DNA of 64,000 bases, taken from contig CM049317.1 in NCBI GenBank assembly GCA_026874595.1, positions 70,267,618-70,331,617 on the forward strand. Direction: 5' to 3'. The notes beneath the pieces are model-generated. The model saw only the letters and a program-made list of their open reading frames with translations. It was not told where the DNA came from and ran no database searches. This document shows, one piece after another, positions 1-64,000 of the stretch. The stretch is from Sipunculus nudus (taxonomy: Eukaryota; Annelida; Sipuncula; Golfingiida; Sipunculidae). The position numbers and the translations under genes are program-made. The stretch's first letter is position 1. Every line of letters starts with the position of its first letter.

Positions 1-39
1 TGCCGACCGTTGATCGCATATAGAAAATGGATGCGATTT

Positions 40-274
40 AAGCCGGGGTTACAATACACGACAATCGCTGGTCGCACGGTCCAACTGATTACCGTAGCTG
101 GACGTTCAGCGACAAAATCCTGTTTACACTAAGCGACCTTGCTGCTACACTTGCCGATTTGTACATATATAATTACTATAGTAAATATAAATAAATTTCA
201 AAACATTTAAAAATAAAAATAAAACATGATTAAAAATATATATCGATTTCTATATTATATTAATTTTGATATAT

Positions 275-332
<58 letters not shown>

Positions 333-810
333 TTCATTATAAATTTTATCGCTCTTTATCATTTTTATTCTACATATGTACAATCTATGTTTATGTATAT
401 ATGTATGTGTATATATAATATTTTAAGAATATTCATTTAATTATATATGTTAATTATATACAGTCTATTTCAAATTTTATTTCTACACACACACACCATC
501 ACACACACATATATATTTATTCAAAGTAGTTCAAGGGGTGCTTGGCTCGATAACAGACTATTAAAGGATTTTATCGCTTGGCATTCCCAGTAATTTTATT
601 GATACCATGCAGTGCCGTATGACCTGAAATGTCCTTTTGGGTTAACCACATGACCCGCCCTTGCGATTGTCGTAATACTGTTTACATTACACGACCCATT
701 AATGATAATCGGGAGGAAGATGTTTGACATGTCAAACTTTTTTGTCGGCCAATAATCTGTTTCGACACGCGATTTTCGCTGTTTACACAACACGACAATC
801 GCACAGTATA
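40..810. repeat. Dispersed repeat with 'ctgtttacactacacgacaatcgc' motifs
   Basis: Four copies of (CTGTT)TACA..ACACGAC(AATCGC) at about 47, 121, 678 and 779, with a TA tract (289-331) between. Looks like a foldback or subterminal-repeat DNA element that starts before the window. Confidence 0.4.
289..331. repeat. (TA)n microsatellite with a (GT)n start
   Basis: Uninterrupted AT run after gtgtgtgtgt. Confidence 0.9.
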
Positions 811-980
811 ATGCTGAAAGTCATGCGACTCGCTTATTTGTCAAAGACCATGAACCCATGCAAGGCCCCAGGGGCGTAGCCAAGGTGGGGCCGCAGGGGG
901 CCATGCCCCCCCCCCCCCCCCGGTCGCATCATGTACTCGCCGTCCTTCCGTCCTTTCGGAATTTCACATGATCTAATTGC

Positions 981-984
<4 letters not shown>

Positions 985-1026
<42 letters not shown>
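985..1026. repeat. (TA)n microsatellite
   Basis: Uninterrupted AT run inside the outer hAT-like element. Confidence 0.9.
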
Positions 1027-1029
<3 letters not shown>

Positions 1030-1035
1030 TTAAAT

Positions 1036-1576
1036 CAGGGGCGGATATATGCTATCAGTAGCGGAGTAATAGGAGGCGCCTTCGGCGCGCGGCGCCCCGT
1101 TGAGCTGCAAAATCTCTCATTTTATCTTAATTCCGATTTTCGTGATTAATTTTAGTTTTTCATATCTCTTACTATTAATAAGCAATTACACTTAATTTAA
1201 GTTATCTGCAGTTACAATTACTTTCAAATTTAATTGCTGAGTATAAGGATATTTATGGACAGCTGCAGAACAACTGCAGATCGATCGAGTCCTCTTTACA
1301 TTGTATATTAAAAAATTTCCCAATATGTGAGGGGGAAACCCCCTCCCATACCTTCCCCATGTACCCGTAACTAGCCTTAATTATACCATGGTTCATAATT
1401 GAAAATAAAAATATATATATTTTCATATACTTCAATATATAAAGTATAGTAAAAATTATAAGAATAATAATAATATACATATATATACTTGTATATATAA
1501 CCGTTTTCATATTCCCCAAACATGCATATTAGCGCCCCCCCCCCCCCACGTTTTCGAATTTCTTGATCCGCCACTG
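1036..1576. mobile_element. Second hAT-like miniature element nested inside
   Basis: CAGGGGCGGAT on the left and, read backwards, CAGTGGCGGATC on the right. No clear duplication. Interior AT-rich with 'gtgagggggaaaccccctcc' near 1326. Confidence 0.5.
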
Positions 1577-2033
1577 ATGATGGCCCCTTCCCTCAGTCCT
1601 GGCTACGCCACTGAGGCCCTGGACCCTGTAGGCCTACATGTGCACTCAAGCATATTAGGTCATGTTAGGGGGTCGCAGAAAGAAGCCCTCTTAGTGCGAC
1701 ATCCCGGTCAAAGGAAGGCCTGCCAAACAATTCTTTCAAAGATCTCCCTTTTGAGAAGGGGATTATTTCGGACCAGTGACCTCGAATTGCACTAAAACTA
1801 AAGATAGGGCCCCAGCAGAAAAACTCTTGTCCAGGCATTACACACTCTATGGCCATTCTGTTACCAGGCCCAAAGATAAAGAAGAAAAGAGGCGACTGCG
1901 GGGGGACAAATATTTGAATTAATTATTATGCAGGTAATACGCAAATATTGCAAAAATTGAGTGGAATCCATTCGGACAAACCCGGTACATATGTATGTCA
2001 AACATTAAGACAATCCATACAGTGGTATCAGAG

Positions 2034-3135
2034 ACAACAACAAAGTTTATTGTATAGAAAGGCCTCATGGCCCAAAGCACAAATAACTTAAGTAACATAT
2101 AAATATACACAAGTTTGCCATCGCTTTCTGCCAATATGTGTTAAATCATGTTAAAAGATATATATGTCGTAGAAAAGAATAGCACTGATATACACAAATG
2201 AAAATATATGTGTGTACAATTATCAATTATACATAAAATTACAGTATTCAGTGAATTTATTGATTTAAGTACTACTTTATGGAATATTATTTTCTGAAAT
2301 GTTTTCCTGTCTTACTCTGTTTACCTGAAATAAATATACACCTAAATCATATTGTATCCTGTGATTCTGTGTTCTCAAAATCTGAATAATACCATATTAA
2401 TTTTGTGAAAAAATCCGTATAAATAATAAAAATTTATTGCTTAAATCTTTATATCTGGAACACTTGAAAAGAATGTGGGCCTCATCTTCAATTTCATCAT
2501 TCTAACAAAATTTACAGAGTCTCATATTTACTGGAATATTACTTCTTCTGCTTCTTCAATCTCAAAATCATGGTCACTTAGTCGAAATTGTGTTAAAACT
2601 TGTCTATAGATGTATGGGATATTATTTAAGTATCGTTCTGGTTCAATGCCTGATTTTACTTCACTATATATACTGAGTTTGGATTTTTCCTTTATTTCAG
2701 ATAACATCTTTTGCTGTCCGATATCCTTGACTCTTTGTAGAAACATATCAATGAACATTTTTTCATCGCCAACTCCCTGTTCCAACCATGCATGACCAAA
2801 TCCATACCTATTCAATAAATGCTTAATATAGCCTGGCCATGTCGGCTTACCCAGTTCATTTAACCGTTTTAAGGCATTATAACAAATAAAAGAATATCTA
2901 GAATTTCCCATATTCAGTATTCATAACCAATATTTTAGACATCTTTTAAAGTACATACAATGCAAAGGATATCTACCACATTCAAGCAGAACTCCTGTAT
3001 TAAATGTGCTTCTGCTAACACCCAAAATTTCTTTACAAAATCTTGATTGCACATTATCTATAACTGGTCTTGATAAGAATCCCCAAATTTCAGATCCATA
3101 TAATAATGCTGGTGCTACAACTTTATCAAATATAT
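2034..3135 (-). mobile_element. 5'-truncated LINE with 13 bp target-site duplication
   Basis: The exact direct repeat AGTGGTATCAGAG lies at 2021-2033 and 3136-3148. Read on the minus strand the insert starts inside a reverse-transcriptase ORF (FDKVVAPALLYGSEIWG, a typical LINE RT C-terminal motif), is open through 2911-2528, and ends with a Cys/His-type terminal motif (DEIEDEAHILFKC) near 2450. Stops occur near 2926 and 2505, so it is dead. Its 3' tail carries TTGTTGTTGT. Confidence 0.75.
2528..2911 (-). pseudogene. LINE ORF2 C-terminal fragment
   Basis: 127 codons downstream of the reverse-transcriptase core. The region 3135-2920 upstream reads in the same sense (LLYGSEIWGF, CKEILGVSRST). 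The reading is broken by stops on both sides. It is part of the truncated LINE, with no independent function. Confidence 0.65.
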
Positions 3136-3211
3136 AGTGGTATCAGAGGAGATACGGAAATCACAGAAATCGCCTTACGCTATTAATATATAGATGATGC
3201 AGCACCCTATC

Positions 3212-3311
3212 CAGGGCGTCAATATAGGGGGATGGGGGGGGGGATATATCCCCCACTTTTTGGCAAGGGAGGATGGTCAATGTTATCACCCCCCCCCCCC
3301 ACTTTTCAGAG

Positions 3312-3365
<54 letters not shown>

Positions 3366-3618
3366 TTATATATATATATATATATTAAAAAAAGAAATAT
3401 AGATTTGAATAGAATATAGACAGGCTCCATTTATGAGTTTACTGTGAAAAATAATATTGAATATATTTAAAATGTGATTAAGTATATATATATATATATA
3501 TTTGAAATGTGTCATACAGGCGCAAAAAAAGTTATATATATATATATAATTGTGTGTATGTGTGTGGGTGTGTCGGCGAGTCATCACCCCCACCCGGGAA
3601 GAAAAATTAACGCCACTG
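3212..3618. mobile_element. hAT-like miniature element
   Basis: The left end is CAGGGCGTCAATA and the right end read backwards CAGTGGCGTTAAT. The flanking 8 bp are ACCCTATC (3204-3211) and ACCATATC (3619-3626), 7 of 8 identical, as expected of hAT insertions. The interior is G/C runs and TA repeats. Confidence 0.75.
3317..3384. repeat. (TA)n microsatellite
   Basis: AT run with two TTTA interruptions, inside the 3212 element. Confidence 0.9.
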
Positions 3619-3904
3619 ACCATATCATCGAAAACTGGGCCAGGCAGGACCCAGTAAAGAATAAACCGGCCGCAAGAGGGCGATAGGAGAGCTGGCGGAC
3701 CATGGATTCATTCTCCACACAGGTGGTATATCTATGAACGTCAAGAAAAAACCTTCTGCAAACCTTTATTCGAACAGCACGCTTTTACGCCGAAATCAAG
3801 CTATTACGCTTGAGAAATGTTAATTGCAAATATTAAGTGAATGCAGCAAATATAGTGTATACATCGAAAACATCCTTTCCAAATATAATCAACACAAGGT
3901 ATCC

Positions 3905-4245
3905 GACAGATCCGTAATTCGACAGTTTTGGAGCTCTCATAGGCCCCGATGATACAGTGAATTTAAGAAAGATCTATCGTGTTCATTTTGAGATATGGCG
4001 CGTGAAAAAAAATCACCGATTGTGCCCTGGCAGCCGTATGAATATGAGAAAGATCAAGCAAGTTCTTGTTGAGATATTCAGCGCGAAAGTAAATCACCGA
4101 CTGTGCTCTGGAGGCCAAATGGGAATTCCAACAGGTCTGTAATTTGATAGCCCTGGAGCCCTCATAGGTCCCAATGATCCCTGTTGATTGGGAAAAAAAA
4201 TTTCAAGCATGTCCTTTTTGAGATATCTGGCGCGAAAGAAAGTGT
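3905..4245 (+). repeat. Degenerate tandem repeat, about 220 bp unit
   Basis: 'ggagctctcataggccccgatgat' (from 3930) recurs as 'ggagccctcataggtcccaatgat' (from 4153), and 'gagatat..(c)ggcgcg(t)gaaa' occurs three times. Confidence 0.6.
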
Positions 4246-4249
4246 CGCG

Positions 4250-5690
4250 GACTGACACGGTGGTGACTATAGGGCACCGCTTATCAAGCAAATATGGGGC
4301 ATGCAGTTAAAAGCTGACAGACCTCTATACATTTATACTGACTTCCCTGGAGATTTTAAGATGGAGTTCATGTCTGCCTGTGAATTGGGCGTTTGGCAGC
4401 ATTTTATTCCTTTACACGGTAGGTCCTGACCTTATCGCTGGCTGATGGAAGATTCTGCGGAGGGTCGAAAGGAGCGAGCTGAATGAAATATGGCACCACT
4501 AGACTTGTAAATATTGCTTAAAGCATCAGGGGGCTTAACCATTATGGTGTCCAGTACATGTAATGCATATTTTACGACAACTGTTTTGTCAATTTAGAGT
4601 GGTTATAAGAGTAATGTTAAACAAGTCAGGAAACTGATGTTAAAAACCTGTGAAGTGGTTAGCGCAGTGGCGTCATCTCGTGCATCCAATAAAAACAAGG
4701 GACACATGGGTCACGGCGCTAAACTAAAATTTTAGCAAATGCAAAATGTGCTTTTTTCCCTTTTTTTCAATATAAGCATTTGGAAAGCTAAGAGGAAATG
4801 GCCTCGCTTTTGGTCATAATCAAATACTAAATATATTAATGCAAGACAAATACTACATGTGCAATATGATGGATTACATCAAAGATGCAGGTGCCTCTCA
4901 TGATCAAATATTTGTAAAGCTATCTGTATTTCAACTAGGTGAAAGTAATATGTGTTTAAAATACCCATTGGGAATATATGAAACCCTGTAAAATATAAAA
5001 TCAGGAAGAAAATTGAGATGAGCAGTTGTATAACAATGCACATTTAATTTATTAATCGAAATAAAATGTTGTTAAAATTAGAATTGTACATTTTCAAATG
5101 AGCATAAACTTAATGTAATAAGTACAAGTACACATTGTACTCTGTAATATATGTAAATTGTGGCCTGAAATCATTTAATCTAGCAATGAGGGAAAAAATG
5201 TAATGGGCTTATAAGAGGTACACCAAAGGATATACTTGATAGACAAAAAATGTTTAAATGTAATTAATAATTCTTAAAACAATTTAAAGATATGGCCAAA
5301 TGAGCTAAAGATTAATTTCCAGGAAAGTTTGCCCAAATTCTTGATTGAATGTATCAGTGTTATGTAAATAAATTAAATAATAATTAAAATAAAATTAAAT
5401 TAAATTAAAAATAAAAAAAAATATATATGAAAAAGAGTCTCTAGGTTCAGCAATTGATTTTAAGTAGATATATTTCCTGATTTTTTTACGGTGTACATTA
5501 TGCTCGGTCCTTTAGCTTCAAGAAATTAAGCAGTAATGACCTAATTGCTAATATGTACATAGGACATGTAAAGAGAAATATGTATGTTAAATATGATCAA
5601 AAACAGATAAGAGGTTTTGATATAAGGCAGTGTAACAATTGGTTTTAATGAAAAAATTAGGGTTTTTCCTTAATATCTCGACGAAACGAA
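4250..5690. other. No gene seen
   Basis: AT-rich DNA with scattered stops; no recognisable coding or repeat structure beyond simple sequence near 5380-5430. Confidence 0.5.
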
Positions 5691-5880
5691 GCCCTGGTGA
5701 CCCAATTTACGGTAAAATAGGAGATTTGTGGGACATCTAACTTTATGTCGAATTTTGGAATCGTAGGTCCAACGGGTTTAAAACGTGTTCTGGTAACGGA
5801 CGGACGCCCGGACGGACAACGGACAACGGACAAAGGACCATGACTTCAGCTCAGATGACATACAGTCAGCTGAAGTAAAA
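5690..5880 (+). repeat. Dispersed repeat ending in 'acggacggacgcccggacgg'
   Basis: The (cggac/aacgga)n stretch at 5795-5838 and the terminal 'ctcagatgacatacagtcagctgaag' match the end of the 31690-32590 repeat. Confidence 0.55.
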
Positions 5881-6320
5881 ATTCAAACCTTACTACAGAG
5901 AATATGATTTTCCGGGTTGAAATCAAAATTGAGTTGTGAAATGTTCTAGGAACTCGAAAAATACTGTAAATATGACGGAAACATGGTAGATATATCTTTA
6001 CAAGCATGGACAGGGTAGTTAACATAACAAAGAACAGGTCGGTCTTGCCTTGACAAGCACACCGCTTAAAACACCTGAATTGGATGTATTATTGGCACAT
6101 GTTTGTACGGTACACTACCCGGTAAGCCCCCATTGATAATTCACCGTACACGCGCCGAATATTCTTTGATTATTTGACATGTGGTGAACACTGATCAGAA
6201 CATGCCCTTATTGACAAGTCAGGTTAACATAAGCAGGCGGTCGTACACAAATTGAGTACCAACAATTTGGTATAAATTCACTGTTTCCACTCATTTGACT
6301 GCTATGCTAAATTTGGTGCC

Positions 6321-6866
6321 GTGCACATACATATGTTGGAGCCCGTTTGCGGATCTGGCCCATCTGCCGATGGGCTCGGCCCATATGAGGATCCGTTATT
6401 GGGCTGCCTATCTGCAGATGGGCAACCCAATAACGGATTTGATACCATGCACTTTCTGGCCCATCCGCAGATGGGCTTGGCCCAATAACCGATTTTAGTT
6501 TTTATTAGTTTTACGTTATTTTTTTTTTATCTTGATGACTTTTGTACTCAGACAAAAATTTCTCAGAACTTAAATGGACTTGCCTCCTCCTGGGGTGTCC
6601 AACACACTTGTTATTCCCTCTAAAGCCAAGCTAAGAGAAGACGTCAGCAAGTATTTTCGGGTTGTCCCTGTTGATAGTCTGTTTTACGTCGCCAAGAACA
6701 TCCACGAGATGGAGGTGGACCATGCAGGATATCCAAAGGCCTTTGCCCATGTTAGTTCTTCATTTATCGTGTAAGGTGTACCCGATATTAAGTTGGTGCA
6801 CATACATATGTTGGAGCCCGTTTGCAGATCCGCAGACAGGCTCCAACACATATACTCAACGTGCAC
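6321..6866. repeat. Cluster of foldback repeats around the 6574 open frame
   Basis: GTGCACATACATATGTTGGA occurs at 6321 and 6796. 6796-6866 is itself a hairpin ending in GTGCAC. 6389-6438 is a palindrome of ATCCGTTATTGGG arms around CTGCAG. 'gcccatctgc...gatgggc' motifs repeat four times. Confidence 0.7.
6574..6774 (+). CDS. Candidate first coding exon, unknown protein
   Basis: 66-codon open frame (MDLPPPGVSNTLVIPSKAKL start) of balanced composition, unlike the surrounding low-complexity DNA. An acceptor-like 'ttttgtactcag' lies at about 6550 and an in-frame TAA directly before the ATG makes the ATG a plausible true start. GT|GTAAGG at the end could be a donor. I do not recognise the protein, and it sits between two foldback repeats, so it may instead belong to a mobile element. 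Confidence 0.3.
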   Translation: MDLPPPGVSNTLVIPSKAKLREDVSKYFRVVPVDSLFYVAKNIHEMEVDHAGYPKAFAHVSSSFIV

Positions 6867-7117
6867 CGATCTTTTGATCTTGTTAGCATCCATTCTCCAT
6901 CCATTAAGTTAAATATTTTTTAACACTACGGCAGTAGCCATATACCTATATATCGATAAAAATCAACACGATTCGTGATGTTTTGTATTGTCGTATCAAG
7001 GAAAAATAGTGACTGCAAACAAACGTGGACACAAGCCTAACTAAACGCTAAAACCTCTCCCTTGTGATACCCGTAAATATCATACCTTCTCCCGTTAAGT
7101 CTTATTTTATATATCTC

Positions 7118-7172
7118 TCTCGCACACACACACACACACACACTCCCTCTCTCTCTCTCTCTCATACACACA
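7118..7172. repeat. (CA)n and (CT)n microsatellite
   Basis: Consecutive CA, CT and CA runs. Confidence 0.85.
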
Positions 7173-8175
7173 CAAACTATCTTGACACCAATCACGCTGT
7201 TACGTACCACTCCAAATAAAGGGTCCTCAAATGACTCGTTCCCTTACATCCTGCCACCTTGAATGGTCGACAAACGTGGGCTTTATTGGTCTTTCATCAC
7301 AACCTCAATGCGCATGCGTAGCATTGGCATATGCAAACACATGCTCACCTGTAGAAGGCACAGCTGTGTCATTGAACAGGCCAGTGTTATAGTCCCGCTG
7401 TTGAATTGATCAGTTTAATAGCAGCTACTTTACCATCTGACTGACTGAAGATGTTTAAGCTCGTCGAGCGCTCTAAGCTGGTGGAAATCTTGGATTTAAG
7501 TCTAGGCGCTCCTTAAGCTGAGAATGTCAAAACATTTGCCGAGCCAATAGTCTCCAAACCACACAAGCCCCCTCTCACCCTTCAAGGTTAAAAGATATAA
7601 AGCGTTCTGAGGGGTGTCACCAAAAAAGGTCGATGCTAACGTAGTCCGTCACATGTGAGAAGTGGCATTGCGGAGGTAGCAAGGAACAACACCACATGAC
7701 TAGCATGAGCCGGCCCGTATTTAACAGCGCTATACCGGCGACACGCCCAACCGGCATGTAAGCTAACCACACGTGTGTTACCCCGAATGTGTTTGGTCCG
7801 GTTATACCTACAGCTGGAACAAGATATGACCAGCAGACACGCACAGATAATTTTTATTCACTCATTAAACAACTGGGTATTTTACGAAAGCTCAGGTAAT
7901 ATTATTTTTATTTATTATTATTATTGTCCAATCCAAACAACGTCCTGTCCAGGCTATTCGTGCACATATTGCTACAATCAATTAAACAATAAATAATTAC
8001 CTTAGTTGTTACATAGAGCGACGGCGCATGATTTTTTAATCAATAAATTTTTCTCAATCCTTCAGGTACATTCATAATTACGTGGAAAACGTACTACGAT
8101 AAGACAAAAAATGTTCTTGATGAGCCAATGCCATTTTATTCAAAGTTATAAGATAATACAAACCTTGGGAGCATT

Positions 8176-8180
<5 letters not shown>

Positions 8181-8237
<57 letters not shown>

Positions 8238-8281
8238 TATATTTATATATATTTATATATATATACATATATATACATATA
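8181..8281. repeat. (TA)n microsatellite
   Basis: AT run left of the hairpin, with interruptions. Confidence 0.9.
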
Positions 8282-8342
8282 TAGAAGGTAGTGTTACCCT
8301 CAGATGTAAAGTGCTCTATGGCCTACAGACTAGGCCAGAGCG

Positions 8343-8482
8343 GTATAACTCTGGAGAAACAACACTAAAAATTCACAACAGTCTGTTTCACGGGATGCGG
8401 TTCTAACCATATTCACCTGATGATCGGGTCGCATCCCGTGAAACAGACTTTTGTGAATTTTTAGGGTTGTTTTTCTCCAGAG

Positions 8483-8488
<6 letters not shown>
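8343..8488. repeat. Long hairpin (about 57 bp stem) between two TA microsatellites
   Basis: The left arm TATAACTCTGGAGAAACAAC through 'gtttcacgggatgcg' pairs with the right arm 'cgcatcccgtgaaac' through 'tttctccagagttata'. The loop is about 30 bp. (TA)n lies at 8181-8281 and 8484-8575. Confidence 0.85.
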
Positions 8489-8574
<86 letters not shown>

Positions 8575-8575
8575 G
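8484..8575. repeat. (TA)n microsatellite
   Basis: AT run right of the hairpin, followed by a G run at 8599-8613. Confidence 0.9.
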
Positions 8576-9112
8576 TATATTTGTGTGTGGGTTCGGACGG
8601 GGGGGGGGGGGGGTCGCTGATAGACGATTTAAATAACCTTTTACTATTATGAACAATTATACTATACCAAGTCAATTACTGAAATATTTTGTTTAACAGC
8701 ACAATGAAACCAAAATAAGCCAGCATTACCACCTTTTATAAATGACATAGTATTTGAGTTTAGTTATTGAATACAGAAGATAATAAAGAGTAAGATTTCC
8801 TTGACATAATTTTTTTGTTAAGTTCATGCAAAACATTGCTCACAGTGTTCCACCCCATGAAGCTTGCTGCTCAAACTCAGCTGGTTGTTATTTAAACAAA
8901 GTGAAACTGACAAATCATTTTTTGATCGTGTAAAAAAAGTAATCATTATATGTAAACGTTCCTATTTAAAAAAATCATATAAAGTTATTTATTGTGAACA
9001 ATATGAGAACATATGACCTGGATAGCTCCTGTTTTAGATTGAACAATAGTAATAAAATTATAAAAAAAAAATATAACCTGCACTTAGCTAAATTGCCAAG
9101 TTGTATAATGAG

Positions 9113-9114
<2 letters not shown>

Positions 9115-9190
<76 letters not shown>
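9115..9190. repeat. (TA)n(GA)n compound microsatellite
   Basis: AT run then AG run. Confidence 0.9.
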
Positions 9191-9192
<2 letters not shown>

Positions 9193-9260
9193 AGAGATGT
9201 ATGAATAGCCATGCTGGTTCATTGTTTCAGTGAACCACTTTTCTGTCTATACCCTTTCCA

Positions 9261-9263
<3 letters not shown>

Positions 9264-9337
<74 letters not shown>
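9264..9337. repeat. (TA)n microsatellite
   Basis: Uninterrupted AT run. Confidence 0.9.
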
Positions 9338-9539
9338 GGGATTCTCCTAGTCATATCCTGTTCCCGGTGTTGGTATAACTAGACCAAACACATTCGGGGT
9401 AACACACGTGTGGTTTGTTTACATGCCGGCTGGGCGTGTCACCGGTAGCGCTGTTAAATACGGGCCGAGTCATGCTAATCAATGTGATGTTGTTTCTTGC
9501 TACCTCCGCAATACAACTTCTCACTTCTCCCAGATGGAC

Positions 9540-10455
9540 CGAGTATAGAATCCGGTCTTCATTACCAAGATGGGTCTAAACTGACTGGACCGTCTAATAT
9601 TAGTAGTAATCAACATAAGCCATGACCTGCATGATGATATGACATCGACATGCCTCTTACATCTCCATCACATGTATCCTAAACATCATTACGCCCGTCC
9701 GTATACACCAATAACCTCGTCCATGTAGAACGGATTCTAATCTCGCTCCTGACATACTACATTGGAATCGTCATTGGTTGGAAATACCCCTCAGAACGTT
9801 TTATATTCGCGAACACACCAAGCCTTGTGTAATTGTCTTACCGAGCCGCCATCTTCGAAATCCCACTGGGCGCCGCCATGCGACCAATCAATTCTTGGGC
9901 GTAAATGTAGATGTCGCCCGGGTACCAGGATGGCAACAGTTCAATTGATTTATAAGCATATGTGAATCAAAATGTTTTGTTTTTTTTTATCCCGATGCAG
10001 GCCTTGAGCCAGGAAATTCATTGCGTTAAAGAACTATCATAAAGGGACCGCAGAGCTGATTAATATGCCCCTATTGAGTTAGGGAGCCATGACACACAAT
10101 ACTCTGATCTATTCCCGGCATATTCCCTGTGTAGCGCAAACATTGAGGAAGTATATAAAAAGTCTCCCATCGTTTTCTAGTTTAATAATAAATTTCAGTT
10201 AAAATAAAGAAAAAAAAAACCAGCATTTTTTAAGTTCCAGATTTTTGCCATTTTTAGTCGCGAATAGCCTCTAATTGCGAAGCTGTTGCACGATACGTTG
10301 TAACAACTGCCTTGCATACTGTCCACCAGTTTGCACATGCACAAGATATACGTGTGTTATTAAAAGAGGAATCATCAATTTACAATAAGAAATGTTTTGC
10401 ATGTGCCGCCCTCTGGCGGAGTGATTTAGTATTAAAACAGCGTTCACTCGAAAAC
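9540..10455. other. No gene seen
   Basis: Mixed-composition DNA with short frames only (for example 9762-9965), none with protein-like features. Confidence 0.5.
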
Positions 10456-10693
10456 GTTCATAAAAATGCATCAATGCATTAATGTCACTTCGTTTATTAA
10501 GGAGTGGCGAAGTGAATACCTTAACACTTGCAGGCATCATACAGCAAATACCAGCCAACCGTAAATAATCTCGCACACGCACCCATACATGATCAAACAC
10601 AAACCAACCCCATTCAGTCACCTGATGAGTGCCACGCAGTGCGCACGAAACCTGCGGGTAGTGACATTAATGCATTGATGCATTTTTATGAAC
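10456..10693. mobile_element. Inverted repeat pair, 34 bp perfect arms
   Basis: 10456-10489 and 10660-10693 are perfect reverse complements (GTTCATAAAAATGCATCAAT begins the left arm). About 170 bp separates them. Probably a miniature DNA element. Confidence 0.7.
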
Positions 10694-10762
10694 TTATAGC
10701 AGCTCTGCTTTATGTATCGAGCACTTTGATCCTGGAATGGCAATCAAACCCTTTCTGATATT

Positions 10763-10787
10763 AATATATATATATATATATATATAT
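10763..10787. repeat. (TA)n microsatellite
   Basis: Short AT run next to the 10804 LTR end. Confidence 0.85.
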
Positions 10788-10803
10788 GCGAATGCTGTGT
10801 GGG

Positions 10804-11810
10804 TGTTACGGAACCTAATATCAAAAGATGACGTAGTCGTTAAGAACATAATTTTTTTAATGGAGATAAAATAAATCAAATTCTATAACACTAGGAAACG
10901 TGAAATGTCTCGAGGAATGAATAAAGAAAGAATAAAGAAATGTTTTTTTATGTTAACAAATAATTATAATTTATTCTTAAAACAACCCTAACATTACAAT
11001 ACACTTAATCAATTCATTTAACAGTATAACAACAGTACAACAGTAAATCAATACAAGTATATAAATTAAGTGTACAGTACCTGGATACCACCACTGTCAC
11101 AGCGACAAGTCCTTTAAACTGTATAAACAAAAATGTATAAGTAAAATATGAACAGTTCACACAAATCTTCTCAGAGAAGAACAGCCCAGTGAAATCACAA
11201 AATCAGTCTACTATAATCCAAAAGTGTAATCCTGACAGTGATCCGAAAGGTAAACCTAAGACTATTTTAAATCCGTCATAAATTCCGAAGAAGACCTATA
11301 ACTGCTGCATGTACCGGAAAAGGCCCCACAAACTGACACACACCCTTCCGTGCCCGCTGGAATATTTTCTCATCTCTCTTCCTGCTCTAAAACACAGCCC
11401 CTATTTATAACCATTCACCCGAAAACTCTAGAAAATTCCCTTTAATGAACAATCGAAAAGAACAATACACGTGCACAGACGTGAACATTCGAGACAGGCC
11501 CGGAAGCAAGCTGTTACACTCCGCGAGAGTTCAACCAGTACGGATTGAACCGAGCCCGCAACACCCGGCCAGGCGAGAAAGCCCCAGACTAGCATGACCG
11601 CTGTGTTTGTACGTCAGACCCCACGCGTGGGCCGGGCCACACCGCCACAGCAACAGACAACGCTATCGCTGAACAAACATACCGCTACATACAACAAAAT
11701 AGACATCTATTACACAGGAAACTCACCATACTAGACCAGGTACATTTTCATATTTATTGTTTAATATATACTAAAATATGACATTTTCGTCAATATGACA
11801 GAACCTAACA
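10804..11810 (-). mobile_element. Related LTR on the minus strand, 5' border uncertain
   Basis: The end TGTTACGGAACC (10804) is the reverse of the 3' end of copies A and B. The shared poly(A) region (10955-10995) and TATA box (about 11400) follow in order. The first 300 bp differ and the blocks 'aatccgtactggttgaac' and 'ggggctttctcgcctggcc' are in swapped order, so this is a divergent subfamily. The 5' end may be near 11690 or 11810; no duplication seen. Confidence 0.6.
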
Positions 11811-12284
11811 TTTGGTGTCAATCATGGCCGACAGGTGGCGTCAGTGAGTGAGGAAAATATATTATTAATATACCATCGCTTTTACCCATTCCACAGTTTC
11901 ATGTGGTAAAAAATATATATGCAAACATGTGGGATTAAACCTTTTCACATGACAGGTCGATCGCCCGAGGTGGGGGCGTACTTTCTTATAGGCCTGCTGT
12001 ATCCCCAGGTCTGGCTTCGTGTTTTATTTTTCCTATCCTTTTTTGCAAATTAAATTACGAACTCTTTCAATTTCTGTATAACCTAAAATCTTTTACCACA
12101 CCAGTAGTAATTATAATTGTTTATAAACAAGCATATAATTAACCGTTTATTGTATCGCACTCGACGAACAGTTTAGTTCCATTCCCAGCAGATAGATGGT
12201 GCTGCATGTTCATCAATTGGATAGTGTATACACTGAGTGCTGCGAATACACCTTCGCAAAATAAATTCTACATCTTTGAATCTA

Positions 12285-12394
12285 TTGGAAAATATGAAAA
12301 AGACCCTATAAGAACACACTTGGCATCGTTCCGTACAATTAATTATCAATCACAGCATTTCCGACAGTTGCGTGACAAAAGTCGAGTGGCATGA
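12285..12394 (-). repeat. Dispersed repeat shared with 59893-60005
   Basis: In reverse it shares CTCGACTTTTGTCACGCAAC, 'cgatgccaagtgtgt' and 'catatttt' with 59893-60005; a weaker copy lies at 41150-41225. Confidence 0.6.
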
Positions 12395-12448
12395 CCGTAA
12401 ATAATAATAGAGATTAACTGTCATTTCATAATCTGATTTACTAAACGT

Positions 12449-13008
12449 TTATGGTTTGCATTTCGTTATATCCTCGTGTTTCAGTAATGTGGTTGTATTG
12501 TTATCATCTGGAGAAATGTCCGTTTCATGGTAATGACTTGAAATTCCCGTATTTTGTGTGGATCTGTCATTGTGTACACTGATTTCCTTATTTTCGCCGC
12601 CATCTCTTTCACTTGACCTCTGACTTTTTAATTTGCATACGTTTTCATCATTCCCATGAAGAACATCCTTTTCGACCGTAACTTGTTCGGTGTTATTTTT
12701 TACTCTACAGTTTACATCATGGGAATAGCTCTGCTCTGTCAGTCTATCCTTCTGATTTGCATGAGAAGCCACGCCCGCGTCATGTCCCTGACATATACCT
12801 GGATCATCTGTTGGTTCTGGAGCCACTGTGCCTCGGTACGTGCTGTAGCCGTCAGTTATAACTCTAGGGAAGTCCATTTCGTGTTTCTCCAAGTAGAACG
12901 TGCTGCATTCATACAATTCTGCGCTGTGTCTCAGACGGTAACAGATGGCGGCCATAGCTACCACGCTCACTACCAGGATCACAGCCGATACAACAGATAC
13001 CACTATAA
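12449..13008 (-). CDS. Last exon of a type I membrane protein (TM plus cytoplasmic tail)
   Basis: On the minus strand the exon opens after 'tttatctttcag' at 13008 in phase 1 and reads 186 codons to TAA at 12449. It starts with a hydrophobic membrane segment (IVVSVVSAVILVVSVVAMAA), followed by a polar tail with Tyr-containing motifs (ECSTFYLEK, DGYSTYRG) that could be phosphorylation or sorting sites. The upstream exon joins in phase. No enzyme domain is seen in the tail; receptor or adhesion protein is an inference. The family is not recognised. Confidence 0.7.
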
Positions 13009-13365
13009 CTGAAAGATAAAGAGATCAGATTATTCAGTGCAAATCTGGGTTTCCAAAATACATATACATACTCAATTTACACATGTGCGCAAGCGGTATA
13101 TTATATATATACGAGCACGAATGATGCCTGAACTAGAATTAAAATGTATTATATATTCAAATGCAATTTTCCCTTGTCACTCTTATTGTACGACTGATTT
13201 CGTTCGTTATTCGGTATATAGTTAATATTTCAAAGTCTAATTAAATGTAAATGTAGGTAAAGTACTTGGCAGTTACTTGTGCTTCTGTGTGTACTTGACG
13301 GAGAATGCAAGAAGAAAGTTCACACGAGACTGACACAGAGACGGAGAGGAAAGGAGAGACAGGGA

Positions 13366-13368
<3 letters not shown>

Positions 13369-13419
<51 letters not shown>
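13369..13419. repeat. (GA)n microsatellite
   Basis: Lies in the intron between the two receptor-like exons; it produces the Ser/Leu-rich false frames on the minus strand. Confidence 0.9.
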
Positions 13420-13423
<4 letters not shown>

Positions 13424-13637
13424 AGAGAAGATAGGGATGGAGTGAGAGCAAGAAGGTTACATATATATGTAACATCCTTGGTGAGAGAGAAGTGACGTGA
13501 GGCAGAGAAAAAATACTGACAAAAGCGTAAATAGAGGAAGAAATTAGAAGACTTTGAGACCAAGATAGACAGAGTTTATAGCTTGAACTGTTTACTCGAT
13601 TGTGCGCGTGCACGTATAGTTTTTGATGCCATGGTAC

Positions 13638-13742
13638 CTATGAGAGTAAATTCATCCGACATATTTGGTACGGTAGACGCTGATACACTTGGCATGTTGT
13701 ATTCCACTGTGGTTGCGTCTGTTGAAGGGTCCATGGCGGTAA
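13638..13742 (-). CDS. Penultimate exon, extracellular Ser/Thr-rich stalk
   Basis: 105 nt, phase 1 at both ends, with acceptor 'tttctcatag' and donor ATAG|GTACC. It encodes about 35 residues rich in Ser, Thr and acidic residues (TAMDPSTDATTVEYNMPSV is its start), which look like an O-glycosylated stalk. Joined to the next exon it runs straight into the membrane segment. Symmetric 1-1 exons are typical of extracellular modules. Further upstream exons were not found within the window. Confidence 0.6.
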   Translation of the reverse strand, partial: LPPWTLQQTQPQWNTTCQVYQRLPYQICRMNLLS

Positions 13743-14324
13743 CTATGAGAAAAAAATAAGACAATATATACACACATATATATATATAAATATCATTAAA
13801 AGATCATTAACAATGACCCCTGTGCAGCAACCAATTTGAATGTTCTGCCTCCGGAATGCAAGTGCAAAAAGACGAAAAAAGTTAAAAAGAAAAAAACAAC
13901 CTTTCAATATTATTTTATGAAAGGCAACAGTTGTCAGAAATACTGGTTAAGTCAACATGTTCTCACAGCAGGCCCGGATTAGCCAATCAGATGATTCACA
14001 GCAGCTCAATGATGATATGTCATATAAAACCTACATGTACAGATAAGAAACGTGAAAGGATGACAGGAATACTGGAATATACAAAGAGGCTGCGACAAGA
14101 AAAATTGTTGTGAGCATGATGCAGGTTGACAAGAATGAGGAAAATCACATAACTTAGCAATTAGAAGACCACAGCGGTTTTTCTTCACTGTTATCTGGAA
14201 ATTTGAAGAACAAATCAATCAGGAACTTAGATCACAAGCCCTTTCGAAAGTCTGGAATTAGAATCGTTTTCAAGCAGACATTTTGTCCCCAGAAATGATA
14301 GTTGTTCGTGCCATTGATTTTTGA

Positions 14325-15885
14325 ATGTACGGTGGCTGATTTAGGACACAGAAAAACAAATATTTCGAGATAACATCGCGAGATCTAATTTCACATTTGT
14401 ATGAACCATTCGATGCTAAATTGATATAGAGCAAAACAAATTTAAAGAGACAGTATATGTTCAGAGTGCTTACTACTGCAACTATAAAAACAAAGACCAT
14501 GTATACTTTGTTGAACCGAACGGTAATACATGTATAATATAATTCAGTTAAAATCAATTAAGATTGTATTTAGCATAAGATAAGGCGAGGTGAAGAAAAG
14601 TTCAAAATAAAATTCGATATTTAATTATTCATATCCGTACGGAAGATGTCAAAGTCTAAAGAAACTAATATATTCTACCTAAACGGCAGATTTGAAGTTA
14701 TGGCTGAGAAAAAAAAACTCAAATAGAAATGTTTAGGTCTGCATGCATGCATTGTGGGTATATATCCACATTATCCTGTTAAAATTACATTCAAATATGA
14801 GCAAAGCATAAAAAAAAGCTTTTTGTACAATGTTTCTTTTTTTCAGCTTTTGTTTTTATTGAATTAGTGGTTTGTTTTAGACATATAATAAATATGACTA
14901 TCATATATAAATGAAAATATGATAGAATTGATCACTATGGTTATAGGTGGGGGTTAGGGGCGGGGGGGGGGGGGGTGCTCAGCCCCTAAAGCCCCTCTCT
15001 GGATCCGCTATAGCTATAATTCAGGCAACCTATCTAAATCATAATTGATTTATATAAATAAATTAACGGCTTGAATATTTCGATCATAAATTATCATGAT
15101 TTTCCTTCTGCAAAATTATCTGCTTTGGTCTCAAGCTACTATATAACTGCCTTATTTATATAATTTATGTGATACTCTGCATATAAATATTAAAGAACTG
15201 AAGGTAATCCCTGCTGGGAAAGGTTCTTAATACGCCACTTTGACTGATGTAAAAACATTTTATTACAGGCTACTGTACTCAAGGTACTTGAGTCAATGTT
15301 AACATACAGAAACAAAACATGTAACCGAGGTATTGCAAGTTTGATGTTCGTAAGGGCATAAGAAGCAATACAATTTTTGACATTTACAAAACTCTGTATT
15401 GTCTGGATTGAAGCAGCTGGTTTTGCCGGAAGTGTTTTGATTACGACCGGTGGCAATTTTTGCGCGCCCCCCCCCCCGACCCTTGTTATAAACACGTGAA
15501 TATAAACACAGCTTTTATCCCGTGGGACTGGTTAATTTTTTTTAAAGGTTCAAGGGATTAATCCAATCTTGATTGATTTCAACTGAATTATCTTATATTA
15601 CCGTTCATGATCAGTACGACACAGTAAACATGGTCTTTGTTTTTTTTATAATTGCACTAGTAAGTAATCTAAACGTATACTATCCCTCAAACTGCTCTAT
15701 GTCAATTTTGCATCAAATGGTTCGTACAAATGAAAAATTTTATCCCGAGATAATATCTCGAGATCTCGACTTAACTGCAAAAAAATATGTGTTGGTGAAA
15801 ATTTATGTCGAGATTTTGAGATGTTATCTCGAGATCTCGAGATAAATATTTTTTCTGTGTCCTAAATCAGCCACCGTATGAATGC
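14325..15885. repeat. Inverted repeat pair with ACGGTGGCTGATTTAGGAC ends
   Basis: 14325-14570 and 15560-15885 are inverted copies sharing 'ggtggctgatttaggacaca', 'aacaaagaccatgt' and 'cagttaaaatcaat'. The second contains a palindrome TATCTCGAGATCTCGAGATA. These could be the two ends of one about 1.5 kb element or two insertions. The intervening part holds a G/C run (14957) and a C run (15467). Confidence 0.65.
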
Positions 15886-16522
15886 TTGGTCCCCATCATT
15901 GCAGATATTTCCAAACACTACAGACCTTTTTTTTTTTTAAAAAAAAAAAAGCCTGATTGTACAGAGGAGAAAACTTAAAACAGTATTGTACAACAAGGTT
16001 CTCGGATTACGGATAGGTAAAGCAATAGATACACCTGATATTGTAATTCCCGGTTTTTCATAAGATTATGACATGTTGCATGGCATGAAAGAATTGATGT
16101 GTATTTTATTCAACAAAGTTGCTGCAGCAGCCTGTCCTCTGTGATGTCAGGTGTCAATCGGTAGCTCCTCATGAGCCGTGCCTACCTCTATACGAAAGGA
16201 ACTGAACTGACTGAATACACTATATCTGTTGTGAGACATTCATGCGTGAAAAGCAGACACTGTAATTTCCTCAATTCTCCAGCCCTTATTTAAAAAAATA
16301 CCACATCACCTAAGATGCATTCATTGAGTTTGTGAAATGTGAAACTATATTTATCTTGTTCATACACGCCCTGCGTTTATCATATGTAACCATAGATGAA
16401 TTTTCTCCCTGGAAATATGTTTTATCTGTCTATCATCTATAGTTGTCGAGAATGTGACGGGCCTATGTGGTCTTTAGGTGATTTTTTTATTTCGGTATAG
16501 TTTTTAATTTGAGGCGGTAGAT

Positions 16523-16526
<4 letters not shown>

Positions 16527-16574
<48 letters not shown>
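16527..16574. repeat. (TA)n microsatellite
   Basis: Uninterrupted AT run. Confidence 0.9.
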
Positions 16575-16576
<2 letters not shown>

Positions 16577-17514
16577 GATTTCACTCCCATATCTTTATCA
16601 ATTAAGTGGACTGAGTCATTTTTGTTCCTTTTTTCCATTTAATTTTTATTTAAGAAGATTTTATGTATGTTCTGTATATCTTTTAATAGCCCAAAGTATG
16701 GTGCATGGTAACAATCACCCATGATCAGATTGTAACATTCAAATCAATGTGTACGTGTTCTGTGCTTTAAAAAAAGATTATGTAATTCATATCTTTATTT
16801 TGTGAGTAATTTACACAATTTAAAGAAAATTTTGCATATACATGACATGATACTGACTCCAATCAGTACAATACTAACCTTATCTGAAGCGTTGACCCAA
16901 AAAACACGGATATAGAATACCTCACTGTAAAATCTGGATGTGTAATGGCAAAGTTACCGAGTAAAAACGGTTTCCGATTGTATACTTTATTGACGTTAAG
17001 TGAGTATATTTTTGCAGGGGTCTGCAGCAAAACTTTTCCAGATAACGGCCTGTCATCAAGTCTTTTCTGATAAAACTTGATATGTACAACGATAAATTCG
17101 GGGTAACAGTGTACATTTACTCCCCCTCAGGGCCAGAAAAATATATTTTATAATCGCTATTTTGTAAACAAAACATGGCCGAGCAGGTAAATCTTCATTG
17201 GGCTCTGTAACAGAAGTTAAAAAATAATTCTGGACTGACACTCATACTTTTTTTAAAAGGTTGATACGTACAACAATATAAATACCGGCAGGGACATCAT
17301 ATGAATGTCAGGGGCAGCTCGAAAATATAGTTCTGTTCGTATCTCCTTTTCTAAAATCAAAGGTAAGGTGACTTAAATCGACTGGCATTTTCACTGACTC
17401 TAAAATATTTTTGTAAAACCTGTGCTGAAAGTTACGATCAAGTGATTTTTCAAAAGTTAAACAATATCAACATTAATGTGCCACATATCAAAATTATATT
17501 GCCTATATATTTAA

Positions 17515-17820
17515 GGCCAAAAAAATAAAAGGGTATGGTTCTCAGGCACTTTTTTTCAGAAATCAATGCGGGCGGGCGGTATTTTATTTTTGACCTTTTT
17601 TTGTATGTTTCGATAAAAATTCATATGATCAGGGAAAAGCATGTAAATGACAGGTTTCTTCTTGCTTAACAGGTAAAAGCACTACATAACAAAGGAAATC
17701 ATATCGAAATTGTGTTATTTTACCATTTTGAATGATGAAATCAAAATAAAAATGTTTGATGCGGGGGGTTAAAATTGACGCGGGCGGTGCCTGAGAACCA
17801 TACCTCAATTTTTTTTGGCC
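17515..17820. mobile_element. Miniature element, about 306 bp
   Basis: Ends GGCCAAAAAAATAAAAGGG and, read backwards, GGCCAAAAAAAATTGAGG, both followed by TATGGTTCTCAGGCAC and a 'gcgggcgg' block. Target duplication not clear. Confidence 0.7.
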
Positions 17821-18714
17821 ATACAGGAACCCATTAATAATTCAGGTATGCTAGATACACATGGAATACAGTGTATTCTCCTTAACTCATTATATCATCT
17901 GTCAATATTTCGTTCAAAAACTGTTTGCGTACTCTTGTACAGAAGTGGAAAAAAAGTTGGATCGGAAGCGGTCAGTGCCGCAAGACGTAAACATAGCGGA
18001 TGCCACCTGGTTGTCGTATCGCCCAACAACACAAACCAAGATATTTTTCAGCTTCCCACCAGTATTTCTTCATTATGTGTCTGTGAATTGTCGCGTGTGT
18101 CCAATATAGGGCATCTAGTCAGGTAGTCTTGTTATGGTTAACAGACACACTTAGACTACGGACAGAACCATAACAATTCATAAAACCGGTGACTTAGATA
18201 TAATACGCCAGTGCGCCATTATGGTTTTGCTGGAAAACTATTGTATTTAGCCATGATGAGCTAATAATCAGAGATATATTGCGAATGTATATATGAACCT
18301 TTAAAGTGTTGTCTAATGACTCGCCCCTTAGCTACAAAAATAGTGTTTTTCTACATGGTCCAGAACATACAGGTATCAAATTCTTAATCTACAGTTATTC
18401 AGGTGGTTTTAGTTTAAGTCCGAGACCAATACAGATCTCCTTATTATAATTATAAAACAGGAAAATTTGAGATAATCACGTGTGTTTATTTATTTATGTT
18501 TATTTATACCCACACTTTTACTTGAATGTCAAATTACATTGTATCTAACGCTGAAAAGCTATTTTGACAATATACAGACTTTTTGTAATATTCTTAATAG
18601 TTCGAGCATTTATCAAAGGATTTATAATATATGAAAGAGGTTTTCTTTTTTTCTGGAGTCGAGACGAAGTGGGCCTGATTTCTCGAGTCACTACCCCAGA
18701 GTCAGAGAACAAGT

Positions 18715-19130
18715 CCGAGTCCAGGACCCTCGAGTCCAAGTCCGAGTCCAGGAACCTCGAGTCCAAGTCCGAGTCCAGGAACCTTGAGTCCAAGTCCGAG
18801 TCCATGACCCTCGAATCCAAGTCCGAGTCCAGGACCCTCGAGTCCAAGTCAGAGTCCAGGACCCTCGAGTCCAAGTCAGAGTCCAGGACCCTCGAGTCCA
18901 AGTCCGAATCCAGGACCCTCGAGTCTAAGTCCGAGTCCAGGACCCTCGAGTCCAAGTCCGAGTCCAGGACCCTCGAGTCCAAGTCCGAGTCCATGACCCT
19001 CGAGTCCAAGTCCGAGTCCAGGACCCATGAGTCCAAGTCCGAGTCCAGGACCCTTGAGTCCAAGTCCGAGTCCAGGACCCTCGAGTCCAAGTCCGAGTCC
19101 AGGACCCTCAAGTCCAAGTCCGAGTCCGAC
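18715..19130. repeat. 27 bp minisatellite, about 15 units
   Basis: The unit is GAGTCCAGGACCCTCGAG followed by TCCAAGTCC, internally built from GAGTCC and AAGTCC hexamers and a Leu-Glu-like CTCGAG. Open frames run through on both strands because 27 is a multiple of 3. Confidence 0.95.
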
Positions 19131-19349
19131 TCCCTTAAAACGTGAACTCGAACGAAGGACCTGTAATTCCAAAGCCCAAAATCTTAACCACCAGACAAAC
19201 TGGTTTTACCGAAAGATATATCCGACTTCGTATTGTATTGCCCTCTAAGACGTAAACCGTTCCGGGAGCCGATGGCAACTCATTACCTAGATCTGTTCCA
19301 AACAGAGAGTAGGGTATTTCCTTGAACATATATAGGCCTAGCCGCAACC

Positions 19350-19371
19350 CCCCCCCCCCCCCCCCCCCCCC
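19350..19371. repeat. Poly(C) tract, about 22 nt
   Basis: Longest C run of the window, in AT-rich surroundings. Confidence 0.9.
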
Positions 19372-19374
19372 ACG

Positions 19375-20905
19375 ATACTGATTTGACCAGGCGTCTAAAG
19401 AAAGCAGGCTTCTGTTTAAGGCCGGTGTTTATCAAATGTTTGTTATCTGGCTGGGCAGGAAAAAAGAACCCATCAAAATAAAATTATTTTAATCCCTATG
19501 ACCAAGACAAAGTTATAACTTAAATAATAAGATAACTTGAATTTAGTTGACTCAGTATGTTTTATATAATGCTGTCAAATGAACCCGCGGCCTAATAACC
19601 GTTATATACTTTAATTCGATATATTTTCCAAAAAGGAAACTCAGTCCGTACAGCTGATATAAAGGAGCGGAGGGAAGCACCAGGCCCTGTCTTAAAAGCT
19701 TGCCACGACTCGCACTTAACGTGGCAACTTTATATTGGTATAAGAAATATTTTTGATCGCGAATATTTTTCGATAAATTCCTATGTAGAAACATTCATGC
19801 CAAGTGTAAGGAGGACAGAAGTCTCAGAATCATAATAGAAATAAACTTCTGACATGAGTCAGTATAAACATTGAAATCATAGGCGTAAAATTGATCATTC
19901 CATAAAAATAAAATATATGTTTATTTTCTATTGTTTGAAGATGTATCTGTGTATTCATAATTATGCCATCTCTAATTACACAACTGTTCCCGCCTGTGTG
20001 TATTTTGGCTGGTAACCTTCGGATAGAGAGTAAGCGAAGCCTTTCATCGTGATGTATTTGTGTTTTGTCTTGCATAAAGGATCTAGGAAACCATGTATAT
20101 AAGAAAGACTGTTAAAATTCCTGTTTAATCAGCATGTTGTAAAATAAATATGTTCCAGCAAAAAAATCAAAATATTGAAACTGAACCGCGGAGGGGTAGA
20201 TTCATAAGTCCAAACGTCTGTGTTTTTCAACTTGCTAATGACTAGTTTCTGAACCTCATGCAAGGTTATGTGGTCAGTCAACCAGCCCGCTATTTAACCA
20301 GTACCCACGTAAGTTACTCTTGTCATGGAAGTTGCCTAGGGAACCACGTTATTTTCAGTACACATAAAAATAATGCTGGGCCATTTGATGCCATGAAAAT
20401 CATGTGATTCAAACACAAGCACAGTAATGACCCCATTCACTTAACCAACAGAAATGTGACAAGATGTCACGCTAGATGGTCAACAAATGAAGATTGATTG
20501 ATTGATATACTTAATTCCCCCAATAAAACTGAAGACTTCAATCAAATTAACGAGATAATGTGAAAATGGTAGTGTCAGCTAGAGAAAACTGAAACAGTTC
20601 AATGCAAAACAGAAGGGGAAAATGACAATACAAAAATACAAAATAGGAATAAAGCGGATGAACAATCATAGATTTGCATACACATAGGAAAAGTTTATGT
20701 TTTTAACCCATGAATATTAATACATTCATGATAAAGCCACATTAATAAAAACAGTCACGGTATCTATGGAAATTACGTTAAATAAGGGAATCAGCGAAAG
20801 AGTCAACTAAACCGGGTACACTGGTAAAAAAAATATTGAAGAAAGGTCTCTATGACGTCTCGCTAGATGGTGCTGAAAAGCAACTGAAGGAAACTAATTA
20901 TAAAC
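19375..20905. other. No gene seen
   Basis: AT-rich, short frames only, no recognisable repeat. Confidence 0.5.
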
Positions 20906-20907
20906 TT

Positions 20908-21150
20908 GAAAGGCACTCAGAGAGCGCAGACCTCCGCCAAGGCAGCCCTAAACCCCCATATGGCATTTGCGTAAATGCAGCATTTGTTGGTCAGGATTTC
21001 CCCCAAAATTTAATCAATTCTTCCTTGTACCATTGCCGAGCTATCCTGAAAATTTCTTTAAAATCCGTCAGTAACTGTTTCAGTAATGTTACTAACAGAC
21101 AGACAAACAAACCAACGCCGGGAAAAACATAACCTCCTTGGTGGAGGTAA
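20908..21150 (-). repeat. Dispersed 'CCTCCGCCAAGG' repeat, copy 1
   Basis: Inverse copy of 22830-23112: shares 'ggcggaggtctgc', the 'gatagctcggcaatg' block and the 'acagacagacaaacaaac' end. Non-coding repeat common in marine invertebrate DNA; the 98-codon frame over it is incidental. Confidence 0.7.
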
Positions 21151-21159
21151 CAAGTAGTT

Positions 21160-22790
21160 TGAGACTACATAAATATCACTCCTAGGATCCTGTTAAATAT
21201 TTGCCGTGTGCTACATAGAAAAATCCATGCCTCAACAATTCCATGGTTTGATCACAGGTGAGCTCCAGTACAAAAACGGTCCTAAATACTAATGATTTGT
21301 TCTTGACGTTACCCGGGATAAAGAAACTGCCCAATCTCATTACACATCTCATAACAGTATAGTATTTTTTTAAATAAATGGTGACCATTACCTAAAAATA
21401 AAAAGATGTTTCCTTGGTGTAACTCTGATCCTACCAAAAAATCAGTTTTTTTTCTATGACATTTTGAGCCATTGTTAACAACAAAGCGAATGTCCATTTA
21501 TGGCTAGGACATAAACCTCAAACCCTGGCGTAGTAAACCAACTATTTTTTAAATTGTTTTAAGATTGTTACCAGAAAGAAGCAAAATATGACAATCCAAG
21601 ACTAGCGATATGTTATTACCAGAATGGACGATAATGGGTGAACTAGCGTACGTTATTTTTTATCACTTTGTTTAAAAAACCAACAATCATTATTTGTTGG
21701 TAGTTTCAAAGGCACGGGCAGTCCCGGATCTCGAAACATGCGCTGTCTACTCGGATAATACGCTAAAGTGGATGTAATAATTGCAAGTGAAAAGGGAAGA
21801 GTTAGATTTATTTTATTTCAATGTATATGTCATATGCATGTATAGTATAGTAGGTTACATATTATATATACATGCATGTACTTACCATCAGGTACATTCG
21901 CACAATATACACAAATACATACATACATACAACAATGTTTATTCTTTGCCTCGTGTAATTTGTTCACAAACGTCATCCCGTGTACCGTATTCTCATATAA
22001 TTTTGACATAACGACACACCTAAAAAGCAGGGCTGTGGAATGCATGTGGAAAAATGGCGGATTGCTCGAGTTGGCGATTGTGGGTATACATGTATGTTTT
22101 AGTGACTATCTGATTAGTGACCAACTACAGGGAACATTAGTGGTTAGGTATAGAGTCAAACAAAGGGGGTATACACATATATTTACATGTTATTTTAATG
22201 TAATTTTATAGTACCTGTTATAGTAAATATGATACTTCTAGTTAATTCAGTGCTATAAATCCAATACAAATTATTATAAGGAATTCATCAAATTCAGAAG
22301 AATATGTATACATTTGTACATATATACATATTATAATATACAATAATAATAATATTACATAAATAATCATATATAATATTGTATTATTCCATATGATCTT
22401 ACTGTCATGTACACTTATATATCAATTATGGTCGATATAATCATAAATAAATGTAATTACAAGACACTTTCATATATAGACCTTATAAATCCTTACCTGG
22501 GTAGCTCAGTCCCTCGTGCCTCGTGCAAATAAAGCTGTGTTGTATTCGATATATTTCCCGGATTTATACAGCCTGTCACGTGACCTGATGTATACGTCAT
22601 TGTCAGGATGCCAGGGCTTACACCGAAAACAGGGCTGTCCGCTGTGAGCGTATCACATATTATATGTATTCCCGGATATTGTCAAAGCAGGGGTGATTTT
22701 TATCATTCATGTGACGTCTGGTGGCCATGGGTACAGGGTCCCTATTTATATTGTTATTCATATTCATGTTATAGTCACACTGTTGTTATA
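21160..22790. other. No gene seen
   Basis: Short overlapping frames rich in Tyr/His from ATAC and CATA repeats near 21840-21935; no protein family seen. Confidence 0.5.

Positions 22791-22792
<2 letters not shown>

Positions 22793-22829
<37 letters not shown>
22793..22829. repeat. (ATT)n microsatellite
   Basis: Trinucleotide run abutting the dispersed repeat at 22830. Confidence 0.9.
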
Positions 22830-22831
<2 letters not shown>

Positions 22832-23112
22832 TCCGTCAAGCGGGGATTATGTTTTTGACGGCTTTGGTTTGTCTGTTAGCCACTCTTGTCTGTTAACAAA
22901 TTAACTCAAAAAGTTATCAATGTATTTTAAAGAAGTTTTCAGGATAGCTCGGCAATGATACAAGGAACAGTTGATTAAAATTTTGGGGTGATACGGATCA
23001 CCATCTTGATCCATGAATTATTTAAAGGAAAAATGCTGCATTTCTGGCAATGCTATGTGGGGGAAATGAACTGGCTTGGCGGAGGTCTGCACTCTCCGAG
23101 TGCTAATTTCTA
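22830..23112 (+). repeat. Dispersed 'CCTCCGCCAAGG' repeat, copy 2
   Basis: Starts CCTCCGTCAAGCGGGG after an (ATT)n tract and ends 'cttggcggaggtctgcactc'. A poorer copy is at 43875-44060 (gttcggcgcggatccggat end). Confidence 0.7.
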
Positions 23113-23114
23113 GT

Positions 23115-24985
23115 TATTATTGTATTCATAAGCAGCAGTTGTAGCATTGGTAGTAAGTATTAGCATTATTGTAGTAGCGGGATATGTAACAGTAAAAATT
23201 AACATAAGCAATGGAATTCCAAACAGTAACAGCGATAGAGGGTTATTAGCATTTGCAGTTTGCAAGTTACTAGTCGATTGATTACGGAACCTCTCTGAAG
23301 TTGTGACACTGCCCAATTGATAAAATAAAAAAAAATAATTATTGGTTTCAAAGGTACGGACAGGTCCTCGTCAGGCAACCAAATCTGAATAAAAGACGCC
23401 ATTGCTATAATTTCAAAGAAAAAAAACACAATTAAATTTCTGTTGCAAATTAAAACCAAGAATCCATAGGTCACGATACTCAACTAAATTTACCTATGAT
23501 AGTCGATTAACAAGTGACTAATGGGACATGACGCTCAGCTGACATAGCTGCTACTCCATGCCTATTCCAAGAGGGCATATATATATTCATATTAACAGCA
23601 CAGTCATGTCTAGACCTGCGTTTAGGTCCCTATATTTATGGCAGATTCTGATATTATATGGTATACCCCAAGTACAAGTCAACGCCTATACTGTTACCCT
23701 GTGAACCCTTTGTCCAGCTGGCCCTAGGCCCCCCTATGGGCAGTGAACCAGTGATTTACAATTATCACCACAGGTGGCTCAGTTAAAGGATTCTCGTACA
23801 GTCCTCACCCCTTATTGCTAGTGGGGCCCCCTGGAGAAGGAAAGTGAACTACTCGCACCCACAGCAGAAGCCAATACATGAATGTTAAAACGATCACTGA
23901 AAATTATTATTCGTGATAAAAATAATGAAAACAAATAGTTAACTAATTTATTCCTCGGCCTGTTGCAGGTCTAAGTTATGTCTTCCCCCGAATAAATACT
24001 CCAGGGCTTTTGTTTTCTAACTGTAGTTTAAGAAATTGCCCTAAAACGTTATATATGTTAGGTTGCACTTTATAAAAAAGTATTGTAACATTATTTACAC
24101 AATTAAATTTGAGACCGAGAGTTTTTTTCATAGAATATACTTTAAATATTTACTCAGTGTCATTTACTTATACAAATGCAAATAATTTCGTGTAAGAGTT
24201 CTTAAGAATTCCTGATTCTAAGTGCTAACTTAGATGAATACGTCCTTGAAAGCACACCCTTCAATTTACTGCATTCCAGTGTATAAGGTATCGCCGGGGC
24301 ACTGAAGTGTGAAGTAATGAATAAAGCAAACATAGTTTATAGAGTATACGTAGAGAGGCGAAATGTTTAGTATCATTAGCTGAATCGGTAATGACTGCAA
24401 ATATGGGCATGCACTGTGCACATTATATTGTAAAGTCACATTTCTTATAACTATATAGCGAGCGTCTTTGGACGAGTTGTGTCGCCTGCCTGAGCGAAGA
24501 AGATTGTCCTGATACGCCTGTTTGTGTTGTGCTGTGAAAATTCTGAAATTACGGTGAGTTGTGGGCATTGTCGATCTCAACCCATGGGTATATTTGTCAA
24601 ATAAGCAATCAAAACATGGAAAATGATTCATGTTTTAACTCTGCGGGCGTCCTCGGGTCGTCAGAATGGTCTAAGTTGAGGGGCATTTATGAAGGTGAAT
24701 TTCGTAAATATACTTCGCTTGGCTTTACATTTTCTAGATTAAATATTCAAGATTTTCGCTTTATCAGTGCTTCGAGAGGGTTTTATTTTCGCCATTTACC
24801 CTACAGTATAACTTACGCAATGAACATAATCATTACGACTTCAGTAACCTCTAATATACACGCAAAATGTTATATTGTTTCACTTATCAATCTTTGAAAT
24901 ACTGGTAGCATATAATGCACGCTAATATTTATATTATATTATATATTATATTGATAATACACCAGTACTTGAGGTGCCTTTGGGG
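23115..24985. other. No gene seen
   Basis: Frames at 24266-24631 (minus) and 24559-24897 (plus) have no motif or splice support. A tRNA A-box-like 'gtggctcagtt' near 23775 lacks a B box. Confidence 0.5.
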
Positions 24986-24987
24986 CT

Positions 24988-25869
24988 TGTTACAGGTGGC
25001 CCTTTTATTGTGCGCGGCGGTCTTACAGATGATTGTTTTATTGTGCACACGGATGTTCCATGTGTTGTTGGCATTTTGTTTGTGTGCCACGCATAACTCG
25101 TGTTGCATTCTCAGTTTAATCCGTACTAGGTGAACTCTCGTTGTCATGCTAGCTTGGGGCTTTCTCGCCTGGCCGAGCCGGGTCGGTCTCTGGTGTGGAC
25201 CCTTGTATGTAGAGACACAGCGCTGTTTTTCTAGATGATTCCTGTAACGCGTGTTTACTGTGTATTATGTTAGATTCTTTAGATTGTTCGAGAAGTAGAA
25301 ACTTCTCGGCTGGAGGTGAGAAGTTATAAATAGGGGGCTGTGTTTTTAAGGGAGAGAGAGATGAGAGAATATTCCAGCGGACACAGACGTGTGTATGTCA
25401 GTTTGTGGGACCTATCCGATTATCCAGTATTTCAGGAATTCTACTATTACTAACACTTTACAATTTAGTGCTGCCTGTCTCAAGTTTACTTTCTGGAATG
25501 TTACAAGAGCTTTACTTTGGACTGTTATTCTCCGAGCGAATACATTTTAAAGGACATGTCGCTGTGACAGTGGTGGTATCAAGGTACTGTGCACTTTGTT
25601 TTTTTGTTTTTTTACTGTGTGAATGTATTGATTTGCTGTTTTACTGCTGTTATACTGTGTCACTGTATTGATTTAGTGTATTGTAATGTTACGGTTGTTT
25701 TAAGAATAAATTATAGTTATTTGTTAACAAAAAAAAAACACTGACTTCTTTAATCATTCCCCTAAACATTTCACCCTGCCTTGTGTTTCAGAATCTGATT
25801 TTTTGGTCTCCTAGACAAAATTTATGTTCATCACGCATACGTTATCTGTTGATATTAGGTTCCGTAACA
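24988..25869 (+). mobile_element. Solo LTR, copy A
   Basis: Starts TGTTACAGG and ends CCGTAACA, with a 4 bp duplication GGCT at 24984-24987 and 25870-25873. TATA box TATAAATA at 25325 and poly(A) signal AATAAA at 25705 fit an LTR on the plus strand. No internal gag-pol is present. It shares long stretches with 29487-30311. 882 bp. Confidence 0.8.
25325..25332 (+). promoter_or_regulatory. LTR TATA box (copy A)
   Basis: TATAAATA followed by GGGGGCT; equivalent boxes are at 29754 in copy B and, on the minus strand, at about 11400 in the third LTR. Confidence 0.5.
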
Positions 25870-25874
25870 GGCTA

Positions 25875-26160
25875 AAGAATAAATGGTTTTTCACCTGTGC
25901 AGATGCGGCGTCTTATTCACGAAGGTTTTATTTTTCGGGATAATTTTCTTTCGCGAATATCGGGAATTTGAAACCCTCGCGAACAAAAAGCCACCCACGG
26001 CATACCATCAGAAAGAACCTGTAATAGCTGGGTTTAAAATTACATGAACTTTATAGTGTTCAATATTCACCTGAAACCATGGGCGTCAAATGATCTGCAA
26101 AGGTGGGGGGGGGGGACAAGTTCTTTAAGCATATATATAGTTACATATATAAACATATTT

Positions 26161-26196
<36 letters not shown>

Positions 26197-29100
26197 ATAG
26201 TTCAAGACTTTAACCTACATGGGTTTTACCACGTTGTTTCGTAAGGGCCGTAGGTCCTCACTCTTCAGAAACCCATAATGAAGTGGGTCAGGTATTAAGA
26301 TTTTTTTAATGTTTGATCTGACGCATGCGTAGTTAGCCAGGAGGTGTTTGCCCTGTGTCTGCATGTGCTCGCGATATATAAATAGTGCATGGCCGGTCAT
26401 ACTCGAAATTTTAACCACGGCCGTTTCTGATAACATAACGACATTTACCCTGCAGCAAACGAGTGGAAATAATAATCACAAATCCCTTCATTATTTTGAA
26501 AGAAATACGAAAGTTCTGTTGGTGTTATTACTTTTCATTAGTACTTCAGTGTTTGACAATTTTAAAAATATATGCAAAGGTGCCAAATATTGTTATTTCG
26601 TTCTTTTTGACGAGAAATATATAGTATATTTGCATTTAGACGCCCTGTCTAGCACCCCTAGAAAGAGAGCCAACCAGAGACTCGTATCTGGTATACTACA
26701 GCGCTGCGCGCTAAGTTTCATTCATGTGATTTCATGGGGGGGGGGGGGGGGGGTGTGAATTGTCCGTGAGCAACGGTTTTAGTGCTTACAAGTGGGATAT
26801 CAGATGATAGCAGATGATTGGCCACGATCTTTTGATTGTTGAGTGGATATGTTCTTCTGGAGTTTTTTTTAAACTGTCATGTGAACCGAATCTTTATAAT
26901 CGAAGAGGTAACGTACAGGATGTAACCATCATGTCATGTGTATACCACCTTATGTTTTTGCATGCATGCCATAAGTAAAGTAGATCTATATAAAAATGCC
27001 GGTGTTTTGACATTTATTGTCGACTGTTTGGTTAATTTTCCAGTGAAAAAAATGGGAATTCCGGTTCGCGCTATTTGCCTTTTTCCTTTTATTCCTAAGC
27101 AACAATTCTGTTTGACAACATTTACCGTGGTATTGAACTTGCCCTGACCAGGGCTGTCAACATATATACTCTTGTGCGGATCTAGCCTAATTTTATAGTT
27201 AAATTTATTAAATTAAGCATATGGCTGAATAACCCAGGTAGCACAAAACATTTTTAAAACATTTTTAATATGTTGCAGAAATGTTTCAACAGAACATCCT
27301 TTAAAAATGTTTTAAAAAATTGTTTTAATGTTTTTACTAATGGCGCATAAATGTTACAACAGAACATTTTTATCAAAACATTTTTAAAACATTTTTAAAA
27401 CATCTTCAAAAACAGTGCATAAATGTTATAACAAAACATTTTTTAAACATTTATAAAACTTTTTTTAACATTTTTCTTATAGAGCGCATAAATGGGTTCC
27501 CAAAACTTTTTTAAACATTTTATAAACATTTTAAAAAATGTTTTTTAATGTTGTTGAAAATGTTTACTTGAAACATTTATGTGACATATTAAAAATGTAC
27601 AAGATGTAATATGACTTGAATAACCCAATCCCATTTCAGGGATTTTCGTGACCGCGTCATCTGTCAATGCCTTAGGTATACTTGTGAATGAAATAGTTAA
27701 AAATGTTAAAAAACTGTTAACAACAAATGCAACAAAACGTTGAAAAAAAATGTTGATAAAAATATTTACTTGAATTATTAATGAGACATATTTAGATTGT
27801 GCAAGATGTAATATATCTAATATGTAATATCTATATGTAATATATGAAATATATATGTGTAATATTATATATATTTAAATATAAACATTTTTTTTATCTG
27901 TGTAAATATGTTACATACAAAGGAACTTTCTATATATATATAGTAAATGTCACGGTAGTGTTTATTTGAATAATAAAATTGGCATCTTCAGATTTGAAGA
28001 TTAAAAGAGTGAAATAATTATTTATATAAAAACAAAAATCTGCTTCTGGATCAATATTTCCACCGGAATCCAGGAGACTGTTTGTTCAGATTAAATTATA
28101 ACTTCAGAAATTAAGCTTTACAAGACGAAAAAAGCAAGAAAAAACTGGACAATAAGTGTCAAAAAGTAAAGCATGTTCATATTATGCTGATACTGTGGTC
28201 CTGTGCACTACAACAATCAGTATGTAACTTATCATATAACCCCTCCAGCGAACTCATGTTTTTACGGATTGCGGCTTAATTGGATCGACTAGAGTTACTG
28301 TGTCCCTGTAGAGACCACATTTTGGCAGGAAATTCAGCATACTAGACTAAACAGTTGAAGTTGAGGGTCTGAGTGTTCAAGCTATTGTGAGTATATTTCA
28401 TTAACTTTTCTTCTAATTTCATTCATATTCATAATTTATAATTTCCCAATAGCTAATAAGTAGCAGAACCATTGGTACATTTGTTTATTAAAACTCATTG
28501 TGCCATGATGCAAGCAGCTTAAAACAAGGTTTCAATTCAGCTGGAGAGGGGTGACAGCCATCCAACCTGTATACAACAATATCATGACCACAACTAATTC
28601 TGCTGTACAAGAAATTTCAAACACACACACATATTTATTTATTTAGGGTAGAAAGTATAGGAGTAATAATGACAGAATAGGAACATACTCATGGGAAGAT
28701 GTTTCTTTTGCCCATATCAGTTTGTATAATTGATCATTTATATAATTTATTATTAATAATATAAACATATATAGCAACATCATCATCATTTTCCAGGTCC
28801 GATTTATAATCAAGTTTATTAAATTTTCATTCAAATTGGTTGTTTTATATACATCTTGTTATTGTGTGTGTGGTTATTCACTGGTTTTAAGTTAATAAAA
28901 TTTGGGGTTAACATATTATCCATAATCTGGGTGCATCTGCACCAGTCCTAATGAGCTGTAACCCAGTAACATGCCAGCTCTCCAAGCATGCATTACAGAT
29001 CTGCATAAGGTGCAAAGGGCACCACTATCAGGCCAAAACTTATTAGAGACATTCCTGTACAATTAAATGACATAAACCGACCACATGATACTGTCTGCTG
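25875..29100. other. No gene seen apart from listed repeats
   Basis: Contains a hAT-like half end with a G run (26082), an 18 bp G run (26737) and the A/T repeat at 27245. Confidence 0.5.
27245..27780. repeat. Degenerate A/T repeat with 'aaaacatttttaaaacattt'
   Basis: 'gcataaatgttacaaca' recurs at about 27345, 27415 and, more degenerate, 27486 (period about 70). Simple-sequence decay product; non-coding. Confidence 0.6.

Positions 29101-29105
<5 letters not shown>

Positions 29106-29192
<87 letters not shown>
29106..29192. repeat. (TC)n(TA)n compound microsatellite
   Basis: CT run then AT run. Confidence 0.9.
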
Positions 29193-29195
<3 letters not shown>

Positions 29196-29425
29196 CCTAA
29201 TGAGCCCTAATATATATACATAAGGCCAAAACAGGTTTCACTGGAATTTTTTTTCCTTAATCATTGTGAAAAAAACATATGTTCAGGGGACAACAAAATA
29301 ATAATAATTGGTTTGTTTACTAGAAAAAAGAAATAAGTGACAATGAAACTTTATCAAACCCAATTTTTCTTTCAATTTAATTTTCGTTTAAGAAATATCA
29401 TACCATCATTTATATAAACTCTCTT

Positions 29426-29430
<5 letters not shown>

Positions 29431-29486
<56 letters not shown>
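29431..29486. repeat. (TC)n(TA)n compound microsatellite, left of solo LTR
   Basis: Its TA part resumes at 30312 beyond the solo LTR. Confidence 0.9.
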
Positions 29487-29490
<4 letters not shown>

Positions 29491-30307
29491 ATAGGTGCTC
29501 CATTTATTGTGTGACAGGGGCGTAACTCGTGTTGTTGTTGCACTTTATGTTTAATCCGTACTGGTTGAACTCTCGTTGTCATGCTGGCTTGGGGTTTTCA
29601 CGTCTAGCCGAGGTCACGTGATGAGCCCGGTGTGTAGAGATACACACAGTGCTGTTTTTCTAGAGAATTCCTGAAACGTTTGTTTACTGTGTGGTTTGTA
29701 CGATCCTTAAGACTGTTCGAGAAGTGGAAAATTCTCGGCTTGAGGTGTGAAGGTATATAAAGGGGCTTTTAGAACCGCGCAGAGAGCAGAGAAGTTTTCC
29801 AGCGGACGCAGAGGCGCGTGTCAGTTTCTGGGACCTTATCCGACGTGTGAGGCAATTATAGATTTTCTTCAGAGGTTCTCCTGAATTTTGTGCATTTGGA
29901 TTTCAGTTTACTTTCTGGATTGTTACAAGAGCTTCACACTGGACTGTCATTCTCCGAGAGTATACATTTAAAGAACTCATCGTTGTGACGGTGTTGGTAT
30001 CCAGGTGCTGTGTACATTATTTTTCTGTGTGTTTGTATTGATTTATTGTTATATCGCTGTTTTACTGTATATTTGTATTGATTTAGTGTAGTGTAATGTA
30101 AGGGTTGTTTTAAGAATAAATTATGGTTATTTGTTAACAAAAAAAACACTGATTTCTTTATTCATTCCCCTGGACATTTCACGCTGCCCAGTGTTACATT
30201 ATCTGATTTTTTTTATCTGCATCACAAAATTTATGTTCTTCACATTTATCTCCGTTACAGAATTTGTGTTCATCACGCATACGTGATCTGTTTATATAAG
30301 GTTCCGT

Positions 30308-30311
<4 letters not shown>
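29487..30311 (+). mobile_element. Solo LTR, copy B, inserted into a TA microsatellite
   Basis: Starts TGTTATAGG and ends CCGTAACA with ATAT on both sides; the (TA)n tract continues at both borders. TATA box at 29754, AATAAA at 30115. 825 bp. Shares 'gttgtcatgctggcttgggg', 'ttccagcggac' and 'tgttacaagagctt' with copy A. Confidence 0.8.

Positions 30312-30364
<53 letters not shown>
30312..30364. repeat. (TA)n microsatellite, right of solo LTR
   Basis: Second half of the tract interrupted by the LTR. Confidence 0.9.
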
Positions 30365-30368
<4 letters not shown>

Positions 30369-30451
30369 CTGTATATATGTATATAAGCTCTCTCTCTGTC
30401 TATATATATACATATATATATATATATTTTAATGAGCACTTATATATACAT

Positions 30452-30454
<3 letters not shown>

Positions 30455-30491
<37 letters not shown>
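30455..30491. repeat. (TA)n microsatellite
   Basis: Uninterrupted AT run. Confidence 0.85.
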
Positions 30492-30494
<3 letters not shown>

Positions 30495-31233
30495 AAAGAA
30501 AAATATTGTATTGGTAAATGAGATATCCCTGAAACAATATGCCGATATCACTTGATATATATCGAAAAATGATATGTATTGTACTTTAGATATTGTACTA
30601 TTGAGTATTTTTAAACTGGTAACGCAAATAATATTTTGGTTTTCTTTATGTTTTCTAAGTAAAGGGACCATTCTGTCCCATCTAGATTCCCTTTTTAAAG
30701 AAGTGTTCTTTTTTGTCAGATTTGTCAAGTATCATATTGTAATATACAATACAGTAGGCAGTAGTAGTTTTTTTGGATGGATTTTAAATTGAAGGGAATT
30801 TGAGACGGATGCTGCCTTCACGTGATTATTGGTTATAAAAAGTGAACTGCAATGGATTAAGCCGAGTAACAAATGTACACAAACCAAAAAAATGATATCT
30901 TTATTTAATAATAGCCCGGCTGAATTCAGGTCATGTGCTAGAAAAACGAACACTGATTGAATACTGTCTTGTTAATATGTGAAAATCGTCTAAGACAGCG
31001 ATATCTTCTTATATCAAATTTAGGATATACTATGATATGCTATGATGTGTGTGGATTGCGATGACCCCCCCCCCCCCCTCCCCTTAATTATCCACTTGTT
31101 ACCCCCCTCTACTTCATGCGCTCAGCTAGAGCTCCCCTTCAAGCCCCCCCCCCCCCCCCTCCAAGAATATTCCAGAGATGACGGGTTAATCCTTTGCTGT
31201 CAGTAACCGCACGAGTGCTGGGCTCTGTATGGT

Positions 31234-31399
31234 GTGACGTTCCCAAGCTCAGTGAGGCTCCAAGGGTCAGTATTCATTGTACGCAGCAGTGTAGCTTACA
31301 CTGCGCAGTTGATAAAAGATTTCAGAATCAACAGAGTGTCTCCTGGGTGTGGTGATTACATTCATATTTGCGGGGACATGTCAGTGGAAATTTACTCAG
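31234..31399 (+). other. Possible 5' non-coding exon of dioxygenase copy 1
   Basis: A higher-GC stretch ends in a near-ideal donor, CTCAG|GTGAGT, about 3 kb upstream of the coding start at 34404, whose own exon begins at an acceptor and so needs an upstream exon. I see no matching segment upstream of copy 2, so the link is a guess. Confidence 0.3.
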
Positions 31400-31483
31400 G
31401 TGAGTTTTATAGAGACTAACAACGATTAATTGCAGGGTATATTTTCAGAAAATGCACAAACTTGAAAATAAGATTTCAAAGGC

Positions 31484-31530
31484 AGGGGCGTCAATACAAG
31501 GGGGGGGGGTATATACCCCCCAAACACACA
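31484..31530 (+). mobile_element. Isolated hAT-like terminus
   Basis: CAGGGGCGTCAATACAAG followed by a G run, the same as the end at 3212. No partner end was found nearby. A weaker copy ('gggcgtcaaatgatctgcaaagg' plus G run) is at 26082-26116. Confidence 0.4.
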
Positions 31531-31689
31531 CACAAACACTTTGGCAATGTCATCAACTAATCATCCCCCCTGATATTCAGAATATCATACTTGTATATTG
31601 GAAATATTTATATACCAGTACTTGAGTATATATATACCCTTATAAAAAAGTTGTCCAAACTTTGTTACCTTCCCACCTAGGTTGCGAGC

Positions 31690-32590
31690 CTTGAACAATG
31701 GGTAAAATGACTCCCAGAGTACTCAAAATCATGCATTTTGCCAATAGACCTTAGATATAGGTTACAGTGACCTTATTCTACATCCAGCTGCTACCATTTG
31801 TGCCGATCTAACTTATAGAGTGTTAAAACCATGTTCTTCCACACAGCTTGCAGAAAATAGGTCACAGTGTCATTATTTCAGGTTTCCAAAGGATATTTAC
31901 TATGAACCTCCCTGAAAGTCATGTATAAGGATTCTAAGCTAAATGGATACAATTTGTGCCCAATCTGACTCATAAATCATGTTTTCTCCCCTAATTCGCA
32001 AAATATAGATCACTATGACCTAATGTCAGGTATGCAGGGAGATTTGCCCAGGACATCCCTGGATGTAAAGTTTGAAATTTCTGGGTCTAACGGTTACGGT
32101 TTATGCCCTGTTAATAGATAACCACTTCATTTGAAGGTCTCAAAAATAGAGAAAATAATTAAAATTCGAACAGGAACTGATGAAAAACTCCATTATCAAT
32201 ATGCAGGAGAATCATGGAGATCACTGCATTAGTTACACAGATACTGGAACTTTTGTATCAAATTTTTATTATTCGGGAGGGGGGGGGGATTTACGTTCCA
32301 CATGGCTTGGAGGATATGAGTAACAGAGACCCAATTTCAGGTTTCCAAAAAGATTTTTTCATGGATCTCCCTGGATGTCAAGTAAGAAGATTCCAGATCC
32401 AACAGTGACAGTTTTTGCCCTGTTAACAGATGACCGCTTCATTATTAAGGTCAGAAGTTTCTAGGTCTAACGGTTCTAATTTGTGCCCTGATAACAAACG
32501 GACGGCCGTACGGCCGGATAACCGGGCGACGGACAAAGGGTGATCACTATAGCTCTGATGACTAACAGTCAGAGGAGCTTAAAATGTAAC
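31690..32590 (+). repeat. Degenerate internally tandem repeat of bivalve type
   Basis: About four units share 'ataggtcacagtgacctta', 'caggtttccaaa', 'tccctggatgtcaagtaag' and 'tttgtgccctgttaacaga', ending with 'acggacggccgtacggccgg'. Related single units: 5690-5880 (plus) and 37250-37450 (inverse). Confidence 0.6.
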
Positions 32591-34206
32591 AATCAAAGTG
32601 AGACTATCAGCCTTTGGTAGACGCAATGTCACTTGGCAATAGGACTAAGAAGAACCAGAGGGTTGTAAAACATAATGTTGCTGATTTTGTCATGAGGGTT
32701 TTGATCCAATACTAGGCTCTTAAACCATCATCAGCTCAAGTGTCAAACTGTGTGATCAGTATTACGTTTTACATAGTAAAATGCCAAATTTTAGTTGGTA
32801 TCGACTACTGAAATAAACCTTTTCCACAATAATGCACAATGCGCGTAATTATTGGCTGCCGTGTTCGGGTACAATGGGCCATTATTAGGAACTTGTCAAT
32901 TTACATTGAGTACCAGCCAGAGGCTCCGACAGGACCGTCACCGTGAAAGATAAATGAAACGTTTACATTTATCATTTCAAATATAACAATAGAAATCTGC
33001 ATCCCAATGGATGCATGCCTCCGCCATATGGGGTCCCTATTGTGAGATGCACCCTAACCCTTGTTTGCATCCACAAACCTCAGAACTAAGAGCACATTTT
33101 TTTTTTTCAAAAATGTTCTGCGAACATTGAAATCGTCTATACTTTGAAATTGCCGATGTGCACAAGCCGTATTGCAGAGAACCACTGGACACTCCGAGGT
33201 GCTGGGTGATCGGGTGTGACCGGAACATGTGGCAAGGATACACTGATGAGGCTGGAACTTGTGTGCGTTCACTTATTTTTGGTCCATATTCCTAATTGTT
33301 TTCGTGCATCATGGACCGTACATTTGTGAATATCCCTTCATGACGCTCCAGAATCCGGAGAAAGGCTGGATTAACACCTAAATCAAATTAAATCTTCCTA
33401 GGCCGATTCCCGAAATGCCCTGAAATTTCCATGAGCTTCCTTTAATGATTGTGTTATGTTGTGAACACACACACACACACGAACGGGAAAGATCGTCTTT
33501 ATCCTCCTGGCGGCAGCAAAAGTATTCTTTCTCTATTCGGCATACGCTCAGTTTCAGTCTCCGTTGGCAGGGGGCAGTGGAGATTTGGGAAGGTGCATTG
33601 TGTGCACGAATAGTGATTTCACTTACAAGTAGGAATTATATCCGGGATGGTACGCTTGGGGGGGGGGGGGGATTGTGGGGCGAGGGGGACAGCGGAAATT
33701 GAATGAAATGGAGAATAGAAATATTTTCTCCTCATTTAATTGTAGAAAAACTTTGGTAAAATGCTTTAATTAAAGGCTGAATCGATGTAAAAATATGATA
33801 TTTTTATCGCTTCGCGCACATAAACTTCATAATAAAAATGATTTGCTTAAAGGATTGCTATTATTTACTTCACAAAACGATCATGTCATATAAACTCGAA
33901 AATCTGTCAGCACACTTGAAAATCATGCAGTACAGTGCAGAATTCAGAATTGTGTAAAAGTGTGCATTTTAACATGACTACTGTAAGAATTCAGGGACAC
34001 ATGCATGGGACATTTCTGGTAGTTTCAGGCCTTTTAAAGATTATGACAAATCAGTGCATTCAGGAGTTGAATTTCATTATACATACCAAGAGGTGCCACA
34101 AAATTCTACATTTTGACCATATATTTTAATTTTGTTCACAATGTGGGAGGGGTTGTACCAAAACGCCGTCCACCATCAGGCGGTAATTGTCTTTTTTCCT
34201 TCCTTT

Positions 34207-34224
34207 TCTCTCTCTCTCTCTCTT

Positions 34225-34290
<66 letters not shown>
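34207..34290. repeat. (TC)n(TA)n compound microsatellite
   Basis: Ends about 110 bp upstream of dioxygenase copy 1 exon 1. Confidence 0.9.
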
Positions 34291-34293
<3 letters not shown>

Positions 34294-34403
34294 TTTCCCT
34301 ACCGCGGTTAGTGTCCCCTGGGGATTTCTGTCAGCGTATGGTCCTGATATGCCGGTCAGTTTACAGCATATATTAATAAAGCTTTATATTTTCAGGAGAG
34401 AGG

Positions 34404-34515
34404 ATGACGGGTGAACCAGTGAAGCGGGCGTCATCGTCCCGGTGTCTGCTCACAGCCTTGATCATGGTGATGCTGCTCCTGACGCTGGCCGTGGTCGCCA
34501 TTTTTATTATCCTGT
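34404..34515 (+). CDS. Dioxygenase copy 1, coding exon 1 (start and membrane anchor)
   Basis: The acceptor 'attttcag' precedes GAGAGAGG and the ATG at 34404. The exon encodes the basic tail and the hydrophobic anchor. I chose the donor CTGT|GTAGGT because it leaves phase 1 and lets exon 2 read through in both gene copies; the alternative TAG|GTATC puts a stop in exon 2. Confidence 0.8.
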
Positions 34516-37500
34516 GTAGGTATCATGTAGGGTCCTGATCAGTGAAAATTCATACATAACGATTAAGAGTTATCTCCTGAAACTAAAGTAGTCAGAGACC
34601 ACATATATTCCTCCGCCAAGATTTAATCAAACTTCATTACGTGTTACACACAGGACAGAAAAATGCATGCCATGGATCGAAATAATAACATACAATAATA
34701 TACTGCGTTTCTAAAGCGCCCTATTCATGCTCTAAGTCGCTGAAAAATAATAAAATGTGCATACTAAGAATATAAAATACCACAAAAGGATGTACAATCA
34801 ATAAAAACATGCTTGTTTAAAGTTCAAAGTGCGAGAAATGAGAATTCATCTTTGATGTGACTAAGAAGTCCATTCAATAATATGGGAGCTGAAGTTCTAA
34901 AGAATCCGTTTCCATGTGATTGTCCTTGACTTAGGCACTTTTAACTACATGTATACACGAGGGGCTGATCTTTAAGCTCGCGCTTATTGGTACCGCCCGA
35001 CTGGTTCCCCAATAATCGCTGCGGCAAGAGTATGTTGTGTTATAGAGGTATGAAATAAAACCTTATATTGCAACTTATACTCCACGGGTAGCCAATGAAG
35101 ACAACTATGAACAGGCTTTATGTTATCCCGCCTTTTGGTTTTTGTGATTGCCTCTATTTTGCGAGCGCCGAAGCTTTTCAGTCACAGGCGCTTGATTTGC
35201 TATTAGTGTAGATTTCGGTTAAATTTGTTACTTTTATGGGTCATTTCCTTATAACTATTACTTATCTGACATTTCCCTAGCGTTTTTCGCACTATATGGT
35301 CCATCTCTTTATTATGTACTTAATATTGAGATAGGCAGGCAAGAAGCCCCCGTTGTTAGGCCCGACAGCCATGGCACAACGGTTTCAGGCTAAATTTGAA
35401 GTACATGCGTGATTGGCTGAAACATTGTAACGTCAGCGGTGTCACCATCTGAAGACTCCATGAGTAGACATATAAACCAATCAGAAAGCGCGTCCTCGGT
35501 TGCTATGCCATGACTGTCGGACCTAACGGCGGGGGCTTCTTGCCTGCCTATCTCAACCGACATCTACACTAATAGCAATTTAACTAATAACGTTTTCGTA
35601 TTCCATATAACAGAATATTTGCATAATCAAATAGGAAAATTTAAAATTGATTGAACTAAAGTTCTGCAGGCATCAGTCGTAATATTTTCTTATCTATCCA
35701 ATTTTTCGTGTCATATGGTAACATGACCTTGTTTCTGCATTAACTTAATTGTGTCTCCATAGATAAGGAACTACCTTGAAGTACACCCAAATTATTACAT
35801 GGCTAGATGGAGCAAATGTGACGTTTTCAATAGATATTCTGTAGTCGTTTGATGAAACAACTCGAGTTCCCAGGTAAAAAATATATATAAATACAATTTT
35901 TGTTCGTCGGCTGGGTTCGGGTCCTTCAAGCCAGCATTATGGGTTTTTTAAATGAAAGCAGATAAATGTCACAGACACAGACAGGAACCAACCTCTAATG
36001 ATAAGACAGGAGTGTTCTGCTTTCATCATTTGAGATATAGCAATAAGTCTCTTTTTCGTTGATATAACGGACCCGAACTGTTAGTGTCAATGGTGTCTAA
36101 CAGATGTCGCTAGTGTGATGGGAACGTTCTATTCTTAACTTCTAAAACACCAGCAAAAAATTTGATTCTATAAAATCGCAGGTAAACTGCTGACTCAGAG
36201 GCCCCTAATACCAGATAATAGACCTTTTCCACGACCATTGGCATGAATTACTAGTATATATCACTGAACATTAATAAATGTGATAAAAATGAAAACAAAA
36301 ATTATTCCTCGACCTGTTGCAGGTGTAGGTGATGGTTAGCATATTAGAGGGCATTTATATATCACGCCATTTTGCAAAGCTCTTGTTCGTCTGACATGCC
36401 GCCAGATGTCGTTGTTGAATGTGTTTGGATTATTTTGTGTGGTCCCTGCATGTTTTAAACAAGTGGATATGTAAAAGACGAATGGTCTGTGTGCGGCTGG
36501 ATCGGCCGGTTCTGTCCTATTTTTATCAAAGGTTCAAGGGATTATCTTTATTTAGTAAATGAAATAAATCGGTATAAGACCATTAAATTGTGGGGAAACT
36601 TAACAAACTATACATCACCTCACTGTTAGTTTAGATTCATAATATATTGCATTCTTGACTTCATAAGCTATCCTCTGAACCTATACATATGTCAATGTAA
36701 GTTAATTAAAACCACGTGACACTTGAATTTGAGTGTTTGTAATTGTGCTTTGTATTTATATTTTCAGTTGTAAGACCTGAATGGGATGCTTCACGAAAAC
36801 AAAAAATAGGTTAGGAAACTTACAATAAATTACAATGTAAATTTCAGTTCGTTGTGAACAGTATTAACTTTGTTGAATGAAGATAATTTATTTTTTTTTA
36901 AGTTCAGAGGAATTTCAATCTTTTCTAATTTGTCTTTATTTATAAATGTGCACTTACGTAAATGATCCCAACTAGTAAAATACATATATAATTACAGGCA
37001 GAGAGTTTATCACAGCTTTTATTATTTTTTTTTTTAAATCGTTAAATGGCAGCTAGTTTTGTAATTGAATAATATATAATATACTCTTGCAATTGCCTTA
37101 TAGTATGATAAAAAAAATGACAGTTTTATATTCGAAAAAAATAATACAAATATGTTATTAGTGTTTCAAAAGGACAGTGCATGCGTATGCAAATATTTGT
37201 TTTTCAAGTGAAAGCTTTATAATCCAAATTTTAATTTTAACTCAACTGACGGAAAGTAAACTGAGGTATAGGAATGGTGCTTTGTCTGTCGTCCGTTCGG
37301 TCTTCTGGCCGCCCGGTCTTCCGTTAGCAGGGCACAAATTGTATCCACTGATCCTTCTGTATCTGAATATCCAGGGAGGTCAATATGATGTCCTTGGAAA
37401 CCGAAAAAAATTAGGTCACTGTGACCCATATCCTCCGAGCTATGGGGCTTGTAAATACCCTACATAACAATTTAAAATATTATACAAAACCTCAAGTATC

Positions 37501-38882
37501 TTGATAATTAATGCATGGTTTGCACTGAATCTTGCCTTTTTTCAGATTTTAGACCATTAAATGAGAGAAAATATGCCAGTTTCTCATCTGTGGTTTCATC
37601 TAGTGTCCCGAAACCTGGTGTGTTTATTGATTTTGATTGGTTTCTTCAGTTCCTGAAGATTGGTGGCGTCACTTGTATTTTTTTTTCTATTTTTTATGCA
37701 TTTTTCCCTTTATTTTGACACTGCCAAATTATATTAATACTATCTGATTTGAAATTTTGGTTTCATCTAGTAACCTGAAACCTGGTGTGCTTATTAGGGC
37801 TCCGCTTGAATAAGCGGATGCCCTATAGAGATCACCCGGTCTGTCCGTCTGTTCGTCTTTCTGAAAGTCCGTCAAATTTGTTTCTTAATAAAACTTGATG
37901 TAACTCTAGTTTGGATTGACATATCAATTTTAAAAACCTGACATATATGGCCCACCCCTAAAGCAAGAATTCGATTGAGTTTGGGATCATATGGTCAAAG
38001 TTCAAGGTCACAGGACCCACCTATTCAGAAAGACTGTGGATGCATTTTAAGCCAAACTTTTCATTCCAAAACTCCAATCTTCCAGATAATGCTCACCTGC
38101 GAAAAATGGGAGATACTTATGGATTTCAGGGTCACAAGGTCAAAGGTCAAGGTCACAGGGGCCATCTGTCCACATATTTGATTCCAGATGATAATTCCAG
38201 CTTGGATTGACAAATAGATATCAAACTTGACTTATATATGGCCCATCACTAAAGCAAGAATCCTATTGATTTTGGGTTCTTGAGTTCAAAGGTCGAGGTC
38301 ACAGTGCCCATCCATTCACAAATTAGTTTATTGATGATTACTCCAGATTTGGTAGACAGATTGGCTTCAAACTTGATCACAGGACCCACATTTTGAAAAA
38401 GGGCAAAAAGATATCCTTTTAGACAAATTCAGCTGAGCGTCGAGACCGATGGATCCCTAGTTTTAATTGCATCAGACCCTAAAGAAATACCTATAAGCCA
38501 ATGTGTATTTATGAAATTGTGAATATCATCTGACCATGACTTTTCCTTTCCTTGACCCCAGCAAGGCCTCCTATGCCGCCATCTGCCTACTGCGCACGCA
38601 CCCCTTTGGATATACTCGGCCCGTTCTATAAAAGAAACACCACGCAAAAAACACGCTTTTGTGAGACAGTTAAAACTCAGAAAACATTGACTGTTCATGG
38701 ATACATACTGGAAGAAGGATGCCGCCAGGCTCTCCCGAACTCTAAAATTGAGGCGAGTTGCTACATTAAGCTTTAAGGGTACAATATTGTTAACTTGTGG
38801 TTACAGCTGCATTTCCATTTCTGGTACAGGTAATTGATACATGTATAATATTTACCAAAAAATCGAAGATATATATATATAT

Positions 38883-38930
<48 letters not shown>

Positions 38931-39650
38931 CATTATCGGTTGTTAGATATATTTAGAATTTCTTTAGAATATAAATATTATCATGTATACCTGTTTTACA
39001 AAAAGAACTAAATGGTACGTACGTTTCTTAAATCTATTTTTCAATGGTATTACTTCTTTAGATTATTTTTATTAAGAGGGTATAAACCAAAATTGCAACT
39101 TTGTTTTTCAAAGAGTGTTGTATAAAACCCCCTAACCCCCCCCCCCCCCACACACACACACACCAAACACCCCGAGTACGGTCCTGCCAAGCAATGTTCG
39201 CCAGACAGCAATACAGTACAAATAGAAAAATAATATACTTGGATATATAGAGTGGTACTTAAATATTTACAGGTGTGGTTAGCTGACCCAGAAGGTGTTT
39301 ATATCGATTCCTGCTACGGTTACACTATGTCTGACGAAACAGGTTACTTCCGGTTTGATACATCATTTCCTGGTCACTATTACCTTCACGAGGGGAACAG
39401 CACCTACCTGCGCGCGTCCCATATCCATTATCACGTGACTACCGTACAGCATGGAACGATCACCACGCAGCAATACTTCGCGGGGGACCCACACACATCG
39501 GGGCGCCTGAACGGATTAGTCACGCAGACGAGAGCTATGAACCCTGGGAGGGATGATGGCCGCCATATTGTAGAGTTCAATGTCATTCTTCATCGAGGCA
39601 GCACTGACGTATTTCCGGAAGCAGAGGTGCCTGAAAATTTTGGATCATAA
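34404..39650 (+). CDS. Membrane-anchored intradiol dioxygenase-like protein, copy 1 (4 exons)
   Basis: Coding exons 34404-34515, 36768-36809, 38562-38752 and 39273-39650 join in phase (1, 1, 0) to 723 nt, or 240 residues plus stop. Seen: a short basic N-terminus (about residues 1-13, MTGEPVKRASSSR), one hydrophobic segment (about 14-37) that should act as a signal anchor, then a domain with the intradiol dioxygenase order: the LTVHGYILEEGC strand, VWLADPEGVY, TDE-like SDETGYFRF, PGHY, and RASHIHYHV followed by TTQQYF. Family knowledge: these enzymes cleave catechol-type rings between the hydroxyls using Fe(III) bound by two Tyr and two His. GVY, PGHY and both His of HIH fill those places, and the Arg before HIH is also kept. 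Four Cys fit an extracellular or lumenal domain. Inference: type II membrane protein, possibly active; substrate unknown. Family confidence is high; function in an animal is not established by sequence alone. Confidence 0.85.
35195..35582. mobile_element. Foldback element with long stem
   Basis: The outer arms TTGCTATTAGTGTAGAT and ATCTACACTAATAGCAA and the inner arms GATAGGCAGGCAAGAAGC and GCTTCTTGCCTGCCTATC are inverted copies. On the right the two blocks are contiguous; on the left about 105 bp (35221-35326) separates them. It sits in intron 1 of dioxygenase copy 1. Confidence 0.75.
36768..36809 (+). CDS. Dioxygenase copy 1, coding exon 2 (42 nt)
   Basis: Micro-exon after 'atattttcag' and before GTTAGG. 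It encodes VRPEWDASRKQKI, the linker between membrane anchor and catalytic part. The matching exon of copy 2 (57025-57066) keeps EWDASRKQ and the same phases, which supports the call. Confidence 0.75.
37250..37450 (-). repeat. Dispersed repeat, single unit
   Basis: In reverse it matches the 31690-32590 unit ('ggatacaatttgtgccctg', 'aaggacatcatattgacctc'). Intronic. Confidence 0.5.
37800..38400 (+). repeat. Dispersed repeat with 'ggtcaaaggtcaaggtcac' motifs
   Basis: Two to three degenerate units containing 'ttgacatatcaattttaaa', 'atatatggcccaccactaaa' and 'aggtcaaggtcacagg'. It lies in intron 2-3 of dioxygenase copy 1, ending about 160 bp before exon 3. Confidence 0.55.
38562..38752 (+). CDS. 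Dioxygenase copy 1, coding exon 3 (GC donor)
   Basis: Begins after 'gaccccag' and encodes the N-terminal part of the dioxygenase fold, including PPSAYCARTP, DILGPFY (compare GPfY in the family) and LTVHGYILEEGC. It ends ATTGAG followed by GCGAGT, so this intron seems to use a GC-AG donor; copy 2 has GTGTGT at the same place. Confidence 0.82.
38872..38929. repeat. (TA)n microsatellite
   Basis: In intron 3 of dioxygenase copy 1. Confidence 0.9.
39273..39650 (+). CDS. Dioxygenase copy 1, coding exon 4 (catalytic exon)
   Basis: Starts after 'atatttacag' in phase 0 and runs 125 codons to TAA. It holds all four predicted iron ligands (Tyr in GVY, Tyr in PGHY, both His of HIH) and the family motif TTQQYFAGD. 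A possible ATTAAA poly(A) signal lies at 39683. Confidence 0.9.
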   Translation: MWLADPEGVYIDSCYGYTMSDETGYFRFDTSFPGHYYLHEGNSTYLRASHIHYHVTTVQHGTITTQQYFAGDPHTSGRLNGLVTQTRAMNPGRDDGRHIVEFNVILHRGSTDVFPEAEVPENFGS

Positions 39651-40592
39651 AATTGTAATCTATTTCCAGCTGCTGAACAATTATTAAATAGACAGATAGG
39701 TGGTGAATGTAGTTTTATATAAGAGAGATTTCTATAAAAGATTGAACTTACCAAGGAGGTTTAATTTTAACCTCCTCAAACTCACAAATATATTATAGTT
39801 TTAATATTTTTTCTCATCATTACGCTATTCCCCACCTGACAGGAGTAGTATTTTTAAAAAAAAAAAACGAACCATTCTTCAAAATTTTCTCACTGAGATT
39901 TAGATATACAAGTGTCCAGAGATCACCAGTGCTCCCTTTCATTTAGCTAGGCTGACTTTCAGAGATTCGTCCTTGGCGTCCGGCCGTCTGTTAACACGTC
40001 ACAAATACAAATCATAAATATAAGACCTTGAAAATTCTTGCTTTACATCCAGATAGGTCCTGGTGAAATCTCGAAGACCCAGTTCTATGTCACGGTAACC
40101 TATATTCTTAGATTTACGAAGCGGAAACATGATTTTGATAACTTTACTAGTGAGACTCTCCTGGGATGCAAAAGCTCCAATTTCACAATTATGGATTCTC
40201 CTGAAATGTGTGTCTATACTGTGTCTTTTAATGTTGGACAGTTATACTCTTTGTATTAGCCTAGTAACGACACCCTTTTTTTAAATCTTGAATACAGAAG
40301 TTCGAGGTTTACTTGCTGATAGTTGACATTCATGTGACAGTTTATCAGTAAAGTTTTTTGAGTAAAAAGTGATACCGAGAACATCTCTTAGACCTATTTC
40401 CCGGTCACCATGAAATGTTTTAACAAAATTAGGTGAAGCAGTTCTTAAATTTAATACCAACATATCTTCTTCACAGAACTAACTCTGTCAAACACAAGAT
40501 GACGCAGTCTCCCACAGTCTGGTGTCACGTGATTTGGCAAAATCTGTGCTATAGAAGGGGGTCAAATGAGTGGTCACTGACAGCACTCACAT

Positions 40593-40901
40593 ACGTACCT
40601 CAAGCAGCGGTTATAAACATAAGTTGTCCCAGGTCTCCTTTTTTTACCATCGCTTTGTTTGGCTATGTTCTCTGGGCATGACCACCAGGGTGGGTACAGC
40701 GCAAAGAATTGTATGGTAATCAGAACAATGCGACTGTGCCATCGCATTATGCATCCAGCCCCAATTTAAAAACATACGACACCCGCTCTCATTGATTTGA
40801 ATACACCGGCTATGGCACAGGACCAAGAGAACCAAAGCAGCGGTTGAAATAATAAGAAGATCTGGGACGACTGCATTGTATAACCGCTGCTTAAGGAACG
40901 T
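40593..40901. mobile_element. Miniature element with about 70 bp inverted repeats
   Basis: ACGTACCTCAAGCAGCGGTT on the left pairs with AACCGCTGCTTAAGGAACGT on the right, and 'gtcccag' and 'agcagcggtt' recur further in. It lies downstream of dioxygenase copy 1. Confidence 0.65.
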
Positions 40902-41511
40902 AGTGTCACATGGTATACACGTGACAGTGCAGTAGCTTAGCTTTATAACTAAAACTTGTTATAAAAACAAGGCGAACGAATAAACGGAAAGAAGGGGCGA
41001 CCCCGATTAAAGGTCCCGAAAACAACCGCAAAAGGACAAGCATATTTATTTATAATAGCGTATTGTCGATTCTTGGGTAGTTTTCGTTGATCCTGATAGA
41101 TAACGCTGCTAAAAGACCTTTGGCAAAAATGGCAATTTTCTCAGAATTTAGAGGGAAGTATGGAAAATGACCCACTTAGGACATACTTGGCATTGATCCC
41201 AACTATTCGAGACAAACCACGGGCAGAGACGTGTGGCCATATTTACAACCTTTATATATTCCTAAATAAGGTTCAGTCCACTGGTATTAATTCATTTATA
41301 CTATCCGGTACAGAGGACAAGTAGACCCGAATATCGTCCGTATACAGATGAGAGTATATACCTTTGTTTACGAGTGGATTACCCAAAAGTAACATGTAAA
41401 TGGACAACATGGGTCCAAAACTGAGCACTTATGCAGGGACATCATAAGTCAGTGACGACTGTCGAACACTTGGCCCTCGATGGCAAAAACTTCAGATAGT
41501 AAATATAGATA

Positions 41512-42509
41512 CAGTGGAACCTCTCCTAGTGGGCACCTCTATAAAGTGGGCACCTCTATATAGTGGGCACTTTTGGGCAATCCCGTTTTTTCTTCTCTTT
41601 ATTATGTTTAGCTAATGTGGGCACCTCTATATTCTGTAAAATGGGCAGTTTTCCAGAGCTAATGTGGGCATTTCACGGATTTTCAAGGTTGAACTATCTC
41701 CTTACAGCAAATTTGAAAACATTCTTTATGGCACTTTTAAAGTTATTCAGATAATATTAATTCTTAATTATTTATATTAATAATTAATATTCATAAATAT
41801 TAAAAATAACAATCGAAACATATGAACGAAATTTAGAGGTGTACAAGTGAACATTGCATAATAATGATTGTAATCTACTTGACTCAATACTTAGCCTTGG
41901 ATGCATGCATACTAATTAGATTAATATGCCTGCACCGGCTCAAGTCAGAGATCACCACAGACTAGATTGCCCAGTGCTAATTAATTAATATTTGCTTTTG
42001 TTTGGCTACCAAGAGTGAAAGGAAGCCCTTCTCATTCACCCAATTAATACTCCGTGATAAGGTGACACAACTTAATGCCCCTCTGGCCCACCACAGGTAG
42101 TCAGGTACATGCCCACTAGACCAGGGCAGTGTTTATTTAATAGTTGTTCCATAACGATTCATACTGTTGTAATGATGTTCAACCTAGACTTTCTGAAAGC
42201 AAATGCAAAGCTACAACGTACACTTTGCTCAAAACAATCTACAATCATGGACATATTCACCAAGAAATAAGAATTGTGACAATTTAACGCATTCATTCAA
42301 AGTGTATCACACACTTCAAATGTTTTATGGACTTCCAGTGACTAGATAAATGTTTTTGTTTTACTTATAATACTTGTCAACTTGATATAGAATTTTTTCT
42401 TAAAATGATAGTGCTTAGATTGGTAACGTACTGTCTTTGCTTTTTTACTTGTGTATTTTTTATCGCATGCTGCTTTGCCATTTTGTGCTTATAAATATAA
42501 AAAAATAAA

Positions 42510-42555
<46 letters not shown>

Positions 42556-42888
42556 CATAAATAGATATGAGTTCAGCTATATTATAGACCATCTGCGCAC
42601 AACTTCCTTTTATTGTGCTTATTTTTTGTCAATACTTTTATGTAATAAAATACATATTTTCTAGCAAATTTCTTGATAATTAAAAATAAACTGCCGCTGA
42701 AAAACTTATCATTTAATAAAGAGAGATGACACATGAAATAAGTTAATTTAGAAATCTCAGAACATGAGTAATTATGGCAACATATGGTACTAGGGGGCAG
42801 CACTCATTACCTCCATATAGTGGGCACCTCTATAAAGTGGGCACTTTGATCCAGTCCCAAGGGTGCCCACATTATAGAGGTTCGACTG
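41512..42888. mobile_element. pogo/Tigger-like non-autonomous element
   Basis: The left end is CAGTGGAACCTCTC and the right end read backwards CAGTCGAACCTCTATA, each flanked by TA. Inside both ends are repeats of 'gtgggcacctctata'. This is the typical terminus of pogo/Tigger members of the Tc1/mariner superfamily. It contains a TA microsatellite (42513-42549) and no transposase frame. Confidence 0.75.
42513..42549. repeat. (TA)n microsatellite
   Basis: Inside the pogo-like element. Confidence 0.9.
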
Positions 42889-42894
42889 TATAAG

Positions 42895-44190
42895 CAAAAT
42901 TTTTCTTTTGCTGAGTCCCCAATGTTATCTGGACCTTCTATGCAACAAGCGTCTATGATCGACAGAATCAAACGCGCCACTGAGCACACTGCCTGTCCGT
43001 CGGCTGCCCTTATAGTGTGTCACACGAAGCAGTGAAAGCTCAGCGCCCTTTTATTCCAAACAATCCCTTTTTACTTATAAAACCGGATCGGCCGCTGTAG
43101 AGAACTGGGAACTTCACAAAAGGTTCTTCTCGTTTCGCTATTGTATTCTTGGCATCTGAGGTTTCCCCTCTCTGATTCGTGTCTCTCCCGACAGGTGTCA
43201 CAACCGCCATACCTCGCCTGAACGGTTTTTAGAAAATATAACACATAACATATACCTCCACCAACTTTCTGGCCATTTCATGGAGATAAAGTAAGAGGGG
43301 GGTTGGGGGTCACTTAAAGCGCCCTTTTCCGGAACATACAATTTACAAAACAGTGTTAATTTTGTCAAACTTTTATTTTAAAATGTGGTCGGCAAAAGTT
43401 TGGATTACTTCATGAAGATCTATAGCATGAAGGTGGCATGCAAACATCTTTTAACCTGCCAATATTAAACACATTAAAACCCCCGGGGCTGGCTTTGTGA
43501 GACATGTCAATAGAACTTTTCCATCACACCATCGATACCTATCGGAGACGACTGTAATTGAGTGTTCGGGTCTAGTATGTAGACGACAGGGGTAACATTT
43601 TGTTATATTTTAAGAAAAAAAAACTTCATCATCTTTAATGAGGTATCTCTAGTATATTTCTCCAGACAAAACCTACGGTACACTCGAAACACAACAAACA
43701 ATCATAACGCGCAGTGCGCACTCTCGTGGAAAAGGTCTAATCCCGTAATCGGCGACCAGTTATCTATTAGGGCCGGCTGTCTACCGATCCTAATATTGAT
43801 TCTAAAATCATGGATATTTCATACTCGTCCCTAGCAGCAATGATTAATCAATATGATATATTCATAATATGATCTACCTCCCGCCATAGAGGATATGTTT
43901 TCATCTGTGTTTGTTTAGTTGCGTGTTTGTTTGTTTGTTTGTCAGAAGAGGTATACGCATGATAATTTTCGAGTGATTTCCAAGAATGTTTATGGATTTG
44001 CTGATACAAGGGTTAAGAAAGACGCCACTACAGTTCGGCGCGGATCCGGATAATTTTCACAGTTTTTTTTCCAGTATTGTACATATTTGGCTCATTGGAT
44101 TCGATTGACAGTTGTGAATTCGGCCTGAACGCCTGCAAGCCTGTTGAACTTTCATGAAACAGACGCAAAAGCGTCTCACTGAAGCCAGAT
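42895..44190. other. No gene seen
   Basis: Holds a degenerate 'cctcccgccatagagg' repeat copy (43875-44060); otherwise unremarkable. Confidence 0.5.
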
Positions 44191-44194
44191 ATAT

Positions 44195-44341
44195 TAGGCT
44201 AGTCAAAATAGCGCAAAAAAGGGCCAAACGTACCACTAATTGCAATAGAAACAAAACTTGCTGCAAAGTTATCCTAGGATACCCCCAAATAACATATCAA
44301 AAATGTAAATCAATGGAATGAGTGGAATAATGTGTTTTGAC
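44195..44341 (+). repeat. Left terminal inverted repeat of the 6.1 kb element
   Basis: Pairs with 50142-50279 in reverse complement, with a roughly 10 bp length difference near the outer end. The best conserved blocks are 44196-44211 and 44229-44256. Confidence 0.75.
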
Positions 44342-44950
44342 CAGTTATATCAAGGAAGTTCGCTTTCTGTACCCGATTCCTAGGTATACATTTTCAGCCA
44401 TAACAGATATGAGGAGGTGACCACAAGTGTATCATTTATATCAAAACCTATGTTTTTTAGGCGATCTTTCACATGGACTTGGTAAAAAAAAAGATTGGGG
44501 CCTCCCTATAGGTGTAACATGTACTACCCTACCCCAAAATAACTCCACCATGGCTATCATGACACAGAGTTTCTGATTTAAAGAACATAATTTCTCTTTT
44601 CAGGCTTCAAATCCATTCACAGTTATTCTTAGATACCCCCAGATAACATATTTAAAGGTAAGTCAAAGTGATGTGTAGAAGACTGTTTTAATCAGTTATA
44701 TTGAGCTAGTTCATTTACAGTATCTGATCCCTAAGTACATTTTTAGCTATAAATGCTATGTAGATAAGTCCAGGAGTGTTCATTTGTACTGAACCCCGTT
44801 TTTTGGGGTGATCTTTCACATGGACTTAGTTAAAAAAAGGATTGGCAGCCTCCCTATAGGTGTAACATGTACTACTCCCCCCCCCCCCCCCAAACAGCTC
44901 CACCATGGTTGTAAGTCTTTAGTTACCAATTTCTCTTTTGGGAACTTCAA
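44268..44950 (+). repeat. Two tandem about 350 bp units in the element's 5' leader
   Basis: 44268-44610 and 44625-44950 share 'gatacccccaaataacat', 'tgatctttcacatggactt', 'cctccctataggtgtaac' and 'ctccaccatgg' in the same order, with divergence. They lie between the left inverted repeat and the coding start and could be a duplicated promoter or leader. A run of about 15 C at 44877 is in the second unit. Confidence 0.7.
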
Positions 44951-45116
44951 ATTACATAAAAGAACAATGAGTAGTATGGTTATCGTGAGGATACCTTAGT
45001 GGGCTAACTTTTTCATTGTTTTCTTTAAATGTTTCCTATAAATGTACATGTATACCAACAGATAGCAATATGGCATTTCTTAGTCAGACAGGCATAAGTG
45101 TTTCTTTGTTTACAGT

Positions 45117-46163
45117 ATGGCCGAGAAGTGTGCCCTATGTGGAGAGTGCCTTGGTGATGGGAAACCTACAGCAACATTGACAGAAAAAGGATGCATAGGG
45201 ATTGCCAAAGCAAATCTGGAACGAGAAGTTGAAATTGAAGTGAAACCTGGTGACAAGGTGCATGTGGACTGTAGACATAAACACACTAACAAAAATGAGA
45301 TAAATAAATTCAAACGGAGGCGGGTATCAGATAGCCCAGATCGAAGTGACTTAAATCGTACTGTTCGCTCAGAAAGCCCCGCATTTTCATACCAGGACCA
45401 TTGTGTACTCTGCGGACAACCTGATAAGTACAGTGGAAAGAAAAAAGACCATGTATTAATTCCGGTCCGGACCTTAGATTTTGATAGGTCTATACTAAAT
45501 CACTGTAATGATCGAAAAGATGACTGGGCAACTATCGTCAAAGCAAGAGTAACATTTACTCAGGACCTACACGCATTTGATGCAGTGTATCATGAACTTT
45601 GTAGCACAAATTTCAGGACTGGAAGGAACGTTCCCAAGATTTTCAAGGAAGGACTCATAGATCCATCCAAGAAACCAAAGATGGGAAGGCCAGAGAATAC
45701 TGTTAAACAAGAGGCTTTTATAAAAGTGACAGAATATCTCAAAGCAAATGATGAAGAACAGACAACCATCTATGATCTGATTGACAAGATGGGAGAGTTT
45801 CTGCAGGGTACAGGCTTGGAGCCTTATGGTTTTACGTATATGAAGACAAATCTTCAGAAACATTTTGGAGATGGCATCATTATAGCAGAAATGTATGGTT
45901 ATAAAAACATTGTTACATTGAAGGGTACTGCCTCATCTGTTCTCAGGGACTTTTATCAGAAGCCAAAGCTTCCTGACGCAGAAACAGAAAAAATGCGGGT
46001 GATTGAAACTGCCGCCAGTCTTATTAGAGATGACATTAAGACTGTTGTCCAGGATAAGGACATTTATCCCACTAGTCTTGCCATGTCTACTATTGAAGCA
46101 TCTGCAGCATTTATCCCAGAATCATTGCAGTTGTTTTATGAAAACTCTGATTGTGGGTACTAA
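45117..46163 (+). CDS. Transposon protein, segment 1 (N-terminal Cys/His clusters)
   Basis: 348 codons from ATG 45117. Cluster one is CALC at residues 5-8 with C52 and H54/H56. Cluster two begins HCVLC near residue 96 and closes with YHELC near residue 160, followed by FRTGRNVPK. Both look like zinc-binding DNA-recognition modules, though not a named family I can assign. A Lys/Glu-rich stretch follows. True coding leaves this frame near 46140. Confidence 0.65.
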   Translation: MAEKCALCGECLGDGKPTATLTEKGCIGIAKANLEREVEIEVKPGDKVHVDCRHKHTNKNEINKFKRRRVSDSPDRSDLNRTVRSESPAFSYQDHCVLCGQPDKYSGKKKDHVLIPVRTLDFDRSILNHCNDRKDDWATIVKARVTFTQDLHAFDAVYHELCSTNFRTGRNVPKIFKEGLIDPSKKPKMGRPENTVKQEAFIKVTEYLKANDEEQTTIYDLIDKMGEFLQGTGLEPYGFTYMKTNLQKHFGDGIIIAEMYGYKNIVTLKGTASSVLRDFYQKPKLPDAETEKMRVIETAASLIRDDIKTVVQDKDIYPTSLAMSTIEASAAFIPESLQLFYENSDCGY

Positions 46164-47868
46164 TAAAGAAATGAAAGTTTGCTCATTGGGGCAAGCCATT
46201 ATGCAGGCGACACTTCCGAGAATTTTAACTGCTCCCCTTCAGTTAGGTCTGGCTGTTGACATGCATTCGAGTTTTGCCTCGAGATTTTTAAATGACTCCT
46301 TGAATGCACTTGGATTCTGTTCCTCATATAATGAAGTTCTGAACTTCCAACGGTCAGCAGCAGTGAGCCAGGGACTTGATCTTACAGAGTTTTTCCCTGG
46401 ACAATGGATGCAGTATATAGCAGACAATGTCGACCACGACATAAGGACAATTGATGGACGCAACACTTTTCATGGCATGGGGGTAATTGCGGCCGGTACG
46501 CCAAAGACTGATGTTACTCCAGTAGTGAAACGTGTTTCCGTGAGTGCTGATGATGTAACTGCTGTTGGACGTATCGCCATCAGGCCTTTCTTACCTACGG
46601 GAAATGAACTTCAAAAATTGAAATTTGAGTGCTTGCATGGCTTATCACTTCCGCACGAAGAAGGCAGACCTTTGGTTGACTTACTATGGAAAACCTCCCT
46701 GTGTCTTAGAGCTCCTAGGCCTGCATGGTCAGGGTACATGCAGTTAATATCAGATGGAGATCACCCCGGGAAATCATCAATCATGTTCCTGCCAATGATT
46801 GATATGAATCCGTCCGATATGACCTGTATCAATTCAACACTTCACTTCGTTTCTGACCATGCGAGACGCCATGATGTAGTGCCTGTAGTTACATTTGATC
46901 AACCACTTTGGTGGAAAGCCATGACCATATTAGAAGGTGCTCCGTTGGAGAGTCCTTTACACTCTATTATACCAAGGTTAGGCGGCTTCCATACTCTTAT
47001 GAGTTTTTTAGGTTCAATTGGGCATCTAATGAGTGGAACAGGGATCCAGGAGTTACTAGAGGTGATCTTCGCTGCAAACACTGTTCCTCACATAATCAGT
47101 GGCAAAGCATATGCCAGAGCAGTTCGTGGGCATTTTCTGATTGAAGCTGTCCTGCATACACTTTTGTTGTCCAAAGTTTGTGGAACAAAGCTCACTCTTC
47201 CATACCAAGATGGTAATAAAGATGGGGTCAATGTCGACAGCCAACTATCAGGCATTTCCGACCTGTATGATGACCTGATGTCAGGAACTGTGACCACTGG
47301 AGATGTAGAATCTTCGGAGATGCTTAAGTCACTTCAGGTTAGACTGAAATCTGTGACTGATGCAGCTGAGTCCGAGTCTTCAACTTCAAAACTTTGGTTG
47401 ATGTACATGCACATGATAGATATTACCAGAGACTTCATCAGATCTGAGCGGACCGGTGACTGGCAGCTACACCTATCTACCATGCAAGAGATGTTGCCAT
47501 TAATGGCGGCCTCCGGGCATAATTCGTACACGAAATCACTGCATATTTACCTTCAGAAGATGACCAAATTGTCAGAAACACACCCACGAGTCCATGGTTT
47601 GTTCCTTAGGGGATTTCATGTCATACGGCGATCCAACCGTTTTTGGGCAGGGCTGTCACCAGACCTCGTGATTGAACAGGTCCTTATGAGGAGCTTGAAA
47701 ACCAGTGGTGGCCTCACCCATGGGAGAGGTATGACCGAAGTCCAGAGGGTGCTTTGGTGTCTGTCAAGACCAGCCTGTGCTAAAATAAGCGACGCAATGC
47801 AACAACTGACCTCTGTTACACTAAGGACAAGTGAGCAGCATATGGATTCGTCGTCGCTAGACAAAAGA
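46140..47868 (+). CDS. Transposon protein, segment 2 (central region)
   Basis: An open frame spanning 46003-48021; the part likely used is given here. Notable strings are LAVDMHSSFASRFLND, YIADNVDHDIRTIDGRNTFH, VVTFDQPLWWKAM, GGFHTLMSFLGSIGHLMSG and RGHFLIEAVLHTLLL. The acidic residues in the D-N-V-D, T-F-D-Q and F-L-I-E strings are spaced so that a DDE-type RNase H fold is conceivable, but this is only a hypothesis. Confidence 0.6.
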
Positions 47869-48605
47869 GGGATGCAGCTGATTCCGAGAAACTTTTGTCA
47901 TTCCTTGAATGGAGATCCCCATTTGATGCCAAGCCAGCCCTACAGAATATTGTTACTGGTATTTCTGCTGGAGCTCAGGTCAATGTTCAGCACGCAAAAG
48001 AAATTGGAGAAGATATCCTGAATAAAATGGCTGGAAAAGGTGTTCTTCAACATTCCTTTAAGAGGAAGGACCAGGCTGTTACTTTCAGTTCCAAAGCATC
48101 TGTCAAGATCAGGGATGACACAGTTCTAATTGACCCCCTTCTCCTGTTCCAAAGACTTGTGATAATTGGATCTCAGGAAAATGATCTGGCCAATGTCTTA
48201 TGCTATGAACTATGCAGTTTCCCTCCTGCTCTCTTTCAGTCAAAAGATATGCTATTGGAAGCGGACAAGCCAAATCTAGCAGGTGCCATTTGGTCAGCCG
48301 TGCCATCAAAGGATCCTCCAGAACATAACTTCAAATATGTCCTCGATGGGGGTGCCCTAGTTCAACGAATTCCCTGGCAGGTTGGGGACACCTATGATAA
48401 AATTCTGAAAAGTTACATTGGGTATGTAACAAAACACTATGGTCAGCCAGTTGTGGTCTTCGATGGATATTTAGATGGACCCTCCACCAAGGATTGCACT
48501 CACCTTCGCCGGGGTGGTGGTGTTGAGGGCAGGAAGGTGGTGTTTAATGCAAACATGACGCTGCAGCTGAAAAAAAAAAGAATTTCTCTCCAACAGGGAG
48601 AATAA
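47862..48605 (+). CDS. Transposon protein, segment 3 (start of nuclease domain)
   Basis: Frame 3 resumes at about 47862 (KLLSFLEWRSPFDAKPAL). Near 48445-48515 it reads QPVVVFDGYLDGPSTKD followed by LRR, which resembles the FEN1 N-terminal active-site strand (VFDG with a downstream Lys/Arg). The frame ends in an A-run where a shift is required. Confidence 0.6.
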   Translation, partial: QKRDAADSEKLLSFLEWRSPFDAKPALQNIVTGISAGAQVNVQHAKEIGEDILNKMAGKGVLQHSFKRKDQAVTFSSKASVKIRDDTVLIDPLLLFQRLVIIGSQENDLANVLCYELCSFPPALFQSKDMLLEADKPNLAGAIWSAVPSKDPPEHNFKYVLDGGALVQRIPWQVGDTYDKILKSYIGYVTKHYGQPVVVFDGYLDGPSTKDCTHLRRGGGVEGRKVVFNANMTLQLKKKRISLQQGE

Positions 48606-49500
48606 GCAGAGATTTATTGGTCTTTTGGGAGAAAGACTCTCTGAATGCGGGTGTGAATTCCTGTGCGCAAGTGGAGATGCTGACTTGATGATTGTACAAA
48701 CTGCAGTTAAGATGTCAAATACCTGTGAGGTTGTGTTAGTTGGAGATGATACAGACCTCTTAGTCCTCCTGCTCTATCTTGCAAGGGACGAGGGAAATGA
48801 CATTTTCTTCCGTCCAGAACCAAAAAAAGGAGCAGTCATGAAATGTCTCAGTATAAAGACAACCCGATTAACCCTTGGAATGAATGTGTGTGATAACATC
48901 CTCTTTGTGCATGCATTCCTCGGGTGCGACACCACGTCAAGGCTGTTTGGTATTGGGAAAGGAGCTGGGCTGAAACTGATCAAGGACAATAGAGTCTTTC
49001 GTCAAGCAGCTAAAATATTCCAGAGCTCTGGATCATCAAAGGCCGAAATCAAGAAAGCTGGGGAGAAAGCTATGCTGATTGTGTACAGGGGCAAGGAAAC
49101 AGACACGCTTGATACATTGAGGCATCAGCGTTTTCAGGAGCTGGTGATTGTCAGCAAAAAGGCTGTACACCCAAACATGCTGCCTCCTACCTCTGCTGCT
49201 GCAACATACCATAGTTTACGAGTTTTTCATCAGGTGCAAATTTGGAAAGGGAACTCTCTGGACGCTGAAGAATGGGGTTGGAAAGTTTGTGATGGCAGGA
49301 TGGTACCAATCAGTACTGACAAGGACCCAGCTCCTCAATCGCTCTTGAAGCGTGTGCGGTGCACATGCAAATCTGGATGCGGGACCATGCGGTGTGGATG
49401 CAGACGTCAAGGTCTTGACTGTTCTATGGCTTGCTCAGGGTGCAGGGGAGTCTGTGATCATGTACCAAGTGACGGAAATGTCGATGATATTGAGATGTGA
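48580..49500 (+). CDS. Transposon protein, segment 4 (nuclease core and CXC domain)
   Basis: After the A-run the frame reads SNRENKQRFIGLLGERL, then SGDADLMIV (about 48670), VVLVGDDTDLLVLLLY (about 48730) and FLGCDTTSRLFGIGKG (about 48916). The acidic pairs match the metal-binding Asp of XPG/FEN nucleases, and the last string matches their H3TH motif (GCDxxxxxxGIGxxxA). Near 49357-49460 lies CTCKSGCGTMRCGCRRQG followed by more spaced Cys, a half CRC (tesmin/TSO1) zinc-binding domain. TGA ends it at 49500. Confidence 0.7.
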   Translation, partial: EFLSNRENKQRFIGLLGERLSECGCEFLCASGDADLMIVQTAVKMSNTCEVVLVGDDTDLLVLLLYLARDEGNDIFFRPEPKKGAVMKCLSIKTTRLTLGMNVCDNILFVHAFLGCDTTSRLFGIGKGAGLKLIKDNRVFRQAAKIFQSSGSSKAEIKKAGEKAMLIVYRGKETDTLDTLRHQRFQELVIVSKKAVHPNMLPPTSAAATYHSLRVFHQVQIWKGNSLDAEEWGWKVCDGRMVPISTDKDPAPQSLLKRVRCTCKSGCGTMRCGCRRQGLDCSMACSGCRGVCDHVPSDGNVDDIEM

Positions 49501-50141
49501 CTTTTCATAGACCTCCTGGTGCAGATACGCAAGGTTGACAGTACCTACATCAGAAATTTGCCCTCTGTTCTCAAAATTCGATACCATAGGGCCCTGCAGT
49601 ATTGACCTATTGAGACTTTGGTGATCAGATTTGATTGAATGTTAGTATAAAAGACAAATTAATGTTTTCCATACTTGAAACCAATCAATGCGCTTCATGT
49701 ATTAGTTAAGCCTGTTTGTAAGAGATTTGGGGTTAGGGGTACCCTAAATACACATATTTGTACTACGCATATTTGTCTCATCATTCTTTTCAACTGCAAA
49801 AATAAAAAAGTAGTTCTTACAATTTATCATTTGAGTAGAATCTTTGACAGCAAGGCGTGTTCTCACCTGTAAGATTTCCCTCTGACTCAAGTGGTCCCAA
49901 AAAAGGTTTTGCCAAATTTTTCACTCTAAAAATCAAGTCTTATTAAAAAAGGCTTATACACGAGGTCGACTTATACGCGATAATTTACTGTATCTATATT
50001 ACTTCAGAATCATTTTAAACGAATAGATCGCTGTCTAAAACATAGGAACCAACACCAGTTTTGACAATATTGGTTAACTACTGCCCTGGCAATGAACATT
50101 TTGAGTTTCTATAGGGTCATGGAAGCTGGAAATTGGTGGTG

Positions 50142-50279
50142 GGTCAGAAACGTATGTTCCACTCCCTCCACAGAATTACATTTTTAATATGTTGTTTAGA
50201 TGCATAGACAAAGGCAATTAAAAGTGGTTTCGTTTGTGTTGCAATTAGTGGTACCTGTTTCACTATTTTGACCAGCCTA
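50142..50279 (-). repeat. Right terminal inverted repeat of the 6.1 kb element
   Basis: Reverse complement of the left terminus; the core TTGCAATTAGTGGTAC is exact. Confidence 0.75.
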
Positions 50280-50292
50280 TATGTTGTTAGCG

Positions 50293-51906
50293 TATTAGTC
50301 TTGTCATTCTATACTTGATGTTTAAACCAAACCCGGAACACATTCCAGGTGAAATGATTTTTGGTGTCTGATGGCCAAAACATTCTGGAGTATAAAATAT
50401 TAAAAGTCCCAAAAAGTCCCATTCGGGGAAAGTCATTTAATTTGATGATTTTAATTGGCTAATTAACGTTAAGTTTTACTTTACTTATCTGCACATTGTC
50501 ATATTAAGTTTGGTGTTTACCCCTATGAGGGACCACTCATTTGAAAGATCTCTTCAATGCCTGTCATTTGAATCTGACTTAGATGTAAATTTTACCAATA
50601 ATAACGATTTTAAGGATACTGACCAGGACAGAGCTCGAAAAAACACTTGCCCCCTTGCCCGAGGGCTTGGAAATATCGTAAGAACAACCATTGTCTGGAA
50701 GTTATCCGCTGGGCCTACGATGTATCTTACTCTACGTTATACGTGCCCTTGAAACAGTTCAACGGGATTTCAAATACAGGATTAAGCATGTGAGAAATAG
50801 AAATAAGATCAGGGTATGTTTTATGATGTGTTTTATTAGGGATATAGGGTTATCCACATCAGGAAATATAAGCATAAGAAAATTTCAATTATATGAAAAG
50901 TCTAATTAAATATCCGATCCTAACGTATCGCATGCCTTAATGGCGGACTCCGTCGGTGGTCTTTTGTCATTATCTTCATTCTTACAGCGGTGCGTCATTA
51001 GCAAGATTTGCATAATTGTCATCATTATAATACCAAGAACCAAAACTAAGTTCAAATGAGTGCAAGCATATAGAGCACATACCTTGTACGTTTATTCGGA
51101 TTAGATATAGCAAGGTATGACTATATTAACTAACTTACACAACACTCATTAGATGTTAAACACTTATTTTTTGGCTATTACAAACAGGGATCAGCGTTAA
51201 CCGTAAGGTATAGTACTCGTCAATAGGACTAGTAAAGCAAAAAAGGAAATAGTCCATTAACTTGTTCTATTTATTAGTCCCCCGCTTAGAGGAAGGACTG
51301 ATAAAATGGTTTACGTCTGTCCTTCCTTTATTCCGTCCTGCCCACCTCATACCTTTACCAAATATTGCTAAAACCCTTGTGCTTCCTTCACCATTTTATG
51401 CAGATATACTCAGCACATGACTGACATGTGATTACTAGTATACTCTGCACGCGACACCACCTCTGTTTAGCGACTTTCTGCGGACAATTTTTTTTTTCAC
51501 TTTACTTCTGATTAGTCAGTAGATTTTCGCCATCAAATCATTAGCACGGTTTCCTTGGAGCTAGGAAAATATAATAAATACATTAATGAATAGAATTATT
51601 TTCAGACTGATTGGAATGCTCAATGAAAAATTGAAATATAAGGTTAACTTTACATCTTAGTCAGATCTTGAAACGAGTGGTTACTCATAGGAGTAAATAC
51701 CAAGCTTAATATGACAATGTGCAGGTAAGTAAAGTAAACCTTAATCGTTATTTAGCCAACTGTGATCATCAAATTAAATGACTTTCCCCAATGGAACTCT
51801 TTGGACTTTTTATATGTTATTCTCCAGAATTTTCTGAGTAAAACACAGTTGGTTTCATTTATGTTTCAACTTGTTCCGGGTTGAACCCTATTTTTACTAG
51901 ACTAAA
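50293..51906. mobile_element. Non-autonomous DNA element with about 300 bp inverted repeats
   Basis: 50300-50610 and 51630-51906 are inverted copies sharing for example GGGGAAAGTCATTTAATTTG, CTGCACATTGTCATATTAAG and 'acccggaaca'. The possible duplication TAGCG flanks both sides (50288-50292 and 51907-51911). The centre has no coding frame I can support; it contains a bivalve-type 'gtccccc...gtctgtcctt' repeat near 51280. It starts about 14 bp after the right end of the 6.1 kb element. Confidence 0.7.
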
Positions 51907-52280
51907 TAGCGGCCAGATCCTTGCTGGCAGGAATCTTAGGTTGTACTCTGAGCACTAAAGGTTCCACAAATCAGTTCTATTTGCACACACCCTGAAGAAG
52001 TTAGTTAAATATATATGCACATCCCAGTTATACTGGCCTTGGTCACGCTATTATGACCAGTGATTCAAAACGTCAGTGGTTCATATAGCGTAACAGTAAA
52101 GTCCGTGCAGGTGCACAATACTGTTTTACATGCGAGTCTGACCTCAGTTGAGGTACAAGGTTAGTGTATTTCTTCTTGCATACATATAAGGTTACTTATG
52201 ATTTTAGAATATGGTTTTGAAAGAAGTATAATACATCTTCTGATATTGACTTTATGTTTGGATAAAATGTTCGCATAACT

Positions 52281-52286
52281 AATATA

Positions 52287-52331
<45 letters not shown>
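52281..52331. repeat. (TA)n microsatellite
   Basis: About 160 bp before the 36 bp satellite. Confidence 0.9.
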
Positions 52332-52332
<1 letters not shown>

Positions 52333-52489
52333 TATGATATATACTGTCTGTAGGAATTTTCCCACTTACCTAGCGACACCTACTCGGTGAAGACTGAGTC
52401 ATATATCAAATTATTCAAGAAAAACATAATTTATCCTCAACCGAGAGAGGTAGCCTGTTTATTACAATAGAAACTTAAGTAACACAGAA

Positions 52490-54810
52490 CATGTTTATTA
52501 TAGCAGATCAGTGACACGCCGAAGTTACATAGATGTTTATAATACAAAAAACAGAAGTTACGAAGAAGATGTTCAACATAGTAGAGACAGAAGTAACACA
52601 CAACATGTTTATTATACCAGAGACAGAAGTTACACACAACATGTTTGTTATACAAGAAACAGTTGTTACACACAAGATGTTTATTATACCAGAGACAGAA
52701 GTTACACACAACATGTTTATTATACCAGAGACAGAAGTTACACACAACATGTTTATTATACCAGAAACAGAAGTTACACACAACATGTTTGTTATACAAG
52801 AAACAGTTGTTACACTCAAGATGTTTATTATACCAGAGACAGAAGTTACACACAACATGTTTATTATACCAGAGACAGAAGTTACACACAACATGTTTAT
52901 TATACCAGAAACAGAAGTTACACACAACATGTTTGTTATACAAGAAACAGTTGTTACACACAAGATGTTTATTATACCAGAGACAGAAGTTACACACAAC
53001 ATGTTTATTATACCAGAGACAGAAGTTACACACAACATGTTTATTATACCAGAAACAGAAGTTACACACAACATGTTTGTTATACAAGAAACAGTTGTTA
53101 CACACAAGATGTTTATTATACCAGAGACAGAAGTTACACACAACATGTTTATTATACCAGAGACAGAAGTTACACACAACATGTTTATTATACCAGAAAC
53201 AGAAGTTACACACAACATGTTTGTTATACAAGAAACAGTTGTTACACACAAGATGTTTATTATACCGGAGACAGAAGTTACACACAACATGTTTATTATA
53301 CCAGAGACAGAAGTTACACACAACATGTTTGTTATACAAGAAACAGTTGTTACACACAAGATGTTTATTATACCAGAGACAGAAGTTACACACAGCATGT
53401 TATTATACCAGAGACAGAAGTCACACAGAAGATGCTTACTATACCAGAGGCAGAAGTTACACACAACACGTTTATTATTACAGAGACAGAAGTTACACAC
53501 AACATGTTTATAATAGCATAGACAAAAGTTACACACAACATTTTTATTATACCGGAGACAAAAGTTACACACAACATGTTAATTATACCGGAGACAAAAG
53601 TTACACACAACATGTTTGTTATACCAGAGACAGAAGTTTCACACAACATGTTTGTTATACAAGAGACAGTTGTTACACACCAGATGTTTATTATACCAGA
53701 GACAGAAGTTACACACAGCATGTTATTATACCAGAGACAGAAGTCACACAGACGATGTTTACTACACCAGAGGCAGGAGTTACACACAACATGTTTATTA
53801 TTGCAGAGACAGAGGTTACTCACAAGATGTTTATTTTAGGAGAGACAGAAGTTACACAGAACATGTTTATTATAGCAGAGACAGAGGTTACACACAACAT
53901 GTTTATTATACCGGAGACAGAAGTTACACACAACATGCTTATTATACTGGAGACAGACGTTACACACAACATGTTTATTATACCGGAGACAGAAGTTACA
54001 CACAACATGATTATTATACCGGAAACAGAAGTTACACACAACATGTTTGCTATACCAGAGACAGAAGTTACACAGAACATGTTTGTTATACAAGAGACAG
54101 TTGCTACACACAAGATGTATATTATACCAGAGACAGAAGTTACACAGAGCATGTTATTACACCAGAGACAGAAGTCACACAGAACATGTTTGTTATACCA
54201 GAGACAGAAGTTACACAGAACATGTTTGTTATACAAGAGACAGTTGTTACACACAAGATGTTTATTATACCAGAGACAGAAGTTACACACAGCATGTTAT
54301 TATACCAGGGACAAAAGTCACACAGTAGATGCTTACTATACCAGAGGCAGAAGTTACACACAACATGTTTATTATTATAGAGACAGAAGTTACACACAAC
54401 ATGTTTATTATAGCATAGACAAAAGTTACACAGTAGATGCTTACTATACCAGAGGCAGAAGTTACACACAACATGTTTATTATACTGGAGACAGAAGTTA
54501 CACACAACATGTTTATCATAGGAGAGACAGAAGTTACACACAAAATGTTTATTATACTGGAGACAGAAGTTACACACAATATGTTTATTATACCGGAGAC
54601 AGAAGTTACACACAACATGTTTGTTATACCAGAGACAGAAGTTACTCACAACATGTTTGTTATACAAGAGACAGTTGTTACACACAGCATGTTATTATAC
54701 CGGAGACAGAAGTTACACACAACATGTTTATTATACCGGAGACAGAAGTTACACACAACATGTTTGTTATACCAGAGACAGAAGTTACACACAACATGTT
54801 TATTATGCAT
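52490..54810. repeat. 36 bp satellite array, about 64 units, partly 144 bp higher-order
   Basis: The unit is about ACACAACATGTTTATTATAC followed by CAGAGACAGAAGTTAC. From 52661 to 53237 a variant unit (AGTTGTTACACACAAGATG) recurs every 144 bp (52661, 52805, 52949, 53093, 53237), so four 36-mers form a higher-order unit; the next spacing is 108. Units become more divergent after 53400. As 36 is divisible by 3 and the unit lacks stops in several frames, long open frames of up to 730 codons arise on both strands; I do not regard them as genes. The array ends a few bases before the acceptor of dioxygenase copy 2 exon 1. Confidence 0.95.
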
Positions 54811-54826
54811 ATTTTCAGGAGAGAGG

Positions 54827-54938
54827 ATGACGGGTGAACCAGTGATGCGGTCGTCATCGTCCCGGTGTCTGCTCACAGCCTTGATCATGGTGATGCTGCT
54901 CCTGACGCTGGCCGTGGTCGCCATTTTTATTATCCTGT
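54827..54938 (+). CDS. Dioxygenase copy 2, coding exon 1
   Basis: The acceptor 'catattttcag' ends at 54818, directly after the 36 bp satellite. The exon encodes MTGEPVMRSSSSR and the signal anchor. The phase 1 donor CTGT|GTAGGT matches copy 1. Confidence 0.8.
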
Positions 54939-57078
54939 GTAGGTACTGAGGGTCCTAATCCGTAAATACTAACAGAATTCATGCATAACGATTAAAGACC
55001 AAAATACATTAACGCACATGTAACGAGCGGGTCGAGCTTCACGTGTCAATTTGGGTTAATGTCCCTGCAATATATTTGTTGAACAAAATAGACTAACGCG
55101 CGCGTGACGCGTCAGCTAGTGCGCCTAATTCAATTGTTGACAGCGTGTGAATTGCTAATAATGAGGTTAAACTGCGGATAAATTAAGCGTTTGGTATAAT
55201 TTAGTCAGCAAAAATAATTGATGTATATATGCAAAGAAAAGGAGAAACAATACAGCAAACATACTTTTATCAATAACAGTTGTGAAATAAGTTCTTTCAT
55301 ATTTTGAAAATGTTTATCACAAACACATTCAGAAACATGATAATACAATTATACCACTATAAAGATAAAATTGTTGTATACAGATAACCCAAATATAATA
55401 GTTCTTATATAATCCAACCTGACGCGCGTCGCGGGCGTTGTAGTTAGTTTTTGAATCTGTGGCTGACGCGTGCGTTAGACTGTTTTAGGCTTTAAATATA
55501 TTCTGAAGTTGTAAAGTTGTAGGGGACTACATATATATCTCCGCCAGTATCACAATCAAACTTTGAATTGTGTAACGGAAATATGAAAGGCGTCTCGTGA
55601 TTCAGAGATTCTATATTTGAAGCTCTGCTCACTAAAACAAAGAAAGCTCTAATAGTAAATGACACAGGTTCTTACCCGGGAGAGAGAAACTGCTATATCT
55701 TGCAATGGTAAAGGGTCATTGAATAAACAATGTATCATATTGATCCTGGCCAGCTTAAAAAAGTTCAGCGAATTGTTAAAGGGGCCCAATCACCTATCTG
55801 ACCTTTAAAAACTAAAGATTATCCCTTGCAGCGTTTAAAAAAAAAATAGGCCAGAAAACGTGGATGTCACCACACACAGGCTGCTTGTTTTGTTTATGTT
55901 AACGTGTTTATAATATGCCGGAGCCCGCCAAAACAATTTCAGCAAGGGCATCTGGCAGCAAGTCAAATGGTGTTTTGTAACAAGAGATCTCCGTATATAT
56001 GCAACCTACCACTTAAGGTTACATGTTTCTCCCCTTTTGACAACATTGCTGAGTTTATGTTGTTGATAAACAAGTTCATATATCCTTCGTGAAGGCCTTA
56101 TAAGAACTTCTCACAACCAAAATTACCCTTAGATCATTAATATAGGCGCAGAGGTAGCCAGATATCACATAAATTCTTTTTCAAAAGTTAGGTGAACAAG
56201 CACCTTTAATTGGGTATTACTCTGGTCCTCTGTGAAATACCATCAACTTCTGTTCTTAACTGTTGTAAAAGGTTTGATAATAGACAAACCTGGTAAAATA
56301 CACTGGGCAATACATAGCCGTGACAAACACGAATCAGTTATGGTCCTACTCTGGCAAGGCAGGGATCCCGGCCATAATGTCAGAGGGCCGATCTGGCGCT
56401 AGACAATACACTGCATGGGCAGTCATGGATGTTTCGTGGTCCTTAGGACAATAGTAACGGCGTTCTCCCCGAGAGGGCTCTGCGCCATGGTACAAATCAC
56501 ACATGCCAGCATGTATTATTAAATTATTCTTGTCTATGTTTACCACATTATCAGATCAATGCATATATGGATGCTTTTGACCTTCTTTAATACTGTAAAC
56601 AAATCATTAAAAAAAATGCTAGTTGTTTCAGTTTTCAGCGAGATGTCTAGTTGACCTTCTGTAAAATTTTGCCGAAATAGTTTTGAACTAGGGCATTTTA
56701 ATATTTTAATATTCAATACAAGAATGTCTCAGACATAATTAACAGCCTCTCAAATGAGCTGAAAGGAAAGAATTATCATTGAACAAATTCCACGAAAAGA
56801 ACGACCTATCTGTCAGTGTTATAACCCAAGACGCATTAAGCTTTTTGTCTTGGAAATACAAAGAATTAATGAAAAATCTAATTAATTAAAAGGCATATTA
56901 ATAAAAAGACTAAATCCAGGCTTCAATGTAAGGTCAGTGTCAGTTTCAATTTATTGTATATGGTAAAATGTATAATTTAGGTTAAACCCCTCAGAACTTC
57001 TTGATCTTTTATGATTATTTTCAGTTTTAAACTTTGAATGGGATGCATCACGAAAACAACAGATAGGTAAGGCAATGC

Positions 57079-57162
<84 letters not shown>

Positions 57163-58588
57163 GTGTGAGAGAGAGAGTAAGAGAGAGAGAGAGGTAAAAA
57201 GAAAGCGCTATGTATCTTTGCAATTTAATATGAATTGGCCTTCATTTACATAATACAGAAGAAAAATATTTTCTTCATCCTTATTATCAAGGTATGTTTT
57301 ATCCATCTGGATTATATATATATATATTTATGCTCTGTCACACCAACATGCACACACCCGAACCTGCTCACAGTTATCCCATAATTAATCAAAACTTGAT
57401 AATATCATTCATACCCATCCAGTCACTTGCTCTGTTCTCGGAAGTGCTGAAAGAAGCGCACAAGACATGGAATTGTGGGAAAAACTGGCCGAGGTTTATT
57501 AAAATATCATTAAAATTTCCATATTCAACATATTCAGCAATTATCCTTTCTTTCCCACTGACGGGAAGGTGGGGTATAACACGCCATATATATCGTATAG
57601 GTCATATTAAAAGTAAAAGTAGTAGTAGTAAAAGTAAACAGTTTACACCTCGACAAATATACTGTCTAGAAACAATAAACTTTAAAATTTTAACATTAAC
57701 ATGTAGAACACAGAGTGCTTGAGTCGGTGGCGAAGGGGGTGGTGGTGGGTTTTTCTTCCAGCTAGTACGTTGCTGGTTGTCTTTTTCCTGACAGATGAAT
57801 TAATTCACTGGTCGTCGTTTCTCCTGGTACTAGTGGTAGATGGTTGCCGAGTCCTGGTTGACGAGTGATCTTGTCCCAGCGCGGGCATGTCTTCTCAAAC
57901 AATGACCTGGGCTGCTATTGGCCGGTACTTACTTCCGGTTTGCAGTGCATTATGGTCGCCCCAAATCTTTCTTAATATAATATTTAATGGATTTTTTAGT
58001 CCAGTTAGAATACGGCTGGGGATGTATGTTACATATATTTACTAATCGTGACCCTTCTTGTCAAAGTGAGGTCCTCTGTAATCATTATTAAAAATCTAGC
58101 GACCTTGAACTTCCGCCCTCTCGTAAGCAGTGCCGCCATATTGGATATTCGCCCACTCCTAGTTAATTCCGCGTCTTCATGAACTGGTTATACTGCAGAT
58201 AAAATTAAACTACTTGTTTCAAATGAATCTGCTTATTTAGCCAGGTGATCACGCTGCCGGCTATGGGTTTCTATACGTTAAGAGTACCAGATTTCCCAGA
58301 ACACAGTGTTACCCTAATTATTGCCCAGCGCCGCCGTACTAATAACGATGTCCGCCCTCCAAGTATTCTCACTCTTTGTCGGGACAGTTTTTAACTCTGA
58401 TTTTGGTTATCATTACCTTCTTTTCAACCAGGAAGGTCTTGAGCTTTAAATATTTGTGTATATACTAATACTGCCCCCCCCCCCCCCAGTATCATTTCCT
58501 TTTATTGGCGCCCAACACACAAAACACTGATGGTGTGGCGAGCATAAAATTATTATCTGCTTGGGGCAGAGTAATTGTATATACATAT

Positions 58589-58649
<61 letters not shown>

Positions 58650-60511
58650 GGCGTTAATTACCATTTACGAGAAGCAGATTAAAGTTAGATAAGGTCTGTT
58701 TTAATTGATGTTAGGAAATCACCAGTTTAAAATACATGGGCCTGCAGGCAAAATGTTTATTCCAGCTGTTTAAATTTCCAAATGTATGCAAAATACATGA
58801 AACGTTAGGAAGCTATGCAACTATAGAGGCATCACCCTTACTGCCGCTGTACGATCCGATGAGATTTCATAGTATTATCGTGTTGTTATTAATATTTTAA
58901 AATGGTATTTGGTAAGTGGATATACATTTGAAATTCAAGTATAACTCATTGAGTGCAATGTGACCCACGCGTCGCAAACCTCACGGCTTGTATTTCATTT
59001 CATTGGGCTATAACTGATTTGTTCCACATGCCCCACCTCTAGGTCGAAGGTCACGCGTGTCACTTATTTTTATCATGCAACTTTCTCAGGATGTCAGATT
59101 TGAAATTTGTGTTTGCCCGGGGATAAAGGGAGGTTTAGTAACTATGCTAACGAGAATAAACTAGTTCTTTGAATATTTCAAAAGTCGCATGCAACCTGAC
59201 TAGCATGACACTTTTGCATGACCCTGTGATGCAAGAAGACTTTAAGGTACAGTTAACACAATGGAAAAAACGCCGCATGTGGGACAAGTGAAAACCGTAT
59301 AGTCCACAGTTTAGAATTATAGCTGTGAAATGCAAAACGACCAGTTTGGGTGTATTGGTACACTTGCATCATCTGACCTTGACCTTTTATTACTTTACCC
59401 TAGAACGACCTCCAGTACCACCGTCGGCCTACTGCGCACGAACCCCGGTTGACATACTCGGCCCGAACTACAGACGAAACAGCACGCAGAGAACACGTTT
59501 TTGTGAAAATGCTAAAGTCGAGAAAACACTGACCGTCCATGGATACATATTGGAAGAAGGATGCCGCCGGGCTCTACCGTCCTCTAAAATCGAGGTGTGT
59601 TGCTTAACATTTTTTAAATTTGCAATTTGGGATGGCCAAGTACAAAGATAACGCAGCTATTTTCCACACGGTGGCGCTGCCTAGGGCTGACGGACAAATG
59701 CAGATATTCAACGTTTATGTAGAGGCCATGTGGCACAACACGGCAATTTTCCCCCAAAATAAAGGGGAGGTTTAAACCACAGACCCCCCTACCCCACCCG
59801 CTCCCACCTGCTATATAAGCCTACGCCATGTACCTCTGTTATAAACATATATATCAAAATAGAAAATCTGCATTATAATTGTAGAGTGCTAACACTCGAC
59901 TTTTGTCACGCAACTCCTTGTGGTCTCGGAAATGCCCACTTCAGCGATGCCAAATGTGTCCTAATAGGAGTCATTTCCCATATTTTATCATAAATCCTCA
60001 GACATTTGTCATTCGTTTCCGCGAAGCAGCTACTGCAGTCCCCTTCTATCAGGAGCTTAGTGAACCGTACAGAAATGGGCAATACGCTAGTGAGGATAAA
60101 TGTATGCAGTTGCCTTTTCAATTATTTTTACAGGTGTGGTTAGCAGACCCTGAGGGTGTTTATATCGATTCCTGTTATGGTTACACTATGTCCGATGAAA
60201 CAGGTTACTTCCGGTTTGTTACGTCATTTCCTGGTCACTATTACCTTCACGAGGGAAACATCAGTTACCTTCGCGCGTCACATATCCATTATCACGTGAC
60301 TACCGTACAGCATGGAACAATTACTACGCAGCAGTACTTCGCGGGGGACCCACACACAACAGGGCGTCTGAACGGGTTAGTGACACAGACGAGAGCTCTG
60401 AACCCTGGGAGAGATGATGGCCGCCATATTGTAGATTTCAATGTCGTTCTACATCGGCGCACCACCGACATAAATCCGGAAGCAGAAGTACCTGAAAATT
60501 TTGGACCATAA
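54827..60511 (+). CDS. Membrane-anchored intradiol dioxygenase-like protein, copy 2 (4 exons)
   Basis: Exons 54827-54938, 57025-57066, 59404-59594 and 60134-60511 have exactly the lengths and phases of copy 1 (112, 42, 191, 378 nt) and give another 240-residue protein. The anchor exon is almost identical; the catalytic exon differs by scattered substitutions only, and Tyr (GVY), Tyr (PGHY), HIH and the Arg before it are all kept. The intron just after exon 1 also matches copy 1 in patches (the 'gggtcct' and 'cataacgattaa' stretches), so this is a DNA-level tandem duplication, not retrotransposition. All introns here are GT-AG. AATAAA at 60602 is a good poly(A) signal. No stop or frameshift is seen, so both copies look maintained. 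The 36 bp satellite abuts exon 1. Confidence 0.85.
55075..55490. mobile_element. Possible miniature element in intron 1 of dioxygenase copy 2
   Basis: 'aatagactaacgcgcgcg...gacgcgtcagc' on the left and 'gctgacgcgtgcgttagact' on the right are imperfect inverted repeats. Comparison with copy 1 shows about 500 extra bases between two matching intron blocks here. Borders approximate. Confidence 0.5.
55500..57020. other. Intron 1 of dioxygenase copy 2, second half
   Basis: 'gggactacatatatatctccgcca' at about 55525 matches 'agaccacatatattcctccgcca' of copy 1 intron 1 at about 34595. No further feature seen. Confidence 0.5.
57025..57066 (+). CDS. Dioxygenase copy 2, coding exon 2 (42 nt)
   Basis: After 'gattattttcag'. 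Encodes LNFEWDASRKQQI and ends ATAG|GTAAGG, a stronger donor than in copy 1. Confidence 0.75.
57081..57160. repeat. (TA)n microsatellite with a GA tail
   Basis: Directly after exon 2 of dioxygenase copy 2; followed by gagagagag at 57168-57193. Confidence 0.9.
57200..59400. other. Intron 2 of dioxygenase copy 2
   Basis: A 142-codon frame at 57294-57722 has no recognised motif. 57720-58340 is more GC-balanced than its surroundings and may be an inserted repeat of unknown type. A C run lies at 58474-58488. Confidence 0.45.
58598..58642. repeat. (TA)n microsatellite
   Basis: AT run in intron 2 of dioxygenase copy 2. Confidence 0.9.
59404..59594 (+). CDS. Dioxygenase copy 2, coding exon 3
   Basis: After 'ctttaccctag'. 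Encodes PPSAYCARTP, DILGPNY and LTVHGYILEEGC. The donor is GAG|GTGTGT. Confidence 0.82.
59893..60005 (+). repeat. Dispersed repeat upstream of dioxygenase copy 2 exon 4
   Basis: Same family as 12285-12394. It is intronic and explains part of the open frame that appears to extend exon 4 upstream. Confidence 0.6.
60134..60511 (+). CDS. Dioxygenase copy 2, coding exon 4 (catalytic exon)
   Basis: After 'atttttacag', phase 0, 125 codons to TAA. It keeps VWLADPEGVY, SDETGYFRF, PGHY, HIHYHV and TTQQYFAGD. The open frame upstream of the acceptor (59903-60133) belongs to a dispersed repeat, not to this exon. Confidence 0.9.
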   Translation: MWLADPEGVYIDSCYGYTMSDETGYFRFVTSFPGHYYLHEGNISYLRASHIHYHVTTVQHGTITTQQYFAGDPHTTGRLNGLVTQTRALNPGRDDGRHIVDFNVVLHRRTTDINPEAEVPENFGP

Positions 60512-60601
60512 AGTATATTCTATTCACAACTGCTGAACTTTATTGTTTCGTCACAACCCAGTTACTGACATGTGACCACAAGCGCTTGAATCCCTTTTTA
60601 T

Positions 60602-60607
60602 AATAAA
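60602..60607 (+). promoter_or_regulatory. Poly(A) signal AATAAA
   Basis: Canonical hexamer about 90 bp after the stop of dioxygenase copy 2. Confidence 0.55.
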
Positions 60608-60614
60608 GTCTTCA

Positions 60615-61989
60615 TATCCCCTATGTTCTTAGAGATACTACGACGTAATCAGGTCAAAGGGCCTAATAATAAAACGATAACACCATGTTATCACTTTTTT
60701 TGGCGGTAATATTCCACAAAAATGTGTCAGTTGTCGATAAGACAGGATTCTCTGGAAAACCGGTTATGTATACCCCCTGAGTGGTGACTGGAAGGTGTTG
60801 CACCGGGCAGTTGGATTTTAGTTCACTCTTCACTCACCAGATGACAGCACAAGTGGTTTTAGAAAGGACCAGTCTGATACTTCCAAATAGGGTGTTTTTT
60901 ATTTATGGATTTTAGGTCAAATTATGGTTGTGTTTTTTTCCGCGCACAGCTCTTGTCAGACTTGAACACCCGCATAAACATATTTTACTTTCAGGTGATA
61001 TTTACCTATTTTGAGCTCTAGCTGCTTGGGCATTTTTTTTTTAATTTAAGAAAATAATAAGATTTCAATAACATTTCTTTTTGTTGTTATGTCATATCTG
61101 TTTAGCGAAACAATGTTGTTATTATTATGTTTTCCACAGGTCATACTAATTTTATACCGACATTTTATAATAAAATCGTTCTTCCACCCTGATTTCTGCT
61201 AAAATGTGCCTGAGAATCTTACCTTTTTTGTCTTATTTGTTTTTGTTTGTGATTTCCCAAAAGGGGCCTACACTGGCAATGAAGATTGGAAAATGAGTAC
61301 AACACTGATAATCTATATTATGGTTAAACTGACTCTAGCACTTCGGCTCAGCGATGATGCCGGCGGAGGGGGGGGGGGGGGGGAGAGTCATTTTTACATG
61401 TTTGTCACATCAGATTTCATATTTAGAAAGTAACTAAAAAAAATTGTCATATTTCTTGTCCCGTTTTTCGGTGTTGTTTTCAACATACATGACCATTTTT
61501 ACATATAAATGTGCAAAGATTAGTCGAAAAGAATGGCAATTTGGACGAACAATATATATTTCATGATTTTGGTGGCAAACTTGTTTTCGTGGTTTCCATG
61601 GCAAACCAAAGTCTCAATAATTTATGCACAAAATAGTATTTTTATAAAGTTTTTAGCCTTAGGTACCTTAATTGAACACAAATTATAAGCATGAGAAATA
61701 ATCCTTTTATGATGGTTTTTGAAAAAAAAATTGAACTCAAATGATACCTTATATGGTAACCATATAATTATATATTTAAATTCAATCATATCTGTCATGC
61801 ATTTTAACCATGCGACACCATTCAACAACATTTTTTAATTCATGCAGCACTGTATATGGGTGGTAGCACATGCACGCTTTCCGTCATTTTATATCCTTAT
61901 GTTTACCAGTCCCAGGTCTGGAAAATCTTATCCTTATAACATACCGGTACTATATAAAATTAAAATAAAACAGTTGTGTGCGTACAAGT

Positions 61990-62063
<74 letters not shown>

Positions 62064-63835
62064 TTAAGTGTAAATATAATTTTATTCAGAAGTAATAAAT
62101 GTGTAGTGTAAGTTGCACGTTTTGTATACAGCATGTACAGCAAGTTCTTATGCTGCGTTCGGAACCGCTCATGTTTATCGAAACCACAATTAACGGGTTC
62201 GCTACGGCTCGGAAGTCGTGAAGTGAACTGGAGATTTTTTCTTGGCACCGACCTGGCGTCATTGACTCTGCAAGTAAATATTTAACATCTTAAACAACGC
62301 ATCGGGTGACAACATTACCTCCTTAGTAGCTCTGGGTGGTTTTATTTAGAGGGGGACGTACCGCTGTTTTGAGCTGCATGCTTTATTATTGTTTGATTGT
62401 ATTTTCCGGACTATCCCTTCTTACCATGATAAATAAGATGTTTACTATTTAAGAAACCCCATGGTATTTCCCAGATGGTCCCGGACGCCTGATGGCGTGA
62501 TCATTACTTCTCATCTCGTGATTACCGTAAACACGAGTTGTTCAGAATACAGCTTTACACCCATTGACGGCAGCCTCTGGCGAGTGCATTCGTTCCATAA
62601 CCAATCGATAGATGGCTCTGCATAGCTATTTGTTTTAGGGCGACCAAATCTACCTGAACAGGAATTAAATTAAATGAGAAGTTCTTTACTACCTTTTGTT
62701 AAATATTTTTCCGTAATGCACAGCGACTTCCTAGTTAATATAAACTTTACACTGTAGATGCAAAACCTATTCCTACGTATTATTAAAGAATACTATTTGG
62801 ATATTTATTCGAACTTGTACAGAACTCGGCGCTTGCTGGACAATATTCGTACATTTACTCGGTAGAACTGCGTTGATGTGCCTGGGTATTCAGAATCATA
62901 GAAATCTCCAGACAAACGCCACGAACTGCCAATAGTGGCCAAAGTTGCAGAGGATACCATCATATGACTGTATATTCAAATTTTCTTTCAGTACAATTTG
63001 ATATAATATAATTACAGAGATATAGGGTGGGGTTACTTATATAGACAATATATGTATATGATCCATGAAGTACATTTCTATCCTTGTCATCCACATTTCA
63101 AAAGGAGAAATCTGAACTTCATTTTTCAATTAATATATATGGGACCGTTGAATTTAAAACTGTATCTCAAGGAATTTCGAAATAAACACATGCACTCAGT
63201 TATAAAGCTCAGTGGCCCTTATATAAAGAGATTAATTCTATGCAGGAAAGTAACTCGTGAAAGCTGGGGGGTGGGGGAGCGGGGCGCAATATGTCCATGA
63301 ATGAAGTGCGAGGGCGCGTACAAGCGCCAGAGAGGGAAGAGAGGGAATTGGTGTAGGAGGGGTTATCCCCCTCACAAGGAATGGAAAATCTGGAAAAAAA
63401 ATAAAATGTATTTTTAATATAGTTTTTTGTAACATTTTCCCATTTAATTCACATCCTGTACCACACATAAAACAATAATGAATTTACATAATCATGCCTG
63501 CCAGATTGATCTGTTTATATCCTCATATGTATAGTCTTCTTCATGTAACCGTGTTTTAAATTTTACTCGTAACCATGGGCTTGCATGGTATATGAAGCAT
63601 GAAACAAATATATACTGAGAACCAATGGATATACCATATTCACACTAACATGAAATTTAAGTTGTAAATTTCAAAACAAAATGGACATGAACAATGTATG
63701 GAACACTGACCAGGATTCAAGGATAAATTTACACATTGTCCTGTACTCCAAAATTGTTATATTCCAAAGCAGATGGAAGATGATCAGTTTAGAGATTTAG
63801 CATGAAGTATGTATTTCCTCATGAATAAATATGAC
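60615..63835. other. No gene seen
   Basis: Downstream of dioxygenase copy 2: a G run at 61367-61382, a TA tract at 61990 and GC-richer repeat-like DNA at 63262-63370 ('ggggttatccccctcacaagg', compare the stretch at 1326). Confidence 0.5.
61990..62060. repeat. (TA)n microsatellite
   Basis: Uninterrupted AT run of about 70 bp. Confidence 0.9.
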
Positions 63836-63838
63836 GTA

Positions 63839-64000
63839 TACAGTCAAACCTCTATAATGTTGGCCTAACTGTCCACTGTATAGAGGTGCCCACTATATGG
63901 AGGTAATAACGGCCCCATTCAGTACTGCCACCTACTGGGAGGAAATATATTACTAAAGTTGCCCCAGTCTTAAGAGTACTTCATTCACTTGATGCATACA
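63839..64000. mobile_element. pogo/Tigger-like terminus running out of the window
   Basis: TACAGTCAAACCTCTATAAT, then 'tagaggtgcccactatatgg' and 'aggtaataa', matches the right end of the 41512-42888 element in inverse orientation. The other end lies beyond base 64000. Confidence 0.65.

Follow-up and report, generated by a model that had tools for sequence, protein, structure and literature searches.

The element at 44195..50279 (+ strand, 6085 bp) of the window, the window being the whole stretch of 64,000 nucleotides of Sipunculus nudus DNA analysed here, is a DNA transposon of low copy number and recent mobility that encodes one large fused protein. It probably belongs as a new family to the AcademX lineage in the Academ superfamily, a placement that rests on architecture and duplication length with the lineage compared by its description. 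The protein of about 1460 aa would comprise, in order, N-terminal Cys clusters, a DDE-type region, a FEN1/XPG-type nuclease and a CXC-like C-terminus. The kind is known and already named, AcademX having the same plan, and the element is a good example of it rather than a new kind.

The limits of the element were set by its copies in the genome and by their shared ends and flanks. It starts with TAGGCTAGTCAAAATAG and ends in the near-exact reverse complement, with the inverted likeness reaching about 150 bp inward. Inverted-repeat comparison resolved the left terminal inverted repeat (TIR; 44195..44342, + strand) and the right TIR (50142..50279, - strand) into three blocks each, pairing over 22 nt (44195-44216/50258-50279, 86% identity), 44 nt (44214-44257/50227-50270, 80% identity) and 56 nt (44287-44342/50142-50197, 75% identity), in keeping with the clear TIRs of the original prediction. 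A 17-nt end motif, allowing up to 3 mismatches, occurs three times in the window as against 0.22 expected, with the third occurrence at 51888 (2 mismatches) lying outside the element. The ends gave no signal when folded as single-stranded DNA. The 5′ untranslated part contains a diverged direct duplication with a spacing of about 350 bp (44264..44908, + strand; copies at 44264-44553 and 44618-44908, five blocks, 72-87% identical), which may provide putative repeated protein-binding sites. Within the 3′ part, genome searching identified a short repeat at 49769..49935 that matches at least 26 other places in the genome at 71-85% identity without the rest of the element; it is probably nested in the element or was captured by it.

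The 1.43 Gb genome was searched for copies with the same ends, as had been proposed together with a tabulation of their target-site duplications, and seven full-length copies were found, each spanning the full 6085 bases of the element at 96-100% identity and including the window copy on contig C12, plus fragments. An eighth near-complete copy, on C8, has an internal deletion of 179 bp, and pairwise identity among the eight is 96.1-99.3%. The window copy is flanked by the duplication TAT (left copy at 44192..44194, right copy at 50280..50282, from reading of the flanks). Both ends were read in nine copies: in seven the 3-bp flanks match (tat, cca, tat, aca, caa, tta, atg), in L003 and L018 they do not, and in none of the nine does the match reach 4 bp. 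The element thus produces duplications of 3 bp and shows no obvious fixed target sequence. The 22-nt end pattern is found without mismatch at 17 places genome-wide and the backwards control at none, all 17 falling on known copies or fragments of the element. The reading as a TIR transposon is thus borne out by a multi-copy family with precise shared ends, in which several full-length copies carry the same ends and their own flanks, unlike a single-copy host gene. A tenth copy, at G000:C4:65118847-65147779, has the flanks ata and gta. Its parts are separated by about 24 kb of other DNA, which suggests that a large insertion or a rearrangement occurred later.

Profile similarity and conserved motifs both support the presence of a FEN1/XPG-type nuclease in the protein. 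The nuclease region (48324..49299, + strand; the frame in the window changes near 48570) was delimited by a family alignment and by a profile match to exonuclease 1 (EXO1). Four or more families are represented among the seven rows of the alignment, which share 39-51% identity with the first row. Rows L045, L048 and L049 are near-identical; L018/L047, L046 and L050 were left out as partial and L041/L042 as giving the same match as L040. Seven aspartates are invariant in all seven rows, at alignment positions 8 (VLDGG; 48345 in the window), 47 (VFDGY; 48462), 118 and 120 (GDAD; 48676 and 48682), 142 and 144 (DTDLL; 48748 and 48754) and 202 (GCDTTS; 48928). Acidic active-site motifs are followed by an H3TH-type GCD motif, a feature of the FEN1/XPG superfamily. 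Against PDB chain sequences the nuclease profile gave seven matches at E<=10, of which five are EXO1 entries, which we take to be human, with E values from 2.8e-4 to 4.6e-3; EXO1 is the only significant match, two of the five entries passing E=0.001, and as all five are the same enzyme they count as one piece of evidence. The other two matches are unrelated (E 0.36 and 0.79).

In the EXO1 alignment VFDG pairs with VFDG, GDAD with YEAD, DTDLL with DSDLL and GCDTTS with GCDYLS, such that the predicted motif order VFDG - DDTDLL - GCDTTS is supported over these motifs and over GDAD as well. The likeness to EXO1, FEN1 and XPG lies in the order and near identity of the VFDG, acidic and GCD motifs, the difference from EXO1 being its YEAD where the element protein has GDAD. 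The aligned stretch begins after VLDGG and leaves the invariant aspartate at 48345 outside, and this residue may be the first FEN-type aspartate. EXO1 and other FEN1/XPG nucleases are host repair enzymes that are not known to be fused to a transposase. XPG Pfam models gave no match to the seven rows at E<=10, and the single window nuclease piece gave nothing relevant against PDB (one unrelated match, E=1.7). Weak Pfam matches were recorded in three of the seven rows each for LacAB_rpiB (0.0015), NYN_YacP (0.015), SMN_Tudor (0.037), Nipped-B_C (0.044), PIN_4 (0.048) and PYC_OADA (0.22), the three rows perhaps being the near-identical ones, and in one of the seven for UPF0180 (0.067). The two PIN-type matches among these were given no weight as support for a nuclease because unrelated families score alike. 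An AlphaFold2 model of the single window nuclease piece had a mean pLDDT of 35.6, too poor to judge the fold.

Upstream of the nuclease lies a putative DDE-type transposase domain. This transposase-like region (46183..47604, + strand, from the family alignment) is long, and its conservation between families includes invariant D, E, W, H and G residues. Its alignment of ten rows, partial or near-identical ones included, extends over about 470 aa and in the numbering of the first row has a near-invariant D207 (PMID) and the invariant D239 (TFDQP), H270 (GGFH) and E293. By analogy with DDE transposases the D at 46801, the D at 46897 and the E at 47059 are candidate catalytic residues, with GGFH at 46981; an alternative candidate for the first catalytic aspartate is in the conserved ADNVDH motif. 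DUF6589 matches the region below the cut-off in three of the ten rows, with E values of 2.5e-4 to 1.1e-3 over all scans, and was absent from Pfam scans of the L051 and L052 proteins, and a search for DUF6589 in the literature available found no paper. The region's profile had three unrelated matches in PDB (best E=0.057), none of them a nuclease, and AlphaFold2 on a single window piece of the region gave a mean pLDDT of 37.5, too poor to judge the fold. Among the protein pieces scanned, a Pfam match to OmpA (22.3 bits against a cut-off of 21, with 20 and 19.3 in other scans) was dismissed as chance as nothing else supports it.

Relatives abound in the genome, with at least 85 matches (54 of 730 candidates scored), which outside the element's own family are about 31 to 57% identical. 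In the family L034/L052 the nuclease part is 50% identical, the ends are TAGGCCAGGAG and the one copy read has the 3-bp duplication ATG, while in the family L045/L051/L054 the nuclease part is 41% identical, the ends are TAGTCGGGTCG and the one copy read has the 3-bp duplication TAT. These two further families have TAG-type ends in common with the element. For a third relative, L053, there were no convincing terminal repeats in the stretch fetched. Related families are many (L034/L052, L045/L051, L027/L053, L040 and others, on C10, C8, C12 and C9 of G000) and some have long open frames, of 1353 aa in L045 and 1532 aa in L048, and the lineage is therefore diverse in this genome. At G000:C9:36152265-36173995 three relatives (L040-L042) lie 9.79 kb apart with equal score and identity, a tandem array holding a related element. 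Viral contigs scanned for relatives yielded none that was confirmed.

In the passages available, AcademX figures as a lineage of Academ that encodes a nuclease, the type being given as 'nuclease' alone, and that produces duplications of 3 or 4 bp where those of AcademH are of 9 or 10, a difference that 'seems related' to the encoded nuclease and helicase (PMC10045372). The superfamily (Kapitonov and Jurka 2010, as referenced in PMC4455052) is listed among those with a DDD/E transposase (PMC9587614) and as a DDE/D superfamily, found almost exclusively in bivalves among the molluscs studied, with curated bivalve elements averaging 5565 bp (PMC10294476); a RecQ helicase in Academ has also been mentioned (PMC3627910). 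In keeping with AcademX, the present element of about 6 kb has 3-bp duplications (seven of nine copies, and one copy each in two other families) and encodes a nuclease marked by the EXO1 profile match and invariant aspartates; the comparison brought out no difference. As to a DDD/E transposase domain of the Academ kind, the element has a conserved candidate D/D/E with no transposase model above cut-off. The nuclease of AcademX is reportedly XPG-like, and a whole-word search of the literature available, which papers with few other search words could escape, found no paper naming both Academ and XPG. The original prediction knew of no named superfamily with this combination of domains, a claim that is wrong or at least unsupported given the description of AcademX as nuclease-encoding with 3-4 bp duplications. 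The placement is less than certain because the EXO1 matches represent one enzyme and the VLDGG aspartate lies outside the match. AcademH, which belongs to the same superfamily, differs in having a helicase and duplications of 9-10 bp against the 3 bp of the element (PMC10045372), and no helicase model was among the Pfam matches at E<=1 in the four proteins scanned. KolobokE, KolobokD and KolobokP likewise combine a DDD/E transposase with an accessory nuclease, but the nuclease folds are lambda-exonuclease-like, DEDDh and His-Me finger (PMC9587614).

An unlikely alternative to the AcademX placement is that the element represents a new superfamily outside Academ, with the FEN1/XPG-type nuclease as its sole catalytic domain and transposing alone. 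The nuclease is the best-supported domain of the protein and the upstream region has no above-cut-off match to a known transposase model, both of which would be in keeping with such an arrangement. However, the length of the upstream region and the conservation of its invariant D, E, W, H and G across families argue against it, as do the short fixed duplications of the element, which are typical of DDE strand transfer. In addition, AcademX already couples a nuclease with 3-4 bp duplications (PMC10045372). The related suggestion in the original prediction, that the nuclease replaces a classical transposase, went unsupported with a conserved D/D/E-type region (46183-47604) in the same protein and is the less economical reading.

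The Cys clusters noted earlier in the protein are visible as two at the N-terminus and one at the C-terminus. The N-terminal Cys/His clusters (45129..45602, + strand, from 45129 and from 45402), as read from the sequence, are probably zinc-binding and may serve in DNA or protein binding; Pfam returned no model at E<=1 for the piece containing them. The C-terminal CXC-like cluster (49360..49455, + strand) was recognised by its cysteine spacing, CxC-x3-C-x4-CxC-x6-C-x3-C-x2-C-x3-C, L051 and L052, proteins of two other families, have comparable CxC-type clusters close to the C-terminus, and a role in DNA binding is likely. The earlier description of this cluster as a tesmin/TSO1-like CXC domain stands as regards the similar spacing of the cysteines but not as regards the Pfam TCR/CXC model, which scores 7.5 bits (E=7), far under its cut-off of 23.5. 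No literature tying tesmin/CXC transposons to XPG was found in the sources available. A large protein with Cys-cluster regions could also point to a relative of the KDZ (Kyakuja-Dileera-Zisupton) elements, with which the original prediction had compared it. This is very improbable, as no KDZ or CxC model, such as Pfam presumably includes, was among the matches at E<=1 in four proteins, an argument that is weak in that XPG models were also missed; KDZ elements are not known to carry this nuclease.

The transposase gene (45117..49500, + strand) is a single ORF in the intact copy at C1:84043254-84049344, where the frame runs for 1460 codons from the first ATG (element positions 929-5308); copy L004 lies reversed and its frame was read on that strand. 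In the window, comparison with the intact copy shows the frame interrupted by 1-bp frameshifts at three points (near 46140, 47850 and 48570) and by no stop substitution, leaving ORFs at 45117-46163, 46003-48021, 47895-48605 and 48625-49500. With its frame broken, the window copy is the dead relic of a single insertion, and the one long intronless coding region originally described is true of the family but not of this copy. The full frame is kept in one of the eight near-complete copies, the other seven each having at least two frameshifting indels. Raw pN/pS against the intact frame is 0.28-0.58 in all seven of these, the values being uncorrected proportions with one shared reference and hence not independent, and on this basis it is suggested that selection acting on the protein kept the lineage going before decay of the copies set in. 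That a host gene was domesticated here, or was captured between repeats, is scarcely credible, for while one copy has a full frame under coding constraint, eight near-complete copies share the same ends in unrelated places with different target duplications, seven of the eight frames are broken, and related families likewise have TIRs and duplications.

For the element as a member of AcademX, the transposase region would most likely bind the TIRs and carry out strand transfer by DDE-type chemistry, joining the target strands 3 bp apart in keeping with the 3-bp duplications observed. The nuclease would probably trim or cut the other strand, or flaps left at excision or integration, with zinc-type DNA binding possibly provided by both ends of the protein. 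More tentatively, the fused nuclease may be essential to transposition: acting in cis with the DDE domain, it would cut the second strand or a flap and set the 3-bp stagger. The transposase would then be a single polypeptide with two nucleases and a CXC tail for DNA binding.

Judged by the few papers available that name it, Academ appears to have been little studied. The published idea of a difference in duplication length between the helicase and the nuclease branch (PMC10045372) could be tested on this element. With a low-copy family of 96-100% identity, a full frame and related families with 3-bp duplications, the element is a good system in which to examine the role of a FEN1/XPG-type nuclease in transposition.
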